Below, one piece after another: positions 1 to 64,000 of a stretch of 64,000 nucleotides of DNA. Where the stretch lies: positions 62,001-126,000 of the forward strand of contig PLMN01000011.1 of assembly GCA_003141555.1 (NCBI GenBank). Reading direction: 5' to 3'. The notes beneath the pieces were generated by a model. The model ran no database searches, was not told the DNA's origin, and was given only the letters and a program-made list of their open reading frames with translations. The translations under genes and the position numbers were made by a program. Position 1 is the stretch's first letter, and each line of letters opens with the position of its first letter. Source of the stretch: Candidatus Aminicenantota bacterium. Its GTDB lineage: Bacteria; Acidobacteriota; Aminicenantia; Aminicenantales; UBA4085.

Positions 1-106
1 CCCGCGATTCGAAGTAGCGGCGGCAATCCGCGGCCGAGATCGCGAGGTGGGCTTCCGTGAGGACGCGCCCGTCCTCGGCGGTTATACGGGCTTTGAACTG
101 AGGCAT
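1..106 (-). CDS. Partial N-terminus, possibly GspF/PilC-like (type II secretion/type IV pilus)
   Basis: Only the first 35 codons of a minus-strand gene are inside the window; the rest lies beyond position 1. The peptide starts MPQFKARIT, continues with DGRVL, and then has a stretch ending YFES. This arrangement is seen at the start of type II secretion/type IV pilus inner-membrane platform proteins of the GspF/PilC family, where a short beta segment and a GRV motif precede an alpha-helical domain. The start ATG is preceded by an AAGGAA ribosome-binding site. The family call rests on a weak N-terminal resemblance, so it is tentative. Confidence 0.4.
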   Translation of the reverse strand, partial: MPQFKARITAEDGRVLTEAHLAISAADCRRYFESR

Positions 107-180
107 ATACGAATTTCCTTCTATATCTCCAACTCTAAAATATTCAAGCGGTTAGAAGAGTAGTCCATCAGAGTCGCCAT

Positions 181-209
181 ATATTAGGGAAATACCCGGA
201 CCAAGTCAA
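181..209 (-). promoter_or_regulatory. Candidate sigma-70 promoter for the left-edge gene
   Basis: Read on the minus strand, TTGACT (204-209) is followed after 17 bp by TAATAT (181-186). Transcription would start near 174 and leave a leader of about 70 nt before the ATG at 106. The rest of 107-386 holds hairpins and the next promoter and no other gene. Confidence 0.4.
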
Positions 210-236
210 TTAGGTTAAGGGGCGCTCACCTGCCTA

Positions 237-300
237 GCACTCACTCGCGATTGTAGGCGCGAGCGAGTGCGGCGGAACCTGATCCCCAAGCAAAGCTTGG
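237..300. repeat. Two adjacent stem-loops in the intergenic region
   Basis: The first hairpin pairs 237-249 with 258-270: 13 positions, all paired except one A/C mismatch. The second pairs CCCCAAGC with GCTTGGGG around an AAA loop, close to 283-301. Neither is followed by a T-run, so they do not look like simple terminators. They lie upstream of the promoter at 352-380. Confidence 0.5.
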
Positions 301-351
301 GGCACCGGCTGGCGCGGGGGTGCGGCCAAAGCGCCGCCCCTGCCGCCGCCG

Positions 352-380
352 TTGACAAATTGGGGCCGAAGGGATACGTT
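352..380 (+). promoter_or_regulatory. Sigma-70 promoter for the small exported protein gene
   Basis: A perfect TTGACA (352-357) is followed by exactly 17 bp and TACGTT (375-380). The predicted start of transcription is at about 387, which is also the first base of an in-frame GTG. Confidence 0.55.
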
Positions 381-386
381 GAGGAA

Positions 387-650
387 GTGATCAAACGCTT
401 GCGATCCGGGCGCCGGCTTTGGATATGGAGCCTGGGAATTCTCCTCGCCGCCTTCCTCCATTCCCAGGACAACGCTCCCGTCCGCCAGAGCGAACCATCT
501 AAAAGGCAGGCGAACGATTACATGAGCCTGCTCCTCCAGAGGGACACGGCCCAACTCGGCCTGAAGGAGGATCCGGCCCTGACCCGTCTCCTGAAGCAGC
601 CGAGCATCGATTGGGCCATCCGCGCCTCGGCCCGCCACATCCTGAATTAA
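387..650 (+). CDS. Small exported protein of unknown function
   Basis: This 87-residue protein is not recognised. It begins with a basic segment (KRLRSGRR), then a hydrophobic run (SLGILLAAFL) ending at SQD, which looks like a signal peptide. The mature part is about 60 residues, polar and probably helical. The open frame extends upstream to 267, but the promoter at 352-380 lies inside that extension, so the later start is preferred. GTG 387 coincides with the predicted transcription start (a leaderless message). TTG 399 with GAGGAAG upstream is the alternative. The stop codon directly abuts the promoter duplication that serves the kinase gene. Confidence 0.55.
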   Translation: MIKRLRSGRRLWIWSLGILLAAFLHSQDNAPVRQSEPSKRQANDYMSLLLQRDTAQLGLKEDPALTRLLKQPSIDWAIRASARHILN

Positions 651-693
651 TTGACCGGAATTAATTGACCGGATAGAATTTTTTTTGTACGAT
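644..693 (+). promoter_or_regulatory. Duplicated promoter (14-bp tandem duplication) before the histidine kinase gene
   Basis: A 16-bp word occurs at 644-659 and again at 658-673, a 14-bp tandem duplication. Each copy carries TTGACC, at 651-656 and 665-670. The first is 17 bp from TAGAAT (674-679) and the second is 17 bp from TACGAT (688-693), giving two overlapping sigma-70 type promoters. Predicted starts near 686 and 700 lie before the ATG at 715. Confidence 0.5.
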
Positions 694-714
694 GGATTCA
701 ATTTTTTGGATTCC

Positions 715-3573
715 ATGAAGAAATGGGCATATTGGCTCCTGGTTCCGCTCGCGATCCTGGTGTTCCTGGGCGGGCTCAACGTCTACCGGAAGATCGTCTG
801 GAAGGAGCCCACGGACGGCGTGGACTGGCAGACCCGGTCGACGGGCCTGACCGCGATCAAGGTCGATCCGAACGGGCCGGGCTATATCTACGCGACCATC
901 AAGCCTGGCGACATCCTCTTCACCATCAACGGGGTCCCGATCAACAACAAGATCGACCTGGTGAAGATCCTGTGGACGGCGTCCCGAATGAACCAGAAGC
1001 TCACCTACCAGATCAACCGCCAAGGAGACTTGATGTTCTTGTCGCTGATGACCGCGATGAAGGGCGTCAGCCTCAATTACTTCTATCTGGCCTTGATCGG
1101 GCTCATGACCCTCATCATCGGCCTCATCGTCCTGTTCAACTCCCCCCGGCCGTTCGCCCCGCCCAACACCTACTATTATCTCCTGACGGTCATCCTCTTC
1201 GCGTTCTACATCTTTTCCCATACCGGCCAGCTCGACCTTCTGGACAGCGTCTTTTACTGGCTGAACAACGCGGCCTTCCTTGCCTTCCCTCCGCTGCTTC
1301 TCCATTTCTTCCTCATCTTCCCCCAGCGGAAGAGATTCATCCGCCAGAAGCCGTCCTGGATCAGGATCCTCTACCTTCCGGCCGTCCTCCTGCTCGCCGC
1401 CCGGATCGCCTTCCATCTTCCCCAGCTCAACAACCTCGACGCCTCCCTGACCTTCCGCATCTACGAGACCCTGGAGAAGATCTACCTCTTCCACTTCGCC
1501 CTCTTCACGCTCTTGACCCTGGCCACCCTGATCCACAGCTACCTCCGCCATCCGGGCTACCTGGTCCGCAAGCAGCTCAAGTGGGTCGTCTACGGCCTTG
1601 GTTTTGGGATCGTCCCCTTCACCGCCCTCTACGTCATCCCCTACCTCGCGGGACACACGCCCGGCCCGGTCGCCGAGCTGACCATCCTCCTCCAAGCCCT
1701 CGTCCCCCTGTCTTTTTCCTATGCCATCTCCCGCACCCGGGTGACCGACATCGAAGTCCTGATCAAGAAGGCGGCGACCCTGGTCTTTTCCTATTTCGTC
1801 CTGGCTCTGCTGTACGTGGCCGTGGGCGCCCAGACCAAGATCTTCGCCGAGAACCGGCTGAACGCCATCCTCCTCTGGCTCCTGGCTATCGTCCTGGGGA
1901 GCACGCTCTTCACCCCATTGAAAAAGCTCGTCCAAGCCCTGTTTGACCGCCTGTTCTACAAGCGGAGCTACCAGTACCGGAAGACGCTTCTCTCGATCAG
2001 CAAGGAGATCAGCCGGGAGCGCAACCTGGAAAACCTGGCCCGCTCGCTCCTCGAGCTCATCGCCAACGCGCTCTCCCTCGACGGGATCGCCCTCCTGCTC
2101 CCCGCCGAGGGCGCCCCGCGGACGTTTGAAGTCTTCAGCGCCCGGGGCGGAGTGGACAACCTGCCCCTCCGGTTGACGTTTGAGCCTGAGCTCTACGCCG
2201 AGCTCAAGACGAGCCACTCGCTTTCGTTCTACACCCTGGCCGACCGGAAGGACCTCCAAGCCCGGTTCGGCCAGATCCGAACCTCGCGCCTCGAGCACAT
2301 CCTCGCCCTTCAGGTCGAGGATTCGATGATCGGCTGCCTGGCCATGGGCCGGAAGACCGACCGCACGTTCCTGACGAGCGAGGACTGGGAGCTCCTGACG
2401 ACGATCGCCTCGCCCGTGGCCCTGGCCGTGGAGAACGCCTACCTCTACAACCAGGCCAGCCTCCGCGCCCGGGAGCTCGAGCGGCTGAAGGACTACAGCG
2501 AGAACATCATCGAGAGCTTGAACGTGGGCATCGCCGTCCTCGACGGGAACGGCCGGATCATCGGCTGGAACCGGGTTCTCGAGGAAACGTTCGGCCGGAA
2601 GAAGGCCGAGGTCATCGGCGACTCGCTCGTCCATGTCCTCGGCCCGGAGAATTTCTCAGCCGTCTTCCCGCCCGATACCCAGGCGGACTACCATCTCCTG
2701 GGCGAGATCCGGATCGGGCTGCCCTCGGGCGTCCAGCGGATCTTCGACGTGGCCAAGACGCCCCTTCTCGACAACAGCCTCAACCCCTACGGGACAATCG
2801 TCGCCTTCGAGGACATCACCGAAAAGATCCAGATGCAGCAGCAGCTCCTGACCTCGGAAAAGCTGGCCTCGATCGGCCTCCTCTCGGCGGGCGTGGCCCA
2901 CGAGATCAACACCCCGCTGACCGGCATCTCGAGCTATGTCCAGATGCTCCAGAAGAAATCGACGGACGTCCATTTCGCCCAGGTGCTGGCGAAGATCGAA
3001 GCCCAGACCGACCGCGTGTCCCGGATCATCAAGAACCTGCTCAACTTCTCCCGCAACCCGTCCGACCTGGCCTTCCACCGGGTCTCCCTCCTGGACACGC
3101 TCCAGGAGATCCTATCGCTCATCGACTACAAGCTCAAGACGATGAACATCGTCCTCGAGCTCGCCCTGGCCCCGGTCAAGCCCATCTGGGCCCAGGGCGA
3201 GCGGCTCCAACAGGTCTTCATCAACATCATCCTCAACGCCCTCGACGCCATGCCCGGAGGCGGGACGTTGCGGATCGAGCTCTTCGAGACCGAGACCGAG
3301 GCCGTGATCCGGATTACGGACAACGGCACGGGCATCAAGGAGCAGCACCTGCCCCACATCTTCGACCCCTTCTTCACGACCAAGGGCGTAGGCAAGGGGA
3401 CGGGCCTCGGCCTGTCGATCAGCTACGCCATCATCAAGGAACACGAGGGCCGGATCGGCGTGGACAGCGTCATCGGCCGAGGGACGAGCTTCACGATCTC
3501 CCTTCCCAAGGACCTCGACCGGCGGAAGCTCGAGGCCGCTCGGGCCGGGTCCTCATCTTCTTCTTCTTCTTAG
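715..3573 (+). CDS. Membrane histidine kinase with periplasmic PDZ, GAF and PAS domains
   Basis: A sensor kinase of 952 residues. A first membrane helix (about 5-24) is followed by a PDZ-like domain (about 30-125, with PGDILFTING), then roughly nine further helices up to about residue 405. The cytoplasmic part has a GAF-like domain, a PAS domain (about 600-715), a HisKA box HEINTPL with phosphoacceptor His729, and an HATPase domain (N box NIILNALDAM, DNGTGI, then GKGTGLGLS). The chain ends in seven serines encoded by a TTC/TCT repeat. ATG 715 is chosen over in-frame TTG 685 because 685 lies within the promoters. The gene is 18 bp upstream of its response regulator, so the two form a two-component system; the PDZ domain suggests it senses protein ends or envelope stress, which is inference. 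Confidence 0.9.
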   Translation: MKKWAYWLLVPLAILVFLGGLNVYRKIVWKEPTDGVDWQTRSTGLTAIKVDPNGPGYIYATIKPGDILFTINGVPINNKIDLVKILWTASRMNQKLTYQINRQGDLMFLSLMTAMKGVSLNYFYLALIGLMTLIIGLIVLFNSPRPFAPPNTYYYLLTVILFAFYIFSHTGQLDLLDSVFYWLNNAAFLAFPPLLLHFFLIFPQRKRFIRQKPSWIRILYLPAVLLLAARIAFHLPQLNNLDASLTFRIYETLEKIYLFHFALFTLLTLATLIHSYLRHPGYLVRKQLKWVVYGLGFGIVPFTALYVIPYLAGHTPGPVAELTILLQALVPLSFSYAISRTRVTDIEVLIKKAATLVFSYFVLALLYVAVGAQTKIFAENRLNAILLWLLAIVLGSTLFTPLKKLVQALFDRLFYKRSYQYRKTLLSISKEISRERNLENLARSLLELIANALSLDGIALLLPAEGAPRTFEVFSARGGVDNLPLRLTFEPELYAELKTSHSLSFYTLADRKDLQARFGQIRTSRLEHILALQVEDSMIGCLAMGRKTDRTFLTSEDWELLTTIASPVALAVENAYLYNQASLRARELERLKDYSENIIESLNVGIAVLDGNGRIIGWNRVLEETFGRKKAEVIGDSLVHVLGPENFSAVFPPDTQADYHLLGEIRIGLPSGVQRIFDVAKTPLLDNSLNPYGTIVAFEDITEKIQMQQQLLTSEKLASIGLLSAGVAHEINTPLTGISSYVQMLQKKSTDVHFAQVLAKIEAQTDRVSRIIKNLLNFSRNPSDLAFHRVSLLDTLQEILSLIDYKLKTMNIVLELALAPVKPIWAQGERLQQVFINIILNALDAMPGGGTLRIELFETETEAVIRITDNGTGIKEQHLPHIFDPFFTTKGVGKGTGLGLSISYAIIKEHEGRIGVDSVIGRGTSFTISLPKDLDRRKLEAARAGSSSSSSS

Positions 3574-3591
3574 GTCAGGAAAGGCAACGCC

Positions 3592-4977
3592 ATGAACACC
3601 CCGCGCACCATCCACGTGATCGACGACGAGCCCATTATCCTCGAGGTCCTGAGCCAGCTCCTGACCTCGGAGGGCTACGAGGTCGAGAGCTCGTCCTCGG
3701 GCGAGGAGGCTCTCCAGAAATACGAGACCCGGACCTTCGACCTCGTCCTCCTCGACTTGATGATGCCCGGGATGAGCGGCCTGGACGTGCTCCGGGCCCT
3801 CCAACGCATCAATCCCCAAGCCCTGGTCATCATCATCACCGCCTACGCCTCGGTCGAATCCGCGATCGAAGCGATGAAGATCGGGGCTTTCGACTATGTT
3901 CAAAAGCCGTTCAAGCACGAGGAGCTCCTCCTGACGATCGCCCGGGCCCTCGACCACAAGTCCCTCCGGGACGAGAATCTCCGCCTCCGGGGCGAGCTCG
4001 ACCGGAAGTTCAGCTTCTCCAACATCATCAGCCGGAGCCGGGCCATGGAGAAGGTCTTCGACCTCATCCGAGCGGCGGCCCCGACCCGGAGCACGATCCT
4101 CATCGAAGGCGAGAGCGGGACGGGCAAGGAGCTCGTCGCCCGGGCCATTCACCAGAACTCCAACCGGTCGGGCTTCCCCTTCGTCGTGGTCAACAGCGGG
4201 TCCCTCCCCCCCGACCTCCTGGAAAGCCACCTGTTCGGCCACGTCAAGGGCGCGTTCACCGGCGCGGTCAGCGAGAAGCAGGGATTGTTCGAAGCTGCCG
4301 ACAAGGGGACCATCTTCTTCGACGAGATCTCCTCGATCGGTCTCGAGACCCAGGCCAAGCTCCTGCGGGTCATGCAGGACCGGGAGTTCATGCGCCTGGG
4401 GGGGACAAAGACCATCCGGGTCGACGTCCGGATCATCGCCGCGACCAACACCGACCTCGAGGTCCTCATCGACCAGCGGGCTTTCCGCAAGGACCTGTTC
4501 TACCGGCTGAACGTCATCAAGATCCCCCTCCCGCCCCTGCGCGAGCGGAAGGACGACATTCCCCTCCTGGTGAAGCACTTCATCGACATCTTTGCCCGGG
4601 AGAACGGCAAGCCGATCGAGGGCGTCTCCGAGGACGTCCTGGAGATCCTGGAGAACCACGACTGGGAGGGCAACGTCCGGGAGCTCGAAAACCTCGTCGA
4701 GCGGGCCGTCGTGTTCGCCCGGTCGCCGGTCATCACCCGGGACAACCTCCCGGACGGGATCCTCGGCCCGCACCGCCGCGAAGCGGCCGTTCTCGAGGCC
4801 GAAGGCGACGGGCAGAGCCTGCACGACCAGACCCTGACCTTCCAGAAGCGGCTGATCGAAACGACGCTCCGGCGGGCCAAGGGGATCCAGAAGAACGCCG
4901 CCCGGATGCTGGACGTGAAGCCGACGACGCTCAACGAGATGATCAAGCGCCTGCGGATCGACGTCGACGAGTTCTAG
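3592..4977 (+). CDS. NtrC-family sigma-54-dependent response regulator
   Basis: The 461-residue protein has a receiver domain (1-120, phosphoacceptor Asp55, conserved Lys107 in QKPF), a central AAA+ domain and a C-terminal Fis-type helix-turn-helix (about 425-458). The AAA+ domain carries Walker A GESGTGKE (173-180), the sigma-54 contact loop GAFTGA (220-225) and Walker B IFFDE (241-245). It should activate sigma-54 promoters when phosphorylated by the kinase encoded just upstream. Its last codons overlap by 4 bp with the convergent peptidase gene. No -24/-12 target site was found nearby, so its targets are unknown. Confidence 0.93.
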   Translation: MNTPRTIHVIDDEPIILEVLSQLLTSEGYEVESSSSGEEALQKYETRTFDLVLLDLMMPGMSGLDVLRALQRINPQALVIIITAYASVESAIEAMKIGAFDYVQKPFKHEELLLTIARALDHKSLRDENLRLRGELDRKFSFSNIISRSRAMEKVFDLIRAAAPTRSTILIEGESGTGKELVARAIHQNSNRSGFPFVVVNSGSLPPDLLESHLFGHVKGAFTGAVSEKQGLFEAADKGTIFFDEISSIGLETQAKLLRVMQDREFMRLGGTKTIRVDVRIIAATNTDLEVLIDQRAFRKDLFYRLNVIKIPLPPLRERKDDIPLLVKHFIDIFARENGKPIEGVSEDVLEILENHDWEGNVRELENLVERAVVFARSPVITRDNLPDGILGPHRREAAVLEAEGDGQSLHDQTLTFQKRLIETTLRRAKGIQKNAARMLDVKPTTLNEMIKRLRIDVDEF

Positions 4978-7607
4978 CGGAAATCGCCGGGGACCAGCTT
5001 GTCCGGGTTGGCCTTGACCCGGACGGGGCGGGCGACGGTGCGGACCTCGAATTCCTGGGCGGCGGAGTTGACCTCGAGCATCTTCCGGACCTTCCGGCCG
5101 TTCTCTTCCCACGTCATCCAGAGCGGGAAGACGAAGACGCCCCGGTTTTGCGAGACCCCGATCTTGAGAACGTAGCCGTCCCCCGCCTTCTGGGCCGCGG
5201 AGCTCACCCGGACGTCGGGAAGGGCGTAGGACTCGAACCACTCGTGGAAAAAGGCCTTGAGATCTCGGCCCGACGCCTCCTCCATGGCCTTGACGAACTG
5301 GGCCGTCCGGGCGGTCTTGAACTTGTTCGTCTCGAAAAACGCCCTCAGGCCCCGGAAGAAGACCTCCTCGCCGAGGAGGTCGCGGAGCATGACCAAGGCG
5401 ACCGCGGTCTTGTCGTAAACGATCGCCTGGTAGGCCTCGAAATCGAGATAGCTGAGGCGGGAGCCCAGGGTGATCGCCCCAAAGCGGGACTTGCGCTCGG
5501 TCCACTGCGAGAACCTTTTCAGGATCCCCGCAGCCGCGTCCTCGCCGAGCTTCGCCCGAAGGTAGGAGATCGCCGCGAACTGGGCCAGCCCCTCGCTCAG
5601 CCATTGGTCGCGGTAGCCCTCGCCCGAGACGGCCTGGCCCCACCACTGGTGGGCGATCTCATGGGCCAGGAAATATTCCCGGAAGCGCGAGAGGTCGACC
5701 GGGCCGCCGAGGACGGGCGGGGGAAGGAGCTCGGGCAGGCGGGGGGCCTCGTTGATGACCACGAAGGAGGCCGGGCTGTGGCCGCCGGCCGTGGGGTGGA
5801 GGCGCTGGATCACCGTCAGCTTTTCGAAGGGGTAGGGGCCGAACCAGGACGCGAAGCGCTCGAGGATCGCCCGGCTTTCGTCGGCGATCCAGAGGCGCGA
5901 GGAGCCGATATCGGACGAGGTGTAGACCTGGAGGGGCACGGCCGCGGGCACGGGCGAATCGGGGAGCCGGTCGAGCTTTCCGAAAAGGACCGACAGATAC
6001 TTGACCGGCACCTTCGTCTCGAAGTGGAAGAGGGAATTGCCGACCTTGTCGAGGCCGGAGACGCGGCGCGAGTCGAAGACCCCCTGTTCGGTCAGAACGC
6101 CATTGGCGATGCACGTGTAATCCGGCGGGACGCTGAAGCGAAGGCTCGCCTGGAAATAGCTCTCCTCCGTGGGGGCGGGGTACCAGGCCGATCCCTGGCT
6201 GTAGAGATACGTGTCGAAGCGGGGCATGACGAGCGCGTAGGAATCGGTCATCTGCCGCATCGGCAGGACGTCGACCGTCTGGATCATGGGCTCGAGCGAT
6301 CCGCGGTAGAGGACCTCGACGGTGGCCGTGTCCCCGCGTTCGATCGGCTTCAGCAGATAGACGTAAAGCAGATTCCGGCTCTTGTCCTGGGTGAAGAACA
6401 GCTCCCGGTTGTCCCGGTCGAAGATCCGGAGGATGTCGAGCTTGGCGTTGAACGAGAACTGCAGGCTGTCGACGCGGTCGAGCTTGGCGAAGATCTGGAC
6501 CCGGGCCCGGGCCGAGAGATAGAACTTCTCGGGCTGGAAATCGAGCTCGACATCGCAGCGGCGGACGGCGAACTTCTCTCCCAAGCTGATGAACATCCTC
6601 TTCGGGCCTCCCGGCGTTTCGGCCTCGGGCGAATAGAGATTGATCAGCTTGTCGGGGTCCCGCGTCAGGAAATGGATTTCCTCGTCCGAGAACGGCGAGA
6701 AGATGTAGCCCATCTCGCCTTTGTCGACACCCTTGAAATCGAAGGACACCTGATCAGTCTGGGGAATGAACGACAGGCGGTCGCGCGTCAGCGAGTTTTC
6801 GATGGTGAACGCCAGAGGGTAGTATTTGCTGAAAAGCGAGTAGGCCTGGTTCAAGACGGTCTGGGGCGGGGCCGGGCTCTTGCCCAGCACCCCCGCGCTA
6901 GCCGGGGCCGGGATGATCGTAATATTCGACCTGAAAAACGAGTCGGAAAACCGAAGGAAGGCGTATTCCAGGACGTCCTCGACGACGGGCGTCTTGTAGC
7001 GGAGCTCGAGCTGGTGGCGCTCCCCTTCGTCCGAGGGCGAGAAGCGGACGCGGCCCTTGCCGATCACGAGCAGGGCGGTCTCCATGTCCGGGATGTTGTC
7101 GTAAAAGACCCAGGCGTCCTGGAAGGTGAGGAGGATGTCCTGGTGGCGGATTTCGACGCGCGACGCCCGCTCGGCACGGTCTGACGGAATCTTGACCTTG
7201 TAGAGCGTCGCGATGTTGCCCGAGACCTCCTTGGCGGCGATGACCCAGCGCCCGCCGTCCCGGCGGAGCCGGATGTGCCAGACCTCGAGCATGACCGCGA
7301 ACGGGTTCTCGTAGAGCGTCTGGAAATACAGGCCGGCCTCCCCCTCCGGGTTCGCGTCGCGGTTGGCCAGGTGGAAGGCGACGCTATCCATCTTCCACGC
7401 CTTATGGAAGGACACGAACGGACCGGCCTCCCGCTCGCGGAGGGCGGGATCGAAGGCTTCGAGATAGGCCGCCGCGTCCCGGGCGGCAAAAGCGATTTGG
7501 AGGCGCCCGAAGAGGTCCTCGATCGTCTGGGCGGGAAGCGTCGAAGGGAAGATCGCGGCGAAAGCCGCAAGGCAACAACCCGCAACTCCCCGCCGCAATC
7601 CCCTCAC
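4974..7607 (-). CDS. Secreted M1-like metallopeptidase
   Basis: This 877-residue protein has a signal peptide (RGLRR, then a hydrophobic stretch ending LPAQ) and a long N-terminal beta-rich region. The catalytic domain carries HEIAHQWWG (His649) followed by WLSEGLAQF, giving the three zinc ligands and catalytic Glu of the M1 gluzincins. The M1 aminopeptidase exopeptidase motif GxMEN is not present: the equivalent stretch reads GGHSPASF. N-terminal specificity is therefore uncertain. The frame is open to 7676, but the only good promoter (extended -10 at 7614-7622) lies inside that extension, favouring GTG 7607. The protein probably degrades peptides in the periplasm or outside the cell. Confidence 0.85.
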   Translation of the reverse strand: MRGLRRGVAGCCLAAFAAIFPSTLPAQTIEDLFGRLQIAFAARDAAAYLEAFDPALREREAGPFVSFHKAWKMDSVAFHLANRDANPEGEAGLYFQTLYENPFAVMLEVWHIRLRRDGGRWVIAAKEVSGNIATLYKVKIPSDRAERASRVEIRHQDILLTFQDAWVFYDNIPDMETALLVIGKGRVRFSPSDEGERHQLELRYKTPVVEDVLEYAFLRFSDSFFRSNITIIPAPASAGVLGKSPAPPQTVLNQAYSLFSKYYPLAFTIENSLTRDRLSFIPQTDQVSFDFKGVDKGEMGYIFSPFSDEEIHFLTRDPDKLINLYSPEAETPGGPKRMFISLGEKFAVRRCDVELDFQPEKFYLSARARVQIFAKLDRVDSLQFSFNAKLDILRIFDRDNRELFFTQDKSRNLLYVYLLKPIERGDTATVEVLYRGSLEPMIQTVDVLPMRQMTDSYALVMPRFDTYLYSQGSAWYPAPTEESYFQASLRFSVPPDYTCIANGVLTEQGVFDSRRVSGLDKVGNSLFHFETKVPVKYLSVLFGKLDRLPDSPVPAAVPLQVYTSSDIGSSRLWIADESRAILERFASWFGPYPFEKLTVIQRLHPTAGGHSPASFVVINEAPRLPELLPPPVLGGPVDLSRFREYFLAHEIAHQWWGQAVSGEGYRDQWLSEGLAQFAAISYLRAKLGEDAAAGILKRFSQWTERKSRFGAITLGSRLSYLDFEAYQAIVYDKTAVALVMLRDLLGEEVFFRGLRAFFETNKFKTARTAQFVKAMEEASGRDLKAFFHEWFESYALPDVRVSSAAQKAGDGYVLKIGVSQNRGVFVFPLWMTWEENGRKVRKMLEVNSAAQEFEVRTVARPVRVKANPDKLVPGDFR

Positions 7608-7613
7608 TTTGTT

Positions 7614-7622
7614 ATTATACCA
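7614..7622 (-). promoter_or_regulatory. Extended -10 promoter of the M1-like peptidase gene
   Basis: On the minus strand TGG directly precedes a perfect TATAAT (7614-7619), an extended -10 element. The hexamer 17 bp upstream is poor. The start of transcription should fall on about 7607, the first base of the GTG start, which implies a leaderless message. Nothing else was found in 7623-7847 except a GC hairpin (near 7830) and an AT hairpin (7778-7794). Confidence 0.5.
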
Positions 7623-7847
7623 GAAGGCCCGACGAGGCGTGAGCGCCATTGGGGGACACCTCTCGACTCTGATCAAGCATTTTTTGTGCCAAGCGGTCCA
7701 AAACGGGGGGAACCGGGAAAATGCGGAGCGGCGAACTGCGACAGGGCGATTCGGGGATGGCTTAAATATGATTAGAGCGTAAAAGAAATTTACGTTGGTA
7801 GGAGCGAAAACGGGCCCGGTTCGCAGGCCGCCGGAGCGGCGGCCAGC

Positions 7848-8294
7848 CTATTTCTTCTCGGACGTCTTGTCGAGATGCTTCCGGAAATTCTCTTCCCAGG
7901 TCACGAAGCTGTGGAAGAATTTCCAGTCGCCCTCATCGATGCCGCGCGTGATCTCGGTGATGTGGGACGTCGAAGCGCCGAATGCCTCGAGGGCGTAGAC
8001 GACCGCCTTTTCGGGATCGACGTGGCTCCCGCAGGTGTAGATGTCGAGCGCCGCGTAGCGCATCTCGGGCCAGGTGTGGGTCGAGATATGGGACTCGGAG
8101 ATAACCACGACCCCGCTCACGCCGCTCGGCGGGAACTTGCTGAAGGAGATCGCCCAGACCTTGGCCCCCGCGATCTCCGCGGCCTTCACCAGGATGTCCT
8201 GGACCTTCTCCACGCTGCCGATGACCTTGGCGTTGCAGCCTGAAGCTTCGACGATGTAATGGTGACCCGTGGGCACATAGATTTTCTTGGGCAT
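7848..8294 (-). CDS. speD: S-adenosylmethionine decarboxylase proenzyme (SpeD family)
   Basis: The 148-residue proenzyme carries the self-cleavage site SES-H with pyruvoyl-forming Ser68, followed by His73 and Cys88. The spacing (+5, +20) is that of the bacterial class 1B enzymes such as the one from Thermotoga. The enzyme normally supplies decarboxylated AdoMet for spermidine synthesis. No speE or other polyamine gene is in the window. Some SpeD homologues are known to decarboxylate arginine or ornithine instead, so the substrate should not be taken for granted. It has its own promoter (8318-8345) and a GGAGG ribosome-binding site. Confidence 0.9.
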   Translation of the reverse strand: MPKKIYVPTGHHYIVEASGCNAKVIGSVEKVQDILVKAAEIAGAKVWAISFSKFPPSGVSGVVVISESHISTHTWPEMRYAALDIYTCGSHVDPEKAVVYALEAFGASTSHITEITRGIDEGDWKFFHSFVTWEENFRKHLDKTSEKK

Positions 8295-8317
8295 GACGAC
8301 CTCCGGCGAAAAAATGA

Positions 8318-8345
8318 ATTATGGCACAACGAAGGCCCCTGTCAA
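8318..8345 (-). promoter_or_regulatory. Sigma-70 promoter of speD
   Basis: On the minus strand a perfect TTGACA (8340-8345) is followed after 16 bp by CATAAT (8318-8323). It lies in the short gap behind the lrp stop codon, so speD can be transcribed independently of lrp. Confidence 0.6.
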
Positions 8346-8357
8346 GGGAAATCCGCG

Positions 8358-8801
8358 TCAGATGAACAAGCGGCGGTCGTCTTTGACGGTGTTGAGGACG
8401 AGGTGGGTCGACGTCCGGTCGATGAAGGGCAGGCCGGTGAGCTTCTTGAGGAAGCGGTTGAGGTCGTCGCGGCCCTTGAAATAGGCGATGACGAGCGAAT
8501 CCCATTCGCCCGTGATATCGAACACGGCCGCGACCTGCGGATCGGCCGCGATCTTTTTCTGGGTCTCGAGGAGCTTGCCCTGCGAAATGCGCAGCGAGAT
8601 CACGGCGGTGAGATCGTAGCCGAAATGGGCGGGATCGACGACGGGGATATAGCCCTTGATGGCTCCCCGGCTCTCAAGCTTCTTGATGATATTCATGACC
8701 GCCGTCGCCGACGTCCCGATGTCCTTGGCGATTTCCCGGTAACTCTTCCGGGCGTTCTGATTCAGAGCCCTGACGATCTTTTTTGCGAGTTCATCGCTCA
8801 C
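8358..8801 (-). CDS. Lrp/AsnC-family transcriptional regulator
   Basis: This 147-residue protein has an N-terminal winged helix-turn-helix (SYREIAKDIGTSATAVMNII, about 20-40) and a C-terminal RAM ligand-binding domain (about 65-140). It starts at GTG with an AGGAGG site. It is divergent from glnA and the two promoters share a palindrome, so it probably controls itself and glutamine synthetase in response to an amino acid. Which amino acid it binds cannot be read from the sequence. Confidence 0.9.
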   Translation of the reverse strand: MSDELAKKIVRALNQNARKSYREIAKDIGTSATAVMNIIKKLESRGAIKGYIPVVDPAHFGYDLTAVISLRISQGKLLETQKKIAADPQVAAVFDITGEWDSLVIAYFKGRDDLNRFLKKLTGLPFIDRTSTHLVLNTVKDDRRLFI

Positions 8802-8817
8802 GGTCGCCTCCTAGCTC

Positions 8818-8846
8818 ATTATCTCAGTCAACTTTGCAAATGTCAA
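8818..8846 (-). promoter_or_regulatory. Sigma-70 promoter of the lrp-like gene
   Basis: On the minus strand TTGACA (8841-8846) is followed by 17 bp and GATAAT (8818-8823). The -35 hexamer lies inside the left arm of the palindrome at 8838-8872. Confidence 0.6.
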
Positions 8847-8872
8847 CAATATATGATGATATATTGACATTT
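8838..8872. promoter_or_regulatory. Palindromic operator between lrp and glnA
   Basis: AAATGTCAA (8838-8846) and TTGACATTT (8864-8872) are perfect inverted arms around a 17-bp AT-rich centre. The arm spacing places both half-sites on one DNA face, as for a dimeric regulator. Each arm contains the -35 hexamer of one of the two divergent promoters. Binding by the neighbouring Lrp-like protein is the simplest idea. Confidence 0.6.
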
Positions 8873-8892
8873 GATTCAGAATTGTTTATTTA
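8864..8892 (+). promoter_or_regulatory. Sigma-70 promoter of glnA
   Basis: A perfect TTGACA (8864-8869) in the right arm of the palindrome is 17 bp from TATTTA (8887-8892). The -10 is weak, which would suit an activated promoter. The leader is about 26 nt and contains AAAGGAG. Confidence 0.45.
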
Positions 8893-8924
8893 TTGTGACA
8901 ATTGATTGTAAAAGGAGAGGCGTT

Positions 8925-10328
8925 ATGAATTACCAGAATGATGACAACCGCAAAAATTTCGGCTTCCTGAACGAAGAGGAGGTCCTCAAGGCGGTTCTCG
9001 ACCCGGCCCGCAAGATCGAATTCATCCGGATCATCTTCCCCGACATCCTCGGCCGGCCCATGGATTTTTCGTTTCCGAGCGCCGAGCTCGAGAAGGCCTT
9101 CGCCGAGGGCAAGGGCTTCGACGGCTCCTCGGTCGAAGGCTTCGTCCGGATCGAGGAAAGCGACCTGAACATCAAGCCCGACCCGAAGACCTGCCGCATC
9201 TTCCCCTGGGAGTACAAGGGCTTCGCCGAGGACACGACCTGGCGCGAGGCGGTCATGTTCGGCGACATCATGACCCCCGATGGGAGGCCCTACATGGGCG
9301 ACTCGCGCTACGCCCTGAAGCGCGCCCTGAGGACCGCGGCCGAGGCCGGCTTCGACGACTTCAAGGTCGGGCCGGAGCTCGAGTTCTTCATCTTCGCCAA
9401 CGACCGCGAGCCCGTCCCGCTCGACGAGGGCGGCTACTTCTTCGCCGGCCGCCACGGCGAGATTCGCAAGGAGATCCAACTCCTCCTGAAAAAGATGGGC
9501 ATCCCGTCGGAATACGATCACCATGAGGTCGCCCACGGCCAGCACGAAATCGACCTCCGCTACGCGAACGCCCTGGATATGGCCGACATCGGCATGATCT
9601 TCCGCTACATGGTCAAGCGGGTGGCCCGGATGCACAACCTCTACGCGACGTTCATGCCCAAGCCGATCAACGGCCAGAACGGCAGCGGGATGCACGTCCA
9701 CCAGTCCCTCTGGGCGGGCAAAGCCAACCTCTTCTTCGACCCGAACGGGGCCGATCACCTGAGCGACACGGCCCGGGCCTATATCGCCGGTCTGACCACC
9801 CATGCCCGCGAGATCTGCGCCGTCTTCAGCCAATGGGTCAACTCCTACAAGCGGCTGATCGAGGGCTACGAGGCGCCGGTCTACATCGCCTGGGGCCAGA
9901 AGAACCGCTCGGCCTACATCCGCGTCCCCCGCTATCAGCCGGGCAAGGAGATCGCGACCCGCATCGAGCTGCGCTCGCCCGACCCCGGCTGCAACATCTA
10001 TCTCGCCTTCGCCGCGATGCTGGCCGCCGGCCTGTCCGGCATCCGCGAGCGCTACCCTCTTCCCGACCCGGTCGAGGAGAACATCTATGACATGAGCGGC
10101 GCCCGGCAGAAGAAGTTCAGGATCCAGACCCTGCCCCGGGACCTGGATGAAGCCGTCCGGCTCATGGAAAAGAGCGACCTCGTCCGGGGCGCGCTCGGCG
10201 ATCACATCTTCGAAAAGTTCATCGCCAACAAGCGGGACGAGATCGCCGATTACACGAAGAACGTCGGCTCGGAGTTCGACACCCAGGTGAGCGATTACGA
10301 GATCGGCCGCTACCTGCCCTTCCTTTAA
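8925..10328 (+). CDS. glnA: Glutamine synthetase type I
   Basis: A 467-residue type I glutamine synthetase, which makes glutamine from glutamate, ammonia and ATP. Recognisable motifs are FDGSSVEGF (N-terminal beta-grasp), NGQNGSGMHVHQS (ATP/metal site), NRSAYIRVPRY and ATRIELRSPDPGCN in the catalytic barrel. The start is ATG 8925 behind AAAGGAG rather than upstream TTG 8871, which is inside the promoter. The Lrp-like regulator gene is divergent, and the shared operator suggests amino-acid-dependent control. Confidence 0.96.
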   Translation: MNYQNDDNRKNFGFLNEEEVLKAVLDPARKIEFIRIIFPDILGRPMDFSFPSAELEKAFAEGKGFDGSSVEGFVRIEESDLNIKPDPKTCRIFPWEYKGFAEDTTWREAVMFGDIMTPDGRPYMGDSRYALKRALRTAAEAGFDDFKVGPELEFFIFANDREPVPLDEGGYFFAGRHGEIRKEIQLLLKKMGIPSEYDHHEVAHGQHEIDLRYANALDMADIGMIFRYMVKRVARMHNLYATFMPKPINGQNGSGMHVHQSLWAGKANLFFDPNGADHLSDTARAYIAGLTTHAREICAVFSQWVNSYKRLIEGYEAPVYIAWGQKNRSAYIRVPRYQPGKEIATRIELRSPDPGCNIYLAFAAMLAAGLSGIRERYPLPDPVEENIYDMSGARQKKFRIQTLPRDLDEAVRLMEKSDLVRGALGDHIFEKFIANKRDEIADYTKNVGSEFDTQVSDYEIGRYLPFL

Positions 10329-11522
10329 TTAAAAGTAGGAGAGGGCGGCGCCGAGGTCCCGGCGGCGGATGTCGGGGACGTCCGGCTCGGGACACCATGT
10401 CCGCGAAACCTTGATATCCAGGACGGCGAATTCCCGCCGCGGCAGGGCCAGATCGATGTCGCGCCAGCCGTGATCGCGGCTTTCGACGGACTCCGCCCCA
10501 CCGTCCCGCACCGCGAATTCCACCGTGACGGGCCGGCCCGCAATATCCGGATGATGGCAGGCCGCCCGCAGGGAGAGACGGCTTCGGCCGCGGACCTCGA
10601 CCACGTCCCGGGCCTCCGCCCGGGTCCATCGGACCCACATGTCGCCCCAGCGCTCCCATTCGAAGAATCCCCGGGGCAGCCCCGGAACGGCTTCGATCCT
10701 CTTCAGCAGGCGACGCTCCGTTCCGTGCCCGCCGAAGCGTCCCGCCTTGACGAACAGGAAGAACGACCGGCGCGGATATTCGAACGCCGCGTCGAACTTT
10801 TCATGGAGAACCTTCTCCGCGCCTCCCAGCCGCCGCAAGCCCGCCCGGGCGAAGGCGGCTTCCCACCAGGAGATGGTCGCGTGGGTCAGGTGGCCGAGAT
10901 GCGGCCGTCCCCGGTCGTCGAGGGGGATGTTCCTGAACGGAAGGCCCGCGGCCGCATCCCGGCGCCACTCCTCGTAGGCGAGCGGGTAGAGCTCGGGCCC
11001 GAAGCCGTTCGGACCATAGGCCGGGACGACCGTGAACAGGAGGCCGCCCGGCTCCAGGGCCGCGGCGAGGTTCGCCAGCATCCTGGGGACGCTGTCCGGC
11101 GGCACATGCTCTAAGATGTCCAGGGCGAGGACCAGGTCGTAAGGCCGCCCGGGAGGGGCGAGGTCGAGGACATCGCCCCATCGCACCCAAGCCTTTGCGG
11201 CGGGGTGGGCGTTCTCGACGCACCACCGCGAGAAGTCGAAGCCGTCCGCCTCGACGCCCCACCCCCGGAGGGCCTTGACCAGGAGCCCCATGGCGCACCC
11301 CGCCTCGAGGGCGCGCCGCGGCCCGAAGCACAGGGAGAGGAAGGCGGCCGTGGCGCGCTTGTCCTCGCCGTCGTCGTAGATGATGGCGCTGTCGATATCG
11401 CTCGCCGGCGGCCGGTAGTAGTCCGGGCCGTAGAAGTCGCCCTGGAGGTCCGCGCGGTAGAGGGCCGCGTAGTCGGGCACGCCGGGCGTCATCGGGCCTT
11501 TCTTCGGCGGGTTCTCGGTCAT
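10329..11522 (-). CDS. Class I SAM-dependent methyltransferase with C-terminal beta domain
   Basis: This 397-residue protein has motif I ALEAGCAMG (about 92-100) and the downstream acidic stretch DLVLALDILEHVPP, typical of Rossmann-fold methyltransferases acting on small molecules, lipids or glycans. The last 120 residues form a beta-rich appendage not recognised. The stop codon directly abuts the convergent glnA stop. The substrate is unknown. A good minus-strand promoter (11567-11595) precedes it, so it is probably transcribed alone. Confidence 0.75.
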   Translation of the reverse strand: MTENPPKKGPMTPGVPDYAALYRADLQGDFYGPDYYRPPASDIDSAIIYDDGEDKRATAAFLSLCFGPRRALEAGCAMGLLVKALRGWGVEADGFDFSRWCVENAHPAAKAWVRWGDVLDLAPPGRPYDLVLALDILEHVPPDSVPRMLANLAAALEPGGLLFTVVPAYGPNGFGPELYPLAYEEWRRDAAAGLPFRNIPLDDRGRPHLGHLTHATISWWEAAFARAGLRRLGGAEKVLHEKFDAAFEYPRRSFFLFVKAGRFGGHGTERRLLKRIEAVPGLPRGFFEWERWGDMWVRWTRAEARDVVEVRGRSRLSLRAACHHPDIAGRPVTVEFAVRDGGAESVESRDHGWRDIDLALPRREFAVLDIKVSRTWCPEPDVPDIRRRDLGAALSYF

Positions 11523-11566
11523 CGGGAGCTTGGGCCGAGCCGGGCGTCATCCCCGGCCGGCGTCCC

Positions 11567-11595
11567 ATTATTCTTCAATCGCCTCGCTTTTTCAA
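11567..11595 (-). promoter_or_regulatory. Sigma-70 promoter of the methyltransferase gene
   Basis: On the minus strand TTGAAA (11590-11595) is followed after 17 bp by AATAAT (11567-11572). Confidence 0.5.
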
Positions 11596-11607
11596 GCCGA
11601 GGTATGT

Positions 11608-11613
11608 TATAAA
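11608..11613 (+). promoter_or_regulatory. -10 element before the M50 protease gene
   Basis: TATAAA lies about 17 bp before the ATG at 11630. No convincing -35 was found. The leader would be about 10 nt and has no Shine-Dalgarno sequence. Confidence 0.35.
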
Positions 11614-11629
11614 TAGCGCTTGGTTTGCG

Positions 11630-12327
11630 ATGAATGTCCTATCCATAGCGATGCAGCTGTTCGTGGTGCTGTTTGCCATCACGATCCATGAGGCGGCCCA
11701 CGGCTGGGCCGCGTTCCGCCTAGGCGACCCGACCGCCCACAACCTCGGGCGTGTAACCCTGAACCCGATCGTCCATATCGACCCCATTTTCACCATCGCC
11801 GTCCCGGTCCTTCTGACCCTGCTGGGCATGCCGGCCTTCGGCGCGGCCAAGCCCGTCCCGGTCAACCCCTACAACCTCCGCAACCCGCGGCGGGACAGCC
11901 TCTGGATCTCTCTCGCCGGCCCGGCCGCCAATGGCTTAGCCGCGCTCGGGGCGTTCGTCCTCCTCCTCATCCTCAAGCTCGCCGACCCGGGGGTCAACCG
12001 CTTCCTGAAGGTCATCAGCCGAACGCTGTTCAAGAGCCCGGAAATGCTCCGGGCCGCCCTGCCCAAGGGGATCTTTCCTCTCGAGGGCCTGGCCCTCATC
12101 CTTTATTTCGTCGTCCTGATCAACATCTACCTGGCCGTCTTCAACCTTATCCCCATTCCCCCGCTCGACGGGAGTGGAATCCTCATGGGGATCCTGCCGG
12201 AGAAGTACGCCGACCGCTACGAGCGCCTCAGGCCGTACGGCTTCTTCCTGGTGATGGCCCTCATCATGATGGGAGTCCTGACCATGATCGTCGCCCCGAT
12301 CGAAATCTTCATCGACGTGATCCTCGG

Positions 12328-12331
<4 letters not shown>
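11630..12331 (+). CDS. Site-2 protease family (M50) membrane metalloprotease
   Basis: A 233-residue integral membrane protein with the zinc motif HEAAH at about residue 20 in the first helix and the third ligand motif NLIPIPPLDGS near 180. This is the short form without a PDZ domain, common in bacteria upstream of trpS and scpA. It would cleave membrane-embedded substrates; none can be named. Its end overlaps the trpS start by 4 bp (ATGA), so the two are co-translated. Confidence 0.9.
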
Positions 12332-13320
<989 letters not shown>

Positions 13321-13324
13321 GGCG

Positions 13325-14070
<746 letters not shown>

Positions 14071-14074
<4 letters not shown>

Positions 14075-14610
14075 TGGACAAGCTACAGCAGACCCTCGAG
14101 GCCCTCATCTTCATTTCAGTCGAACCCCTGACGCCGGCCAAGATGGCCGAAGTCCTGCCCGACGTGCCTCCCGAGGAGATCGCCCGGGCCCTCCAGGACC
14201 TCTTGGCCGCCTACGAGAACTCCGAGCGCGCGATCCGCATCATCCCCTCGGCGGGAGGGTATGTCTTTTCGACCAAGCCGGAATTCGATCCTCCGGTCCG
14301 GAAGCTCCTCCAGATCGAGCGCCGCAAGAAGCTTTCGGGCCAGGCCCTCGAGGCGCTCTCGGCCGTGGCCTATCACCAGCCGGTGACCCAGGCCGAGATC
14401 GCCGCCATCCGGGCGGTGGACTCGAGCTACGCCCTTCACACCCTGCTCGAGAACAAGCTGATCAAAATCGTCGGGCGCAAGGAGGCCCCGGGCCGGCCTC
14501 TCCTCTACCGGACGACCGAGAAATTCCTGGCCTATTTCGGATTGAACGCGATCGAAGATCTGCCTTCGGCCGAAGAGCTCAAAAAGCTCATGCAGGAAGA
14601 GAACGCGTGA
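14071..14610 (+). CDS. scpB: Segregation and condensation protein B
   Basis: This 179-residue protein is the partner of ScpA in the condensin complex. It contains two winged-helix domains and the family motifs ALEALSAVAYHQPVTQAEI and GRPLLYRTTEKFL. The stop codon overlaps the GTG start of the next gene, which indicates translational coupling with ggt. Confidence 0.94.
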
Positions 14611-16424
14611 CCCGGCCGAGTCGTCCGGATCGGCCCGGCCGAGTCGTCTGCGACCGCAGGGCTGCGGCCGTCGCCTTAGCGCTTGGCCTGGCCCTCGGCC
14701 CCGCCGCCGCCTGCCGCCCGCAGGTCGCCCCTTCGTCGCCGTCCTCGGCGGCGACGAGCCCGTCCGGGACGACCGCGTCGCCCGCGACAACCGGGTTGTT
14801 CGACCCCCACGCTCCTTTTAATTATGTCGGCCGGAAAGGCATGGTCGTTGCGGCCCATCCCCTCGCCGCCCAGGCCGGCCTCGACATGCTGAAGGCCGGC
14901 GGCAATGCCGTCGACGCCGCCGTCGCGACCGCCTTCGCTCTGAACGCGGCCGAGCCGTTCGCCTCGGGCATCGGCGGGGGCGGGTTCATGCTCATCTACC
15001 TCGCGAGCTCAGGCAAGGCCACGGTGATCAATTTCCGGGAAAAGGCGCCGGTCGCCGCCGCGCCGGACATGTTCGCCGACAAGGGAAAAGCTCAGGCCGA
15101 ATGGCGCCAGGAGCGCGGCACGGCCGTCGCCGTGCCCGGCATGCTGGCCGGGTGGAGCTACGCCCTGGGCAAGTACGGGACGAAGAGCCTGGCCGAAGCC
15201 GCCGCGCGCGGGATCGAGATCGCCGAGAAGGGTTTCCCGGTCGGCGCGACGTTCAGCCAGATCGATAAGGACGAATACGAGAAGCTCGCCAGGAACGGGG
15301 GCGAGGGCACGGCTTACTTGAACGGAGGCGTGCCGTATGAGCCGGGAGAAGTCCTCCGGAACCCGGCGCTGGCCGCGACGCTCCGACTCGTCGCGGCGCG
15401 CGGCGTCGACGAGTTCTACAAGGGCGGGATCGCCCGGAAGATCGTGGAGGCCGTCCGGGCGAAGGCGGGAGCGATGACCCTCGACGACCTGGCGGCTTAC
15501 CGCGCGGTCGAGGTCGAGCCCCTCAGCGGCACCTACAAAGGCGCCCTGATCTACACGATCCCGCCGCCGGGGACGGGCGGCCTGCACCTCCTCCAGCTCC
15601 TGTCGATCGCCGAAGGCTGGCCGCTCAAGGCCTGGGGGCATAACAGCCCGGCCTATATCCATCACCTGGCCGAAGCCATGCGCTTCGTGTTCGCCGACAA
15701 GGAGCGCTTCGACGGCGATCCCGACTTCGTGAGCCTCCCTCTCGAGCGCCTCCTGTCCAAGGACCACGCCCGCGAGATTCGGGAAAGGATCTCCGCGGAC
15801 AAACTCGCCGGCGCCTACGAGACGGGGCCGGCAGACTCCGTCGCGGACTGCAAGGGGAACACCACCCACGTGGGCGTCATCGACAAGGACGGGAACATCG
15901 TCGCCCTGACCCAGTCGATCAACGACTTTTTCGGGACCGGGATCGTCCCGGAAGGGACCGGATTCCTGCTGAACGATCATATGGCCGACTTCGCGGTCGA
16001 TCCGAAATCGCCGAACGCGCCCAACCCCGGCCGCCGCCCCGCGAGCAACATGGCCCCGATGATCATGTTCAAGGACGGGGCGCCGTATCTTTCGCTCGGC
16101 TCGCCCGGCGGCTTGCGCATCTTCCCCTCGCTCGCCCAGATCGTCCTCAACGCGGTCGAGTTCGGGATGTCGCTCGACGAGGCCATCGAGGCCCCCCGCT
16201 TCTTCACGGACGCGGCCGACGGGAAGGCGCAGCCCATGGCGGTCGAGTCCCGCATCCCCGGCCATGTCCTCCGGGTCTTGGAGGCGTTGGGGCACCGGAT
16301 CGCGCTCAAAGAGCCGTTCGACAAGTATTTCGGCGGCGCGCAGGGGATCATGGTCCTCCGCGACCGCAAGATCATCCACGGCGGCGCCGATTCGCGGCGC
16401 GACGGCGTCGGCGCCGGATACTGA
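14607..16424 (+). CDS. ggt: Gamma-glutamyltransferase, probable lipoprotein
   Basis: A 605-residue precursor of a self-processing N-terminal nucleophile hydrolase that cleaves gamma-glutamyl bonds such as those in glutathione. The predicted processing site is before Thr419 in NTTHVGV. GTGFLLNDHM and the glycine-rich ERGTAVAVPGM are also typical. A hydrophobic segment ending PAAAC (Cys36) looks like a lipobox, so the enzyme is probably anchored outside the inner membrane. GTG 14607 overlaps the scpB stop. It is followed by a transporter/deacylase group, which suggests released products are taken up. Confidence 0.93.
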   Translation: MTRPSRPDRPGRVVCDRRAAAVALALGLALGPAAACRPQVAPSSPSSAATSPSGTTASPATTGLFDPHAPFNYVGRKGMVVAAHPLAAQAGLDMLKAGGNAVDAAVATAFALNAAEPFASGIGGGGFMLIYLASSGKATVINFREKAPVAAAPDMFADKGKAQAEWRQERGTAVAVPGMLAGWSYALGKYGTKSLAEAAARGIEIAEKGFPVGATFSQIDKDEYEKLARNGGEGTAYLNGGVPYEPGEVLRNPALAATLRLVAARGVDEFYKGGIARKIVEAVRAKAGAMTLDDLAAYRAVEVEPLSGTYKGALIYTIPPPGTGGLHLLQLLSIAEGWPLKAWGHNSPAYIHHLAEAMRFVFADKERFDGDPDFVSLPLERLLSKDHAREIRERISADKLAGAYETGPADSVADCKGNTTHVGVIDKDGNIVALTQSINDFFGTGIVPEGTGFLLNDHMADFAVDPKSPNAPNPGRRPASNMAPMIMFKDGAPYLSLGSPGGLRIFPSLAQIVLNAVEFGMSLDEAIEAPRFFTDAADGKAQPMAVESRIPGHVLRVLEALGHRIALKEPFDKYFGGAQGIMVLRDRKIIHGGADSRRDGVGAGY

Positions 16425-16505
16425 AGACGACCGCGGCGAAGCGGGAGCCGGAGCCTCCTCCCTTCGCCGGGGAAAAAAGACGCGCCGGGAAAGGAGCGGG
16501 CCCGC

Positions 16506-17069
16506 ATGAAAAAGACAGGCGTCCTCGTCATCCTCGCCGGGCTCCTGGCCGGAGTCGCGGCCGGCGGCCAGGCCGCCCCGGCCGTCCCGCCCGCCTTCGA
16601 AACGCCCCTCCTCCTCACGTCGGCCGGGCAGAGCGCCGATGTCTCCCTCGCGGCGACCCTGGCCCGCAGGGGCGGGCTTCCGGCGACGCTGGCCAAGGCC
16701 GCGGAAGGCAAGGACCTGGCCGGCTACAAGACGCTCGTCCTCGTGCTCGGGGCCAGCATGAAAGGCCTGGGCGCGGCCGGGCTGGATACGGCCAAAGAGA
16801 AGAACCGCGTCCGCGCCCTCCTGGCCGCGGCGAAATCCCTGTCCATGCCCGTCCTCTGCCTCCATCTCGGCGGGGAACAGCGGCGGGGCGAGCTGACGGA
16901 CGAGATGATCAAGGAGTTCCTGCCGTCGGCGAGAATGGCCATCGTCGTCGCCTCGGGCGACAAGGACGGGCTCTTCGCCCGGATTTGCCGGGAGAAGGCC
17001 ATCCCCCTGAAAGTGGTGGAGAAAACGCTGGACGCCGTCGAGCCCCTGAAAGCGGCGTTCGGGAAATAG
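16506..17069 (+). CDS. Exported DUF6305-family protein
   Basis: This 187-residue protein has a signal peptide (MKKTGVLVIL to about residue 24). The mature part carries the DUF6305 motifs LLTSAGQSADVS, LVLVLGASMKGLGAAG, CLHLGGEQRRGELTD and VASGDKDGLF. The family is annotated without function and recurs beside TRAP-type large permeases. Here it precedes such a permease, a small membrane peptide and a hydrolase on the same strand. It may be a periplasmic component of that transporter, which is inference. Confidence 0.75.
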   Translation: MKKTGVLVILAGLLAGVAAGGQAAPAVPPAFETPLLLTSAGQSADVSLAATLARRGGLPATLAKAAEGKDLAGYKTLVLVLGASMKGLGAAGLDTAKEKNRVRALLAAAKSLSMPVLCLHLGGEQRRGELTDEMIKEFLPSARMAIVVASGDKDGLFARICREKAIPLKVVEKTLDAVEPLKAAFGK

Positions 17070-17094
17070 GAGCCCCGCCGCTCCCTCCCACCCG

Positions 17095-18354
17095 ATGTCC
17101 GAGCCCCTGGTCCTGCTGGTGATGGTCGGCGCGTTCGCCGGGCTGACCCTCCGCTTCAAGCTCCCGCTCGGCGTCGCCCTCGCCCTGGCCGCGGCCGCGG
17201 GCGCCCTGGCCGGCGGGCAGGGACTTGCCCTGAGGCACCTGGTCGAAGGGGCGTTCGGGTTCTTCGACATCATCCTCATCCTCGCCTCGGCCATGATCTT
17301 CATGAAGGTCCTCGAGGAGTCCGGGACTCTCGACGCCCTCGCGGCCGCGATCCTGAGGACGTTCCGGAGAAGCCGGACGGGCCTGCTCCTGACGCTTATG
17401 CTCCTGATGATGTTCCCAGGCATGATCACGGGCAGCTCGCTGGCCGCCGCCCTGAGCACGGGCCCGATCGTCGCCCCCGTCCTCCTGAAGCTCGGCCTGC
17501 CCCGAGCCAGGACGGCCGCGTTCGTGGCCTTGGGCGCCGTCCTGGGGATGATCGCCCCGCCGGTCAACATCCTGGTCATGATCATGGGCGCGGGGGTCGA
17601 CATGCCTTACGTCGGCCTCACCCTGCCCCTCCTGATCATCTCCGTCCCGGTCGCGGTCTTTACCGCGCTCTGGATCGGGCGGGGGCGGATGCGGATTCCT
17701 CCCCTCGATGAATTGAAAACCCTTCTCCCCGGGGCATCCCCATCCTTCAAGCTCTATCTCCCCCTCCTCCTCGTGCCTGCCCTGATGATCCTCGAAAACA
17801 TCCATCCGCGCGGTCTTCCCGGCCTCGGCCTGCCCGTGATCTTCCTCGCCGGAAGCCTGGTCGGGGCGGTCTGCGGACGCCGATTCAACATCCTCAAGGC
17901 GACGCAGCGGGCCGTCGAGCAGGCGATGCCCATCCTTTCCATCCTGGCGGGCGTGGGCATGTTCATCCAGGTCATGACCCTCACCGGGGCGCGGGGCTGG
18001 ACGGTGCTGGCCTTCCTCTCGCTGCCGCCCGCGCTCCTTTTTGCCGGCCTGGCCGTCGGCCTGCCGCTCTTCGGAGGCATCTCGGCCTTCGGCTCGGCCT
18101 CGGTCCTTGGCGTCCCATTCCTGCTGGCCCTCGTCAACCGCAACGCTCTCATCACCGCCGCCGCCTTGTCCGCCCTGGCGGGGCTCGGCGATCTCGTCCC
18201 TCCCGCGGCCATGGCCGCCCGGTTTTCGGCCCAGGTCTCCGGAGAAGAAAGCCTGGCCCCGGTGCTCCGGGCCTGCGCCGGGCCGGCCCTCGCCCTCCTC
18301 GCCTGGAGCCTCGTGGTCCTGTTGGCCTCGCCCATCCTGGAGAGGATCCTCTGA
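17095..18354 (+). CDS. TRAP transporter large permease (DctM-like)
   Basis: A 419-residue hydrophobic protein with about 11-12 membrane helices. It shows DctM-type features: an N-terminal module, then FPGMITGSSLAAA and LGMIAPPVNILVM, resembling the substrate-binding hairpins of ion transporter superfamily permeases. No classic DctP binding protein or DctQ gene is adjacent. The DUF6305 protein upstream and the 47-residue peptide downstream are in the positions these would occupy. The substrate is unknown; linkage with ggt and a deacylase suggests an amino-acid derivative. Confidence 0.75.
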   Translation: MSEPLVLLVMVGAFAGLTLRFKLPLGVALALAAAAGALAGGQGLALRHLVEGAFGFFDIILILASAMIFMKVLEESGTLDALAAAILRTFRRSRTGLLLTLMLLMMFPGMITGSSLAAALSTGPIVAPVLLKLGLPRARTAAFVALGAVLGMIAPPVNILVMIMGAGVDMPYVGLTLPLLIISVPVAVFTALWIGRGRMRIPPLDELKTLLPGASPSFKLYLPLLLVPALMILENIHPRGLPGLGLPVIFLAGSLVGAVCGRRFNILKATQRAVEQAMPILSILAGVGMFIQVMTLTGARGWTVLAFLSLPPALLFAGLAVGLPLFGGISAFGSASVLGVPFLLALVNRNALITAAALSALAGLGDLVPPAAMAARFSAQVSGEESLAPVLRACAGPALALLAWSLVVLLASPILERIL

Positions 18355-18356
18355 TC

Positions 18357-18500
18357 ATGCGCCTCGTCTACCACCTGATCGTCCTCGCTCTCGCCGCCCA
18401 CACGGCCTGGTATCTTTTCCGCGAGAAGGATTTCTGGAAACAGGCGGGCGCAGCCCTGGTCCTGATCCTCTTCCTCCTGAGGCTCGTCTTAGTGAAATGA
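18357..18500 (+). CDS. 47-residue membrane peptide
   Basis: This short ORF starts ATG two bases after the permease stop and its stop overlaps the next start (ATGA), so it is tightly coupled on both sides. The peptide starts MRLVYHLIVL, has two hydrophobic segments (about 3-20 and 31-46) separated by FREKDFWKQ, and ends LVLVK. It could be a reduced DctQ-like small subunit or a stabilising peptide for the permease. No family is recognised. The tight coupling argues it is real. Confidence 0.7.
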   Translation: MRLVYHLIVLALAAHTAWYLFREKDFWKQAGAALVLILFLLRLVLVK

Positions 18501-19621
18501 GTATCCGGCGCACGTCCCCCTTCATCCTGTCGGCCTTGACGCTCGTCGTCTGCTTTTTCTCCGGGCGCGAGTTTCTGGCCATGCGGGCCGCCGACGAAAT
18601 CCGCCCGGGACCCGGCCTGACCGCCGCGCGCCGGCTGAGCGATTATTTCCCGCCGCTCAAGGGGACGCCGGGCGACACGCCGGTGTACGTTTTCCAGGGC
18701 CCGGCCGCGGGCGGCTCGGTGCTCGTCGTCGGTGGAACCCATCCCAACGAGCCCGCGGGCACCATCGCGGCCGTCGTCCTGGCCGAGAACATCCGGACGG
18801 CGAAAGGCAAAGTTCTCATCATCCCCTGGGCGAACGCCAGCGGCTTCACCCACAGTGATCCGCAGGAGGCGAGCCCCCAGCGCTACGAGATTTCGACGCC
18901 CGGCGGCCGGCGTTCGTTCCGGCTCGGGGCCCGGGTGACGAATCCCGTCCACCAATGGCCCGACCCGACGATCTACGTCAATCCCGGCGGGCAGAAGCTG
19001 GCCGGGATCGAATCGCGGAACCTCAACCGCGCCTACCCCGGGAAGCCCGACGGCAGCCTGACGGAGCGCGTGGCCTTTGCGATCATGGCCCTCATCAAGG
19101 CCGAGGGCGTGGTCCTCGGGATCGACCTCCACGAGTCCGCGCCCGAATACCCGGTGATCAACGCCATCGTCTTCCACGAAAACGGCGCGGACCTGGCGGC
19201 CACCGCCCAGATGTCCCTCCAGGCCGAGGGCTACGACTTCCGCCTCGAGGCCTCGCCGCCCAACCTCCGCGGCCTGTCCCATCGGGAATGGGGCGACGCG
19301 GCGGGCATCATGGCCGTCCTGCTTGAAACGGCCAACGCCTCGCACGGCCGCCTCAAGGGCCGGCCCTCGGCCGCGCTGGTCGTCGATGGCCAGGACAAGT
19401 TCTACGAGAAGGCGGCGAAGCTCGGGCGCCTGTTCGTCCCGTTCGGGCCGGCCGGCATCCCGCTCGATGAGCGCGTCGCCCGCCACCTCGCCGGCGTCTC
19501 CGCCCTCCTCGAGGCCCTGGCCGAAATCGCACCGGCGAAGGCGGTCTCCGTCGAAAACATCCCGGCCGCTCCGGCCGTCCTCACCCAAGGCCTCGGCGCC
19601 TTCCTTCGCCCGCCGGACTGA
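18497..19621 (+). CDS. Succinylglutamate desuccinylase/aspartoacylase-like hydrolase (M14-related)
   Basis: A 374-residue protein with an N-terminal hydrophobic anchor or signal (about 8-25). The zinc motif is GGTHPNEPAG (HxxE), with the third ligand in GIDLHES and the conserved NLNRAYPG between them. Family members remove acyl groups from N-acyl amino acids or act as carboxypeptidases. ATG 18497 overlaps the peptide gene stop. The open frame continues upstream into the permease gene in another frame and was rejected there. It probably processes the compound taken up by the adjacent permease. Confidence 0.82.
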   Translation: MSIRRTSPFILSALTLVVCFFSGREFLAMRAADEIRPGPGLTAARRLSDYFPPLKGTPGDTPVYVFQGPAAGGSVLVVGGTHPNEPAGTIAAVVLAENIRTAKGKVLIIPWANASGFTHSDPQEASPQRYEISTPGGRRSFRLGARVTNPVHQWPDPTIYVNPGGQKLAGIESRNLNRAYPGKPDGSLTERVAFAIMALIKAEGVVLGIDLHESAPEYPVINAIVFHENGADLAATAQMSLQAEGYDFRLEASPPNLRGLSHREWGDAAGIMAVLLETANASHGRLKGRPSAALVVDGQDKFYEKAAKLGRLFVPFGPAGIPLDERVARHLAGVSALLEALAEIAPAKAVSVENIPAAPAVLTQGLGAFLRPPD

Positions 19622-19677
19622 GCCCGGCCGGTCGGAAATCGATTTCTTCTAAACCAAGGTTTCATCGATACTTAGCA

Positions 19678-19706
19678 TTGACAAACACAAGTTGATCGGT
19701 TAGGAT
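19678..19706 (+). promoter_or_regulatory. Sigma-70 promoter of the rpsA transcription unit
   Basis: A perfect TTGACA (19678-19683), 17 bp, then TAGGAT (19701-19706). The start of transcription would be near 19713, 16 nt before the ATG of the 46-codon ORF. Confidence 0.6.
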
Positions 19707-19728
19707 AGTCCATCGTTTTTCGTCCGCC

Positions 19729-19869
19729 ATGAAAATCATCATCGACGGAGCGAAGACCATAGGCATCTCGGGCGGAGCGCCACCGCCCCCCGAGGTCATC
19801 GAAGCCGCTGTCGCCAAGATCCAACGGAACTTCGAGCAACATCACCATGAGGAGAGTCGCCCCCAATGA
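19729..19869 (+). CDS. 46-codon leader ORF resembling the C-terminal tip of IspH
   Basis: The ORF starts at ATG 19729 and its stop overlaps the rpsA start (ATGA), so translation should be coupled. The peptide includes GAKTIGISGGAPPPPEVIEA. This resembles the C-terminal part of 4-hydroxy-3-methylbut-2-enyl diphosphate reductase (IspH), where a GxxxVGISAGAStP..vi motif is typical. IspH is often encoded next to, or fused with, ribosomal protein S1. All catalytic parts of IspH are missing. It may be a remnant kept as a leader peptide. The similarity is judged by eye. Confidence 0.55.
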   Translation: MKIIIDGAKTIGISGGAPPPPEVIEAAVAKIQRNFEQHHHEESRPQ

Positions 19870-21662
19870 CCGAGACAACCAAACACCCCGAACCGATCGA
19901 CAAGGAGTCGACGGAGGACTACGAGCACCTGTTGGAGAAGTACCAGTACAGCACCAAGGAAATCTCCGCCGGCAAAGTCGTCAAAGGCCGGGTGATCAAG
20001 ATCACCCCCACCTATGTCCTGGTGGACATCGGCTTGAAATCCGAGGGGGTCATCCCCATCGAGGAGTTCACCGAGTCCGCCGACCCGGTCAAGCCCAAAG
20101 TGGGCGATGAGGTCGAAGCCGTCCTCGAAAAGACCGACCGCAAGGAAGGCTACTTCGTCCTGTCCAAGAAGAGCGCGGACGTGGAGAGGGCCCTGGACAA
20201 CCTGGAGAAAGCCTTCGCCCACCAGCACATCGTTTCGGGCCGGGTCGTCGAGCGGATCAAGAACGGCTTCACGGTCAACGTCGGCATTCCGGCCTACATG
20301 CCCGACTCGCACGCCGACATCCGGATGATCAAGGATCCGGAAAAGCTCATCGGCCAGACGTTCAAGTTCCGGGTCATCAAGTTCGACCGAAAGGACGCGA
20401 ACGCGGTTGTCTCCCGGAAGCTCTTCCTCCTGGACGAGAGGGAGATGAAGCGCCGCAAGGTCTTCGCCGTACTGGCCAAAGGCCAGGTCCTGAAGGGTGT
20501 CGTCAAGTCCCTGACGAGCTTCGGGGCCTTTGTCGACATCGGCGGGGTCGAGGGCCTGCTCCACATATCCGACATGTCCTGGGGCAAGACCGGCCACCCC
20601 TCCGAGCTCTACCACGTCGGCCAAGAGGTCGAGGTCCAGGTCCTCGACTTCAACGAGAAGGACGAGAAGATCTCCCTCGGCGCGAAGCAGCTCCAGCCCG
20701 ACCCCTGGTCGAACATCGCCGACAAGTATATGGCCGGCCAGCGGATCACGGGCCGGGTGACGAGCCTGACCGACTTCGGGGCGTTCGTCGAGCTCGAAAA
20801 AGGCGTGGAGGGCTTGGTCCACATCTCCGACCTCACCTGGTCGCGGAAGATGATCCACCCCAAGAAGCTCCTGAATTTGGGCGACGAGGTCACGGTGAGC
20901 ATCCTCGACGTCAACCCGACCTCCAAGCGCATCTCCCTCGGCCTGAAGCAGGTTACGCCCCACCCCCTGGAAATCCTCAAGCAGAAATATCCCACCGGCA
21001 CGCGGATCAAGGGCAAGATCACGAGCATTACCGACTTTGGGGCGTTCCTCGAGGTCGAGCCGGGCATCGAAGGCCTGATCCACGTCTCGGACATCTCCTG
21101 GGAGAAGATCCGCCATCCGTCGGCCAAGCTCAAGGTCGGGCAGGAGGCCGAAGCCGTCATCCTCAACATCGACGTCGAGCGCCAGAAGGTCTCCCTGGGC
21201 ATCAAGCAGCTCGAGGGCGACATCTGGGAGGAGTTCTTCGCCCGGCAGCGGACGGGCGATCTGGTCAACGTCCGCATCGTCCGGATCGCCGACTTCGGCC
21301 TGTTCGTCGAGATCATGCCCGGCATCGAGGGCGTCGTGTTCCTCTCCGAGCTCGACGAGAAGAAGATCGACAACCCGGCCGAGTCCTTCAAGATCGGCGA
21401 GGAGCGGACGGCCAAGATCATCAAGCTCAACGCCAAGGACAAGAAGATCTCGCTCAGCTTCCGCCAGGCGCAGGTCGACATCCAGAAGCAGGACTACCAG
21501 CGCTACGTCGACAGCCAGGACGACCGGATGACCCTGGGCGACCTCATGAAGGACCAGCTGAAGATGTTCCAGACTCCCAAAAAGGCGGAGAAGGTGGAAA
21601 AGGCCGAGCCCGCCGAGAAAGCCGAGAAACCCGCGAAAAAGGAGGAGGCCAACGATGATTAA
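19866..21662 (+). CDS. rpsA: 30S ribosomal protein S1
   Basis: This 598-residue protein has six S1 RNA-binding repeats; recurring DFGAFVE and GLVHISD type motifs appear in repeats 3-6. It binds mRNA at the 30S platform and supports translation of poorly led messages. The C-terminus is a Lys/Glu/Ala-rich tail. The gene overlaps the leader ORF by 4 bp and the HU gene by 8 bp. Confidence 0.95.
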   Translation: MTETTKHPEPIDKESTEDYEHLLEKYQYSTKEISAGKVVKGRVIKITPTYVLVDIGLKSEGVIPIEEFTESADPVKPKVGDEVEAVLEKTDRKEGYFVLSKKSADVERALDNLEKAFAHQHIVSGRVVERIKNGFTVNVGIPAYMPDSHADIRMIKDPEKLIGQTFKFRVIKFDRKDANAVVSRKLFLLDEREMKRRKVFAVLAKGQVLKGVVKSLTSFGAFVDIGGVEGLLHISDMSWGKTGHPSELYHVGQEVEVQVLDFNEKDEKISLGAKQLQPDPWSNIADKYMAGQRITGRVTSLTDFGAFVELEKGVEGLVHISDLTWSRKMIHPKKLLNLGDEVTVSILDVNPTSKRISLGLKQVTPHPLEILKQKYPTGTRIKGKITSITDFGAFLEVEPGIEGLIHVSDISWEKIRHPSAKLKVGQEAEAVILNIDVERQKVSLGIKQLEGDIWEEFFARQRTGDLVNVRIVRIADFGLFVEIMPGIEGVVFLSELDEKKIDNPAESFKIGEERTAKIIKLNAKDKKISLSFRQAQVDIQKQDYQRYVDSQDDRMTLGDLMKDQLKMFQTPKKAEKVEKAEPAEKAEKPAKKEEANDD

Positions 21663-21930
21663 AGCCGATCTCATCAACATCATCTCCAAGGAGATGAGCA
21701 TTCCCAAGCAGGAGGCGGAGATCGGGGTCAACCTGTTTTTCGACACGATCAAGGACGCGATCCTGAAGGGCGAGGAGATCGAGGTCCGCGGCTTCGGCTC
21801 GTTCCGGTTCCGGAACCGGCCTTCGCGATCCGGGCGCAACCCGCGGACGGGCGACCCGGTGAAAGTCCCGCCCAAGAAGGTCCTCTACTTCAAGCCGAGC
21901 AAGCTCCTCAAGGAGCTGATCAACAAGTAA
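21655..21930 (+). CDS. HU/IHF-family DNA-bending protein
   Basis: A 91-residue histone-like protein. It carries the family signature VRGFGSFRFRNRPSRSGRNP (about 45-65) containing the DNA-intercalating arm. It starts inside the end of rpsA (8-bp overlap), the position taken by ihfB in many bacteria. It could be either the IHF beta-type subunit or a homodimeric HU. Confidence 0.9.
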   Translation: MIKADLINIISKEMSIPKQEAEIGVNLFFDTIKDAILKGEEIEVRGFGSFRFRNRPSRSGRNPRTGDPVKVPPKKVLYFKPSKLLKELINK

Positions 21931-22451
21931 TGCGCTATCTCGCCGCGCCCTGGCGGGCGCCCTACGTCAAGAACGTCCACAAGCCGGCGCCCTGCGTCTT
22001 CTGCGCCGCGCTGAAGGACGGGGACGACAGGGCGGCCGGCATCCTCCTCCGGGGGCGGCGGGCGTTCGTCATCCTGAACAAGTATCCCTATCAATCCGGC
22101 CACCTGATGGTCGCCCCGTACCGCCACACGGCCGCGTTCGAGCGCGCCCCCGGGCCGGAGAGCGGCGAGATCATGGATCTCGTCCAGCTGAGCCTCCGGG
22201 TGCTCCGGGCGGCCTACCAGCCCCACGGCTTCAACGTCGGGCTGAATCTGGGCCGGAGCGCCGGGGCGGGGGTCGTGGACCACTACCACGTCCATGTCGT
22301 CCCGCGCTGGACCGGGGACTCCAACTTCATGCCGGTCGCCGGCGGGACCAAGGTCATGATCGAGAACCTCGACACGACCTGGGCCCGCCTCGCCCCCCGT
22401 TTCGCCAAGGCGGCGTCGAAGCGGCCTCGCGCCGTCGCCCATTCCCTGTGA
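21930..22451 (+). CDS. HIT-family hydrolase
   Basis: This 173-residue protein has the histidine triad HYHVHVVPRW near residues 112-121 with the catalytic middle histidine, and an N-terminal CVFCAAL zinc-type pair. The length and GLNLGRSAGAGVVDH context match the bacterial branch annotated as Ap4A phosphorylase/hydrolase-like. It should split a nucleotide phosphoester or phosphoramidate; the substrate is not evident. Its ATG overlaps the preceding stop by one base. Confidence 0.88.
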   Translation: MRYLAAPWRAPYVKNVHKPAPCVFCAALKDGDDRAAGILLRGRRAFVILNKYPYQSGHLMVAPYRHTAAFERAPGPESGEIMDLVQLSLRVLRAAYQPHGFNVGLNLGRSAGAGVVDHYHVHVVPRWTGDSNFMPVAGGTKVMIENLDTTWARLAPRFAKAASKRPRAVAHSL

Positions 22452-22460
22452 GGTGCACCG

Positions 22461-24389
22461 ATGCTTAAAACGATGCGGAACAACATCCAGTCCCTCAAGC
22501 CGATCCTGTGGATCATCGTGGGGACGTTCATCCTCTCCATCTTCGTCGTCTGGGGCGGCGCCGGCCGCCTGGGCGAGGGGGGGAGGGCCGGAACCCTCGT
22601 CGCGGTCGGCCGGGAGCGGATCACGACCGAGTCCTACGGCGCCGCCCTCAAGAGCCGGATCGAAAACCTGAAGCAGCAGTACAAGGACCTCAACAAGACA
22701 TTCATCGAGCAGCTCAACCTGCCCCAACAGGTCCTCGAGCAGATGGTCGAGCAGTCGCTGATCGCCGAGCAGGCCCGTTCGCTGGGCCTCCGCGCCTCGG
22801 ACGATGAAGTGGCGGCCAAGATCAAGAGCTTCCCCGGCCTGCAGCGCGACGGGCAGTTCGTCGGCTACCAGGATTACAAGCGCGTCCTCGATTACAACCA
22901 CATCAACGTGGCGGAGTTCGAGGACGGCATCCGGAAGGACATCGTCCTGACCAAGACCGTCCAGATCCTGACCGCGGGCGTGACCGCCACGCCGGACGAG
23001 GTCTGGGAGACCTACCGAAAGGACAAGGACTCGGCCAAGATCGAGTACCTGGTCCTCGACCGGAGCAAGGTCGAGCTCGACAAGAAGCCGGACGCGGCCG
23101 AGATTCGGGCCCATTTCGACCAGTCCAAGGATTCGTACAAGATCCCCGAGCGGCGGGAAGGGGGCCTCGTCTTTTACAAGAACGACGACCTGAAGAAGGA
23201 GGTCGAGCTCAGCGAGTCCGACATCCAGAAATACTACCAGGACAACAAGGCCCAGTTCCAGAACCCCGAAAAGATCCGGGTCAGCCGGATTTTCATCCCC
23301 TTCGGCAAGGACAAGGACCTCGCCCAGGCCGAGGCCGAAGGCGTGGAGGCCAAAATCAAGGCCAAGCAGGACTTCGCCGCCCTGGCCAAGGTCCATTCCA
23401 AGGATGACAAAGCCAAGGACGGCGGAGACTGGGGCACGGCGGACTGGCGAACCCTCCCGGCCAAGGAGCAGGACGAGATCGCCAAGCTCAAGGCCGGCGA
23501 GACGACCGGCATCGTGGCCGGCGACACCGGCCTGGCCGTCGACAAGGTCACGGAACGGGAAGGGTCCTCGGTCGTTCCCCTGAGCGAGGCCAAGCCGCGC
23601 ATCCGGTCTATCCTCCAGGATCAGAAGGCCCGCGACCTGGCGGCCCAGCGCGTCGCCAAGCTCGAGAAGGAAGCCAAGGCGGGCAAGAGCCTCGACGCGG
23701 CCGCGGGCAAGGCCAACCTCAAGGTCCGATCGACCGGCCTGCTCAAGGACGGCCAGGCCTTCGAAGACATCGACCCCTCGGGATCAATCGCCGCCGCCCT
23801 CTTCAAGATGAAGGACAAGGAGATTTCCGCGCCGGTCTATACGTACGGCGGCGTGGGCCTGGTCGATCTTCGGAAGACCGAGGCGCCCCGGCCCGCGACG
23901 TTCGACGAGGTGAAGACCGACGCCGAGAACGACGTAATTGAGCTCCGGAAGAAGGACGCCGCCCTGGCCAGGATTCGGGAAATCCGGGCGAAGCTGACCG
24001 ACAAGAACTGGGAGGACATCGCCCAGAAATACAAGGTCGAGATCAAGACCATCGACGACCACAAGAAAGAGCAGTACGTCGGCATCATCGGCGAGAACAA
24101 GGATGTCGACGCCCAGGCCTTCAGCCTGCCCTTGAACCAGGTGAGCGAGCCGATCGCCTTCGACAACGGCTACGCGCTCGTCCGCGTCCTCAGCCGCAAG
24201 ACCGTCACTCGGGCCGATTTCGACAAGGATAAGGACACCGAGCTGGCTACGGTCCTCGAGCAGAAGAAGAACAAGTTCCTGCAGTCGTACATCGCCAAGC
24301 TGAAGACGGAGAAGAATCTCAAGGTCAAGTACGACGCCTTCCTCCAGACGACGCAAGAGGTGCTCTCGCGGTACGATACGGCAAAGTGA
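22461..24389 (+). CDS. PpiD/SurA-like periplasmic peptidyl-prolyl isomerase
   Basis: A 642-residue foldase anchored by one N-terminal helix (about 14-33, ending FVVWGGAGRLG) like PpiD. A SurA-type helical region (about 45-190) is followed by a parvulin domain (about 260-370) and a long charged C-terminal region. It probably escorts outer-membrane proteins at the inner-membrane exit site. GAGGTG lies just before the ATG. The gene ends just before a repeat-rich gap. Confidence 0.88.
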   Translation: MLKTMRNNIQSLKPILWIIVGTFILSIFVVWGGAGRLGEGGRAGTLVAVGRERITTESYGAALKSRIENLKQQYKDLNKTFIEQLNLPQQVLEQMVEQSLIAEQARSLGLRASDDEVAAKIKSFPGLQRDGQFVGYQDYKRVLDYNHINVAEFEDGIRKDIVLTKTVQILTAGVTATPDEVWETYRKDKDSAKIEYLVLDRSKVELDKKPDAAEIRAHFDQSKDSYKIPERREGGLVFYKNDDLKKEVELSESDIQKYYQDNKAQFQNPEKIRVSRIFIPFGKDKDLAQAEAEGVEAKIKAKQDFAALAKVHSKDDKAKDGGDWGTADWRTLPAKEQDEIAKLKAGETTGIVAGDTGLAVDKVTEREGSSVVPLSEAKPRIRSILQDQKARDLAAQRVAKLEKEAKAGKSLDAAAGKANLKVRSTGLLKDGQAFEDIDPSGSIAAALFKMKDKEISAPVYTYGGVGLVDLRKTEAPRPATFDEVKTDAENDVIELRKKDAALARIREIRAKLTDKNWEDIAQKYKVEIKTIDDHKKEQYVGIIGENKDVDAQAFSLPLNQVSEPIAFDNGYALVRVLSRKTVTRADFDKDKDTELATVLEQKKNKFLQSYIAKLKTEKNLKVKYDAFLQTTQEVLSRYDTAK

Positions 24390-24414
24390 CAGTCCTTTAA
24401 TTACTATAGTAAAT

Positions 24415-24443
24415 GTCATCCCGAGCGGAGCGAGGGATCTCCC
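24415..24443 (+). repeat. Dispersed GTCATCCCGAGCGGAGCG-type repeat
   Basis: The sequence starting GTCATCCCGAGC and running to GGGATCTCCC matches the general pattern of short dispersed repeats common in many bacterial genomes. It marks the left side of the composite repeat in this 480-bp gap. Only one copy was seen in the window. Confidence 0.4.
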
Positions 24444-24450
24444 CCGCCCG

Positions 24451-24555
24451 GCGGGTCCTGGCGCCGCCCAGCCTCACCGGCCTCGCTCATCACCCTTATC
24501 GAGGGTCCCATTCGCTTCGGCCGGCGGGGCGCCCCGGTCGGCGCCACCCGCCGGC
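24451..24555 (-). repeat. Repeat family I, copy 1
   Basis: Reverse complement of the repeat at 40058-40161 with an estimated 85% identity. The core (24477-24524) is nearly identical to 40087-40133 and folds as CCGGCC/GGCCGG enclosing an ACCCT/AGGGT hairpin. The hairpin loop is CGATA here and CGTC in the other copy. Confidence 0.65.
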
Positions 24556-24610
24556 ATCTCAGAATTCTGTGCCTTGGAATTGTTCCGGTCGATCTCTCCG
24601 CGCCCATGCG

Positions 24611-24751
24611 GCGGTGGGACAGAGGGCAAGGAGGCCGTGTGGAGGCGAGCGAGCATGGTTCGACGCCCGCAGGGCGGCGATCGCGAGCCGGAACCCGAGC
24701 CGGTTTCCGCGCCGGGGAAACCGGCGTGCCGACGGCCCTCTGTCCTACCGC
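24611..24751 (+). repeat. Repeat family II, copy 1
   Basis: A folded repeat. 24611-24627 pairs with 24735-24751 (17 positions, one G-U), and an inner hairpin pairs GCCGGTTTCC with GGAAACCGGC. A 48-bp block (24694-24741) is identical to 55171-55218, and GTGTGGAGGCGAGC (24637-24650) recurs at 55111-55124. The outer stem sequence differs from the other copy but still pairs. Confidence 0.7.
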
Positions 24752-24871
24752 CCCTTCCACAGAGGGGCTAGTCGGCGACAGGACCCGCTGAGCATATTTT
24801 TCCCTCTTGACACGGCCCTCCGAAATGGAAAAAGTGTAGGGGCGTCCCCACTCTTGTCCAAGGAGAGCCGC

Positions 24872-26878
24872 ATGGAAACGCCTCGAACCTCGCTCCCCCC
24901 GGAAGCCTACCAGGAGCTCAAACCCGGCCAGGCCTACGTCCCCTTCGTCCCGCCCCACGTCGACGCGCCCGAGGTCACCCTCCGCGCCGTCCTATGGGGC
25001 TTGTTCATGTCCCTGTTCTTCACCTTCTCGATCGCCTACCTCGGCCTCAAGGTCGGCACCGTCCCCGAGGCGGCCATCCCGATCGCGATCCTGGCCGTGG
25101 GCCTCGGCTACCTCTATAAGCGCCGCAACTCGATTCTGGAGAACGTCATCATCCAGTCGATCGGCTCGGCGTCGGGGGCCATCGGGGCCGGGGCGATCTT
25201 CACCATCCCGGCCCTCTACATCCTGGGCATCCCCACGGATATCTTCAAGATCTTCCTCTCCTGCTTCCTGGGCGGATGCCTGGGCATCCTCTTCCTCGTG
25301 CCCCTCCGCCGCTATTTCTGCGTCGAGCAGCACGGCAAGCTGCCGTTCCCCGAGGCGACCGCCACGACCGAGATCCTCGTCTCGGGCGAGGCGGGCGGCT
25401 CCCAGGCCAAGCTCCTGGTCTTCGGCATCCTGATCAGCGCAGTCTACGAGTTCCTGGCGATCGCCGTCCGCGCCTGGAACGAGGTCATCACCTTCCGCTT
25501 CATCCCGGCCCTGGACCACCTAGCCGTCAAGGCCCGGATGGTCTTCAAGATCGACGCCCTGTCCGCGTTCCTCGGACTGGGCTACGTCATCGGCCTGCGC
25601 TACAATGCCGTGATCGTGGCCGGCGGGTTGCTCTCCCACCTGGCCTTCATCCCCCTGATCTGGTTCCTGGGCCAGCACCTCCCCGGCCCGCTCTATCCGG
25701 GGAAGATCCCGATCGCCGAGATGACCGAGGTCCAGATCTTCAGCACCTACGTCCGCAACATCGGCATCGGGGCGATCTTCATGGCCGGCGTCCTGGGCAT
25801 CATCAAATCGCTGCCGATCATGGTCCGGTCGCTGTCGCTCGGCTTCCGGGAGATGTTCAAGGGCAAGGCGGCCGGCGCCGCCGCGGCCGCGCGGACCGAC
25901 CGGGACCTCCGGATGTCCACGATCCTCGCCGGCGCCGGCGCGACCGCGGTCGGCCTGTTCCTCTATTTCCTCTGGATCTCCAACGTCAAGTTCGCCCTGA
26001 TCGGCGTCGTCCTCTGCCTCCTCCTGTCCTTCCTGTTCGCCACCGTCGCGGCCAACGCCATCGCCATCGTCGGGACGAACCCCGTCTCGGGCATGACCCT
26101 GATCACGATCATCCTGGGCAGCGTCATCCTGATCGGAGCGGGCCTCAGCGGGACCGAGGGCATGGGCGTCGCCCTGCTCATCGGGGCGGTAGTCTGCACG
26201 GCCCTCTCTTTGTCCGGAAGCTTCATCACCGACCTCAAGATCGGCTATTGGCTGGGGGCCACGCCCCGCAACCAGGAGCGCTTCAAGTTCGCCGGCGTGT
26301 TCGTCGCGGCCCTTGTGGTCGGGATCTCGATCTACATCCTCGACCGGGCCTTCTCCTTCAGCAGCGGAACGCTCGCCGCGCCCCAAGCCAACCTCATGGC
26401 CGCCGTGATCAAGTCGCTGATGTCGCACGAGCCCGTGACCTGGGTTCTCTACGGCGTCGGAGTCTTCGTCACCCTGGCCTGCGAGCTGGCCAACGTCCCG
26501 CCCCTGGCCTTCGCCTTGGGCATGTATCTCCCCCTGCCGCTCACGACCCCGCTCCTCGTCGGCGGCTTCATCTCCCACCTCGTCCGGAAATCGACCAAGG
26601 ACGCGGCCCTCGCCGAGAAACGAGTCAACCGCGGGACGCTCGCCGCGTCGGGCTTCATCGCCGGCGGGGCGCTGGTGGGCATCCTGCTGGCCGTTCTGAA
26701 GCTCGCCGGCCTCGACCGTTTCATCAGCTGGGGCATCCCCCTCGTCCTCGACGGCGGCAGGTGGGTGGACGGGACCGCCCTGCCTTGGTACAACGCCTAC
26801 GGCGAGGTCATCAGCCTCGCGGCCTTCGTCATCCTGCTTTACGTCCTCTACCGCACCGCCCGGAAGGCGAAGAGTTAG
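24872..26878 (+). CDS. OPT-family oligopeptide transporter
   Basis: This 668-residue protein has about 14-16 membrane helices. Its N-terminal region has FSIAYLGLKVGTVPEAAIPIA and NVIIQSIGSASGAIGAG, resembling prokaryotic OPT carriers that import peptides or peptide-like chelators. ATG 24872 follows AAGGAG. The frame runs on upstream to 24413 through the repeats, which is not coding. It is followed by an aminopeptidase and an amino-acid permease, so peptide use is likely. Confidence 0.9.
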   Translation: METPRTSLPPEAYQELKPGQAYVPFVPPHVDAPEVTLRAVLWGLFMSLFFTFSIAYLGLKVGTVPEAAIPIAILAVGLGYLYKRRNSILENVIIQSIGSASGAIGAGAIFTIPALYILGIPTDIFKIFLSCFLGGCLGILFLVPLRRYFCVEQHGKLPFPEATATTEILVSGEAGGSQAKLLVFGILISAVYEFLAIAVRAWNEVITFRFIPALDHLAVKARMVFKIDALSAFLGLGYVIGLRYNAVIVAGGLLSHLAFIPLIWFLGQHLPGPLYPGKIPIAEMTEVQIFSTYVRNIGIGAIFMAGVLGIIKSLPIMVRSLSLGFREMFKGKAAGAAAAARTDRDLRMSTILAGAGATAVGLFLYFLWISNVKFALIGVVLCLLLSFLFATVAANAIAIVGTNPVSGMTLITIILGSVILIGAGLSGTEGMGVALLIGAVVCTALSLSGSFITDLKIGYWLGATPRNQERFKFAGVFVAALVVGISIYILDRAFSFSSGTLAAPQANLMAAVIKSLMSHEPVTWVLYGVGVFVTLACELANVPPLAFALGMYLPLPLTTPLLVGGFISHLVRKSTKDAALAEKRVNRGTLAASGFIAGGALVGILLAVLKLAGLDRFISWGIPLVLDGGRWVDGTALPWYNAYGEVISLAAFVILLYVLYRTARKAKS

Positions 26879-26909
26879 CGCGCGGCCCGCCCGCGAAAGG
26901 AGAACCGAC

Positions 26910-27857
26910 ATGAACAACACCAAGCTCAACCTCGCGGCCGACAGAGCCGTCAACCAGGCCTTGAAGCTCAAACCCGGCGAGAGCTTCCTTCTCGTCACCG
27001 ACACGCCCAAGCTCCCGATCGCCGAGGCGATCGCCCGGGCGGCCAAGGCCGCGGGCGCCGAGACGACGACCTACTTCATGACCGAGACCCTGCGGCCCAT
27101 CCAGGAGCCGACCCGCCTGTTCCGCGAGCTCGCTTTGCGGGCCCAGGCCATCCTCTACATGCTCGAGGGCCGGATCGAGGAGAAGGCGTTCCGGAGCTAC
27201 ATGGTCGGGATGGGCGAGAAGCACTCCCGGATCTGCATGATGCCCGGCATCACCCGGGACATGATGGAGCGCCTGGTGGCGATCGACTTCAGCTCCATGG
27301 CCGGCTTCACCCGCAAGGTCATGAAGGCCCTCGACGGCGCTGACGAGGTGCTGGTTGAAAACCCGGCCGGGACCCGGATCGCCTTCAGCGTCAAGGGCCG
27401 GACCTGGGCGGCCGACATCGGCGACATCAGCCGGAAGGGGAAGCACGGCAACCTGCCCGCCGGGGAATGCTTCACCGCCCCGGTCGAATCCACGTTCACG
27501 GGCCGGCTGGTCATCAGCCTCATCGACGACAAGATGGGCCGCGGCGTCCTGGAGTTCGAGAAGGGGACGCTCGTCAAGGCGCGGGGCAAGGGCGTCGAGG
27601 AGGTCCTGGCCCACATCGGGACGGACGAGACCGGCCGGATCGTCGGCGAATTCGGGGTCGGCACGAACCGCGGGGCGCGCATCTGTCCCTTCATGCTCGA
27701 GGCCGAGAAGGCGTTCGGCACTGTCCATTTCGCCATCGGCGACTCCTATGGCCTCGGCCGGAACAAGAGCAGGCACCACTACGACGTCCTGATCGACAAG
27801 GTGACCCTCCGGGCCAAGGGCAAGGTCATTGCCCGGGACGGGAAATACCTGATCTGA
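26910..27857 (+). CDS. Aminopeptidase-like metalloenzyme (COG2309, M29-related)
   Basis: A 315-residue cytoplasmic protein with motifs of the aminopeptidase T/leucyl aminopeptidase-like group: GNLPAGECF, EFGVGTN and FAIGDSYGLG. The last is followed by HHYD, which would supply metal ligands. It lacks a signal peptide. With the upstream OPT transporter and downstream APC permease it fits import and intracellular cleavage of peptides. AAAGGAG precedes the ATG. Confidence 0.85.
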   Translation: MNNTKLNLAADRAVNQALKLKPGESFLLVTDTPKLPIAEAIARAAKAAGAETTTYFMTETLRPIQEPTRLFRELALRAQAILYMLEGRIEEKAFRSYMVGMGEKHSRICMMPGITRDMMERLVAIDFSSMAGFTRKVMKALDGADEVLVENPAGTRIAFSVKGRTWAADIGDISRKGKHGNLPAGECFTAPVESTFTGRLVISLIDDKMGRGVLEFEKGTLVKARGKGVEEVLAHIGTDETGRIVGEFGVGTNRGARICPFMLEAEKAFGTVHFAIGDSYGLGRNKSRHHYDVLIDKVTLRAKGKVIARDGKYLI

Positions 27858-27958
27858 CCCCACCCCAGCGCAGGCCGCCCCGGCTGGGCCGGGTCGGAGG
27901 CTACCGGGGCCGGGCCAAGCCGCTCGGGCTCGTCGAAGTACAAGAAAGGCGGATAGCC

Positions 27959-29323
27959 ATGGCCATCAAGGCGAAGCTCAGCGCGTTCGACACGACGATG
28001 ATCGTCGTGAGCCTGGTCATCGGCATCGGCATCTTCCGCACCCCGGCCATCGTCGCCCGCGAGACGGGGACCACCTTCCTTTTTCTCGCGGCCTGGGTCC
28101 TCGGCGGCGTGATCAGCCTCCTCGGGGCGCTGACCTTCGCCGAGATCGGCTCGCGGTTTCCCCACCCCGGCTCGTTCTACAAGGTCGTGGCCGCCAGCTA
28201 CGGCCCCGCGCCCGCCTTCATGCTCAATTGGACGAACGTCGTCATCGTCAACGGCGCGGGCGTGGCGGCCGTGGCCATGATCGGGGCCGAGTACCTGAAC
28301 CCGATCATCCTGCCGCCCCATCTCCGGACGCCGCTCGCGTCCGAGCTCAGCGCCTCCGGGCTCGTCCTCATCCTCCTCGCCGTCAACGCCCTGGGGATCA
28401 AGACCGGCGCCCGGGCCCAGAACGTCCTCACCGGCCTCAAGATCGGGATGATGGTCCTGATCGTCATTGCCGCCCTCCGTTACTCGGGCGGTCCCGCCCC
28501 GGCCCCGGCCCCGGCCGGCACGGCGGGCGCGCTCGCCGCCGTCCCCGCGAAGTCCTGGGGGCTCGCCCTGGCCGCGGGGCTGATCTCCGTGTTCTACACC
28601 TACGGGGGCTACCACCATACGATCAATTTCGGGGCCGACGTCCGGAACGCCCGCCGGAACATGCCCCGGGCGATCATCGCCGGCATCGCCATCATCCTCG
28701 CCTGCTACCTGGCCATCAACCTGGCCTACGTCAAGGTGCTTGGCACGCCGGGCATCGCCGCCTCGGACCTCGTCGCGGCCGAGACGGCCAAGGCCGTGTT
28801 CGGGGGCGCGGGCTACCTCATCGTCTCGCTCGTCATCGTCCTGTCCTCGCTCGGCTTTTTAAACGTCACCCTGATGCACATGCCCCGGATCTACTACGCC
28901 ATGGCCGAGGACGGGGCGATGCCGGCGATCTTCAAGCGCGTCCATCCCGAGACCCAGGCCCAGGGGTTCGGTCTGCTGTTCCTTGGGGCCATGATCCTGG
29001 CGGCCATCTTCTTCCTGGGCACGTTCGAGTCGATCGTCAATTACGTCATGTTCCTCGACAGCCTGAACATCGCCCTTGCCGCCTCGACGATCTTCGTCCT
29101 CCGCCGGAAGGCCCGGCGCGAAACCCCTGCTTTCGAGGGCTTTCGCGCCCCGCTCTTCCCGGTCCTCCCCGCCTTCTTCGTCCTGTTCCTGCTCGGGATC
29201 TCGGCCAACGTCCTTCTGACCAGGACCCGGGAAGCCCTGATCGGCGCGGTCTTCTTCGCGACCGGCGGCCCCGTCTTCCTGGCCATGAAAAAGATGACCG
29301 CAAGGAAGGAAAACCGTTCATGA
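27959..29323 (+). CDS. APC-family amino acid permease
   Basis: This 454-residue protein has 12 predicted helices. The first helix has VIGIGIFRTP, the unwound substrate-binding motif of APC carriers, and the charged loop FGADVRNARRNMPRAI is also typical. A proline/alanine stretch sits in the loop near residue 180. Its stop overlaps the next gene (ATGA). It probably moves amino acids produced by the aminopeptidase; the direction and substrate cannot be told. Confidence 0.9.
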   Translation: MAIKAKLSAFDTTMIVVSLVIGIGIFRTPAIVARETGTTFLFLAAWVLGGVISLLGALTFAEIGSRFPHPGSFYKVVAASYGPAPAFMLNWTNVVIVNGAGVAAVAMIGAEYLNPIILPPHLRTPLASELSASGLVLILLAVNALGIKTGARAQNVLTGLKIGMMVLIVIAALRYSGGPAPAPAPAGTAGALAAVPAKSWGLALAAGLISVFYTYGGYHHTINFGADVRNARRNMPRAIIAGIAIILACYLAINLAYVKVLGTPGIAASDLVAAETAKAVFGGAGYLIVSLVIVLSSLGFLNVTLMHMPRIYYAMAEDGAMPAIFKRVHPETQAQGFGLLFLGAMILAAIFFLGTFESIVNYVMFLDSLNIALAASTIFVLRRKARRETPAFEGFRAPLFPVLPAFFVLFLLGISANVLLTRTREALIGAVFFATGGPVFLAMKKMTARKENRS

Positions 29324-31479
29324 AAAAATGCGCGATCGCCTGCCTCGGGGCTTTAGCCCTGACCCTCGTGTCCTGTCGGACGGAAAGCGGCCTGGTCCTC
29401 AAGCGCGACGCGCCGCCCGCCCCGGCCCCGTCCGGCCTCGCCGACAAGCTCAAGGCCGACGTCCGGTACAGCCCGCCCTGGTGGCAGACGGCCATCGGCC
29501 TGCCCGACGATTGGCAAAAGACGCTGGTCTCCAAGGAAGGCGCCCTTCTCTACGATTATCCCGGGGATTTCTCCGGGTTCGGGACGCGCGTCGCGGTTTC
29601 GCTCGAAAGGGCGAAGGCGGCGACGTCGTCCCAGTCCATGGACGACCCGAAGGTGCCGATCATCCGGACGGCGCTGGCCGACGCAGCCGGCAGGGAACTC
29701 GCCCGCTGGGACGCCTTGGCGGTCGTCCCGGGCGACGACCAGAATCTTCCGGTCTCCAAGCGGGGCGGCGCGGCCGCCGGCGGCTCCCCGCCGCGCGGCG
29801 ACGTCCTCGTGATCAGGAAAGCGGCGCCGAACGCGGCGATCGCCCTGGTCGTCCAATCCAAGCAGCCGATCGACATCACCGACCTCACCGTCTTCCGCGG
29901 CCGGCAGCGCTTCCTGACCTTGAGCGCCCGATGGGACTCCATCTCCCAGGAGAAGTCCGGGCTGCGGATCGTGTTCCCGCCGCGGGTCGAGGAGCTGGCC
30001 GTCTATTGCGCCTCCGGACACGAGGCGGGCGAGGTTGGGCTCGATTGGGCCAAAGCCCAGCCCGGGCGGGCGGCGAAATACTGGGCGGCGCAGAATTTTC
30101 CCTATGGCGCCATCCGCCTGCCCGACCCCGCCATGCAAGGCCTGCTCGACGCGAGCATCCGCAACATCTATCAAGCCCGCGAGATCAAGGATGGCCTGCC
30201 GATCTTCCAAGTCGGGCCGACGTGCTACCGCGGCCTGTGGGTCGTGGACGGGGCGTTCATCCTCGAGGCGATGACATATCTCGGCCGGGGCGTCGAGGCA
30301 CGCTCGGGCATCGACCACCTGCTCACCCGCCAGAAGCCCGACGGGTCGTTCGAGATCATCGACAAATACTGGAAGGAGAACGGGATCGTCCTCTACATCC
30401 TCACCCGCCACGCCCTGCTGACCGGCGACAAGGAGTGGCTGCGCGGGAAGTGGGACGTCATGAAGAAGGTCGTGGCGGTCATCCAGGACTTGCGCAAGCG
30501 CAGTCGCACGGACCCGGCCGCGCCCGAGGCCGGCCTCATGCCGCCGGGATTCCCCGACGGCGGCATCGGCGGGGTGGTCCCCGAATACACGAACGTCTAT
30601 TGGAACCTGGCCGGGCTCAAGTGGGCCATCGAGGCGGCGAAGCTCATTCGGGCGCCCGAACAGGCCGCGTGGGAAGCCGAGCTCGCGGACTTCTGGGCCG
30701 CGTTTCAGGCGGCCGCGAAGCGCGACGCCAAGCCGGCCGCGAACGGCCTCGTCTATCTCCCGATCCTGATGAAGCCCCAAGAGGGCGTCGATCCCGTGCG
30801 CGGGCAGTGGGCCTTCTGCCACGCCGTGTTCCCAGGACGGCTGTTCGCGGCCGACGACCCGCTCGCCCGGGGCAACATGCAGCTCCTCGATTCCCACGAG
30901 AAGGAGGGCATCGTCCTCGGCACGGGCTGGCTGGCCGACGGGCTGTGGAACTATTTCGCCTCGTTCTACGCCCACGCCCATTTGTGGCTCGGGAACGGGC
31001 CCAAGGCGGCGGAGATCTATTACGCCTACGCCAACCACGCCTCGCCTCTCCGCGCCTGGCGCGAGGAGCAGGCGCCTCAGGACGCAAAGCAAACTGATAA
31101 ATTCGTGGGCGACATGCCCCACAACTGGGCGAGCGCCGAGTTCATCCGCTTGACCCGCCACCTGCTCGTGCTCGAGCGGGGGGGCGAGCTCCATCTTTTG
31201 GAAGGGATCCCGCGGACCTGGTTTGCGGCCGGGGCGGTCACCGAGCTAAAGAACATCGCCACGGATTTCGGGCCGGTGTCGCTCAGGCTCGAGGTCGCGG
31301 CGGACGGGAAGGAAGCGAAGTTGTCCGTGACTCCGCCGCCCGGCCCGGACGCGCCGCGCATGGTCCTCCACCTCGGGGCTTGGGCGGCCGAGGGGAAAGC
31401 GGCTCCGCGGAAGAGCGGCCCGGCCTGGGAGGTCGCGATTCCGCTCGCGGACGGGCCCGCGGCGTCCGCCTCCCGGTGA
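29320..31479 (+). CDS. Lipoprotein with six-hairpin glycosidase-like domain
   Basis: A 719-residue protein with a lipobox LTLVSC (Cys19). After a beta-rich N-terminal part, the region from about 265 to 640 looks like an (alpha/alpha)6 barrel of the six-hairpin glycosidase type, with CYRGLWVVDGAFILEAM, DKYWKENGIVLYILTRH and NVYWNLAGLKWA. No glycoside hydrolase family number can be given with confidence. Coupled start with the APC permease is unusual for a glycosidase and may be incidental. Confidence 0.65.
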   Translation: MKKCAIACLGALALTLVSCRTESGLVLKRDAPPAPAPSGLADKLKADVRYSPPWWQTAIGLPDDWQKTLVSKEGALLYDYPGDFSGFGTRVAVSLERAKAATSSQSMDDPKVPIIRTALADAAGRELARWDALAVVPGDDQNLPVSKRGGAAAGGSPPRGDVLVIRKAAPNAAIALVVQSKQPIDITDLTVFRGRQRFLTLSARWDSISQEKSGLRIVFPPRVEELAVYCASGHEAGEVGLDWAKAQPGRAAKYWAAQNFPYGAIRLPDPAMQGLLDASIRNIYQAREIKDGLPIFQVGPTCYRGLWVVDGAFILEAMTYLGRGVEARSGIDHLLTRQKPDGSFEIIDKYWKENGIVLYILTRHALLTGDKEWLRGKWDVMKKVVAVIQDLRKRSRTDPAAPEAGLMPPGFPDGGIGGVVPEYTNVYWNLAGLKWAIEAAKLIRAPEQAAWEAELADFWAAFQAAAKRDAKPAANGLVYLPILMKPQEGVDPVRGQWAFCHAVFPGRLFAADDPLARGNMQLLDSHEKEGIVLGTGWLADGLWNYFASFYAHAHLWLGNGPKAAEIYYAYANHASPLRAWREEQAPQDAKQTDKFVGDMPHNWASAEFIRLTRHLLVLERGGELHLLEGIPRTWFAAGAVTELKNIATDFGPVSLRLEVAADGKEAKLSVTPPPGPDAPRMVLHLGAWAAEGKAAPRKSGPAWEVAIPLADGPAASASR

Positions 31480-31511
31480 TTGTTCTCATCGAACGGATAT
31501 AGGAGCGGGCG

Positions 31512-32381
31512 ATGGATCGAATCCTCCACATCACCGGCGGAGACCACGCCGGCAGCCTACTCGCCGAGAGCGGCCTTCCCGGCGAGGTCTTCGTCTGGCA
31601 CGACATTCTCTACGACGGCCCGCGCAAGCCCGGCTGGCCGGAGGAGGAGACGCTCCAGGCGCGCGCCCGCTTCCTCGAACACGAGACGGGCGGCGGATTG
31701 GACCGGGCCCACGTCCTGGAGACGCTGCGGGCGCAATACCGGATGCTCGCCGCGGCCGCCGAATACGAACGCGTCGTCCTCTGGTTCGATGCCTGCCTCT
31801 TCGATCAGGCGATGCTCGCCCACATCCTGACCTGCCTGCGCATCCGAGGCGCGCAGCACGTCGATCTTCTTTGCCTCGACGCCTTTCCCGGAATCGTCCC
31901 CTTCGACGGGCTCGGGCAGATGCGTCCCGATCAACTCGCCTCCATCTACGGCCGCCGTCGCGCGGTGACCAAGGACCAATTTCGGTTCGCGGAGCACGTG
32001 GACAAAGCCTTCGCCCGGCAGGAAGCGGGCGAGCTCTCCGGATTGGCGGAGGAATCGGAGGCGCCCCTGCCGGGGGTTCCCGCCGCGGTGAAACGGTGGC
32101 TTCTCGAACGGCCGGACGAAAAAACCGGGCTGGGCCGGCTGGAACAGCTGACCATGGACGCGATCCGCGCCGGCCTCCAGGCGCCCGCAGACATTTGGGC
32201 GCGCGTGTCCGCGGCGGATACGCATCCGCGGTACTGGGGAGATACGACCCTCTGGGCAAAAATCAACGGCCTGGCCGATCGAAACCCGCCCCTGGTGAAA
32301 ATCGTCGGACCTAAGGAAAGGCTGCCCCAATGGGGCGGCCCCGCCGGCCTGGATCTTTTCCGGATATTTCCCGTCGGTTGA
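31512..32381 (+). CDS. DUF1835 domain protein
   Basis: This 289-residue protein has the DUF1835 signature near the N-terminus: ILHITGGDHAGSLL and EVFVWHDILYDGP. The family has no proven function. Residues 75-130 form a Rossmann-like alternation (VVLWFDACLFDQ, VDLLCLDAFPG). AGGAG precedes the ATG. A compact terminator follows directly after the stop. Confidence 0.8.
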   Translation: MDRILHITGGDHAGSLLAESGLPGEVFVWHDILYDGPRKPGWPEEETLQARARFLEHETGGGLDRAHVLETLRAQYRMLAAAAEYERVVLWFDACLFDQAMLAHILTCLRIRGAQHVDLLCLDAFPGIVPFDGLGQMRPDQLASIYGRRRAVTKDQFRFAEHVDKAFARQEAGELSGLAEESEAPLPGVPAAVKRWLLERPDEKTGLGRLEQLTMDAIRAGLQAPADIWARVSAADTHPRYWGDTTLWAKINGLADRNPPLVKIVGPKERLPQWGGPAGLDLFRIFPVG

Positions 32382-32399
32382 AGCCGCGCTCGGCTTTTT
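32382..32399 (+). terminator. Intrinsic terminator after the DUF1835 gene
   Basis: AGCCG (32382-32386) and CGGCT (32391-32395) form a short stem around CGCT, followed by five Ts (32395-32399). It starts directly after the stop codon. The remaining gap to the convergent lpxR-like gene holds nothing else clear. Confidence 0.6.
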
Positions 32400-32449
32400 A
32401 AATACGACGAACCGGCGGGAATCGATAAAAAGGGTGCCGGCCTTGCCGC

Positions 32450-33490
32450 TCACCGGCCGAGGGCGAAGGCGACGGAGAGGGCGCCATAGACGAAAGGCGC
32501 ACGCTCTCCGACGAAGCGGCGTGTGCGATATGTGTACGCGAAGCGGATCGTCACACGGCCCAGGCGGCTGGCGAGACCCGCCGTGACGTCCGCCGCGAGC
32601 GGAAACTTCTCCACGCTCAAGCTATCGCGGAACGAATTCCCGTCGAGGGAGATGTCGCGGAGGACGGCGTGGGCGTCGAGCGACGCGAAAGCGTGGAAGG
32701 CGATCCCCCTCGCCGCGCCCGGCTCGCTCGGGACGGCGCCGGGGACAAGCGCCGCTCCGTCGAATCCCGGCCTCTGGCCACTCGTCCCGAAATCCGCCGG
32801 CAAGCCCCATCCCGCCCGGATTGAGACTCCGCCCGCGGCCTCGGTCACGGCATTCGACAGCACCCCTCCCGCGTGGCCGAGGACCTCCCAGCCCGAGCGG
32901 TCGGGCGATACCGACTCCAGGATCTTCCCCTTGCGGTCAAAGGCGGCGCCGAGAACCGGCTCATTCCTGAGCTGATTCGCCCAGCCGAGAGGCGGCTGAA
33001 AGCCGAAAGTCTTGTGGACGAGCTTCTGCATGGTCTCGCCCAGCGAGGCCGGGCCGACGACGCCGGCGAAGAGCGTCAGCGAGTCCATGCCCGCCGCGTC
33101 GCGGCGGTGGAAGCCCAGCCCTGCGTAGAGGAATCCCGCGTAGGACTGTTCCCCGGGGATCGGGTCCGTGCGCCAGAGCTCGATGGGCGTGTACATCTCC
33201 TGGCCGAGGAAGATCGAGGCGAAGCGCCGGTCCTCGGGCGATCGGGCGGGAGAGAGCGCCCGGGCCAGGGACTGGAGCCACGAGGGGACCCCGGGCGCAG
33301 CTCCCGCGTCCGGGAGGTCCGGCGTGGCCCAGGCGAGTCTCTCTCCGTTCGTAAAGTAGCGGTCGGTCCCGGCGAGGAGGTCGTTCTCGAAGGCAAGGGC
33401 CATAGTCCAGGGGCGCCTGGGAGAATCCTGCGCGGCAAGGGGCAGAGAGGCGGAGAATAAAAGGAAAACTGCGGCTCTTCGGAAGGACAT
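32450..33490 (-). CDS. LpxR-type lipid A 3'-O-deacylase (DUF2219 beta-barrel)
   Basis: A 346-residue outer-membrane protein with a signal peptide ending LPLAAQ. The family motifs are FENDLLAGTDRYFTNG (Asn/Asp of the active site) and QKLVHKTFGFQPPLGWANQL (catalytic His). The enzyme removes an acyloxyacyl group from lipid A in the outer leaflet, which implies that this organism makes lipopolysaccharide. The start was moved from 33697 to ATG 33490, where the signal peptide begins. It has its own promoter. Confidence 0.87.
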   Translation of the reverse strand: MSFRRAAVFLLFSASLPLAAQDSPRRPWTMALAFENDLLAGTDRYFTNGERLAWATPDLPDAGAAPGVPSWLQSLARALSPARSPEDRRFASIFLGQEMYTPIELWRTDPIPGEQSYAGFLYAGLGFHRRDAAGMDSLTLFAGVVGPASLGETMQKLVHKTFGFQPPLGWANQLRNEPVLGAAFDRKGKILESVSPDRSGWEVLGHAGGVLSNAVTEAAGGVSIRAGWGLPADFGTSGQRPGFDGAALVPGAVPSEPGAARGIAFHAFASLDAHAVLRDISLDGNSFRDSLSVEKFPLAADVTAGLASRLGRVTIRFAYTYRTRRFVGERAPFVYGALSVAFALGR

Positions 33491-33502
33491 GAGGCGATTA
33501 TC

Positions 33503-33531
33503 ATTGTGGGGGAATCTGCGTGTTGAGTCAA
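33503..33531 (-). promoter_or_regulatory. Sigma-70 promoter of the lpxR-like gene
   Basis: On the minus strand TTGACT (33526-33531), 17 bp, then CACAAT (33503-33508). The leader would be only about 7 nt. Confidence 0.45.
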
Positions 33532-33543
33532 ATCGTTTCGCGA

Positions 33544-33572
33544 TTGCAAATCCGCATAAAACTGAATATGCT
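33544..33572 (+). promoter_or_regulatory. Sigma-70 promoter of the URO-D family gene
   Basis: TTGCAA (33544-33549), 17 bp, then TATGCT (33567-33572). It is divergent from the lpxR-like promoter, with the two -35 boxes 12 bp apart. Confidence 0.45.
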
Positions 33573-33605
33573 GGGACACTGTAGAAACGACGAACAGGTG
33601 AACCC

Positions 33606-34859
33606 ATGACGAGCAAAGAACGAACGATCCGCGCCCTGAACCACACGGAGCCCGACCGCGTCCCCGTGGACTTCGGCGGGACCGCGGTCACGGGCATGCA
33701 TGTCGCGATCGTGGCCGCCCTGCGCGATCATTACGGCCTCGCCAAAAGGCCGGTCAAGGTCCACGATCCCTACCAGATGCTCGGCCTCATCGAGGACGAC
33801 CTCAAGCGCGCTCTGGGCCTCGATGTCGAGGGCGTCTATGCCGCCGAGACATTGTTCGGCTCGCGCAACGAAGCCTGGAAGCCCTGGCGGCTCGAGAGCG
33901 GCCTCGAGGTCCTGATCTCCGGCCACATGGAAATGGCCCGCGACGCGAACGGCGACACGCTGGTCTATCCCAGGGGCGATCGCACCGCGCCGCCTTCCGG
34001 CCGCATGCCCAAAGGCGGGTTCTTCTTCGACTCGATCGTCCGCCAGGACCCGATCGTAGAGGAAAGGCTCGACCCCGAGGACAACCTGGAGGAGTTCGGC
34101 CCGATCTCGGACGCCGACCTCGATTATTTCGATCACGCCACGGCGGCGGCCGCGGCCACGGACCGGGGCGTTATCGCCACGTTCGGCGGTCTGGCTTTGG
34201 GCGACATCGCCCTCGTCCCGGCGCCGTTCCTCAAGCATCCGAAGGGCATCCGCGATATCGAGGAGTGGTACGTCTCGACGCTCACCCGGCCGGCCTACGT
34301 CCACCGGATCTTCGAGCGCCAGACCGAGATCGGCCTGGCCAATCTGGAGAAGCTCCGGGCGCGCGTCGGCGACCGCGTCCAGGCCGTGTTCGTCTGCGGC
34401 ACGGACTTCGGGACGCAGCTCTCGACGTTCTGCTCGGTCGGCACGTTCCGGTCGCTCTATGTCCCGTACTACAAGCGGGTGAACGACTGGATCCACGCCC
34501 ATACCTCCTGGAAGACGTTCAAGCACTCCTGCGGGGCGATCAAGTCCCTGATCCCGTCCTTCATCGAGGCCGGATTCGACATCCTCAACCCCGTCCAGTG
34601 CTCGGCCGCGGGGATGGACGCGGCGCGGCTCAAGGCCGAGTACGGGGCCGACCTCGTCTTCTGGGGCGGCGGAGTGGACACGCAGAAGACCCTGATGTTC
34701 GGGACGCCTGAGGCCGTGCGAGCCGAGGTCCTGAGCCGGATCGAAATCTTCGGCCGGGGCGGCGGATTCGTCTTCAACGCGGTCCACAACGTCCAGGGCA
34801 ACACCCCCGCGCGGAACGTCGCGGCGATGTTCGACGCTCTCGCCGAGCTGCGCTCATGA
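33606..34859 (+). CDS. Uroporphyrinogen decarboxylase-family protein (methyltransferase-like)
   Basis: This 417-residue protein has the URO-D fold signatures, with an N-terminal PDRVPVDFGG and C-terminal HSCGAIKSLIPSFIEAGFDILNPVQ. The HxCG motif binds zinc in the MtaA/CmuA methyltransferase branch rather than in haem-synthesis HemE. In other genomes such proteins sit in carbohydrate loci without known function. Its stop overlaps the sugar porter start, so a link to sugar use is possible. It is unlikely to be true HemE. Confidence 0.8.
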   Translation: MTSKERTIRALNHTEPDRVPVDFGGTAVTGMHVAIVAALRDHYGLAKRPVKVHDPYQMLGLIEDDLKRALGLDVEGVYAAETLFGSRNEAWKPWRLESGLEVLISGHMEMARDANGDTLVYPRGDRTAPPSGRMPKGGFFFDSIVRQDPIVEERLDPEDNLEEFGPISDADLDYFDHATAAAAATDRGVIATFGGLALGDIALVPAPFLKHPKGIRDIEEWYVSTLTRPAYVHRIFERQTEIGLANLEKLRARVGDRVQAVFVCGTDFGTQLSTFCSVGTFRSLYVPYYKRVNDWIHAHTSWKTFKHSCGAIKSLIPSFIEAGFDILNPVQCSAAGMDAARLKAEYGADLVFWGGGVDTQKTLMFGTPEAVRAEVLSRIEIFGRGGGFVFNAVHNVQGNTPARNVAAMFDALAELRS

Positions 34860-36196
34860 CCAGGGCCACGCGCCACGTCACGTTCGTCTCGATCATCGCC
34901 GCCCTGGGCGGCCTGCTGTTCGGCTTCGACACGGCCATCATCGCCGGGGCGACGCGCTTCCTGAAGGACCAGTTCCATCTCGGATCCTTCGGCGAGGGGC
35001 TGGTCGTGAGCATCGTCCTCATCGGCTGCATGGTCGGGGCGATGATCGCCGGGACCGCGAGCGACCGGCTGGGCCGGCGCCGCTTCCTGCTCATCTCGGC
35101 GGCGCTGTTCTTCGCCTCGTCGATCGGGTGCGCCCTGCCGCGGGACCTGACCCAGTTCCTGATCTTCCGCTTCATCGGCGGCCTCGCGATCGGCTCGGTG
35201 TCGATCGTCTCGCCGCTCTACATCTCCGAAATCGCGCCGGCGCGCATCCGGGGGGCGCTGGTCTCGATCAACCAGATGGCCATCGTCAGCGGCATCCTGA
35301 TCGCCTATTTCGTCAACTGGGTGCTAGTCGGGGCGGGCTCGTCCAACTGGCGGTGGATGTTCGCCACGGGCGCCGCGCCGGCCGTGATCTTCTTTCTGCT
35401 CGTGCTCGGCATCCCGGAAAGCCCGCGCTGGCTGCTGAAACAGGGGCGCGAGTCGGAAGCGCTGGGCGTGCTGGGGCGCGTGAATTCGCCGGACGCCGCG
35501 GCCGTGGAAGCGAAGAGCATCAAGGACGCGCTGACCCTGGAGGAAGGGCGGCTCGGGGAGCTGCTCAAGCCGGGCTTCCGGACCGCGCTCCTCGTCGGGA
35601 TCGTGCTGGCGGTCTTCCAGCAGATCACGGGCGTCAATGCCGTGATCTACTACTCGCCCCGCTTCTTCGAGGCGGCGGGGATGGTGCGCGGCGCGGCCAT
35701 TCTCCAATCGACGATCGTCGGCGCGGTCAATGTCCTGTTCACCCTGGTCGCCATCGCCCTGGTCGACCGCCTCGGCCGCAAACCGATGCTGATCTTCGGC
35801 ACGGCGGGGATGGGCCTCTCGTTCGTCCTGTTGGGCGCGGCCTTCAAGTTCCATGTCTTCGCCGGGAGCTGGATCCTGATCTTCACCCTTCTCTACACGG
35901 CCTTCTTCGCCATGACCCAGGGGCCGATCGTCTGGGTGGTCATCGCCGAGATCTTCCCGACGCGCATCCGGGGGCGGGCCATGGCCATCGCCACGGCCGC
36001 GTTGTGGATCGCCGATTTCGCCGTGTCGCTCACGTTCCCGATCATCGCCGATAAATTCCGGGAAACGTCCGCGTTCTGGCTTTACGCGGCGATGTGCCTC
36101 ATCGACGTCATCTTCATCTGGCGGGTATTGCCCGAGACCAAGGGCAAATCGCTCGAGGAGATCGAGCGCCACTGGCTCAAGAACAAGGCCGCCTGA
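34856..36196 (+). CDS. Sugar porter (MFS) transporter
   Basis: A 446-residue MFS protein with 12 predicted helices and the sugar porter signatures FGFDTAIIAGA (helix 1), DRLGRRRFL, PESPRWLLKQGR after helix 6, and PETKGKSLEEIE at the end. It should import a monosaccharide with protons. It overlaps the URO-D family gene by 4 bp and converges on the glycosidase-like gene with a 3-bp gap. Confidence 0.93.
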   Translation: MTRATRHVTFVSIIAALGGLLFGFDTAIIAGATRFLKDQFHLGSFGEGLVVSIVLIGCMVGAMIAGTASDRLGRRRFLLISAALFFASSIGCALPRDLTQFLIFRFIGGLAIGSVSIVSPLYISEIAPARIRGALVSINQMAIVSGILIAYFVNWVLVGAGSSNWRWMFATGAAPAVIFFLLVLGIPESPRWLLKQGRESEALGVLGRVNSPDAAAVEAKSIKDALTLEEGRLGELLKPGFRTALLVGIVLAVFQQITGVNAVIYYSPRFFEAAGMVRGAAILQSTIVGAVNVLFTLVAIALVDRLGRKPMLIFGTAGMGLSFVLLGAAFKFHVFAGSWILIFTLLYTAFFAMTQGPIVWVVIAEIFPTRIRGRAMAIATAALWIADFAVSLTFPIIADKFRETSAFWLYAAMCLIDVIFIWRVLPETKGKSLEEIERHWLKNKAA

Positions 36197-36199
36197 TCC

Positions 36200-39100
36200 C
36201 TATCGGGGAAGGACGATCACGGTCTGGTTGAGCGCGGGGGCGGTCGGCGGGAACACGGCTTCGCTTTCGCGCGCCGCGGCCCGGATGTAATACTCGACGT
36301 CCCTGGCCGAGGCCGGCAATTCCACCGTGTAAACGCCCCGAGCGACGTTCCGCAGAGGGATCGGCTGGAACTTGCCCCGCCCAAGCTCCCTCCAAAACAG
36401 CGCCGCCTCCCGGGGCGGCGTCGCCGCCAGGACGATGACCTTCAGCTTCAGGACCTCGCCCGCTTCCCGGGCCGTCCGGGCCGTAGGGACGATGACCCGA
36501 AGCGGGCCCTCGTACGCACTGGCGAGCATCGCTTCGGGCGGCATCTCGGAGCCCAAGAGCTTGCCCAGCGCCTCGGCCGGCTTCTCGAACGCCGCCGGGA
36601 AATTGTGTTGCTCCCAGTTGGCGATGGTCCCCATTTCGCCCGTCGTGCCCACGACGGCCAGCAGCCGTCCCATGATGAACCGGGCCGACTCGACCATCTT
36701 GATCCGCACCGGCAACACGATCTCGCGCCCGGCTTTCGCCTTGGCCGCCGCGTCCGTCAGGGCGCCCGCCTTCTCGATCGCCTTGTTCAGCTCGGCCCAC
36801 AGGCAGCCCAGATGGGCCACCTCGCGCATGTATTCGAAGCTCTTCAGCCAGTAATCGAACCGCTCGAGGCTCCCCCGGCCCGTAATGCGCGGCCGGAGCG
36901 CGGCCAGGGCGTCGACGAAGGCGTAGTCCTTGCGGACTTCGTCCCAGGGCTTCGCGCCGGGGACGATCCCGCCCGGCCCGTCGGTCCAGGTGACGGGCAT
37001 GGGCTGCCGGCCGTCCAGTCCGGCGAAGATGTCGGCGATGTCGGCGGCCGCCGCCCGCCCGAACTGGGCGCGCGCCCAGTCGCGGTAGAATTCGAGGGCC
37101 GCAATGTGGCGCGGCGTTTCGGGCCAGTCGGCCTCGTAATCCAGGACCTTCGGCCCGCCGCAGTTGATCTTCTTCACATACTTATCGCCGCCCGCCGTCG
37201 CGCCCTCGACCACGAGGCCCGCGATCGAGGGGTAGTGGATCCGGTCCACGAAATCCACGTCCAGCCGCCCTGCGGGAGCCGCGACGTTCCTCACGACCAG
37301 GTCGTAAGCCTTGGGCTTGCCGGCGCGCTCGAAGATGTCGAGCTTCTCGGCGGCGATCTTGCCCTGGACGACCACGTCGAAGACGCGCGCTCCCTTCCGG
37401 TCGAACTCGCCCTCACAGAACTTCAGCGTCACGGTGTACGTCCCGGCGGGGACGAGAAGGCGGTAGCCGTAGACGCGGTCGCGGACATCCCGGTAAACGG
37501 CCTCGTCCCGGCCTCCCCCGGCCGGGGCGGCTGCCGTCTCCGGGGCATAGACGACGTTCTGGCCGTTGATCGGGCCGACGAGATCCGCGAAATTCGTGGG
37601 CATCGTGTTCCAGCTCTGGTCCCACGCGGCGTGGGCCAGGGCTGCGGCGTTGGCCGACAGGACGCGCGTCCGCCAATGGATGCCCATCAGGCCGTCGCAG
37701 CCGTACTTCAACGCGTCGACGGCGTCGCGCCGCATCCGCCCGACCCAGAGCTGGGGCGAGGACAGGGACGGATCGTCCTCGAGCCAGGGGATGGCCCACT
37801 TCGACCGCCCCGCAATCCGGGCGAACGTCGGGTCGACCGGGGCCTTGCCCACCTCGCGGTTGATACAGCTCGCCGCGAGCGACTTCGGGAGGATCTCGTC
37901 GAAGAGCGTCCGCCGGCCCGGCGGGCCGAGCACCCAGCCGCACGTCGCCAGGCTGAACGGCCGGCCCGCGTCCTCGGCCGCCTTGACGGCCATGTCGAGA
38001 TCGGTCGCGACCGCTTTTATCGCCTCCTCGCCGGCATCCGACCAGGTCCAGTCCTCCTTCGTCCAAAACCAGTAATAATCGATCGGATAGGCGGCCGCGA
38101 TCCTCTGGAAGATGCCTTGGTAGAGCTCGCGGACGGTCTTCGGATCCTTGGGGTCCAGGCCCGCGGCCTTCAGCCGCTCCTGGACGAGCGCGGGGATGAT
38201 GAGCGGGGTCTCCGTGCCGACGCACGTCTTCACGCCCAGGGCCCGGGCGAAGGTGAACGCGCCGCGGAGCATGCCCGCCGTCCGGTTGAAAAGCTCGTTC
38301 GAGGCCTCGGCCGTCTTCGGCTCGGGCATCAGGCCGTCCATGACCTCGGGGCCGAAGGCGTCGCTCTCGAAGATCTCGGCGGCCCCGAAATGGAAATCAC
38401 CCGTCTTCTTCGCCTGAAACCCCCAGTTGAAGGACCCGGGGTTGACGCGGGCCGTGTTCTGGTAGCTCGAGGGATAGCTCGCCGTCACGCGGCCGTCCCG
38501 GCCGGCCTCGCCCGGGAGCCCGATCCAGACCGTGGGCTCGGCGTTGGGCCCCTTTTCGGGATAGGTGTGGAGGCCGAAGAAATTCATCCGGAGCTTGGGG
38601 AGCTGGCCCAGGACCGCCTTGTACGTGTCCTCGTTCCACCAGTCGGGGCCTTCCGGGAAATCATGGAACGGCTGGATGCCGCGCCGCTTGAACAGGGGCC
38701 GGGCGGTCTCGTCGATGTCGGGCGCCTTGTATTCGAATCGTTCGTCGGGCACGACGTCGCCGTCGAGGTAAAAGCGCACTCCCAGCTTCTCGAGGAAGGC
38801 ATAGGCCCCGTAGAGCGCGCCCAAGGCGTCCCCGCCGGCGATGAGGACATGGCGCCGGCCTCCCTGAGACAGCGTCTTGAGCCAGTACTCCTCCGGCCCG
38901 AGCGGCGGGATCTTCCCGGCCGCCGCGGCGTCGAAGCCCGCCTTGGCCCCGGCGCCGGCAAACCCCGCGGCCGCATCGCGGGTGATGATGATCCCGGGCT
39001 TGCGGATCTCGGCCCACGAGCCGACCTCGATGATCGAGGGCATCTCGCCCGTGCAGAGATAGAGATAGCGGCGCAGCTCGGCGGCTCCCAGCCGCTCGAG

Positions 39101-39208
39101 CTTCTCCGCGCCGCCCGCGACATAGATCGCGGGGCCCCGGGCCGGGCGGCCGCAGCCGCCGAAGACCAGCATCCCGAATACGGCGAAGGTCCAGCGTCGA
39201 AGCTTCAT
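36200..39208 (-). CDS. Large lipoprotein: glycosidase-like with inserted malectin-type domain
   Basis: The 1002-residue lipoprotein has the lipobox VFGGC (Cys19). An N-terminal domain (about 25-160) resembles the N-terminal domain of alpha-glucuronidase-like hydrolases (ELRRYLYLCTGEMP, GALYGAYAFLEKLGVRFY). A barrel-like region follows (about 165-545, with DYYWFWTKEDWTW). A malectin-like carbohydrate-binding domain (about 549-670) interrupts the chain before a helical domain (ALEFYRDWARAQFG). The last 100 residues are beta-rich. It probably acts on a glycan at the cell surface; the exact activity is unknown. Its start overlaps the acyltransferase stop. Confidence 0.7.
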   Translation of the reverse strand: MKLRRWTFAVFGMLVFGGCGRPARGPAIYVAGGAEKLERLGAAELRRYLYLCTGEMPSIIEVGSWAEIRKPGIIITRDAAAGFAGAGAKAGFDAAAAGKIPPLGPEEYWLKTLSQGGRRHVLIAGGDALGALYGAYAFLEKLGVRFYLDGDVVPDERFEYKAPDIDETARPLFKRRGIQPFHDFPEGPDWWNEDTYKAVLGQLPKLRMNFFGLHTYPEKGPNAEPTVWIGLPGEAGRDGRVTASYPSSYQNTARVNPGSFNWGFQAKKTGDFHFGAAEIFESDAFGPEVMDGLMPEPKTAEASNELFNRTAGMLRGAFTFARALGVKTCVGTETPLIIPALVQERLKAAGLDPKDPKTVRELYQGIFQRIAAAYPIDYYWFWTKEDWTWSDAGEEAIKAVATDLDMAVKAAEDAGRPFSLATCGWVLGPPGRRTLFDEILPKSLAASCINREVGKAPVDPTFARIAGRSKWAIPWLEDDPSLSSPQLWVGRMRRDAVDALKYGCDGLMGIHWRTRVLSANAAALAHAAWDQSWNTMPTNFADLVGPINGQNVVYAPETAAAPAGGGRDEAVYRDVRDRVYGYRLLVPAGTYTVTLKFCEGEFDRKGARVFDVVVQGKIAAEKLDIFERAGKPKAYDLVVRNVAAPAGRLDVDFVDRIHYPSIAGLVVEGATAGGDKYVKKINCGGPKVLDYEADWPETPRHIAALEFYRDWARAQFGRAAAADIADIFAGLDGRQPMPVTWTDGPGGIVPGAKPWDEVRKDYAFVDALAALRPRITGRGSLERFDYWLKSFEYMREVAHLGCLWAELNKAIEKAGALTDAAAKAKAGREIVLPVRIKMVESARFIMGRLLAVVGTTGEMGTIANWEQHNFPAAFEKPAEALGKLLGSEMPPEAMLASAYEGPLRVIVPTARTAREAGEVLKLKVIVLAATPPREAALFWRELGRGKFQPIPLRNVARGVYTVELPASARDVEYYIRAAARESEAVFPPTAPALNQTVIVLPR

Positions 39209-39981
39209 GAGCGCTCTCCTTGGGCCCGGATACTCTCCATCAGGAGCGCCTTCACGGCCGATTCCAGGGCGTCCTTGAACCGGGCGGCGGTGGCGTCCAG
39301 CCCGCCGGCGAGATGGCGTGAGATGAACATCGGCGGCCCGACGTTCACCCGGATCTTCCCGGGGATGAGGAGCGGGAGCTGGGTCCCGAACAGGGCCACG
39401 GGGGTCACGGGCACGTCGATGCCGTGCCCGTCGTACATCTCGTAGGCGATCACGGACGTCCCGCGGCTGAACGTCCGGACGTAGGGATTCGGATCCTGCG
39501 GCACGACCCGGCCGCGCCCCTGCAGGGCGACGATGGCCCGTCCCGCCAGAAGATATTCCTTCGAGCGCCGGATCGCCTCGTGCTTGCCGTGATTGTACAG
39601 GTCGACGGGGATCGCCCCGACCTTGGCGATGTGAGAGGAGACATATGTGACGAGCAGGGACAGGAAGGGGCTGACCAGGAAATGGGCCAGCCCCGACAGG
39701 CTCTTCAGCTGGCCCTTCAGATGGGTACGGGCCATCCGGTTCAGGTCCTCCCGGCGGAAGATATTCTGGTTGGCCGTGAAGAACAGGGGCCGCGGAAAGG
39801 AAAGATAGACGGCCGCCACGTCCTTATAGAACCCACAGTGGTTGCCGACGATGATGTTCGGGCCCGTGCGGACGAAATTTTCCCCGCCGCGGAGGATGAT
39901 GGATTTTCCGAGGAGGGACGAGCGGCACAGGAAGCGGGCGACGGGCTCGGCCCGTTTAAGCTCGTCCTCGAAGCTTCTCAT
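39205..39981 (-). CDS. Lysophospholipid/glycerophosphate acyltransferase-like protein
   Basis: A 258-residue protein with the PlsC-like order of motifs: NHCGFYKD (His48, Asp54) near the N-terminus, a hydrophobic stretch (HFLVSPFLSLLVTYV), GAIPVDLYNHGKH, then LQGRGRV where FPEGTR is expected, and VPVTPVALFG. The first motif is H-x5-D rather than the usual H-x4-D, so activity needs care. ATG 39981 is preferred to 40029 because a strong promoter (39996-40024) lies between them. It shares an operon with the malectin-type lipoprotein. Confidence 0.7.
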   Translation of the reverse strand: MRSFEDELKRAEPVARFLCRSSLLGKSIILRGGENFVRTGPNIIVGNHCGFYKDVAAVYLSFPRPLFFTANQNIFRREDLNRMARTHLKGQLKSLSGLAHFLVSPFLSLLVTYVSSHIAKVGAIPVDLYNHGKHEAIRRSKEYLLAGRAIVALQGRGRVVPQDPNPYVRTFSRGTSVIAYEMYDGHGIDVPVTPVALFGTQLPLLIPGKIRVNVGPPMFISRHLAGGLDATAARFKDALESAVKALLMESIRAQGERS

Positions 39982-39995
39982 GCCGATTCGGGCCC

Positions 39996-40024
39996 ATTGT
40001 AGCCGTTCGGAGCGGCCTTGTAAA
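39996..40024 (-). promoter_or_regulatory. Sigma-70 promoter of the acyltransferase gene
   Basis: On the minus strand TTTACA (40019-40024), 17 bp, then TACAAT (39996-40001); both hexamers match the consensus at 5 of 6. The leader is about 8 nt, without a Shine-Dalgarno sequence. Confidence 0.6.
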
Positions 40025-40057
40025 CGCAAATCAGCTATGGCAATTTGAGCCCGCGCC

Positions 40058-40161
40058 CGCCGGGTGGCGCCGACCGGGGCACCCCGCCGGCCGAAGCGAA
40101 TGGGACCCTCGTCAGGGTGATGAGCGAGGCCGGCGGGGTTGGTCGGCGACAGGACCCGGCG
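40058..40161 (+). repeat. Repeat family I, copy 2
   Basis: Matches 24451-24555 in reverse complement. It starts CCGCCGGGTGGCGCC and ends CAGGACCCGGCG. The core 40087-40133 contains CCGGCC/GGCCGG arms around an ACCCT/AGGGT hairpin. It fills most of the gap between two minus-strand genes, and no gene is seen in it. Confidence 0.65.
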
Positions 40162-40174
40162 CGGGGGGCGCCGA

Positions 40175-40468
40175 TCAATCTTCGTTCCTTGGCTTCTCCG
40201 GCTCGTCGTCGCCGAGGCGGCCGAACGCCTTGGCGAACTTCTCCTTGGCCAGCTCGCGCTTCTTCTTTTCCAGGTCGGCCGTGGCCTCGAACTTCGTGGC
40301 GAACCCGTCGGTCTTCCGCTTTTCCTTGAGCAGGAGCTCGTCGAGAGACTCTTTCTTCTTCGCCGCCTTTTCGGATTTCACGACGCCGCCCGTCCCGCCG
40401 TCCACCCAGATCCTGGCCCGGCAGCAGGGGCACTCGACCTCGAAAACGCCTCCATGTTCCGCGTCCAT
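40175..40468 (-). CDS. Small CxxC protein with charged tail
   Basis: This 97-residue protein is not recognised. An N-terminal segment VECPCCRARIWVD contains one CxxC pair, often half of a zinc ribbon. It is followed by a long Lys/Glu-rich, probably helical tail (about 30-97). The frame stays open far upstream through the sigma-54 activator gene, but that is the wrong frame there. ATG 40468 follows a good promoter (40475-40504). The protein may dimerise to complete a metal site. Confidence 0.6.
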   Translation of the reverse strand: MDAEHGGVFEVECPCCRARIWVDGGTGGVVKSEKAAKKKESLDELLLKEKRKTDGFATKFEATADLEKKKRELAKEKFAKAFGRLGDDEPEKPRNED

Positions 40469-40474
40469 GGGCCC

Positions 40475-40504
40475 ATCATACGCGGAACGGGCGGCGGGAA
40501 TCAA
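40475..40504 (-). promoter_or_regulatory. Candidate promoter of the small CxxC gene
   Basis: On the minus strand TTGATT (40499-40504), 18 bp, then TATGAT (40475-40480). It overlaps the end of the sigma-54 activator gene. The message would start near 40468, again at the start codon. Confidence 0.45.
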
Positions 40505-41481
40505 TCGGGGCCGGAATCGCCGCCGAAGTCCCGGGACGGGGCCTCGATTTTGTGTTTCTTGATCAGCTTGAACAGCCCCTGGCGCGAAAGACCGATCTCC
40601 TCGGCGGTCCGGGCTTTGTTGTAGTTGGCCCGCAGGAGCGCCTGGTTCAGGAAGCGCTTCACGAACTCGGCCTTGGCCTCGAAGAAGTTGCAGTCCCTCC
40701 CGTTCGACATCTCCTCGCGAGGGTTGATCTTGGGCGACAGGTGCTCCTCGCGGATGAAGCGGTCCTCGCCGCAGAGGATCAAGCAGCGCTGAACCTCGTT
40801 CTGGAGCTCGCGGACGTTGCCCGGCCAGCCGTATTCGAGGAAGAGGTCGAGCGAGCGGGGGGCGAAATAGACCCGCTCCTTCTTCATCTCGCGCGCATAT
40901 TTCTCGGCGAAATGGTCGAGCAGGAGGAGGAGGTCGTCCTTGCGCTCCCGCAGGGGCGGGATTTCGATGGTGATGATCCGGAGGCGGTAGTAGAGGTCCT
41001 CCCGGAAGCGGCCCCGGCCGATCTCCTTTTCGAGCGACTTGTTCGTGGCGCTGATGAAGCGGGCGTCCACCGCCCGCGTCCGGTTCTCTCCCAGGCGCCG
41101 GATCTCCTTCTCCTGGAGCGCGCGGAGGAGCTTGGCCTGGAGCGGGAACGACAGGTCGCCGACCTCGTCCAGGAAGAAGGTCCCGTTCTGGGCCTCCTCG
41201 ATCAGCCCGGCCTTGTCCCGCATGGCGCCGGTGAAGGCCCCGCGGGCGTAGCCGAAGAGCTCGCTCTCCAGGAGATGGTCGGGGATCGCCCCGCAGTTGA
41301 GGGCGACGAAACGGCCGCCGGCGCGCGCGCCGGTGAAGTGGATCGCCCGGGCGATGAGCTCCTTGCCCGTGCCGCTTTCCCCGGTGATGAGGACGGGGGC
41401 TTCCAGATCCTTGACCTTGTCGACGAGCGCCTTGATGCTCGAGATCGCGGCCGATTTTCCAATGAGCCCCGATGCGTCCAT
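40501..41481 (-). CDS. Sigma-54-dependent activator without receiver domain
   Basis: This 326-residue protein is an AAA+ domain plus a Fis-type helix-turn-helix with almost no N-terminal sensory part, like PspF. It carries Walker A GESGTGKE (34-41), GAFTGA (81-86) and FLDEVG (Walker B). The C-terminal helix-turn-helix is at about 285-315. Lacking its own receiver, it may be controlled by a partner protein. It is the second sigma-54 activator in the window, so the organism should carry rpoN. Confidence 0.92.
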   Translation of the reverse strand: MDASGLIGKSAAISSIKALVDKVKDLEAPVLITGESGTGKELIARAIHFTGARAGGRFVALNCGAIPDHLLESELFGYARGAFTGAMRDKAGLIEEAQNGTFFLDEVGDLSFPLQAKLLRALQEKEIRRLGENRTRAVDARFISATNKSLEKEIGRGRFREDLYYRLRIITIEIPPLRERKDDLLLLLDHFAEKYAREMKKERVYFAPRSLDLFLEYGWPGNVRELQNEVQRCLILCGEDRFIREEHLSPKINPREEMSNGRDCNFFEAKAEFVKRFLNQALLRANYNKARTAEEIGLSRQGLFKLIKKHKIEAPSRDFGGDSGPD

Positions 41482-41558
41482 CTCTTTTCCCCGCCATAGA
41501 CGAGGACGCTTCCCTGCGGGAATTTTCTCAAGCCGCCGGACGGACGGCGCGGGGGCCC

Positions 41559-43067
41559 TTACTTTCGACCGCCCAGGATCCCGCCCATGATGCCGCGGAT
41601 GATCTGGCGCCCGACGGAGCTTCCGATCGACCGGACCGCGCTCTTGGCCATGGATTCGAGGATCGTATCGCGCTGTCTCCCGGGGGCGCGGGGCTCCCGG
41701 GGTTGCGACGGCAGGGGAATCCGCCCCGGGCCCTGCGGGGCCGGCTCGGCGCCGGGCTGCGATCCGCCTTGGGGGAGGATCTTCCCCGCCCGTTCCTTGA
41801 GGATCTCGAAGGCCGAATCGCGGTCGACCGTCTTTTCGTAGTGGCCGTAGAGAACGGAGGACGTCACGATCTTCTGCCGGACGTCGGGCGGGATCGGCCC
41901 GATCTGGCTCGCCGGAGGAAGGACGAACGCCCGCTCCACGATGGCCGGCTGGCCCTTCTCGTCGAGGAACGAAACCAGGGCCTCGCCGACGGCCAGCTCG
42001 GTGATGACCTTTTCGACGTTGATCTTGGGATTGGCCCGGAGGGTCGAGGCCGCCACCCGGACGTCCTTCTGATCGCGCGGGGTGAACGCCCGGAGGGCAT
42101 GCTGGATCCGGTTGCCGAGCTGGCCGAGCACGGTCTCGGGAATGTCGAGGGGATTCTGGGTGACGAAGAACACGCCCACGCCCTTGGATCGGATGAGTCG
42201 GATGATCTGCTCAATCTTCTGGAGGAGGGGGGCAGGCGCGTCGGTGAAGAGGAGGTGGGCCTCGTCGAAGAAGAAGACCAGCTTCGGCTTATCGAGGTCG
42301 CCGACCTCGGGCATCCGCTCGTAGAGATCCGACAGCATTTCGAGGAGGAACGTGGCGTACAGCTTGGGGGCGAGCATCAGCTTGTCGGCGGCGAGGATGT
42401 TGATCATGCCCCGGCCGCGGTTGTCGGTCTGGAGGAGGTCGTCGAGATTGAGGGCGGGCTCGCCGAACAGCTTGTCGGCGCCCTGCGATTCGAGGTCGAG
42501 AAGGGCCCGCTGGATGGCCCCGATGCTCGCCGCGGAGATGCGGCCGTATTCCGTGGTGAACCGGTCGGCGTTGTCTCCCGCGAACTGGAGCATGGCCCGC
42601 AGGTCCTTCGCGTCGAGGAGGAGCAGCCCGTTGTCGTCCGCGATCTTGAAGAGGAGCGACAAGACGCCGCCTTGGATGTCGTTCAGGAGGAAGAGGCGGC
42701 TGAGAAGCAGCGGCCCCATCTCGCTGACCGTCGTCCGGACGGGATGGCCCTGCTCGCCGAAGATGTCCCAGAACGTGACGGGACAGCCGGCGAAGGTGAA
42801 GTCGGCGAGCTTGAGCTGCTTCACCCGGTCCATGACCCGCGTGTTGGACGCGGACCCGGGCTGGCTGAGGCCCGCCAGGTCGCCCTTGACGTCGGCCATG
42901 AAGATCGGCACGTCGATCCGGCTGAAAGCCTCGGCCATGACCTGAAGCGAAACCGTCTTCCCCGTGCCCGTCGCGCCGGCCACGAGGCCGTGGCGGTTGG
43001 CCATCCGGGGAGAGAGGACGAGATCGTGCTCGCCCCTGGCGATGAGAAGCTTCGTTGCGTCGGCCAT
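41559..43067 (-). CDS. HerA/YjgR-like ATPase (DUF853)
   Basis: This 502-residue protein has Walker A GATGTGKT (31-38), Walker [11 protein letters not shown] and a Pro/Gly/Gln-rich C-terminal linker before a basic helix. The family is related to the HerA bipolar DNA-translocating ATPases; YjgR itself has no firmly known role. ATG 43067 with AGGAAAGG upstream is preferred over 43172, which would put the promoter inside the gene. Confidence 0.85.
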
Positions 43068-43107
43068 GTCCTTTCCTCCTCGGTCCGTCGGTCGGTTCCC
43101 GGATTCA

Positions 43108-43136
43108 AGTTTACCCGTTCGGGCGTCCGGATTCAA
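43108..43136 (-). promoter_or_regulatory. Sigma-70 promoter of the HerA/YjgR-like gene
   Basis: On the minus strand TTGAAT (43131-43136), 17 bp, then TAAACT (43108-43113). The motif CCGGATTCAA occurs twice around it, near 43098-43107 and 43127-43136. Confidence 0.5.
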
Positions 43137-43165
43137 TTCCCGATCGCAGCGACGGCCGCGCCCGT

Positions 43166-43194
43166 TTGACAACGGCGCCGGGAATCAATAAATT
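43166..43194 (+). promoter_or_regulatory. Sigma-70 promoter of the FHA-PP2C-kinase operon
   Basis: A perfect TTGACA (43166-43171), 17 bp, then TAAATT (43189-43194). An AGGAGGG site precedes the ATG at 43234. Confidence 0.55.
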
Positions 43195-43233
43195 ACAAAC
43201 ACCGATCGGAACCGCTTTTTTCAGGAGGGAATT

Positions 43234-44133
43234 ATGAGGAAAAACCGCTCGCTCGTACTCCTTGCGATGATCGTCCTGCCCGTCGTCCTGGCCGTGGCTT
43301 GCTGGGCGGCCCAGGCTTGGATCGTGGAAATCCTGGCCAACCCGTCGCGCTTTTGGAACATCAACGTGACGATCGTCGGCCAAGTCCAGAGCGTCCAGGC
43401 CGTCCCGGAAGGGACGACGCGGGGCTATTACAGCATCCTCGACGAAAGCGGCCCCAACCCCCTGACGGTGAAATCGGCCGATCTGCCTCCCGTCGGGCGC
43501 AACTACTCCGTCACCGGGATCGTGATCCAGGACCCGGCCAAGGCGAACATCCCCGTCCTCAAAGAGGTGTCCCGCTCGTCGCCGGGCATGGCCTCCACCT
43601 CGCGCTATATCCTGATCGGAGCGGCCATCGTCTTTCTGGTCCTCTTGATCGCGTTCATCGTCCTCCTGACCCGGCCCAAGAAGAAGACGGGCGACACGAT
43701 CCGGCCGGCCGCCCGGCCCTCGATCCCGCCCGCCGCTCCCGATTTTGACAAGACAGTGAAGATGCCGGTCTCGAGCCCGGCCCCGGCTCTCGCCGACGCG
43801 ACGGACAAAACCCAGGTTTTCATGAGCCTGGGGGCGGACATGGTCGTCGATAAGGGCCCGGGCAAAGGAAAGGAATTCCCGCTCTATAAGCAGGTCATGA
43901 CCATCGGCCGGCCCGGCGCGCGGAAGAACGACATCGAGATCGACGACGACACCGTCTCCAAGGATCAGGCTTCGATTTATTACGATAACGCCGGCAAAAC
44001 ATTCACCATCGCCAACGAGAGCGCGACCAACCCGACCAAGGTGAACGGCCAGATCGTCTCCACCCCGACTCTCATCGAGAACGGGGCCCTGATCGAGATG
44101 GGCCGCACCCTGCTCCGCTTCAAGAAAGACTGA
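43234..44133 (+). CDS. Membrane protein with exported OB-like domain and cytoplasmic FHA domain
   Basis: A 299-residue protein. A signal or anchor helix (about 8-28) is followed by a small beta domain resembling an OB fold (about 40-120, INVTIVGQVQSV and YSVTGIVIQD). A membrane helix spans about 127-148, then comes a Pro-rich linker and a C-terminal FHA domain (about 205-298, with TIGRPGARKNDIEI and DQASIYYD). FHA domains bind phosphothreonine, so it is a likely target or partner of the kinase two genes downstream. Confidence 0.82.
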   Translation: MRKNRSLVLLAMIVLPVVLAVACWAAQAWIVEILANPSRFWNINVTIVGQVQSVQAVPEGTTRGYYSILDESGPNPLTVKSADLPPVGRNYSVTGIVIQDPAKANIPVLKEVSRSSPGMASTSRYILIGAAIVFLVLLIAFIVLLTRPKKKTGDTIRPAARPSIPPAAPDFDKTVKMPVSSPAPALADATDKTQVFMSLGADMVVDKGPGKGKEFPLYKQVMTIGRPGARKNDIEIDDDTVSKDQASIYYDNAGKTFTIANESATNPTKVNGQIVSTPTLIENGALIEMGRTLLRFKKD

Positions 44134-44141
44134 AGATCCCG

Positions 44142-44968
44142 GTGCTGATCGAAGCGTTCGGCCATACCGACGTCGGCCGCCGGCGGGAAGGGAACGAGGA
44201 CAATTATCTCTGCCTCGATCTGTCCTCGCGCGAGGCGCTCCTTCCGCGCCCACTTTTTCTCCTGGCCGTCGCCGACGGGGTCGGCGGGCACGCCGGCGGG
44301 GCCGCGGCGAGCGGGTTGGCCGTCGAAACGCTTCAGGACGCCGTCCTCGGCCGTCTCAAGGAGCCCGGGCCCGGCGGCCCCGATCTCGCGAAGCTTCTCG
44401 CGGAGGCCTTCGCGGCCGCCAACGCCCGGATCTTCGCCGCGGCGGCCGCGGACAGCAGCCTGGCCGGGATGGGAACGACCCTCGTCGCCGCCCTCGTGGC
44501 GGACGACCGGACGACGATCGCGAACGTCGGCGACAGCCGGGCCTACCTCATCCGGGAGAAGGAGCTCCGCCAGGTGACGCTCGACCACTCCTGGGCGGCC
44601 GAGCAGGCCCGCCTGAACGTCCTGACCGAAGATGAAATCCGCTGCTCCCCGTTCAAGAGCATGATCACCCGCTCCCTGGGCTTTGCCGAGAGCGTCGCGG
44701 CCGACACGTTCGAGATCGTCCTTCTCCCCGGGGATTACCTGCTCCTGTGCACGGACGGGCTCTCCGGGGCCGTCCCGGGTCCCGAGCTCCTGAAAATCGT
44801 CCGGCGCAGGAAATCGCCGGAGAAGATCTGCCGCCGGATGATCGAGCGGGCCAATCATTACGGCGGCCGGGACAACATCACCCAGGTCGTCGCCAGCGTC
44901 CGAGACGACGGGCGGCGGCCCCCTCTTCTGACGACGGACACGGTGAGGATTCGGCGGGCGGTGAGCGG

Positions 44969-44972
<4 letters not shown>
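44142..44972 (+). CDS. PP2C-family protein serine/threonine phosphatase
   Basis: This 276-residue phosphatase shows the PP2C metal-binding motifs: RRREGNEDNY, VADGVGGHAGG, GMGTTLVA, NVGDSRAYL and GRDNITQVV. It should reverse phosphorylation by the adjacent kinase. It starts at GTG 44142, eight bases after the FHA gene, and its stop overlaps the kinase start (ATGA). The order FHA-phosphatase-kinase strongly suggests one signalling unit. Confidence 0.93.
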
Positions 44973-46603
<1,631 letters not shown>

Positions 46604-46654
46604 CGGCCCGCCGCCCGCTCCCCGTGCCGCGTCGGTGGCGCTTCGCCGGCGCTT

Positions 46655-46680
46655 AACTTTTCTCCCGGACTCACGGTATA
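46655..46680 (+). promoter_or_regulatory. Candidate ECF-type promoter before the sigma factor gene
   Basis: AACTTTT (46655-46661) and GGTATA (46675-46680) have the AAC...GTATA look of ECF sigma-dependent promoters and lie just before the sigma gene, suggesting autoregulation. No sigma-70 type pair was seen here. Confidence 0.35.
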
Positions 46681-46692
46681 CTTCAGCATGAG

Positions 46693-47268
46693 ATGGATGA
46701 ACGGGAGAAGAAACTCGTGGAGCGCGTCCTGAGCGGCGACCAAGGCGCGTTCGCCCCCCTGGTCGAGCCGTACCGCGACCGGCTGCTGGGCCTCGCCTAC
46801 CGATTCACCCGCGATCCCGAGGATGCCAGGGAAGTCGCCCAGGAAACCCTTCTCCGGTCGTTCAAGTATCTCGGCACCTTCGACGTCGAAAAAAGCTTCA
46901 AATCCTGGCTCTTCCAGATCCTGGTGCATGCCGCCCGCAACTACGGGGCCAAGCGCAGCCGGGAGTCGTCCCTAGCCCGCTCCGAGCCGGCCCGGGAAGC
47001 CGCCCTGGCGACGGCGTCCGGCCCGGAGAAGGGCCACGAGGACGTCCAGTTGCGCTCGAAGCTCATGGATTGCCTCGACGTCCTGACCCCCCGGGAACGG
47101 GACGTGTTCCTCCTCCGCGACCTTGAAGATCTGAACGTCGAGGAGACGGCCGCGGCCCTCCGATCGTCCTCCATCTCGGTCCGGGTCCATCTTTCCGCGG
47201 CGCGGAAGAAGATCCGGAAGCGCATCGGGGAAAAATACCCCGAAATCCTCGAAGGATACCGGTCATGA
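46693..47268 (+). CDS. ECF-type RNA polymerase sigma factor
   Basis: This 191-residue protein has sigma region 2 (about 20-90: PYRDRLLGLAYRFTRDPEDAREVAQETLLRSF) and region 4 (about 125-180: LTPRERDVFLLRDLEDLNVEETAAAL), joined by a short linker with no region 3. It directs polymerase to a stress-type regulon. Its stop overlaps the start of the anti-sigma-like gene (ATGA). Confidence 0.92.
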   Translation: MDEREKKLVERVLSGDQGAFAPLVEPYRDRLLGLAYRFTRDPEDAREVAQETLLRSFKYLGTFDVEKSFKSWLFQILVHAARNYGAKRSRESSLARSEPAREAALATASGPEKGHEDVQLRSKLMDCLDVLTPRERDVFLLRDLEDLNVEETAAALRSSSISVRVHLSAARKKIRKRIGEKYPEILEGYRS

Positions 47269-47828
47269 CCTGCCGCGCCGTCCGCAAATCGCTCCCCCTG
47301 CTCGCGGGGGACGACCTCGGCCCGCGCAAAGCCGCCAAGGTCCGGGCCCACCTCGCCGTCTGCGCAGCCTGCCGCCTCGAAGCGGGGACATACGCGGCGG
47401 CCCGGGAAGCGGTCCGGACGCTCGCCCGCGAGGATCAACCTCCCGCCTGGACCGAGGTTGAATGGAGCTCGGCCGTTCGGATCGCCACGGGAGCCTCCCC
47501 TTCAAGGCGGAAGCGCGCGCCGGCGCTCCGGCTCCGTCCCGTCCTGGCCACCGGGCTCGCCCTTGCGATCGCGGGCGCGGGGACTTTGGCCGTCCTCCAT
47601 AAAAAGCCGCACCCCGCGCCGGGGACGGTCTTCGCCGAAAATTTCCGCCCGCCCTCCGCAACATCCGCGATGCCCACGCTGCCCGAGTCGACCGAGTCGC
47701 CGGGCCCCGTGCTCCGCAGGCCCGCCGGACCCCACTTGACCACGATCACATTCGACCAGAAGGACGGCGCCCTCAAGGTCCTCTGGTTTTTCAACCGGGA
47801 TTTCAAGACGGACTTCTACGGGAAGTGA
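47265..47828 (+). CDS. Probable anti-sigma factor (zinc-finger type)
   Basis: A 187-residue protein with an N-terminal zf-HC2-like motif (CRAVRKSLPLL then HLAVCAACR, i.e. HxxxCxxC), one membrane helix (about 88-106) and a periplasmic tail of about 80 residues. This design holds a sigma factor at the membrane until a signal releases it. The 4-bp overlap with the ECF gene supports pairing with it. The tail ends in a short beta-like segment (ALKVLWFFNRDF). Confidence 0.85.
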   Translation: MTCRAVRKSLPLLAGDDLGPRKAAKVRAHLAVCAACRLEAGTYAAAREAVRTLAREDQPPAWTEVEWSSAVRIATGASPSRRKRAPALRLRPVLATGLALAIAGAGTLAVLHKKPHPAPGTVFAENFRPPSATSAMPTLPESTESPGPVLRRPAGPHLTTITFDQKDGALKVLWFFNRDFKTDFYGK

Positions 47829-47850
47829 CGACCCGGGAAGGGCCGGGAGC

Positions 47851-48486
47851 TCAGGGGAACAGCTTCGCCTCGAATTGCAGTCGAAAGCTCTTTCGGTGGA
47901 AAGCGGAGGGGCCGCGCTCCCCCAAGGCCCGGATGTGGTCGCGGGTGGCATAGCCTTTGTTCCGCTCCAGGGCGTAGCCCGGAAAGAGACGGGCGCAGCG
48001 CTCCATGATCCGGTCGCGGAGGACCTTGGCCAGGATCGACGCCGCGGCGATCGACAGGCTCTTGCGATCCCCTCCGACCACGGCCCGCTGCTCGCCTTCG
48101 TAGGTCCTGAGGCCGAACCCGTCCACGAGGAGGACATCCGGAGGGGCGGAGAGCGACGCCGCGGCCCGGCGCATGGCCTCGAGCGATGCGTGGAAGATGT
48201 TCAGGCGGTCGATCTCGAGGTTCGAACAGGCCCCGAAGCCGACCGCGGCCGCCGAGGCCAGGAGTTCCGCGGCCAGGACCTTCCGGCGGGCGGGAGAGAG
48301 AACCTTGGAGTCGTCGACCGACCCGAGCCAGCCGGGGGCGGACGACGGGTTCAGCCAGGACGGGGGAAGGACGACCGCGGCCGCGACGACGGGCCCGCAC
48401 AAGGCTCCGCGGCCGACTTCGTCGACGCCGGCGACGGACCGGGCGCCCTTCGCGTAATACGACGCCTCGATCTCAAAATCGGCCAC
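47851..48486 (-). CDS. rnhB: Ribonuclease HII
   Basis: This 211-residue enzyme cleaves RNA in RNA-DNA hybrids and removes single ribonucleotides from DNA. The N-terminal GVDEVGRGALCGPVVAAAV carries two catalytic acids, with VDDSKVLSPARR and LLVDG following. It ends the rpsP-khpA-rimM-trmD-rplS-rnhB run, the usual bacterial order. A GC hairpin lies in the 22-bp gap to the convergent anti-sigma gene. Confidence 0.95.
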   Translation of the reverse strand: MADFEIEASYYAKGARSVAGVDEVGRGALCGPVVAAAVVLPPSWLNPSSAPGWLGSVDDSKVLSPARRKVLAAELLASAAAVGFGACSNLEIDRLNIFHASLEAMRRAAASLSAPPDVLLVDGFGLRTYEGEQRAVVGGDRKSLSIAAASILAKVLRDRIMERCARLFPGYALERNKGYATRDHIRALGERGPSAFHRKSFRLQFEAKLFP

Positions 48487-48495
48487 GGGAAGAGA

Positions 48496-48837
48496 TTATC
48501 TCTCCTCGCGCAGGCGGGCGGCTTTCCCCTTGAGGCCGCGGAGGTAGTAGAGCTTGGCCCTCCGGACCTTGGTGTGGCGGACGACCTCGACCTTCTTGAT
48601 CGACTTGGAGTGGACGGGGAAGATCTTTTCCACGCCGATGCCGAAGGAAATCTTGCGGACGGTGAACGAGGCGCTGGGCCCGGAGCCCTTCTTGGCGATG
48701 ACGTCGCCCTGGAAGATCTGGATGCGCTCCTTGTCGCCTTCCTTGATGATGACATGGACCTTGACCGTATCTCCGACCCCGAAGGCCTCGGCATCCTTGC
48801 GGATCTGACTGTTCTCGACCGTTTGCATCAGGTTCAT
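48496..48837 (-). CDS. rplS: 50S ribosomal protein L19
   Basis: A 113-residue ribosomal protein with the family motifs [38 protein letters not shown] and [11 protein letters not shown]. It overlaps trmD by 4 bp, as is common. Confidence 0.96.
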
Positions 48838-49625
48838 CGTTTCTTCCTTTCCTTGGGAGCCGGCTCCATGATCGTCCGCTCCTCCGGAGTGAGGCCGCGG
48901 GCGGCGATCAGGTCCGGCCGCCGCTCGAGCGTCTTCTCCATCGCCTTCCGCCGGCGCCAGGCGTCGATCTTCGCATGGTCCCCGGAAAACAGGACCGGGG
49001 GGACTTTCATCCCCCGGAACTCCCGGGGCCTCGTATAATGCGGAAAGTCCAGGCGCCCCTCGACAAACGAGTCGTGCCGGACGGACTCTTCCTTGCCCAC
49101 GACCCCGGGCACGAACCGCGCCGCGGCGTCGATGACGACCAGGGCCGCGAGCTCGCCCCCGGTCAGGACATAATCGCCGACCGAGATCTCATCCGTGGCC
49201 AGGGCTTCCGCCACGCGCTCGTCGACGCCCTCGTACCGCCCGCAGATGAGAATGACCTGCGGGTGGCGGGCCAATTCCTCGGCCACACGGCCATCGAATA
49301 CCCGCCCCTGGGGCGAGAGCAGGACGACCGGCAACTCGGTCGACTCGGTCGTCAAGAACGACCTGGTCGTCGCAGACGTCGCAGAAGCCGCGGCCGAGGC
49401 GCGCACGCTTTCCACCGCGGCGAACACGGGCTCGGGCTTGAAGACCATGCCCTCGTCCCCGCCGTAGGGACGGTCGTCGACCTGGCGATGCCGCCCGGCC
49501 GCGAAGTCGCGCAGGTCGTGGACCGCGACCTCGACCAGGCCTTTGGCAACCGCCCGATTGACGATGCCTCCCGAGCGAAAGCCCTCGAACATCTCGGGAA
49601 ATATCGTAATTATATCAAATCTCAT
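48834..49625 (-). CDS. trmD: tRNA (guanine-N1)-methyltransferase
   Basis: This 263-residue SPOUT methyltransferase makes m1G37 in tRNAs. It has [10 protein letters not shown], the trefoil-knot motif [12 protein letters not shown] and [21 protein letters not shown]. It starts at ATG 49625, overlapping the rimM stop by 11 bp. An inserted low-complexity Ala/Thr segment near residue 90 ([11 protein letters not shown]) is unusual. Confidence 0.95.
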
Positions 49626-50126
49626 TCAACTCGAAAAGGCCGGCGGGCGGGTCGACGGTGATCCGCCGGCCGGCGAGGTCGATCTCGACGCAGATCGAGC
49701 GGCTCAAGGGGATGAGCACGTCCTCCATACGGGACGGGCGCCCGACGACGAGCAGCGTCGACTCCCCGAGGTCGATGACGTCTTTCACCGTCCCGACCTG
49801 CGCGCCGGCCAAGTCGATGACGGCGCAGCCGATCAGGTCGGCATCGTAAATCTGGTCGTCCGCCGGCGGCGCCAAGGCCGTCCCGGGGACGAATATCTCC
49901 CGCCCGGCCAGGGCATCGGCTCGGGCCAGGGTATCCACGCCCTTGAGCTTCAGAAGATGGGAGCTTTGGTAGGGGAGGCAACGCTCGACGTCGAACTCCC
50001 GAACGCCCCCCTCCTCGTTCAGAAAAACCTTAAAAAAAAACCTTCGGGGATCTGGTCCGTGCGGAGCCGGACTTTCAGGTCTCCATCACGCCCGTGGCTC
50101 CGCTGGACCTTCCCGACGCTCCGCAA
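49615..50126 (-). CDS. rimM: Ribosome maturation factor RimM, frame interrupted at a T9 tract
   Basis: The N-terminal part starts at TTG 50126 (or TTG 50141) and reads SVGKVQRSHGRDGDLKVRLRT, typical of RimM, up to about 50032. There nine Ts follow GAAGG. The frame then ends at TGA 12 bases later. The rest of RimM (FKVFLNEEGG to the PRC-barrel end LFELNEI) is in the -1 frame down to 49615. One extra T would restore a normal protein of about 170 residues. The zero frame places U UUU UUA at the junction. This is either an assembly error, a real mutation, or recoding by slippage. RimM assists 30S maturation. Confidence 0.75.
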
Positions 50127-50127
50127 C

Positions 50128-50364
50128 TCAGGGTTTCTCAATGATCTCCAGGTTGAAGCGGCGCTTGAGCTTCATGCCCGCGGCGCCGAGGATGATGCGC
50201 ATGGCCCGGGCCGTGCGGCCCTGTTTGCCGATCACTTTCCCGAGGTCCTCCGGAGCGACCTTGAGCTCCAGGATCGTGGTCTGTTCCCCTTCGATCTGGG
50301 ATACCTGAACTTTTTCGGGCTGGTCCACGAGGGCTTTGGCGATCAATTCAACAAGTTCTTTCAC
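50128..50364 (-). CDS. khpA: KH-domain RNA-binding protein KhpA
   Basis: A 78-residue protein made of a single KH domain with the [18 protein letters not shown] loop (GxxG). KhpA binds RNA with KhpB and affects cell division or sRNA function in some bacteria. Its place between rpsP and rimM is the conserved one. Confidence 0.93.
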
Positions 50365-50405
50365 GGTAACCTCCTTAACAAGCGAGAATGCCGATGAAGG
50401 GAAAG

Positions 50406-50648
50406 TTATTTCTTCTTGGAGACCTTGTCGAGAAGGGATTTTACCGTCGAGGAAGGCTTCGCTCCCCGATCGAGCCAGAACTTGGCTTTTTCCTGATCGA
50501 TGACGATCTCGGCCGGCTCTTTCAGGGGGTTGTAGGAGCCGATGAATTCCTTGGCCCTGCTCTCCCGGGGTTTCTTCGAGTCGACGACCACGATCCGGTA
50601 GGAAGGCTTGCCCTTGGCGCCAAATCTCATCAAACGCAGTGTCATCAT
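50406..50648 (-). CDS. rpsP: 30S ribosomal protein S16
   Basis: This 80-residue ribosomal protein starts [24 protein letters not shown] and has the family motif [11 protein letters not shown]. The second ATG (50645) is the more usual start by comparison with the family. It is the first gene of the minus-strand operon and follows the promoter at 50683-50711. Confidence 0.95.
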
Positions 50649-50682
50649 GGTAGGTTAATCCATTCTATTAAAATGAGTTAAG

Positions 50683-50711
50683 AATATAGCCGAATTTCGA
50701 GGTCAAGTCAA
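50683..50711 (-). promoter_or_regulatory. Sigma-70 promoter of the rpsP operon
   Basis: On the minus strand TTGACT (50706-50711), 17 bp, then TATATT (50683-50688). The leader is about 28 nt. Confidence 0.6.
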
Positions 50712-50744
50712 CAGAAAATTGGGGCCGCCGAAAGCCCCGCGGCT

Positions 50745-50773
50745 TTGACTTTTTCCCCCCGAATTGATAACTT
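50745..50773 (+). promoter_or_regulatory. Sigma-70 promoter of the GH84-like/ADP-ribosylglycohydrolase gene
   Basis: TTGACT (50745-50750), 17 bp, then TAACTT (50768-50773). A perfect AAAGCC/GGCTTT hairpin (50731-50746) overlaps the start of the -35 box. The ATG at 50842 follows AAGGAGAG. Confidence 0.5.
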
Positions 50774-50841
50774 CGGCCCGTAGCCGATCGAGAGAATTTC
50801 GTGACGGGCCGCGCTCCAGGGCGGGCAAAAGGAGAGATGAA

Positions 50842-53652
50842 ATGCGCTTTTTTAAGTGGATCGCCTTCCCCGCCGCGGGGCTGGCCCTTGCCGCCTCGAT
50901 ATCGACGGGCGCGCCGCCCGCCTCTCCTGGCCCGCGGTCTCAGGATCTTCCCGGACCCAGGTTCCGGGTCACCCTGCCCGACAAGTCCCTCCCGTTCCCC
51001 ACGCCGCTTCCCGCCGGGCGGACCGAGCCCGGATTCAAGCTCATCGGGACGAAAGGCTGGGCCTGGACCCCGGAGCAATTCCTTGCGGAAATTCCTGTCC
51101 TCGCCCAATACAAGATGAACTTCCTGATGAGCTGCTACACGTGCGTGTTCACGAACATGGAGAAATTCGACAACCGCTGGTGGGAGCCCCTCCCCGAACG
51201 GACCAAACAGGGATTCGAGCGCGTCGTCAAGGCCTGCCGGGAGAACGGCATCACGTTCTGCTATTCGATGCACCCCCAGCTCTATTCCAAGCGGCCCCTC
51301 CGGTCCGACAGCCCCGAGGATTTCGAAGCCCTCTGGCAGCATTACGCCTGGATGCAGGGCCTGGGCGTCCGGTGGTTCAGCCTGTCCTATGACGACATTG
51401 ACACCCTGAACCAGGATTTCGGGAAGCTCGGGGAGGCCCACGGCCGGCTGGCCGACAAGCTCCTCAAACGGCTCCGGGTGAAGGACCCCGGAGCCGAGCT
51501 CATCTTCTGTCCCGTCTATTACTGGGGCTGCGGCGATTCCGCCCAGGCCAAGCCTTATCTCGGAGCGCTCGGCCGGGCGATGGACAAGGACATCCTCGTC
51601 TTCTGGACAGGCGACGCGATCGTGCCGCTCACGATCACCCGGGCCTGCGCCGAGAAATTCCGGGCGGCCGTGGGCCACCGGATCTTCCTCTGGGACAATT
51701 ACCCGGCCAACGACCGGAGCGGCGCCCTCCACCTCGGCCCGCTGATCGGCCGCGATCCCGATCTGGACGAAGTCGCCTACGGCTATATGAGCAACCCGCA
51801 CGCCCCCCAGAACGAGATCAACCGCATCCCGCTCCTGACGTGCGCCGATTACGCCCGCAACCCCCGGGCCTACGATCCCGGCCGCTCGATCGGGCAGGCG
51901 ATCCTCCACCTGGCCGCGACGGACGGCCAGCGCGGCGTCCTGAAGGACCTCGTGGAGCTCTATCCCGGCGACCTGATCAGCGGCAGCACGTCGACGGACT
52001 ACAATTGCGTCCTCGAAACGTTCCGCGCGATCCTTAAACAGCCGGCGCCGGAGGACGACGCCGCGCGATTCATCGCCCGCGTCGCGGACACGGCCGCGCG
52101 CCTCGACCGGGAATTCCCCGGCCGCTACGCCGAGACGAAAAAGACGATCGCCGCCCATCTCGCCGAGCTTCGGAAAGAGCTCGACGCGCGGCGCCCGCCC
52201 CGGGCGGAAACCGTCAAGATGCCGCTGGCGACGCTGCGGGACAAGATCAAGGGAGGCTGGGCCGGGCAGACGATCGGCTGCACGTTCGGCGGGCCCACGG
52301 AATTCCGCTTCCAAGGGACGTTCATCCCGGACTACCAGCCGATCCCCTGGAGCGCGCGCACGATCCCGGACACGTTCGCGGCCAATCCCGGTCTCTATGA
52401 CGACGTCTACATGGATCTGACCTTCGTCGATGTCTTCGCCCGGGAGGGGCTCGACGCTCCGACCGCCTCCTTCGCCAAAGCCTTCGCCGAAGCCAAGTAT
52501 CCGCTCTGGCACGCCAACCAGATGGCCCGCTACAACATCCTGCGGGGGATCGCCCCGCCCGCCTCCGGCGACTGGCGGAACAACCCCCACGCCGACGATA
52601 TCGATTTCCAGATCGAGGCCGATTTCGCCGGCCTGATGTCGCCGGGCCTGCCCCAGGTCGCGGCCGCGATCTCGGACCGGATCGGCCACATCATGAATTC
52701 CGGCGACGGCTGGTACGGCGGAGTCTACGTGGCTACGATGTATGCCCTGGCCTTCATCTCCTCCGACGTCGGCGCCGTGGTCGAACAGGCCCTGACGGCG
52801 ATCCCCGCCGAGACGGCCTTCGCCCGGACGATGCGCGACGTCATCCGGGGGTACCGCGAAAATCCCGCGGACTGGAAGGCGACCTGGTTCAAGATCCAGC
52901 GGCGCTTCGGGGAGGACGTCGGCTGCCCCGAAGGGGTCTTCTCGAGCTTCGACATCGACGCCAAGATCAACTGCGCCTGGGTCGTGCTCGGGCTCCTCTA
53001 CGGCGGGCGAGACTTCGGCCGGACGGTCGAGATCGCCGCCCGCTGCGGCGACGACTCGGACTGCAACCCCGCGACCGCCGGCGGCATCCTGGGAACGATC
53101 CTCGGATACGACGCCATCCCCGAGACATGGAAGGGAGGGCTCCGCGAAATCGAGGGCCGCCCGTTCCCCTACACGTCGCTGTCACTCAAGGACGCCTACC
53201 GGCTTTCGGCCGCGCAGGCGCTCGAGAACATCCGGAGAAACGGAGGCCGCGTCGGGGACGCGGACGCGGAATGGTCCCCCCAGCCGCCCCGTCCGGTCCG
53301 GACCGAGGTCGCCTTCCCGGGAATGGTCCCCGCGGAGCGGCGGCGGCTCGACGCCGTCCTCAAGGACGAAATCCGGTTCACGTTCGAGGGAGTCGGCTTC
53401 GCGGCGAACGGCGAGGCGACCTCGGAGGACGGGCGGAGCCGCATCGTCAAGGTCGAGATGACGATCGACGGCCGGCCGGCGGGGACCTGGGAGCTCCCGA
53501 CGGATTCCCTCCGCCGCAGCCCCACGCCGTTCTGGGCCTACGAGCTGCCCGCGGGACCGCATGAAATCAGGCTGAAGCGGTTGGGCGGAAGCGAACCGGC
53601 CCGCCTCAAGCTCGAGGACATCATCATCTATCGCGGAGCGCCGCCGGCCTGA
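50842..53652 (+). CDS. Secreted fusion: GH84-like glycosidase domain plus ADP-ribosylglycohydrolase
   Basis: A 936-residue exported protein (signal peptide ends near STGA). Residues about 60-440 resemble the catalytic domain of GH84/hyaluronidase-type beta-N-acetylglucosaminidases, including the paired catalytic aspartates in SYDDID (Asp184, Asp185). Residues about 463-800 form an ADP-ribosylglycohydrolase-type helical domain: IKGGWAGQTIGCTFGGPTEF, LYDDVYMDLTF near 518 and CGDDSDCNPATAGG near 735 supply the metal acids. A C-terminal beta domain (about 835-935) may bind carbohydrate. Export suggests that both halves act on glycosides outside the cytoplasm. Confidence 0.78.
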   Translation: MRFFKWIAFPAAGLALAASISTGAPPASPGPRSQDLPGPRFRVTLPDKSLPFPTPLPAGRTEPGFKLIGTKGWAWTPEQFLAEIPVLAQYKMNFLMSCYTCVFTNMEKFDNRWWEPLPERTKQGFERVVKACRENGITFCYSMHPQLYSKRPLRSDSPEDFEALWQHYAWMQGLGVRWFSLSYDDIDTLNQDFGKLGEAHGRLADKLLKRLRVKDPGAELIFCPVYYWGCGDSAQAKPYLGALGRAMDKDILVFWTGDAIVPLTITRACAEKFRAAVGHRIFLWDNYPANDRSGALHLGPLIGRDPDLDEVAYGYMSNPHAPQNEINRIPLLTCADYARNPRAYDPGRSIGQAILHLAATDGQRGVLKDLVELYPGDLISGSTSTDYNCVLETFRAILKQPAPEDDAARFIARVADTAARLDREFPGRYAETKKTIAAHLAELRKELDARRPPRAETVKMPLATLRDKIKGGWAGQTIGCTFGGPTEFRFQGTFIPDYQPIPWSARTIPDTFAANPGLYDDVYMDLTFVDVFAREGLDAPTASFAKAFAEAKYPLWHANQMARYNILRGIAPPASGDWRNNPHADDIDFQIEADFAGLMSPGLPQVAAAISDRIGHIMNSGDGWYGGVYVATMYALAFISSDVGAVVEQALTAIPAETAFARTMRDVIRGYRENPADWKATWFKIQRRFGEDVGCPEGVFSSFDIDAKINCAWVVLGLLYGGRDFGRTVEIAARCGDDSDCNPATAGGILGTILGYDAIPETWKGGLREIEGRPFPYTSLSLKDAYRLSAAQALENIRRNGGRVGDADAEWSPQPPRPVRTEVAFPGMVPAERRRLDAVLKDEIRFTFEGVGFAANGEATSEDGRSRIVKVEMTIDGRPAGTWELPTDSLRRSPTPFWAYELPAGPHEIRLKRLGGSEPARLKLEDIIIYRGAPPA

Positions 53653-53690
53653 GATCGCGCCCGCCGCGGCAAGGGGATCGGGCGGCCCGG

Positions 53691-55016
53691 TCACTTGCCG
53701 AACGACGACATCATCTTCTGGAAGATCGACTTCTTCATCATCGACCGCATCTCCTGAAACTGTTTCAGGAGCTGGTTGACTTCGTGGACGGGCCGGCCGC
53801 TGCCCCGGGCGATGCGCTTGCGGCGGCTGCCGTCGATGATCTTGGGATCGAGCCGCTCGGCGGGGGTCATCGAATTGATGATCGCCTCAAAATGGACGAG
53901 CTTGCGATCGTCGACCTCGGCCGAGGACAGCCCCTTGAACGGGCCGACGTTCGGCAGGTGGCTCATCAGGCCGGAGAGCGAGCCCATTTTCCGGATCTGA
54001 CCGAGCTGCTTGCGGAAGTCCTCGAAGGTGAATTCCTGGCGGCGGATCTTGCGGGCGAGCTCCTCGGAGTCCTGGACGTCGGCTTCCTGCTCGGCCTTCT
54101 CGATAAGGCTCAGGATGTCGCCCATGCCCAGGATGCGCGAGGCCATCCGGTCGGGATGGAAAACCTCGAGCTTGTCGAGCTTCTCGCCGACGCCCACAAA
54201 GGCGATGGGCTTCCCGGTGACCGCGACGATCGACAGGGCCGCGCCGCCCCGGGCGTCGCCGTCGAGCTTGGTCAGGACGATCGACGTCACCCCGATCCGC
54301 TCGGCGAATGCCTGGGCGCTCTTGACCGCGTCCTGGCCGGTCATGGCATCGCCGACGTAGATCACTTCGACCGGATCGAGGATGGACTTCACCATCGCCA
54401 GCTCGTCCATGAGCTCGTCGTCCACGTGAAGCCGGCCGGCCGTGTCGACGAGGAGGAGGTCGTAGCCCCGGTTGCGGGCGGACTTTAAAAGCTCGCGCAG
54501 GGCCTCCTCGGGCCGGGCCATGACCTCGGCGGTCATCGGGTAGAATGGGAGGCCGAGGGAGGCGGCGATCATCCTGAGCTGGTCCTGGGCGGCGGCCCGC
54601 TTGAGGTCGAAGGACACGAGCAGGGGATTCTTCCCCCGGCCCCGGGCCCATTTGGCCAGCTTCCCGGTCGTGGTCGTCTTGCCGCTTCCCTGGAGGCCGA
54701 CGAGCATGAAGATCGAGGGCGGCGTCCCCGAGAAAGTCAGCGGCTTGTCCGAAACGCCCAGGATCCGGACGAGCTCGTCCCGGACGATCTTGATCACCTG
54801 CTGGCCCGGCGTCAGGCTGTCGAGCACGGCCTGATCGAGCGCCTTGGCCTTGATCCGGGCCTCGAAGTCCTTGACGACCTTATAGTTGACGTCGGCCTCG
54901 AGGAAGGCCATCCGGATCATGCGCAGGGCTTCGCCCATGTTCTTTTCGGTGATCTTGCCCTCGCCCCGGAGGAACTTCGTCACCTTTTGGAGTCGGTCGG
55001 ATAATTGGTCGAACAT
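53691..55016 (-). CDS. ffh: Signal recognition particle protein Ffh
   Basis: This 441-residue SRP54 homologue has the N domain, the GTPase G domain (GLQGSGKTTTTGKLA; DTAGRLH; TKLDGDARGG) and the methionine-rich M domain (SRRKRIARGSGRPVHEVNQLLKQF). It targets membrane proteins co-translationally. It normally sits immediately before rpsP; here a 2.8-kb plus-strand gene lies between. No SRP RNA gene was found nearby. Confidence 0.96.
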   Translation of the reverse strand: MFDQLSDRLQKVTKFLRGEGKITEKNMGEALRMIRMAFLEADVNYKVVKDFEARIKAKALDQAVLDSLTPGQQVIKIVRDELVRILGVSDKPLTFSGTPPSIFMLVGLQGSGKTTTTGKLAKWARGRGKNPLLVSFDLKRAAAQDQLRMIAASLGLPFYPMTAEVMARPEEALRELLKSARNRGYDLLLVDTAGRLHVDDELMDELAMVKSILDPVEVIYVGDAMTGQDAVKSAQAFAERIGVTSIVLTKLDGDARGGAALSIVAVTGKPIAFVGVGEKLDKLEVFHPDRMASRILGMGDILSLIEKAEQEADVQDSEELARKIRRQEFTFEDFRKQLGQIRKMGSLSGLMSHLPNVGPFKGLSSAEVDDRKLVHFEAIINSMTPAERLDPKIIDGSRRKRIARGSGRPVHEVNQLLKQFQEMRSMMKKSIFQKMMSSFGK

Positions 55017-55048
55017 CTCGGTCGGGCCTCGCTCGAAACGGCCCGGAT

Positions 55049-55077
55049 ATCATAGGGCAACGCCGCCGGCGCGTCAA
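55049..55077 (-). promoter_or_regulatory. Sigma-70 promoter of ffh
   Basis: On the minus strand TTGACG (55072-55077), 17 bp, then TATGAT (55049-55054). Both hexamers match at 5 of 6. Confidence 0.6.
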
Positions 55078-55083
55078 CGTAGG

Positions 55084-55229
55084 GGCTCGGGGGAGAGGGC
55101 ACGTCGGCCGGTGTGGAGGCGAGCCGGCATGGACCAGCGACGCGCAGCGGCGCTGGCGGCGAGCCGTAACCCCGAGCCGGTTTCCGCGCCGGGGAAACCG
55201 GCGTGCCGACGGCCCTCTCCCCCCGAGCC
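55084..55229 (+). repeat. Repeat family II, copy 2
   Basis: Shares a 48-bp identical block (55171-55218) and GTGTGGAGGCGAGC (55111-55124) with 24611-24751. The outer stem is GGCTCGGGGGAGAGGGC pairing with its complement at 55212-55229 (one C bulge), continued by CGTCGGC/GCCGACG after an A bulge. The outer stem sequence is unlike the other copy, yet pairing is kept. It lies between divergent ffh and the M6 protease gene, and no gene is seen in it. Confidence 0.7.
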
Positions 55230-55233
55230 TGCC

Positions 55234-55262
55234 TTGCGGCGGGCGCGGCGCGATGCTACACT
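55234..55262 (+). promoter_or_regulatory. Candidate promoter of the M6 protease gene
   Basis: TTGCGG (55234-55239), 17 bp, then TACACT (55257-55262). The start of transcription would be about 55269, next to the ATG at 55270, implying a leaderless message. Confidence 0.4.
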
Positions 55263-55269
55263 GCCCGTC

Positions 55270-57009
55270 ATGCTTAAGGGTTGGCGCTCGATCTTCGCCG
55301 TCTTGAGCATCCTGGGCGCTCTGGCGGCGGGAGGGCTCTCCGCTTTCGCACTCGAGCCCCCGGCCCGGGGCGAGATCCAACGCTACCTCCTCGACGGGAC
55401 GCTCGCCGCCCGCATCCGCAACGCCGAAACCTTCGGCAATCACCTCGTCGCCCCCGAGCTCGTCTTCGACCTTCGCCAGCGGATGGCGCGGGTGAGGCTC
55501 GGGGCATCGAGCGCCGCGAGAGGCGGCGATTCCTCCGTGGCTCTCAGCCTCCCGTCGGGCACCAGGAATGTCCTGCCGAGCAAGGGGAGCGATAAGGTCT
55601 TCGCCCTCCTCATCCAGTTTCCCGACTACCCGGCCGTCAACTCAGCGGATACGATCGCCTCCAAGCTCTTCGGCGACGGCGATACCGGCTGGCCCTACGA
55701 GAGCCTGCGCAATTACTACCGGCGGTCCTCCTATGGGATGCTTGAAATCGGAGGCAATGTCCTGGGCTGGTACACTCCTTCCTATACGCGGGCGAGCATG
55801 CCCCAGACGACGGCCGCCCGCGAGGCCGTGATCAAGGAAGCCTTGACTTATTTCCACGACCGCGGGCAGAGCTTCGCCCAATACGACAACGACGGGAACG
55901 GCGTCATCGACTATTTCATCGTCATTTGGACCGGCCCGAACAACGGCTGGGCCAACTTCTGGTGGGGCTACCAGGCGACCTTCTCGGACGCGACCTTCAA
56001 GCTCGACGGGAAGAGCTTCCAGAACACGCGCTATTCCTGGCAATGGGAAGCGCGGAACTGGCCCGGGACATACGACCAGGTCGTGGTCATCCATGAAACC
56101 GGTCACGCCCTCGGCCTGCCCGATTACTACGACTATGACGCTACGGCCGGGCCGGGCGGAGGACTGGGCGGGCTGGACATGATGGACGCCAACAAAGGCG
56201 ATCACAACTGTTTCAGCAAGATGCTTCTCGACTGGATCACGCCCCAGATCCTCAACTTCGGCACCCGGAACTTCGCCCTCGGAGCCTCCGGAAACACCCG
56301 CGATGCGCTGGTCGCCATGCCCGAATTCGCTTCCGCCCAGCCGTTCAGCGAGTTCTTCATCGTCCAGAACCGGCTCCGGGTCGACAACGACTCCGGCCTG
56401 CCGGGTGACGGGCTCCTCATCTGGCACGTGGACGCGCAGCTCAACTCAAGCGGGACTTTCATCTACGACAACTCCTACACGGACCACAAGCTCCTCCGCC
56501 TCATGGAGGCGGACGGCCTGGACGAGATCGAGCAGGGCTACGCCGCCGACGCCGGCGACTACTATACGGCCGGCAAGACATTCCTCCCATATAGCAGTCC
56601 TTCCAGCCGGCGATACGACTACACCGATTCCGGGGTCTCCGTGTTCGCCATCGGCGCCAACCAGCAGACCATGGCTTTTTCCTCGGACATCCATTACTCG
56701 ATTTACCCCCTGAAGAGCCTGAGCCTCGAGCGGCGTGCCGACGATTACATCTTCTTCAAGGAATACGTCAACAGGCTGACCTGGACCGTGGATGCCCGGA
56801 ACCACGTCCCGATCGCCAAATACGTGATCTCCGCGAAGGACCGCGGCGCATCCGACGGCGCTTATGCGCTCCTCGCCGAAGTTTCCGGCTCCACGACCGT
56901 CTACGAGCATCGCGGCCTCAAGGCGTCGGGATTCTTCAGCTACCGCGTGGTGGCTGTCGACCAGAATGGCGTAAAGAGCTCGCCGGCCGAGGTGACGAAC
57001 TCGCCATGA
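55270..57009 (+). CDS. Secreted M6-family metalloprotease (immune inhibitor A-like)
   Basis: A 579-residue precursor with a signal peptide ending LSAFA. Residues about 105-450 form an M6-like catalytic domain with HETGHALGLPDYYDYD (His275-His279) and the nearby QYDNDGNGVIDYF, which resembles a calcium loop. The C-terminal 80 residues look like a fibronectin III-type module. It would digest proteins outside the cell. The open frame continues upstream through the repeat but does not look coding. Its end overlaps the beta-barrel gene (ATGA). Confidence 0.87.
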   Translation: MLKGWRSIFAVLSILGALAAGGLSAFALEPPARGEIQRYLLDGTLAARIRNAETFGNHLVAPELVFDLRQRMARVRLGASSAARGGDSSVALSLPSGTRNVLPSKGSDKVFALLIQFPDYPAVNSADTIASKLFGDGDTGWPYESLRNYYRRSSYGMLEIGGNVLGWYTPSYTRASMPQTTAAREAVIKEALTYFHDRGQSFAQYDNDGNGVIDYFIVIWTGPNNGWANFWWGYQATFSDATFKLDGKSFQNTRYSWQWEARNWPGTYDQVVVIHETGHALGLPDYYDYDATAGPGGGLGGLDMMDANKGDHNCFSKMLLDWITPQILNFGTRNFALGASGNTRDALVAMPEFASAQPFSEFFIVQNRLRVDNDSGLPGDGLLIWHVDAQLNSSGTFIYDNSYTDHKLLRLMEADGLDEIEQGYAADAGDYYTAGKTFLPYSSPSSRRYDYTDSGVSVFAIGANQQTMAFSSDIHYSIYPLKSLSLERRADDYIFFKEYVNRLTWTVDARNHVPIAKYVISAKDRGASDGAYALLAEVSGSTTVYEHRGLKASGFFSYRVVAVDQNGVKSSPAEVTNSP

Positions 57010-57587
57010 GACGCCCGCTTCTCGCCGCCGCCCTCCTCCTCGCCCTCGGCCCTTCGCTCCGGGCGGAGATCGGCCTGCGCGCCGGCGCCTGGTTCGGACC
57101 GCAGCTCGTCAACGACGCGAAGATCAACGACGTCTACGGCAAGACCCAGGCGTTTTCGGTCCTGCCGTATCTCGAGGCGCGCTTCGGGCCGGGATTGACG
57201 CTCGGCGCCGGCTCCGAGCTTGGATACGATCGGAGCGGCGTAATCGGAGCCTATAATTACGCGACCCGGCTCCAGATGAGCGGGATCAACATCCTTGCCG
57301 GCTACGAATTCCGGACGGACAGGCTGGCCCTGTTCGCCCAGGCCGGCGTGGGGTTGTACGCCTACCGGCAGACGGTCGACAACCCGAACGTGACGGACAT
57401 GCCGGTCAACGCCCGCAAGACCGCAGCCCTTGCCGCGGGAGGGATCAAGGTCTACCCGATGGACGCCGTCTTCATCGGCTTCGAGGCCCGCTACGTATCT
57501 CTCAAGGTCAAGCCCTACGACGTGACGGTCGATCTCGGCGGCTGGCGGTTCGCCGTCGGCGTGGGGTTGGCCCTCGATTTCCGTTGA
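57006..57587 (+). CDS. Outer-membrane beta-barrel protein
   Basis: This 193-residue protein has a signal peptide (to about SLRAE) and alternating beta strands with Gly/aromatic residues (ALFAQAGVGLYAY, GWRFAVGVGLALDFR), ending in the aromatic-rich terminal strand typical of eight-stranded barrels. Translational coupling with the M6 protease (4-bp overlap) suggests a shared role at the cell surface, but none is known. Confidence 0.75.
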   Translation: MRRPLLAAALLLALGPSLRAEIGLRAGAWFGPQLVNDAKINDVYGKTQAFSVLPYLEARFGPGLTLGAGSELGYDRSGVIGAYNYATRLQMSGINILAGYEFRTDRLALFAQAGVGLYAYRQTVDNPNVTDMPVNARKTAALAAGGIKVYPMDAVFIGFEARYVSLKVKPYDVTVDLGGWRFAVGVGLALDFR

Positions 57588-57650
57588 CCCGGGATCGAGG
57601 CCGCCGGGCAAAAAAGGGCAAGGTATAGACGCGACCCGGGGGGAATGTCA

Positions 57651-57656
57651 TATAAT
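57651..57656 (+). promoter_or_regulatory. TATAAT element before the phosphohexomutase pair
   Basis: A perfect TATAAT lies 13 bp before the ATG at 57670. No good -35 is present 16-18 bp upstream. The leader would be about 7 nt. Confidence 0.4.
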
Positions 57657-57669
57657 ATCCCCGGCATCC

Positions 57670-59016
57670 ATGAAGCTCCTCAAAATCGGTATCTCGGGCG
57701 TGCGGGGCATCGTCGGCGAATCGATCACCCCCAAGCTCGTCATGGACTTCGCCGCGGCGTTCGGGACCTACGTCAACGGCCGGACCGTCCTCGTAGGGCG
57801 CGATACCCGGGTCTCGGGCCCGCTCCTCCACTCCGCCTGCACGGCCGCCCTCCTGTCCACGGGCTGCGACGTCCATGATCTCGGCATCTGTCCCACCCCG
57901 ATCCTCCAGCGCCTGGTCGTGAAGCTCGGGGCGAAGGGCGGGGTGGCGATCACGGCCGGCCACAACGACATCGCCTGGAACGCCCTGACGTTCATCAACC
58001 GCGACGGGACTTATCTCAATCCGTTCCAGGGCGCCGAAGTCCTTGACCTCTATCACCTGGGAAAGTTCAGGAAGGTCGGGACCGACGGCCTGGGCAAGGT
58101 CCGAGAGCTCAGCGGCTATGCGGACGACTATTTCGAATTGCTCCGGACGTTCCTCGACGTCGAGGCGATCGCCCGGGCCAAGCTCCGGGTGGTCGTGGAC
58201 GCCTGCAACGGCGCGGGCTCCGGCTTCCTCGAGCGCATGGCCCGGGCGCTGCGCTTCGAGCTCATCCCGGTCAACACCGAGCCCAACGGCTTCTTCCCCC
58301 ACGATCCCGAGCCGCGGCCGCGGAACGCCCAGCAGGTTGTCTCGATCCTGAAAGTCGTGGCCGCGGATGTCGGCGTGCTGCTGAACAGCGACGTCAGCCG
58401 CATATCGCTCGTCAGCGAGACCGCCGAGAGCCTGTCCGAGGAGTTCACCTTCCCCTTGGTGGCCAGCGAATATCTCAAGACGCATCGCGGGCCGGTTGTA
58501 ACCAACCTCTCGACCTCGCGGATGATCGAGGACGTGGCCAAGGCCCGGGGATGCCCCATCGTCCGGACCAAGGTGGGCCAGTCGTTCGCCGTCCACGCCA
58601 TGCTCCAGGAAGGGGCGGTCCTGGCCGGCGAAGGGAGCGGGGGCGTCGCCTTCGGCGCCTTCCACCCGGCCTTCGACGGGTTCCTGACGATCGGCGTCGT
58701 CCTCGAGACGCTGGCCCGCCAGGGCAAGAAGCTCTCCCGCCTCATCGAGGAGCTCCCCCGCTACCACATCGTCAAGGAGAAGATCTACTGCCCGCCGGCC
58801 CGGATCCACGCCGTGGTGAGCGAGATCAAGAAATTCTTCCGCCGCCACGAGATCGACGCTTCGGACGGCATCCGGGTCGAGGACAAGACGGGCTGGATCC
58901 AGGTCCGGACATCCGGGACGGAGCCCATGATCCGGGTCATCGTCGAGGACGAGTCCAAGGAGCGGGCTCGCGAGCGGGCCGACGAAGTCATCAATTTCAT
59001 AGGCGTGCCGGTCTGA
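57670..59016 (+). CDS. Phosphohexomutase-family pseudoenzyme (catalytic Ser and metal loop lost)
   Basis: A 448-residue protein with the whole alpha-D-phosphohexomutase fold: ISGVRGIVG, GRDTRVSG, sugar loop GEGSGGVAF and phosphate loop VRTSGTEPMIR. The phosphoserine loop reads TAGHND with Gly97 in place of the catalytic Ser of TASHNP. The metal loop reads NSDVSR (239-244) instead of DxDxDR. It therefore cannot work by the known mechanism. The frame is intact and it overlaps the active copy by 1 bp, so it is probably a maintained partner or regulator, not a decaying gene. Confidence 0.85.
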   Translation: MKLLKIGISGVRGIVGESITPKLVMDFAAAFGTYVNGRTVLVGRDTRVSGPLLHSACTAALLSTGCDVHDLGICPTPILQRLVVKLGAKGGVAITAGHNDIAWNALTFINRDGTYLNPFQGAEVLDLYHLGKFRKVGTDGLGKVRELSGYADDYFELLRTFLDVEAIARAKLRVVVDACNGAGSGFLERMARALRFELIPVNTEPNGFFPHDPEPRPRNAQQVVSILKVVAADVGVLLNSDVSRISLVSETAESLSEEFTFPLVASEYLKTHRGPVVTNLSTSRMIEDVAKARGCPIVRTKVGQSFAVHAMLQEGAVLAGEGSGGVAFGAFHPAFDGFLTIGVVLETLARQGKKLSRLIEELPRYHIVKEKIYCPPARIHAVVSEIKKFFRRHEIDASDGIRVEDKTGWIQVRTSGTEPMIRVIVEDESKERARERADEVINFIGVPV

Positions 59017-60389
59017 TGAAGAAAACGTCGTCGCTCAAGATCAGCATCTCCGGGGTGCGGGGCATCATCGGCGACAGCCTGACCCCCCAGCTCGCGGGAG
59101 CCTTCGCCCAGGCGTTCGGCAGCTATGTCGGGGGCGGGCCGGTCATCGTCGGCCGCGACGCGCGCGCGTCCGGGCCCATGCTCGAGCGGGCCGTCATCGC
59201 CGGCCTGCTCGCGGCCGGCTGCCAGCCCGTGGAGGTCGGCATCTGCCCGATCCCGTCGTTCCTCATCCTGACGAAGGAATCGAAGGCCTCGGGCGGCATC
59301 GCCGTCACGGCCAGCCACAATCCCAAGGAATGGAACGGCTTGAAGTTCATCAGCCGGGCCGGCCTGTACCTGACCCCGCTCCAGACCGAGGAATTCCTCG
59401 ACATCTACCACCAGGGCGAGTTCACGTCCGTGGGACCGGAGAGGCTCAAGAGCCTTAAGATCGAGCCGCGGCCGGTCGAGCCCCATCTGAGGAAGCTCCT
59501 TTCCCACTTCGACGTCGAGCTTATCCGTCGGCGGCATTTCAAGGTGACGGTCGACTGCGGCAACGGGGCCGGGATCATGCTCGCCCCTCAGCTCCTCGAC
59601 GCCCTGGGCTGCGAGACGGTGTTCCTCAACGCCGAGCCCGACGGCTCCTTCGTCCATGCCTCGGAGCCCACCCCCGAGGCGATCGCCGAAATCCGCCGAG
59701 TGGTGCCCCGGGTCGGCGCCGCGGTCGGGTTCGTCCAGGATGCGGACGCGGACCGGCTGGCCCTGGTCGACGAGCGCGGCGAAGCTCTCGGCGAGGAGAT
59801 GACCCTGGTCCTGGCCGCGGACTACGTCCTCGGCCGGAGGAAGGGATCGGTCGTGTGCAACCTCTCTACGACCCGGGCTCTGGACGACGTCGCCGCGGCC
59901 CACCAGGCGCCGATCTTCCGGACGAAGATCGGCGAGATCAACGTCGTGGAAAAGCTCCTGGCGGCCGACCCGCCGGCGGTGATCGCCGGGGAAGGCAACG
60001 GCGGGGTCATCCTCCCCGAGATCCATCCCTGCCGCGACAGCTTCGCGGGGATGGGCTTGATCCTGGAGGCGATGGCCTCCTCGGGCAAGACGCTTTCGGA
60101 GCTCCGCGACCTCGTGCCCCGCTACGTCATGATCAAGGACCGGATCGAGGGCTCGGCCGAGCAGGCCCATCGGCTCATCGGCCTCCTGAAAAAAGGCTAC
60201 GAAGGACGGGGGCGGGTGAGCCTCCTCGACGGGCTCAAGGTGGATTTCGAGGACCACTGGATCCATGTCCGGCCCTCGAACACGGAACCGATCATCCGGG
60301 TGATCGCCGAGGCCCGGACCGCCGCGACGGCCAAGGCCGCCCTTCGCCGCCTGAGGGCGCGGATCGCCGATCTGCAAAAGAAGATATGA
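59016..60389 (+). CDS. Phosphoglucosamine/phosphomannomutase-family enzyme
   Basis: This 457-residue protein keeps all active-site loops: TASHNP (Ser100), metal loop DADADR (242-247), GEGNGGVI and VRPSNTEPIIR. It interconverts hexose 1- and 6-phosphates; whether glucosamine (GlmM) or mannose/glucose is used cannot be decided from the sequence alone. Its ATG overlaps the stop of the inactive paralogue. A clear terminator follows. Confidence 0.9.
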   Translation: MKKTSSLKISISGVRGIIGDSLTPQLAGAFAQAFGSYVGGGPVIVGRDARASGPMLERAVIAGLLAAGCQPVEVGICPIPSFLILTKESKASGGIAVTASHNPKEWNGLKFISRAGLYLTPLQTEEFLDIYHQGEFTSVGPERLKSLKIEPRPVEPHLRKLLSHFDVELIRRRHFKVTVDCGNGAGIMLAPQLLDALGCETVFLNAEPDGSFVHASEPTPEAIAEIRRVVPRVGAAVGFVQDADADRLALVDERGEALGEEMTLVLAADYVLGRRKGSVVCNLSTTRALDDVAAAHQAPIFRTKIGEINVVEKLLAADPPAVIAGEGNGGVILPEIHPCRDSFAGMGLILEAMASSGKTLSELRDLVPRYVMIKDRIEGSAEQAHRLIGLLKKGYEGRGRVSLLDGLKVDFEDHWIHVRPSNTEPIIRVIAEARTAATAKAALRRLRARIADLQKKI

Positions 60390-60401
60390 ACACGAGCGTC
60401 G

Positions 60402-60421
60402 ATGCGGGGCGCCGCATTTTT
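60402..60421 (+). terminator. Intrinsic terminator after the phosphohexomutase genes
   Basis: ATGCGG (60402-60407) and CCGCAT (60412-60417) pair around GGCG and are followed by a T-run (60417-60421). Confidence 0.75.
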
Positions 60422-60440
60422 CTCGGGGGCCGGGAAGTTC

Positions 60441-60473
60441 TTATTGCACGATAGGGCGTTATCGTGCAATAAT
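60441..60473. promoter_or_regulatory. Perfect palindromic operator overlapping the fic promoter
   Basis: TTATTGCACGATA (60441-60453) and TATCGTGCAATAA (60460-60472) are perfect 13-bp inverted repeats separated by 6 bp. A plus-strand promoter lies inside: TTGCAC (60444-60449), 18 bp, AATAAT (60468-60473). A protein bound here would block transcription of fic. The Fic protein itself has a C-terminal winged helix that could bind it. Confidence 0.65.
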
Positions 60474-60521
60474 AAATCCGCTTAATGCATTTCATGCACT
60501 TGCCTTGAGGGGATCATCGTC

Positions 60522-61700
60522 ATGAGACGGGGACGAACAGGCCAATATATCCCTATATCCACCATCGAGGAAAGCGTCAAAGCCTTTTTACCGCTTCCCT
60601 TGCCGCCCAAACCGGCCCTTAAAATGGATCCGGGGCTTCAGGAAGCCAATGACTACGCCTTCCATTCCCTGGGAAAGCTCGACAGCGCCTCATCCTTCCT
60701 CCCCGCGACGTCCCTGTTTCTTTATCAGTACATCCGCAAGGAAGCCGTTCTATCGTCTCAAATCGAGGGCACTCAATCGTCGCTCTCCGACCTGTTGCTC
60801 TTCGAGCTCGACAATCTGCCCGGAGTACCTCTCGAAGACGTTACGGAAGTGGCCCATTATGTCGCGGCGCTCGAGCACGGTCTTCGCCGTCTCCGGGAGG
60901 GATTTCCTCTGTCCCTTCGACTGATCAAGGAAATCCACGGCGTTCTTCTCAGGGGCGGGCGGGGAAGCGACAAGACGCCGGGAGAGTTCCGGAGAAGCCA
61001 GAACTGGATCGGCGGCACGCGACCCGGGAACGCTTTCTACGTGCCCCCGCCACCGGGGTTGGTCATCGAATGCATGGGCGCTCTCGAGCTTTTTCTCCAC
61101 GATCATTTCGGAAAATTCAATCCGCTCGTGAAAGCCGCCCTTTTTCATGCTCAGTTCGAAACGATCCATCCGTTCCTCGACGGCAACGGAAGGCTGGGAC
61201 GGCTTTTGATCACTCTCGTCCTCGTCCACGAAGCGATCATGACCGAGCCCATCCTCTATTTGAGCCTTTATTTCAAGAAGCACCGGCAGAAGTATTACGA
61301 GCACTTGCAGCGCGTCCGGACCGAAGGCGATTGGGAAAGCTGGCTCCTGTTCTTCCTGAAGGCCGTCCGAACCACGGCCGACCAAGGCGTGGATACGGCA
61401 AACCGATTGAATCAACTGGCTCAGGGAGATCGCGAGAGGATCAAAGGCCTCGGGAGGATCTCAGGGTCGATGCTTCAGATTCACCACGAACTTCTCTCGA
61501 GGCCGTTGGCTTCGATCCCGTTCCTCGCGGAAAAGACCAAACTCGTCCCCAACACCGTGGCCAAGACCCTGAACGCCCTCAAAGCTCTTGGCCTGGTCAA
61601 GGAAATCACGGGCCGCAGCCGCAACCGGATCTTCGTCTATACGCAATGCCTCGAGATCATGAACGAGGGAACCGAGATCCTCGCGAAAAAGGAACCTTGA
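60522..61700 (+). CDS. Fic-domain protein with C-terminal winged helix
   Basis: A 392-residue Fic protein. The catalytic motif HPFLDGNGRLGR (216-227) is complete, as needed for transfer of AMP from ATP to a hydroxyl group. An N-terminal inhibitory motif SSQIEGT (Glu82) places it in the self-restrained class with the inhibitory helix before the Fic core. The last 70 residues form a winged helix-turn-helix (LVPNTVAKTLNALKALGLV). A GAGGG site precedes the ATG. It is 3 bp upstream of the restriction-modification-like gene and under a palindromic operator, which suggests control of that system. Confidence 0.9.
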   Translation: MRRGRTGQYIPISTIEESVKAFLPLPLPPKPALKMDPGLQEANDYAFHSLGKLDSASSFLPATSLFLYQYIRKEAVLSSQIEGTQSSLSDLLLFELDNLPGVPLEDVTEVAHYVAALEHGLRRLREGFPLSLRLIKEIHGVLLRGGRGSDKTPGEFRRSQNWIGGTRPGNAFYVPPPPGLVIECMGALELFLHDHFGKFNPLVKAALFHAQFETIHPFLDGNGRLGRLLITLVLVHEAIMTEPILYLSLYFKKHRQKYYEHLQRVRTEGDWESWLLFFLKAVRTTADQGVDTANRLNQLAQGDRERIKGLGRISGSMLQIHHELLSRPLASIPFLAEKTKLVPNTVAKTLNALKALGLVKEITGRSRNRIFVYTQCLEIMNEGTEILAKKEP

Positions 61701-61703
61701 ACG

Positions 61704-64000
61704 ATGGCCGCGCCGAAAGACATCCAAGAGCTTGTCCAGCGCTTCGAACGGAATTCCGAAGCCTATCTGTCCGGCCGATACAACGAAACCCAGCTCCGCC
61801 GGGAATTCCTGGACCCCTTCTTCCATGCCCTCGGCTGGGACATCGACAACGTCGCCGGATATGCCGAAGCCTACAAGGACGTCATTCTCGAGGATGCCAT
61901 TCGGATCGGCGGCTACCTGAAAGCGCCCGATTATTGCTTCCGCATCGGAGGCACGCGCAAATTCTTCGTCGAAGCCAAGAAGCCGAGCGTATCCATCGCC
62001 GACGAAATGCCGGCCGCCTTTCAGCTGCGCCGCTATGCCTGGAGCGCGAAGCTCCCGCTCAGCATTCTCAGCGACTTCGAGGAGTTCGCCGTCTACGATT
62101 GCCGCATCAAGCCCGATAAGTCCGATTCGGCGTCCGTGGCCCGGGTGTTTTATTGCACGTATCGCGAATATGCCGAGAAATGGGAGTGGATCGCCTCGAT
62201 CTTCTCGCGCGACGCGGTCCTGAAAGGCTCCTTCGACAAGTATGCGGACGCCAACAAGGGCAAACGAGGCACTTCGGAAGTCGACAACGATATCCTGGCG
62301 ACCATCGAAGGCTGGCGGAGCGACCTCGCTCATAACATCGCCCTGCGCAATCCGGAGCTCAGCCAACCCGAGCTGAATTTCGCCATCCAAAGAATTATCG
62401 ACCGGATCCTCTTTCTCCGTATCTGCGAGGACCGCGGTATCGAAAACTACGGCCGTCTCCTGGCCCTGACCAACGGCCCCGGAATCTATCCCCGCCTCGG
62501 CGAGCTGTTCCACGATGCGGATGCCCGCTACAACTCGGGCCTATTCCATTTCAAGACCGAAAAAGACCGCAACGAGCCGCCCGATGAATTGACCCTGCGC
62601 CTCGATGTCGACGACAAGCTTCTCGGCGGGATGCTGAAGCAGCTTTACTATCCGGAAAGCCCCTACGAATTCACCGTCCTGCCAGCCGACATCCTCGGCC
62701 AGGTATACGAACAATTCCTGGGCAAGGTCATCCGCTTGACACCCGGTCACCGGGCCGTGGTCGAAGACAAACCCGAAGTGAAGAAGGCCGGCGGCGTCTA
62801 TTACACGCCCACCTACATTGTCGATTACATCGTCAAACAAACTGTCGGGAAGCTGATCGAAGGGAAGGCGCCTAGACAGGTTTCCAAGCTTCGCATCCTC
62901 GATCCGGCCTGCGGTTCGGGCTCATTCCTGATCAATGCCTACCAGCATTTGCTCGATTGGCACCGGGATTGGTATGTCGCCCACAAGCCGGATAATTTCG
63001 CCAAGGGCAAGAACGCCGAATTGGTTCAGACGACGCGCGGCTGGATGTTGACGATCGCCGAGCGCAAGCGCATTCTCTTAAACAACATCTACGGCGTGGA
63101 CATCGATCCCCAGGCGGTCGAAGTCACCAAGCTTTCGCTTCTGTTGAAGGTCCTCGAGGGCGAAAACGAACAGACCCTTCAACCATTCCTGCGTTTTTTC
63201 CACGAAAGAGCCTTGCCCGACTTGGAAAACAACATAAAATGCGGCAATTCGCTCATCGGGCCGGATTTCTATCAGCAAAAAGAGTTATTACCGATGACAG
63301 AGGAGGAACGATACAAAGTAAACGTTTTCGATTGGAATTCCGAATTCCCCGAGATTATGAAATCAGGCGGATTCGATATTGTGATCGGTAATCCGCCTTA
63401 TGGATTAGTGATGAATGAATACTTAAAGACTTACTTTACAGAAAATTATGAAACACCAGAAGGGCGTTTTGATAATTACGAACTCTTCCTCGAAAGGGGC
63501 ATATCACTTTGTCATCGCCGGGGAATGCTAGGATATATCATTCCGAGCCCGTTTCTCAGTAATCTCTATTCTCGAAAGCTGCGAAATTGGATTCTTGAGA
63601 ATTGCGGGATCCGAGAAATTGTTAATTTTAAAATGAATGTATTTACAGACCCTACAATTCATACATGCATTTTTATTTTGACTAGACAAAAAACACCGGC
63701 TCGTCAAATTTTAATTAAAAAGCAAGTATCTACTATTCAAGAATTGGGCGGCCATTGTGATTATGAGCTTCCTCAATCAAAACTTGGCAATAACATTAAT
63801 GGTACCTTTGATATATTTATAGATCCTAAAACAAACAAGCTAATTGACAAGCTATACGAAAATTCGGAAGGTCTAGGCAAAAACCATTTCATTCGTCAAT
63901 GTATCAAAACCGGGAATGATCCCGAATATGTTAAATCTTTTAGGATAATGCCTGGCCATCCATGGAAGAAGACGCTACGAGGCAAGTCAATTTCGCGATA
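61704..64000 (+). CDS. Type IIG restriction-modification-like enzyme (partial)
   Basis: The first 765 codons of a large protein that runs off the right edge. The N-terminal part (about 65-95) has a PD-(D/E)xK-like nuclease motif (PDYCFRIGG then FFVEAKKP). A helical linker follows. The adenine methyltransferase core has motif I DPACGSGSFL (about 400-409) and motif IV GNPPYG (about 560-565), the Eco57I-type arrangement. It would cut and methylate DNA at a specific site. The first part is GC-rich like its neighbours, while from about 63270 the DNA is AT-rich, suggesting a mosaic gene. Confidence 0.87.
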   Translation, partial: MAAPKDIQELVQRFERNSEAYLSGRYNETQLRREFLDPFFHALGWDIDNVAGYAEAYKDVILEDAIRIGGYLKAPDYCFRIGGTRKFFVEAKKPSVSIADEMPAAFQLRRYAWSAKLPLSILSDFEEFAVYDCRIKPDKSDSASVARVFYCTYREYAEKWEWIASIFSRDAVLKGSFDKYADANKGKRGTSEVDNDILATIEGWRSDLAHNIALRNPELSQPELNFAIQRIIDRILFLRICEDRGIENYGRLLALTNGPGIYPRLGELFHDADARYNSGLFHFKTEKDRNEPPDELTLRLDVDDKLLGGMLKQLYYPESPYEFTVLPADILGQVYEQFLGKVIRLTPGHRAVVEDKPEVKKAGGVYYTPTYIVDYIVKQTVGKLIEGKAPRQVSKLRILDPACGSGSFLINAYQHLLDWHRDWYVAHKPDNFAKGKNAELVQTTRGWMLTIAERKRILLNNIYGVDIDPQAVEVTKLSLLLKVLEGENEQTLQPFLRFFHERALPDLENNIKCGNSLIGPDFYQQKELLPMTEEERYKVNVFDWNSEFPEIMKSGGFDIVIGNPPYGLVMNEYLKTYFTENYETPEGRFDNYELFLERGISLCHRRGMLGYIIPSPFLSNLYSRKLRNWILENCGIREIVNFKMNVFTDPTIHTCIFILTRQKTPARQILIKKQVSTIQELGGHCDYELPQSKLGNNINGTFDIFIDPKTNKLIDKLYENSEGLGKNHFIRQCIKTGNDPEYVKSFRIMPGHPWKKTLRGKSISR

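Follow-up and report, generated by a model that had tools for sequence, protein, structure and literature searches.

A maintained non-catalytic phosphohexomutase paralogue encoded in tandem with an intact archaeal-type GlmM-like mutase in Acidobacteriota and a second bacterial phylum

The tandem locus

The window, that is, the whole stretch of 64,000 nucleotides of Candidatus Aminicenantota bacterium DNA that was analysed, carries two consecutive genes of the phosphohexomutase fold, both on the plus strand and overlapping by one base (TGATG). The features on which the following description is based are listed below.

57670-59016, plus strand: gene 1, non-catalytic phosphohexomutase paralogue of 448 aa (reading frame, Pfam domains, predicted model)
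57958-57960, plus strand: codon Gly97 (GGC), replacing the phosphorylated Ser, in ITAGHND (sequence, alignments)
57988-57990, plus strand: codon Thr107, replacing a conserved Lys (sequence, alignment)
58384-58401, plus strand: NSDVSR, degenerate counterpart of the DxDxDR metal loop of live copies, in LLNSDVSR (sequence, alignments)
59016-60389, plus strand: gene 2, intact archaeal-type GlmM-like mutase of 457 aa (TIGR03990, 485 bits against a cut-off of 439)
59313-59315, plus strand: codon Ser100 (AGC), phosphoserine position of gene 2, in VTASHNP (sequence, alignment)
59739-59756, plus strand: DADADR metal loop of gene 2, in QDADADR (sequence, alignment)
60386-60454, plus strand: short frame whose start codon overlaps the stop codon of gene 2 (ATGA); its end, RIFLGGREVLIAR, matches the C-terminal stretch RVFLGGKEVLFCRP of the NagA encoded after the pair in the nearest relative

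The products of both genes score above the cut-offs for the four Pfam domains of the fold (PF02878, PF02879, PF02880 and PF00408). Gene 2 retains all of its catalytic loops (SHN, DADADR, GEGNGG and RPSNTEP) and, with 485.1 bits against the curated cut-off of 439 for the TIGR03990 family (Arch_GlmM), is a candidate gene for a phosphoglucosamine mutase. In the same family model the gene 1 product, with its catalytic loops lost, reaches 437.7 bits, slightly below the cut-off. The genome of the window has six places encoding domain I of the alpha-D-phosphohexomutase superfamily. A separate bacterial-type GlmM (L004) scores above the TIGR01455 cut-off and, consequently, the tandem pair is not the sole candidate for the GlmM role. 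A further phosphohexomutase of this genome (L005), with the serine loop TASFNPP, falls below every NCBIfam cut-off tried and may be a member of the Slr1334-type subfamily.

Catalytic residues lost and retained in gene 1

In an alignment of 149 homologues, gene 1 lacks the serine, the lysine found ten residues after it and two of the three metal-binding aspartates. In addition, Gln304 stands in place of a glutamate and Phe335 in place of the arginine of HPCRDSF (HPAFDGF in gene 1), and both of the replaced residues are invariant or nearly so in the live copies, as the intact paralogues are called here. The site of Thr107 is equivalent to Lys118 of the P. aeruginosa PMM/PGM enzyme. The sugar loop GEGSGG and the phosphate loop RTSGTEP (RxSxTEP) are retained. 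These substitutions are not due to chance, because the same kinds of change recur in every orthologue of the class.

Comparison of the dead clade with the live one reveals a signature composed of G97, Y154, S243, S256, Q304 and F335, with Y154 and S256 present in 100% of the dead copies. Moreover, the pocket residues D241, R244, H98, R413 and T417 of gene 1 are strongly conserved. The former lysine position is occupied by Thr, Ala, Ser, Asn, Ile, Leu or Val in different dead copies. Such a mixture of drifting and newly fixed positions would be the pattern of a pseudoenzyme with a retained job.

The original prediction had described gene 1 as a full fold in an intact frame, with Gly97 for the phosphorylated serine and NSDVSR for DxDxDR, and gene 2 as carrying Ser100 and DADADR and overlapping its neighbor by one base. 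All these elements are read directly in the sequence, and the four Pfam domains and the 448-aa frame bear out the statement on the fold. Three losses, namely Lys to Thr107, Glu to Gln304 and Arg to Phe335, now come on top of those already noted. The last of them qualifies the further claim that the ligand loops are kept, which holds for the phosphate loop and for the core of the sugar loop and fails for the arginine beside the latter.

Distribution of the pair

Each of the two proteins was used to search a sample of 142 genomes of the class. The live copy occurs in 63 of them, and the remaining 79 have neither copy. The dead copy adjoins the live one throughout the class apart from assembly breaks: in genomes G061 and G089 a contig end comes between the two, and G102 allows no judgement. 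All dead copies of the class have the glycine and, where the region is covered, a metal loop of the form N-S-D-x-S/G-R (once S-S-D), with the serine, the lysine and metal aspartates lost. Pairs are also present in a phylum sample of other Acidobacteriota, where the upstream copies are eroded differently. Some combine Gly with DADGER or DAEGER, others have NxDGDR or NTDVDR together with Ser, and the upstream copy of the L017-L018 pair has both Ser and DxDxDR, with only milder changes. Judging from these residues, the Ser-retaining upstream copies (types S-K-N-D-D and, in L017, S-K-D-D-D) may be partly active.

A second search covered 388 genomes of the phylum that contains a Lentisphaerota hit (G491) and gave matches in 70 of them, mostly as pairs. 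The upstream copies read in this phylum have Gly (Ala in two cases) and have lost Asp and Lys, the exception being one Ser-type pair in G736. Damage to the downstream copies is rare there, L159 being an example. In this last locus (genome G867) the downstream copy also looks damaged, with ASQH, DPDGDS and an altered phosphate loop, so that the pair may have no active member. Three genomes of the second phylum (G497, G579 and G707) have a lone live copy, indicating that the live enzyme need not always have a partner. Lone dead copies were found in none of the searched genomes, contig ends excepted. In G504 and G563 (L152-L156) the dead gene is on one contig and the live gene on another, with their respective residues preserved all the same.

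Considering all loci, the full set of seven positions (Ser, Lys, three Asp, Glu and Arg) is found in 0 of 115 upstream copies and in 96 of 114 downstream ones; nearly all the other downstream copies are partial sequences, and one partial row is a frameshifted piece of an upstream copy. The linkage is tight, as the SGxRG motif of the downstream gene begins at most 54 bases past the upstream stop in 98 of the 107 linked pairs. No natural fusion of the two genes was seen, the long open frames encountered being artefacts of overlapping frames or in-frame genes separated by a single stop. The dead/live pair is common to more than 100 sampled genomes of two phyla and under selection, with the copy counts referring to genomes sampled, not to independent evolutionary events.

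Age and selection

Phylogenetic trees were built without the columns of the catalytic loops. According to SH-aLRT values obtained from quick searches only, all downstream copies group in a single clade (99 in the tree of 88 rows and 91 in that of 110 rows). The upstream copies fall into a large clade (99) and a small Gly/DADGER-type clade (99). A minimum of 2 changes between the dead and the live state is needed on the 110 rows, and the upstream and downstream halves of the tree show largely parallel branching. In other words, upstream and downstream copies are old, separate lineages. The separate clades and their parallel branching imply either that the two genes had duplicated before the sampled Acidobacteriota diverged or that the pair has travelled between lineages as one piece, the data being compatible with both.

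When compared with its nearest relative by the Nei-Gojobori method, gene 1 has a dN/dS of 0.15 (0.069/0.469) and gene 2 of 0.17 (0.088/0.53), and by the same method other pairs of the window's family give similar values for both genes. Accordingly, gene 1 is a pseudoenzyme under purifying selection, which has lost its catalytic residues and kept its fold. The original prediction had favored a function rather than decay and had proposed to look for the same tandem pair in relatives. The pair is found across the class, in other Acidobacteriota and in the second phylum, and this ancient and widespread arrangement, together with the low dN/dS, strongly supports that view. Two signs of recent decay had also been named, that is, relatives retaining the serine and DxDxDR, and a Ka/Ks near 1 for gene 1. 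Ser and DxDxDR are absent from all orthologues of the class and the ratio is about 0.15, so that recent decay of gene 1 is rejected.

Genomic neighborhood and candidate pathway

In the window's family a true NagA gene comes next after the pair: in L009 it scores 305 bits against a cut-off of 225.65 and overlaps gene 2 by four bases, and the same gene follows the pair in L007, L008 and L011. In related lineages the pair is followed by NagB (L014 and L061), and the order NagA-like, dead, live, NagB is observed in L069, L070, L072 and L076-L079. A NagB fused to a GHMP-type sugar kinase lies directly after the pair in L063-L066 (L063:8703-10550, L065:8678-10552), and the Ser-type pairs of Acidobacteriota have, directly upstream, a kinase related to N-acetylhexosamine 1-kinase (4ocj, 4wh1; E about 1e-29). 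Together with an anomeric kinase, a deacetylase and a deaminase, a mutase would make up a coherent pathway leading from GlcNAc to fructose 6-phosphate, which points to an amino-sugar phosphate as the best guess for the substrate of the mutase. Among the loci examined, no single genome has all four route genes side by side.

In the window itself, the short frame at 60386-60454 is probably the remnant of a deleted nagA, of which nothing else is left, and it is followed by a Fic-family gene (60522-61700). No nagA above the cut-off is found in the genome of the window, where nagB is present elsewhere. The pair would hence have outlived its NagA neighbor here.

Beside the pairs of the second phylum, the only amino-sugar gene found is one kinase in G736. 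An amino-sugar role for all loci is unsupported there, the neighbors being tat or omptin genes. In particular, a gene for an omptin-family protease adjoins the pair in 3 loci, and tatA/tatC genes do so in 3-4 loci; these neighbors include L174:8701-9813 and the genes upstream of the pair in L175, L177 and L179.

A live/dead hetero-oligomer as the favored explanation

The AlphaFold model of gene 1 has a pLDDT of 94.2 and a pTM of 0.93, and its nearest folds are 9du5, 1wqa and 2f7l, with a TM of about 0.9. A mixed oligomer of the gene 1 and gene 2 products is plausible, given that 9du5 forms a D2 tetramer (PMC11940775) and that GlmM dimers are held together by domain 1 (PMC8573169). A fused-chain model was computed from a naturally in-frame pair read through its single stop (905 aa; alignment A3, 12 paired rows) and, with a very short linker and so shallow an alignment, gave a pTM of 0.55 and no confident relative placement. 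Another structural match, 2fkm, is PMM/PGM carrying the Ser108Asp mutation, in complex with glucose 1,6-bisphosphate, which shows that a pocket devoid of the serine can hold the bisphosphate.

We propose, with a probability of about 0.62, that gene 1 encodes an ancient, maintained non-catalytic subunit, which joins the gene 2 product, an archaeal-type GlmM-like mutase, in a mixed dimer or tetramer. The latter would carry out the chemistry, most likely the interconversion of GlcN-6-P and GlcN-1-P or of GlcNAc-6-P and GlcNAc-1-P. The dead subunit would keep the fold, most of the sugar- and phosphate-binding frame and probably the oligomer face; it would not be open to phosphorylation and its metal site would be weakened. 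Its role would probably be to stabilise the live subunit, or to tune it in one direction or the other through a bound sugar phosphate or bisphosphate. The dead and live genes show the conserved co-occurrence and linkage of a heteromeric enzyme with a non-catalytic paralogous subunit. The regulatory or heteromeric subunit put forward by the original prediction fits this co-occurrence, the tight linkage, the lack of solo dead copies and the dimers and tetramers formed by relatives, and from these observations we infer the complex itself. On the other hand, co-inheritance alone suffices for the branching common to both genes, and the Ser-retaining upstream copies, the three lone live copies and the different neighbors in the second phylum also count against this proposal. 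A more specific version, which we consider possible though doubtful, is that the unphosphorylatable, metal-poor site of the heteromer holds a hexosamine phosphate or a 1,6-bisphosphate and works as an allosteric or rebinding site. If true, this would represent a control device not known in the superfamily and old enough to be found in two bacterial phyla.

Alternatively, gene 1 might be a free-standing pseudoenzyme, sensing or binding a sugar phosphate on behalf of a partner other than the gene 2 protein, in the way that GlmM inhibits the cyclase CdaA. Binding and inhibition of other enzymes is indeed documented for GlmM proteins (PMC8573169), and the conserved phosphate loop, the residues Y154 and S256 fixed in the dead clade and the few unlinked pairs would be in line with this idea. 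It is nevertheless unlikely, as no dead copy lacking its live companion turned up other than at contig ends, the dead gene is mostly coupled to the live one within a few bases and the loci of the two phyla have no further conserved gene in common. Distinctly unlikely is also that gene 1 became a different enzyme with no need of the phosphoserine, for example one for a phosphatase or isomerase step of the same pathway. The strong conservation of pocket residues and the new clade-specific ones would suit such an enzyme, but the nucleophile, two metal aspartates, the lysine base and the pocket Glu and Arg have mostly given way to small or neutral residues, and the former lysine position drifts freely, which suggests the loss of the catalytic site and not its rebuilding. 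That gene 1 retains a slow mutase or bisphosphate turnover in spite of the missing serine is very improbable. In favor of it, the erosion is graded, with some upstream copies of other Acidobacteriota retaining Ser and part of the metal loop; against it, every copy in the window's class is devoid of Ser, Lys and metal Asp residues. Finally, a decaying duplicate, to which the loss of several catalytic residues and the frameshift or stop of the upstream copy in a few assemblies (G087, G044) could be ascribed, can be dismissed in view of the low dN/dS, the frames intact in over 100 genomes and the existence of one old lineage common to two phyla.

Meaning and comparison with known systems

Phosphohexomutases are textbook single-gene enzymes. 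A bacterial, operon-coupled and ancient dead phosphohexomutase partner has no description in the open-access literature searched, in which searches for inactive or pseudo phosphohexomutases of bacteria returned only PGM5 and general papers. Kept in two phyla, a dead partner of the live/dead hetero-oligomer would mean an additional level of control where the metabolism of amino sugars and cell-wall precursors begins. In addition, the nearly intact, partly eroded and fully dead upstream copies offer a natural series to study the passage from a homomer to a live/dead heteromer. Automatic annotation is likely to call the dead genes mutases.

The nearest solved relatives of both products are the archaeal-type phosphoglucosamine/phosphogluco-/phosphomannomutases of TIGR03990 (P. 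horikoshii 1wqa and T. kodakarensis 9du5), which have the same fold and length. Known members of this family are homomers with full catalytic loops, whereas here a dead paralogue is co-encoded. Dead paralogous subunits as such are of a known kind, represented by GMPPA, GlgD and HisZ. The eukaryotic GMPPA/GMPPB pair has a nucleotidyltransferase fold, unrelated to that of gene 1. In bacteria, GlgD/GlgC ADP-glucose pyrophosphorylase and HisZ/HisGS ATP phosphoribosyltransferase include a non-catalytic paralogous subunit, with folds and reactions other than those of genes 1 and 2. A regulatory paralogue is mentioned in PMC10795190. The likeness to GMPPA is that this non-catalytic paralogue has a sugar nucleotide as its ligand and regulates the live GMPPB (PMC11228364). 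PGM5, or aciculin, is likewise an inactive phosphohexomutase paralogue, with substrate binding intact (PMC7761743); unlike gene 1, it is an animal muscle protein of independent origin, which keeps the serine and most of the metal loop and has no operon partner. Lastly, the Slr1334-type glucose-1,6-bisphosphate synthase also represents a regulatory side branch of the superfamily in bacteria (PMC9426568). This enzyme, however, is active and makes an activator, while for gene 1 the role proposed is that of a partner subunit.
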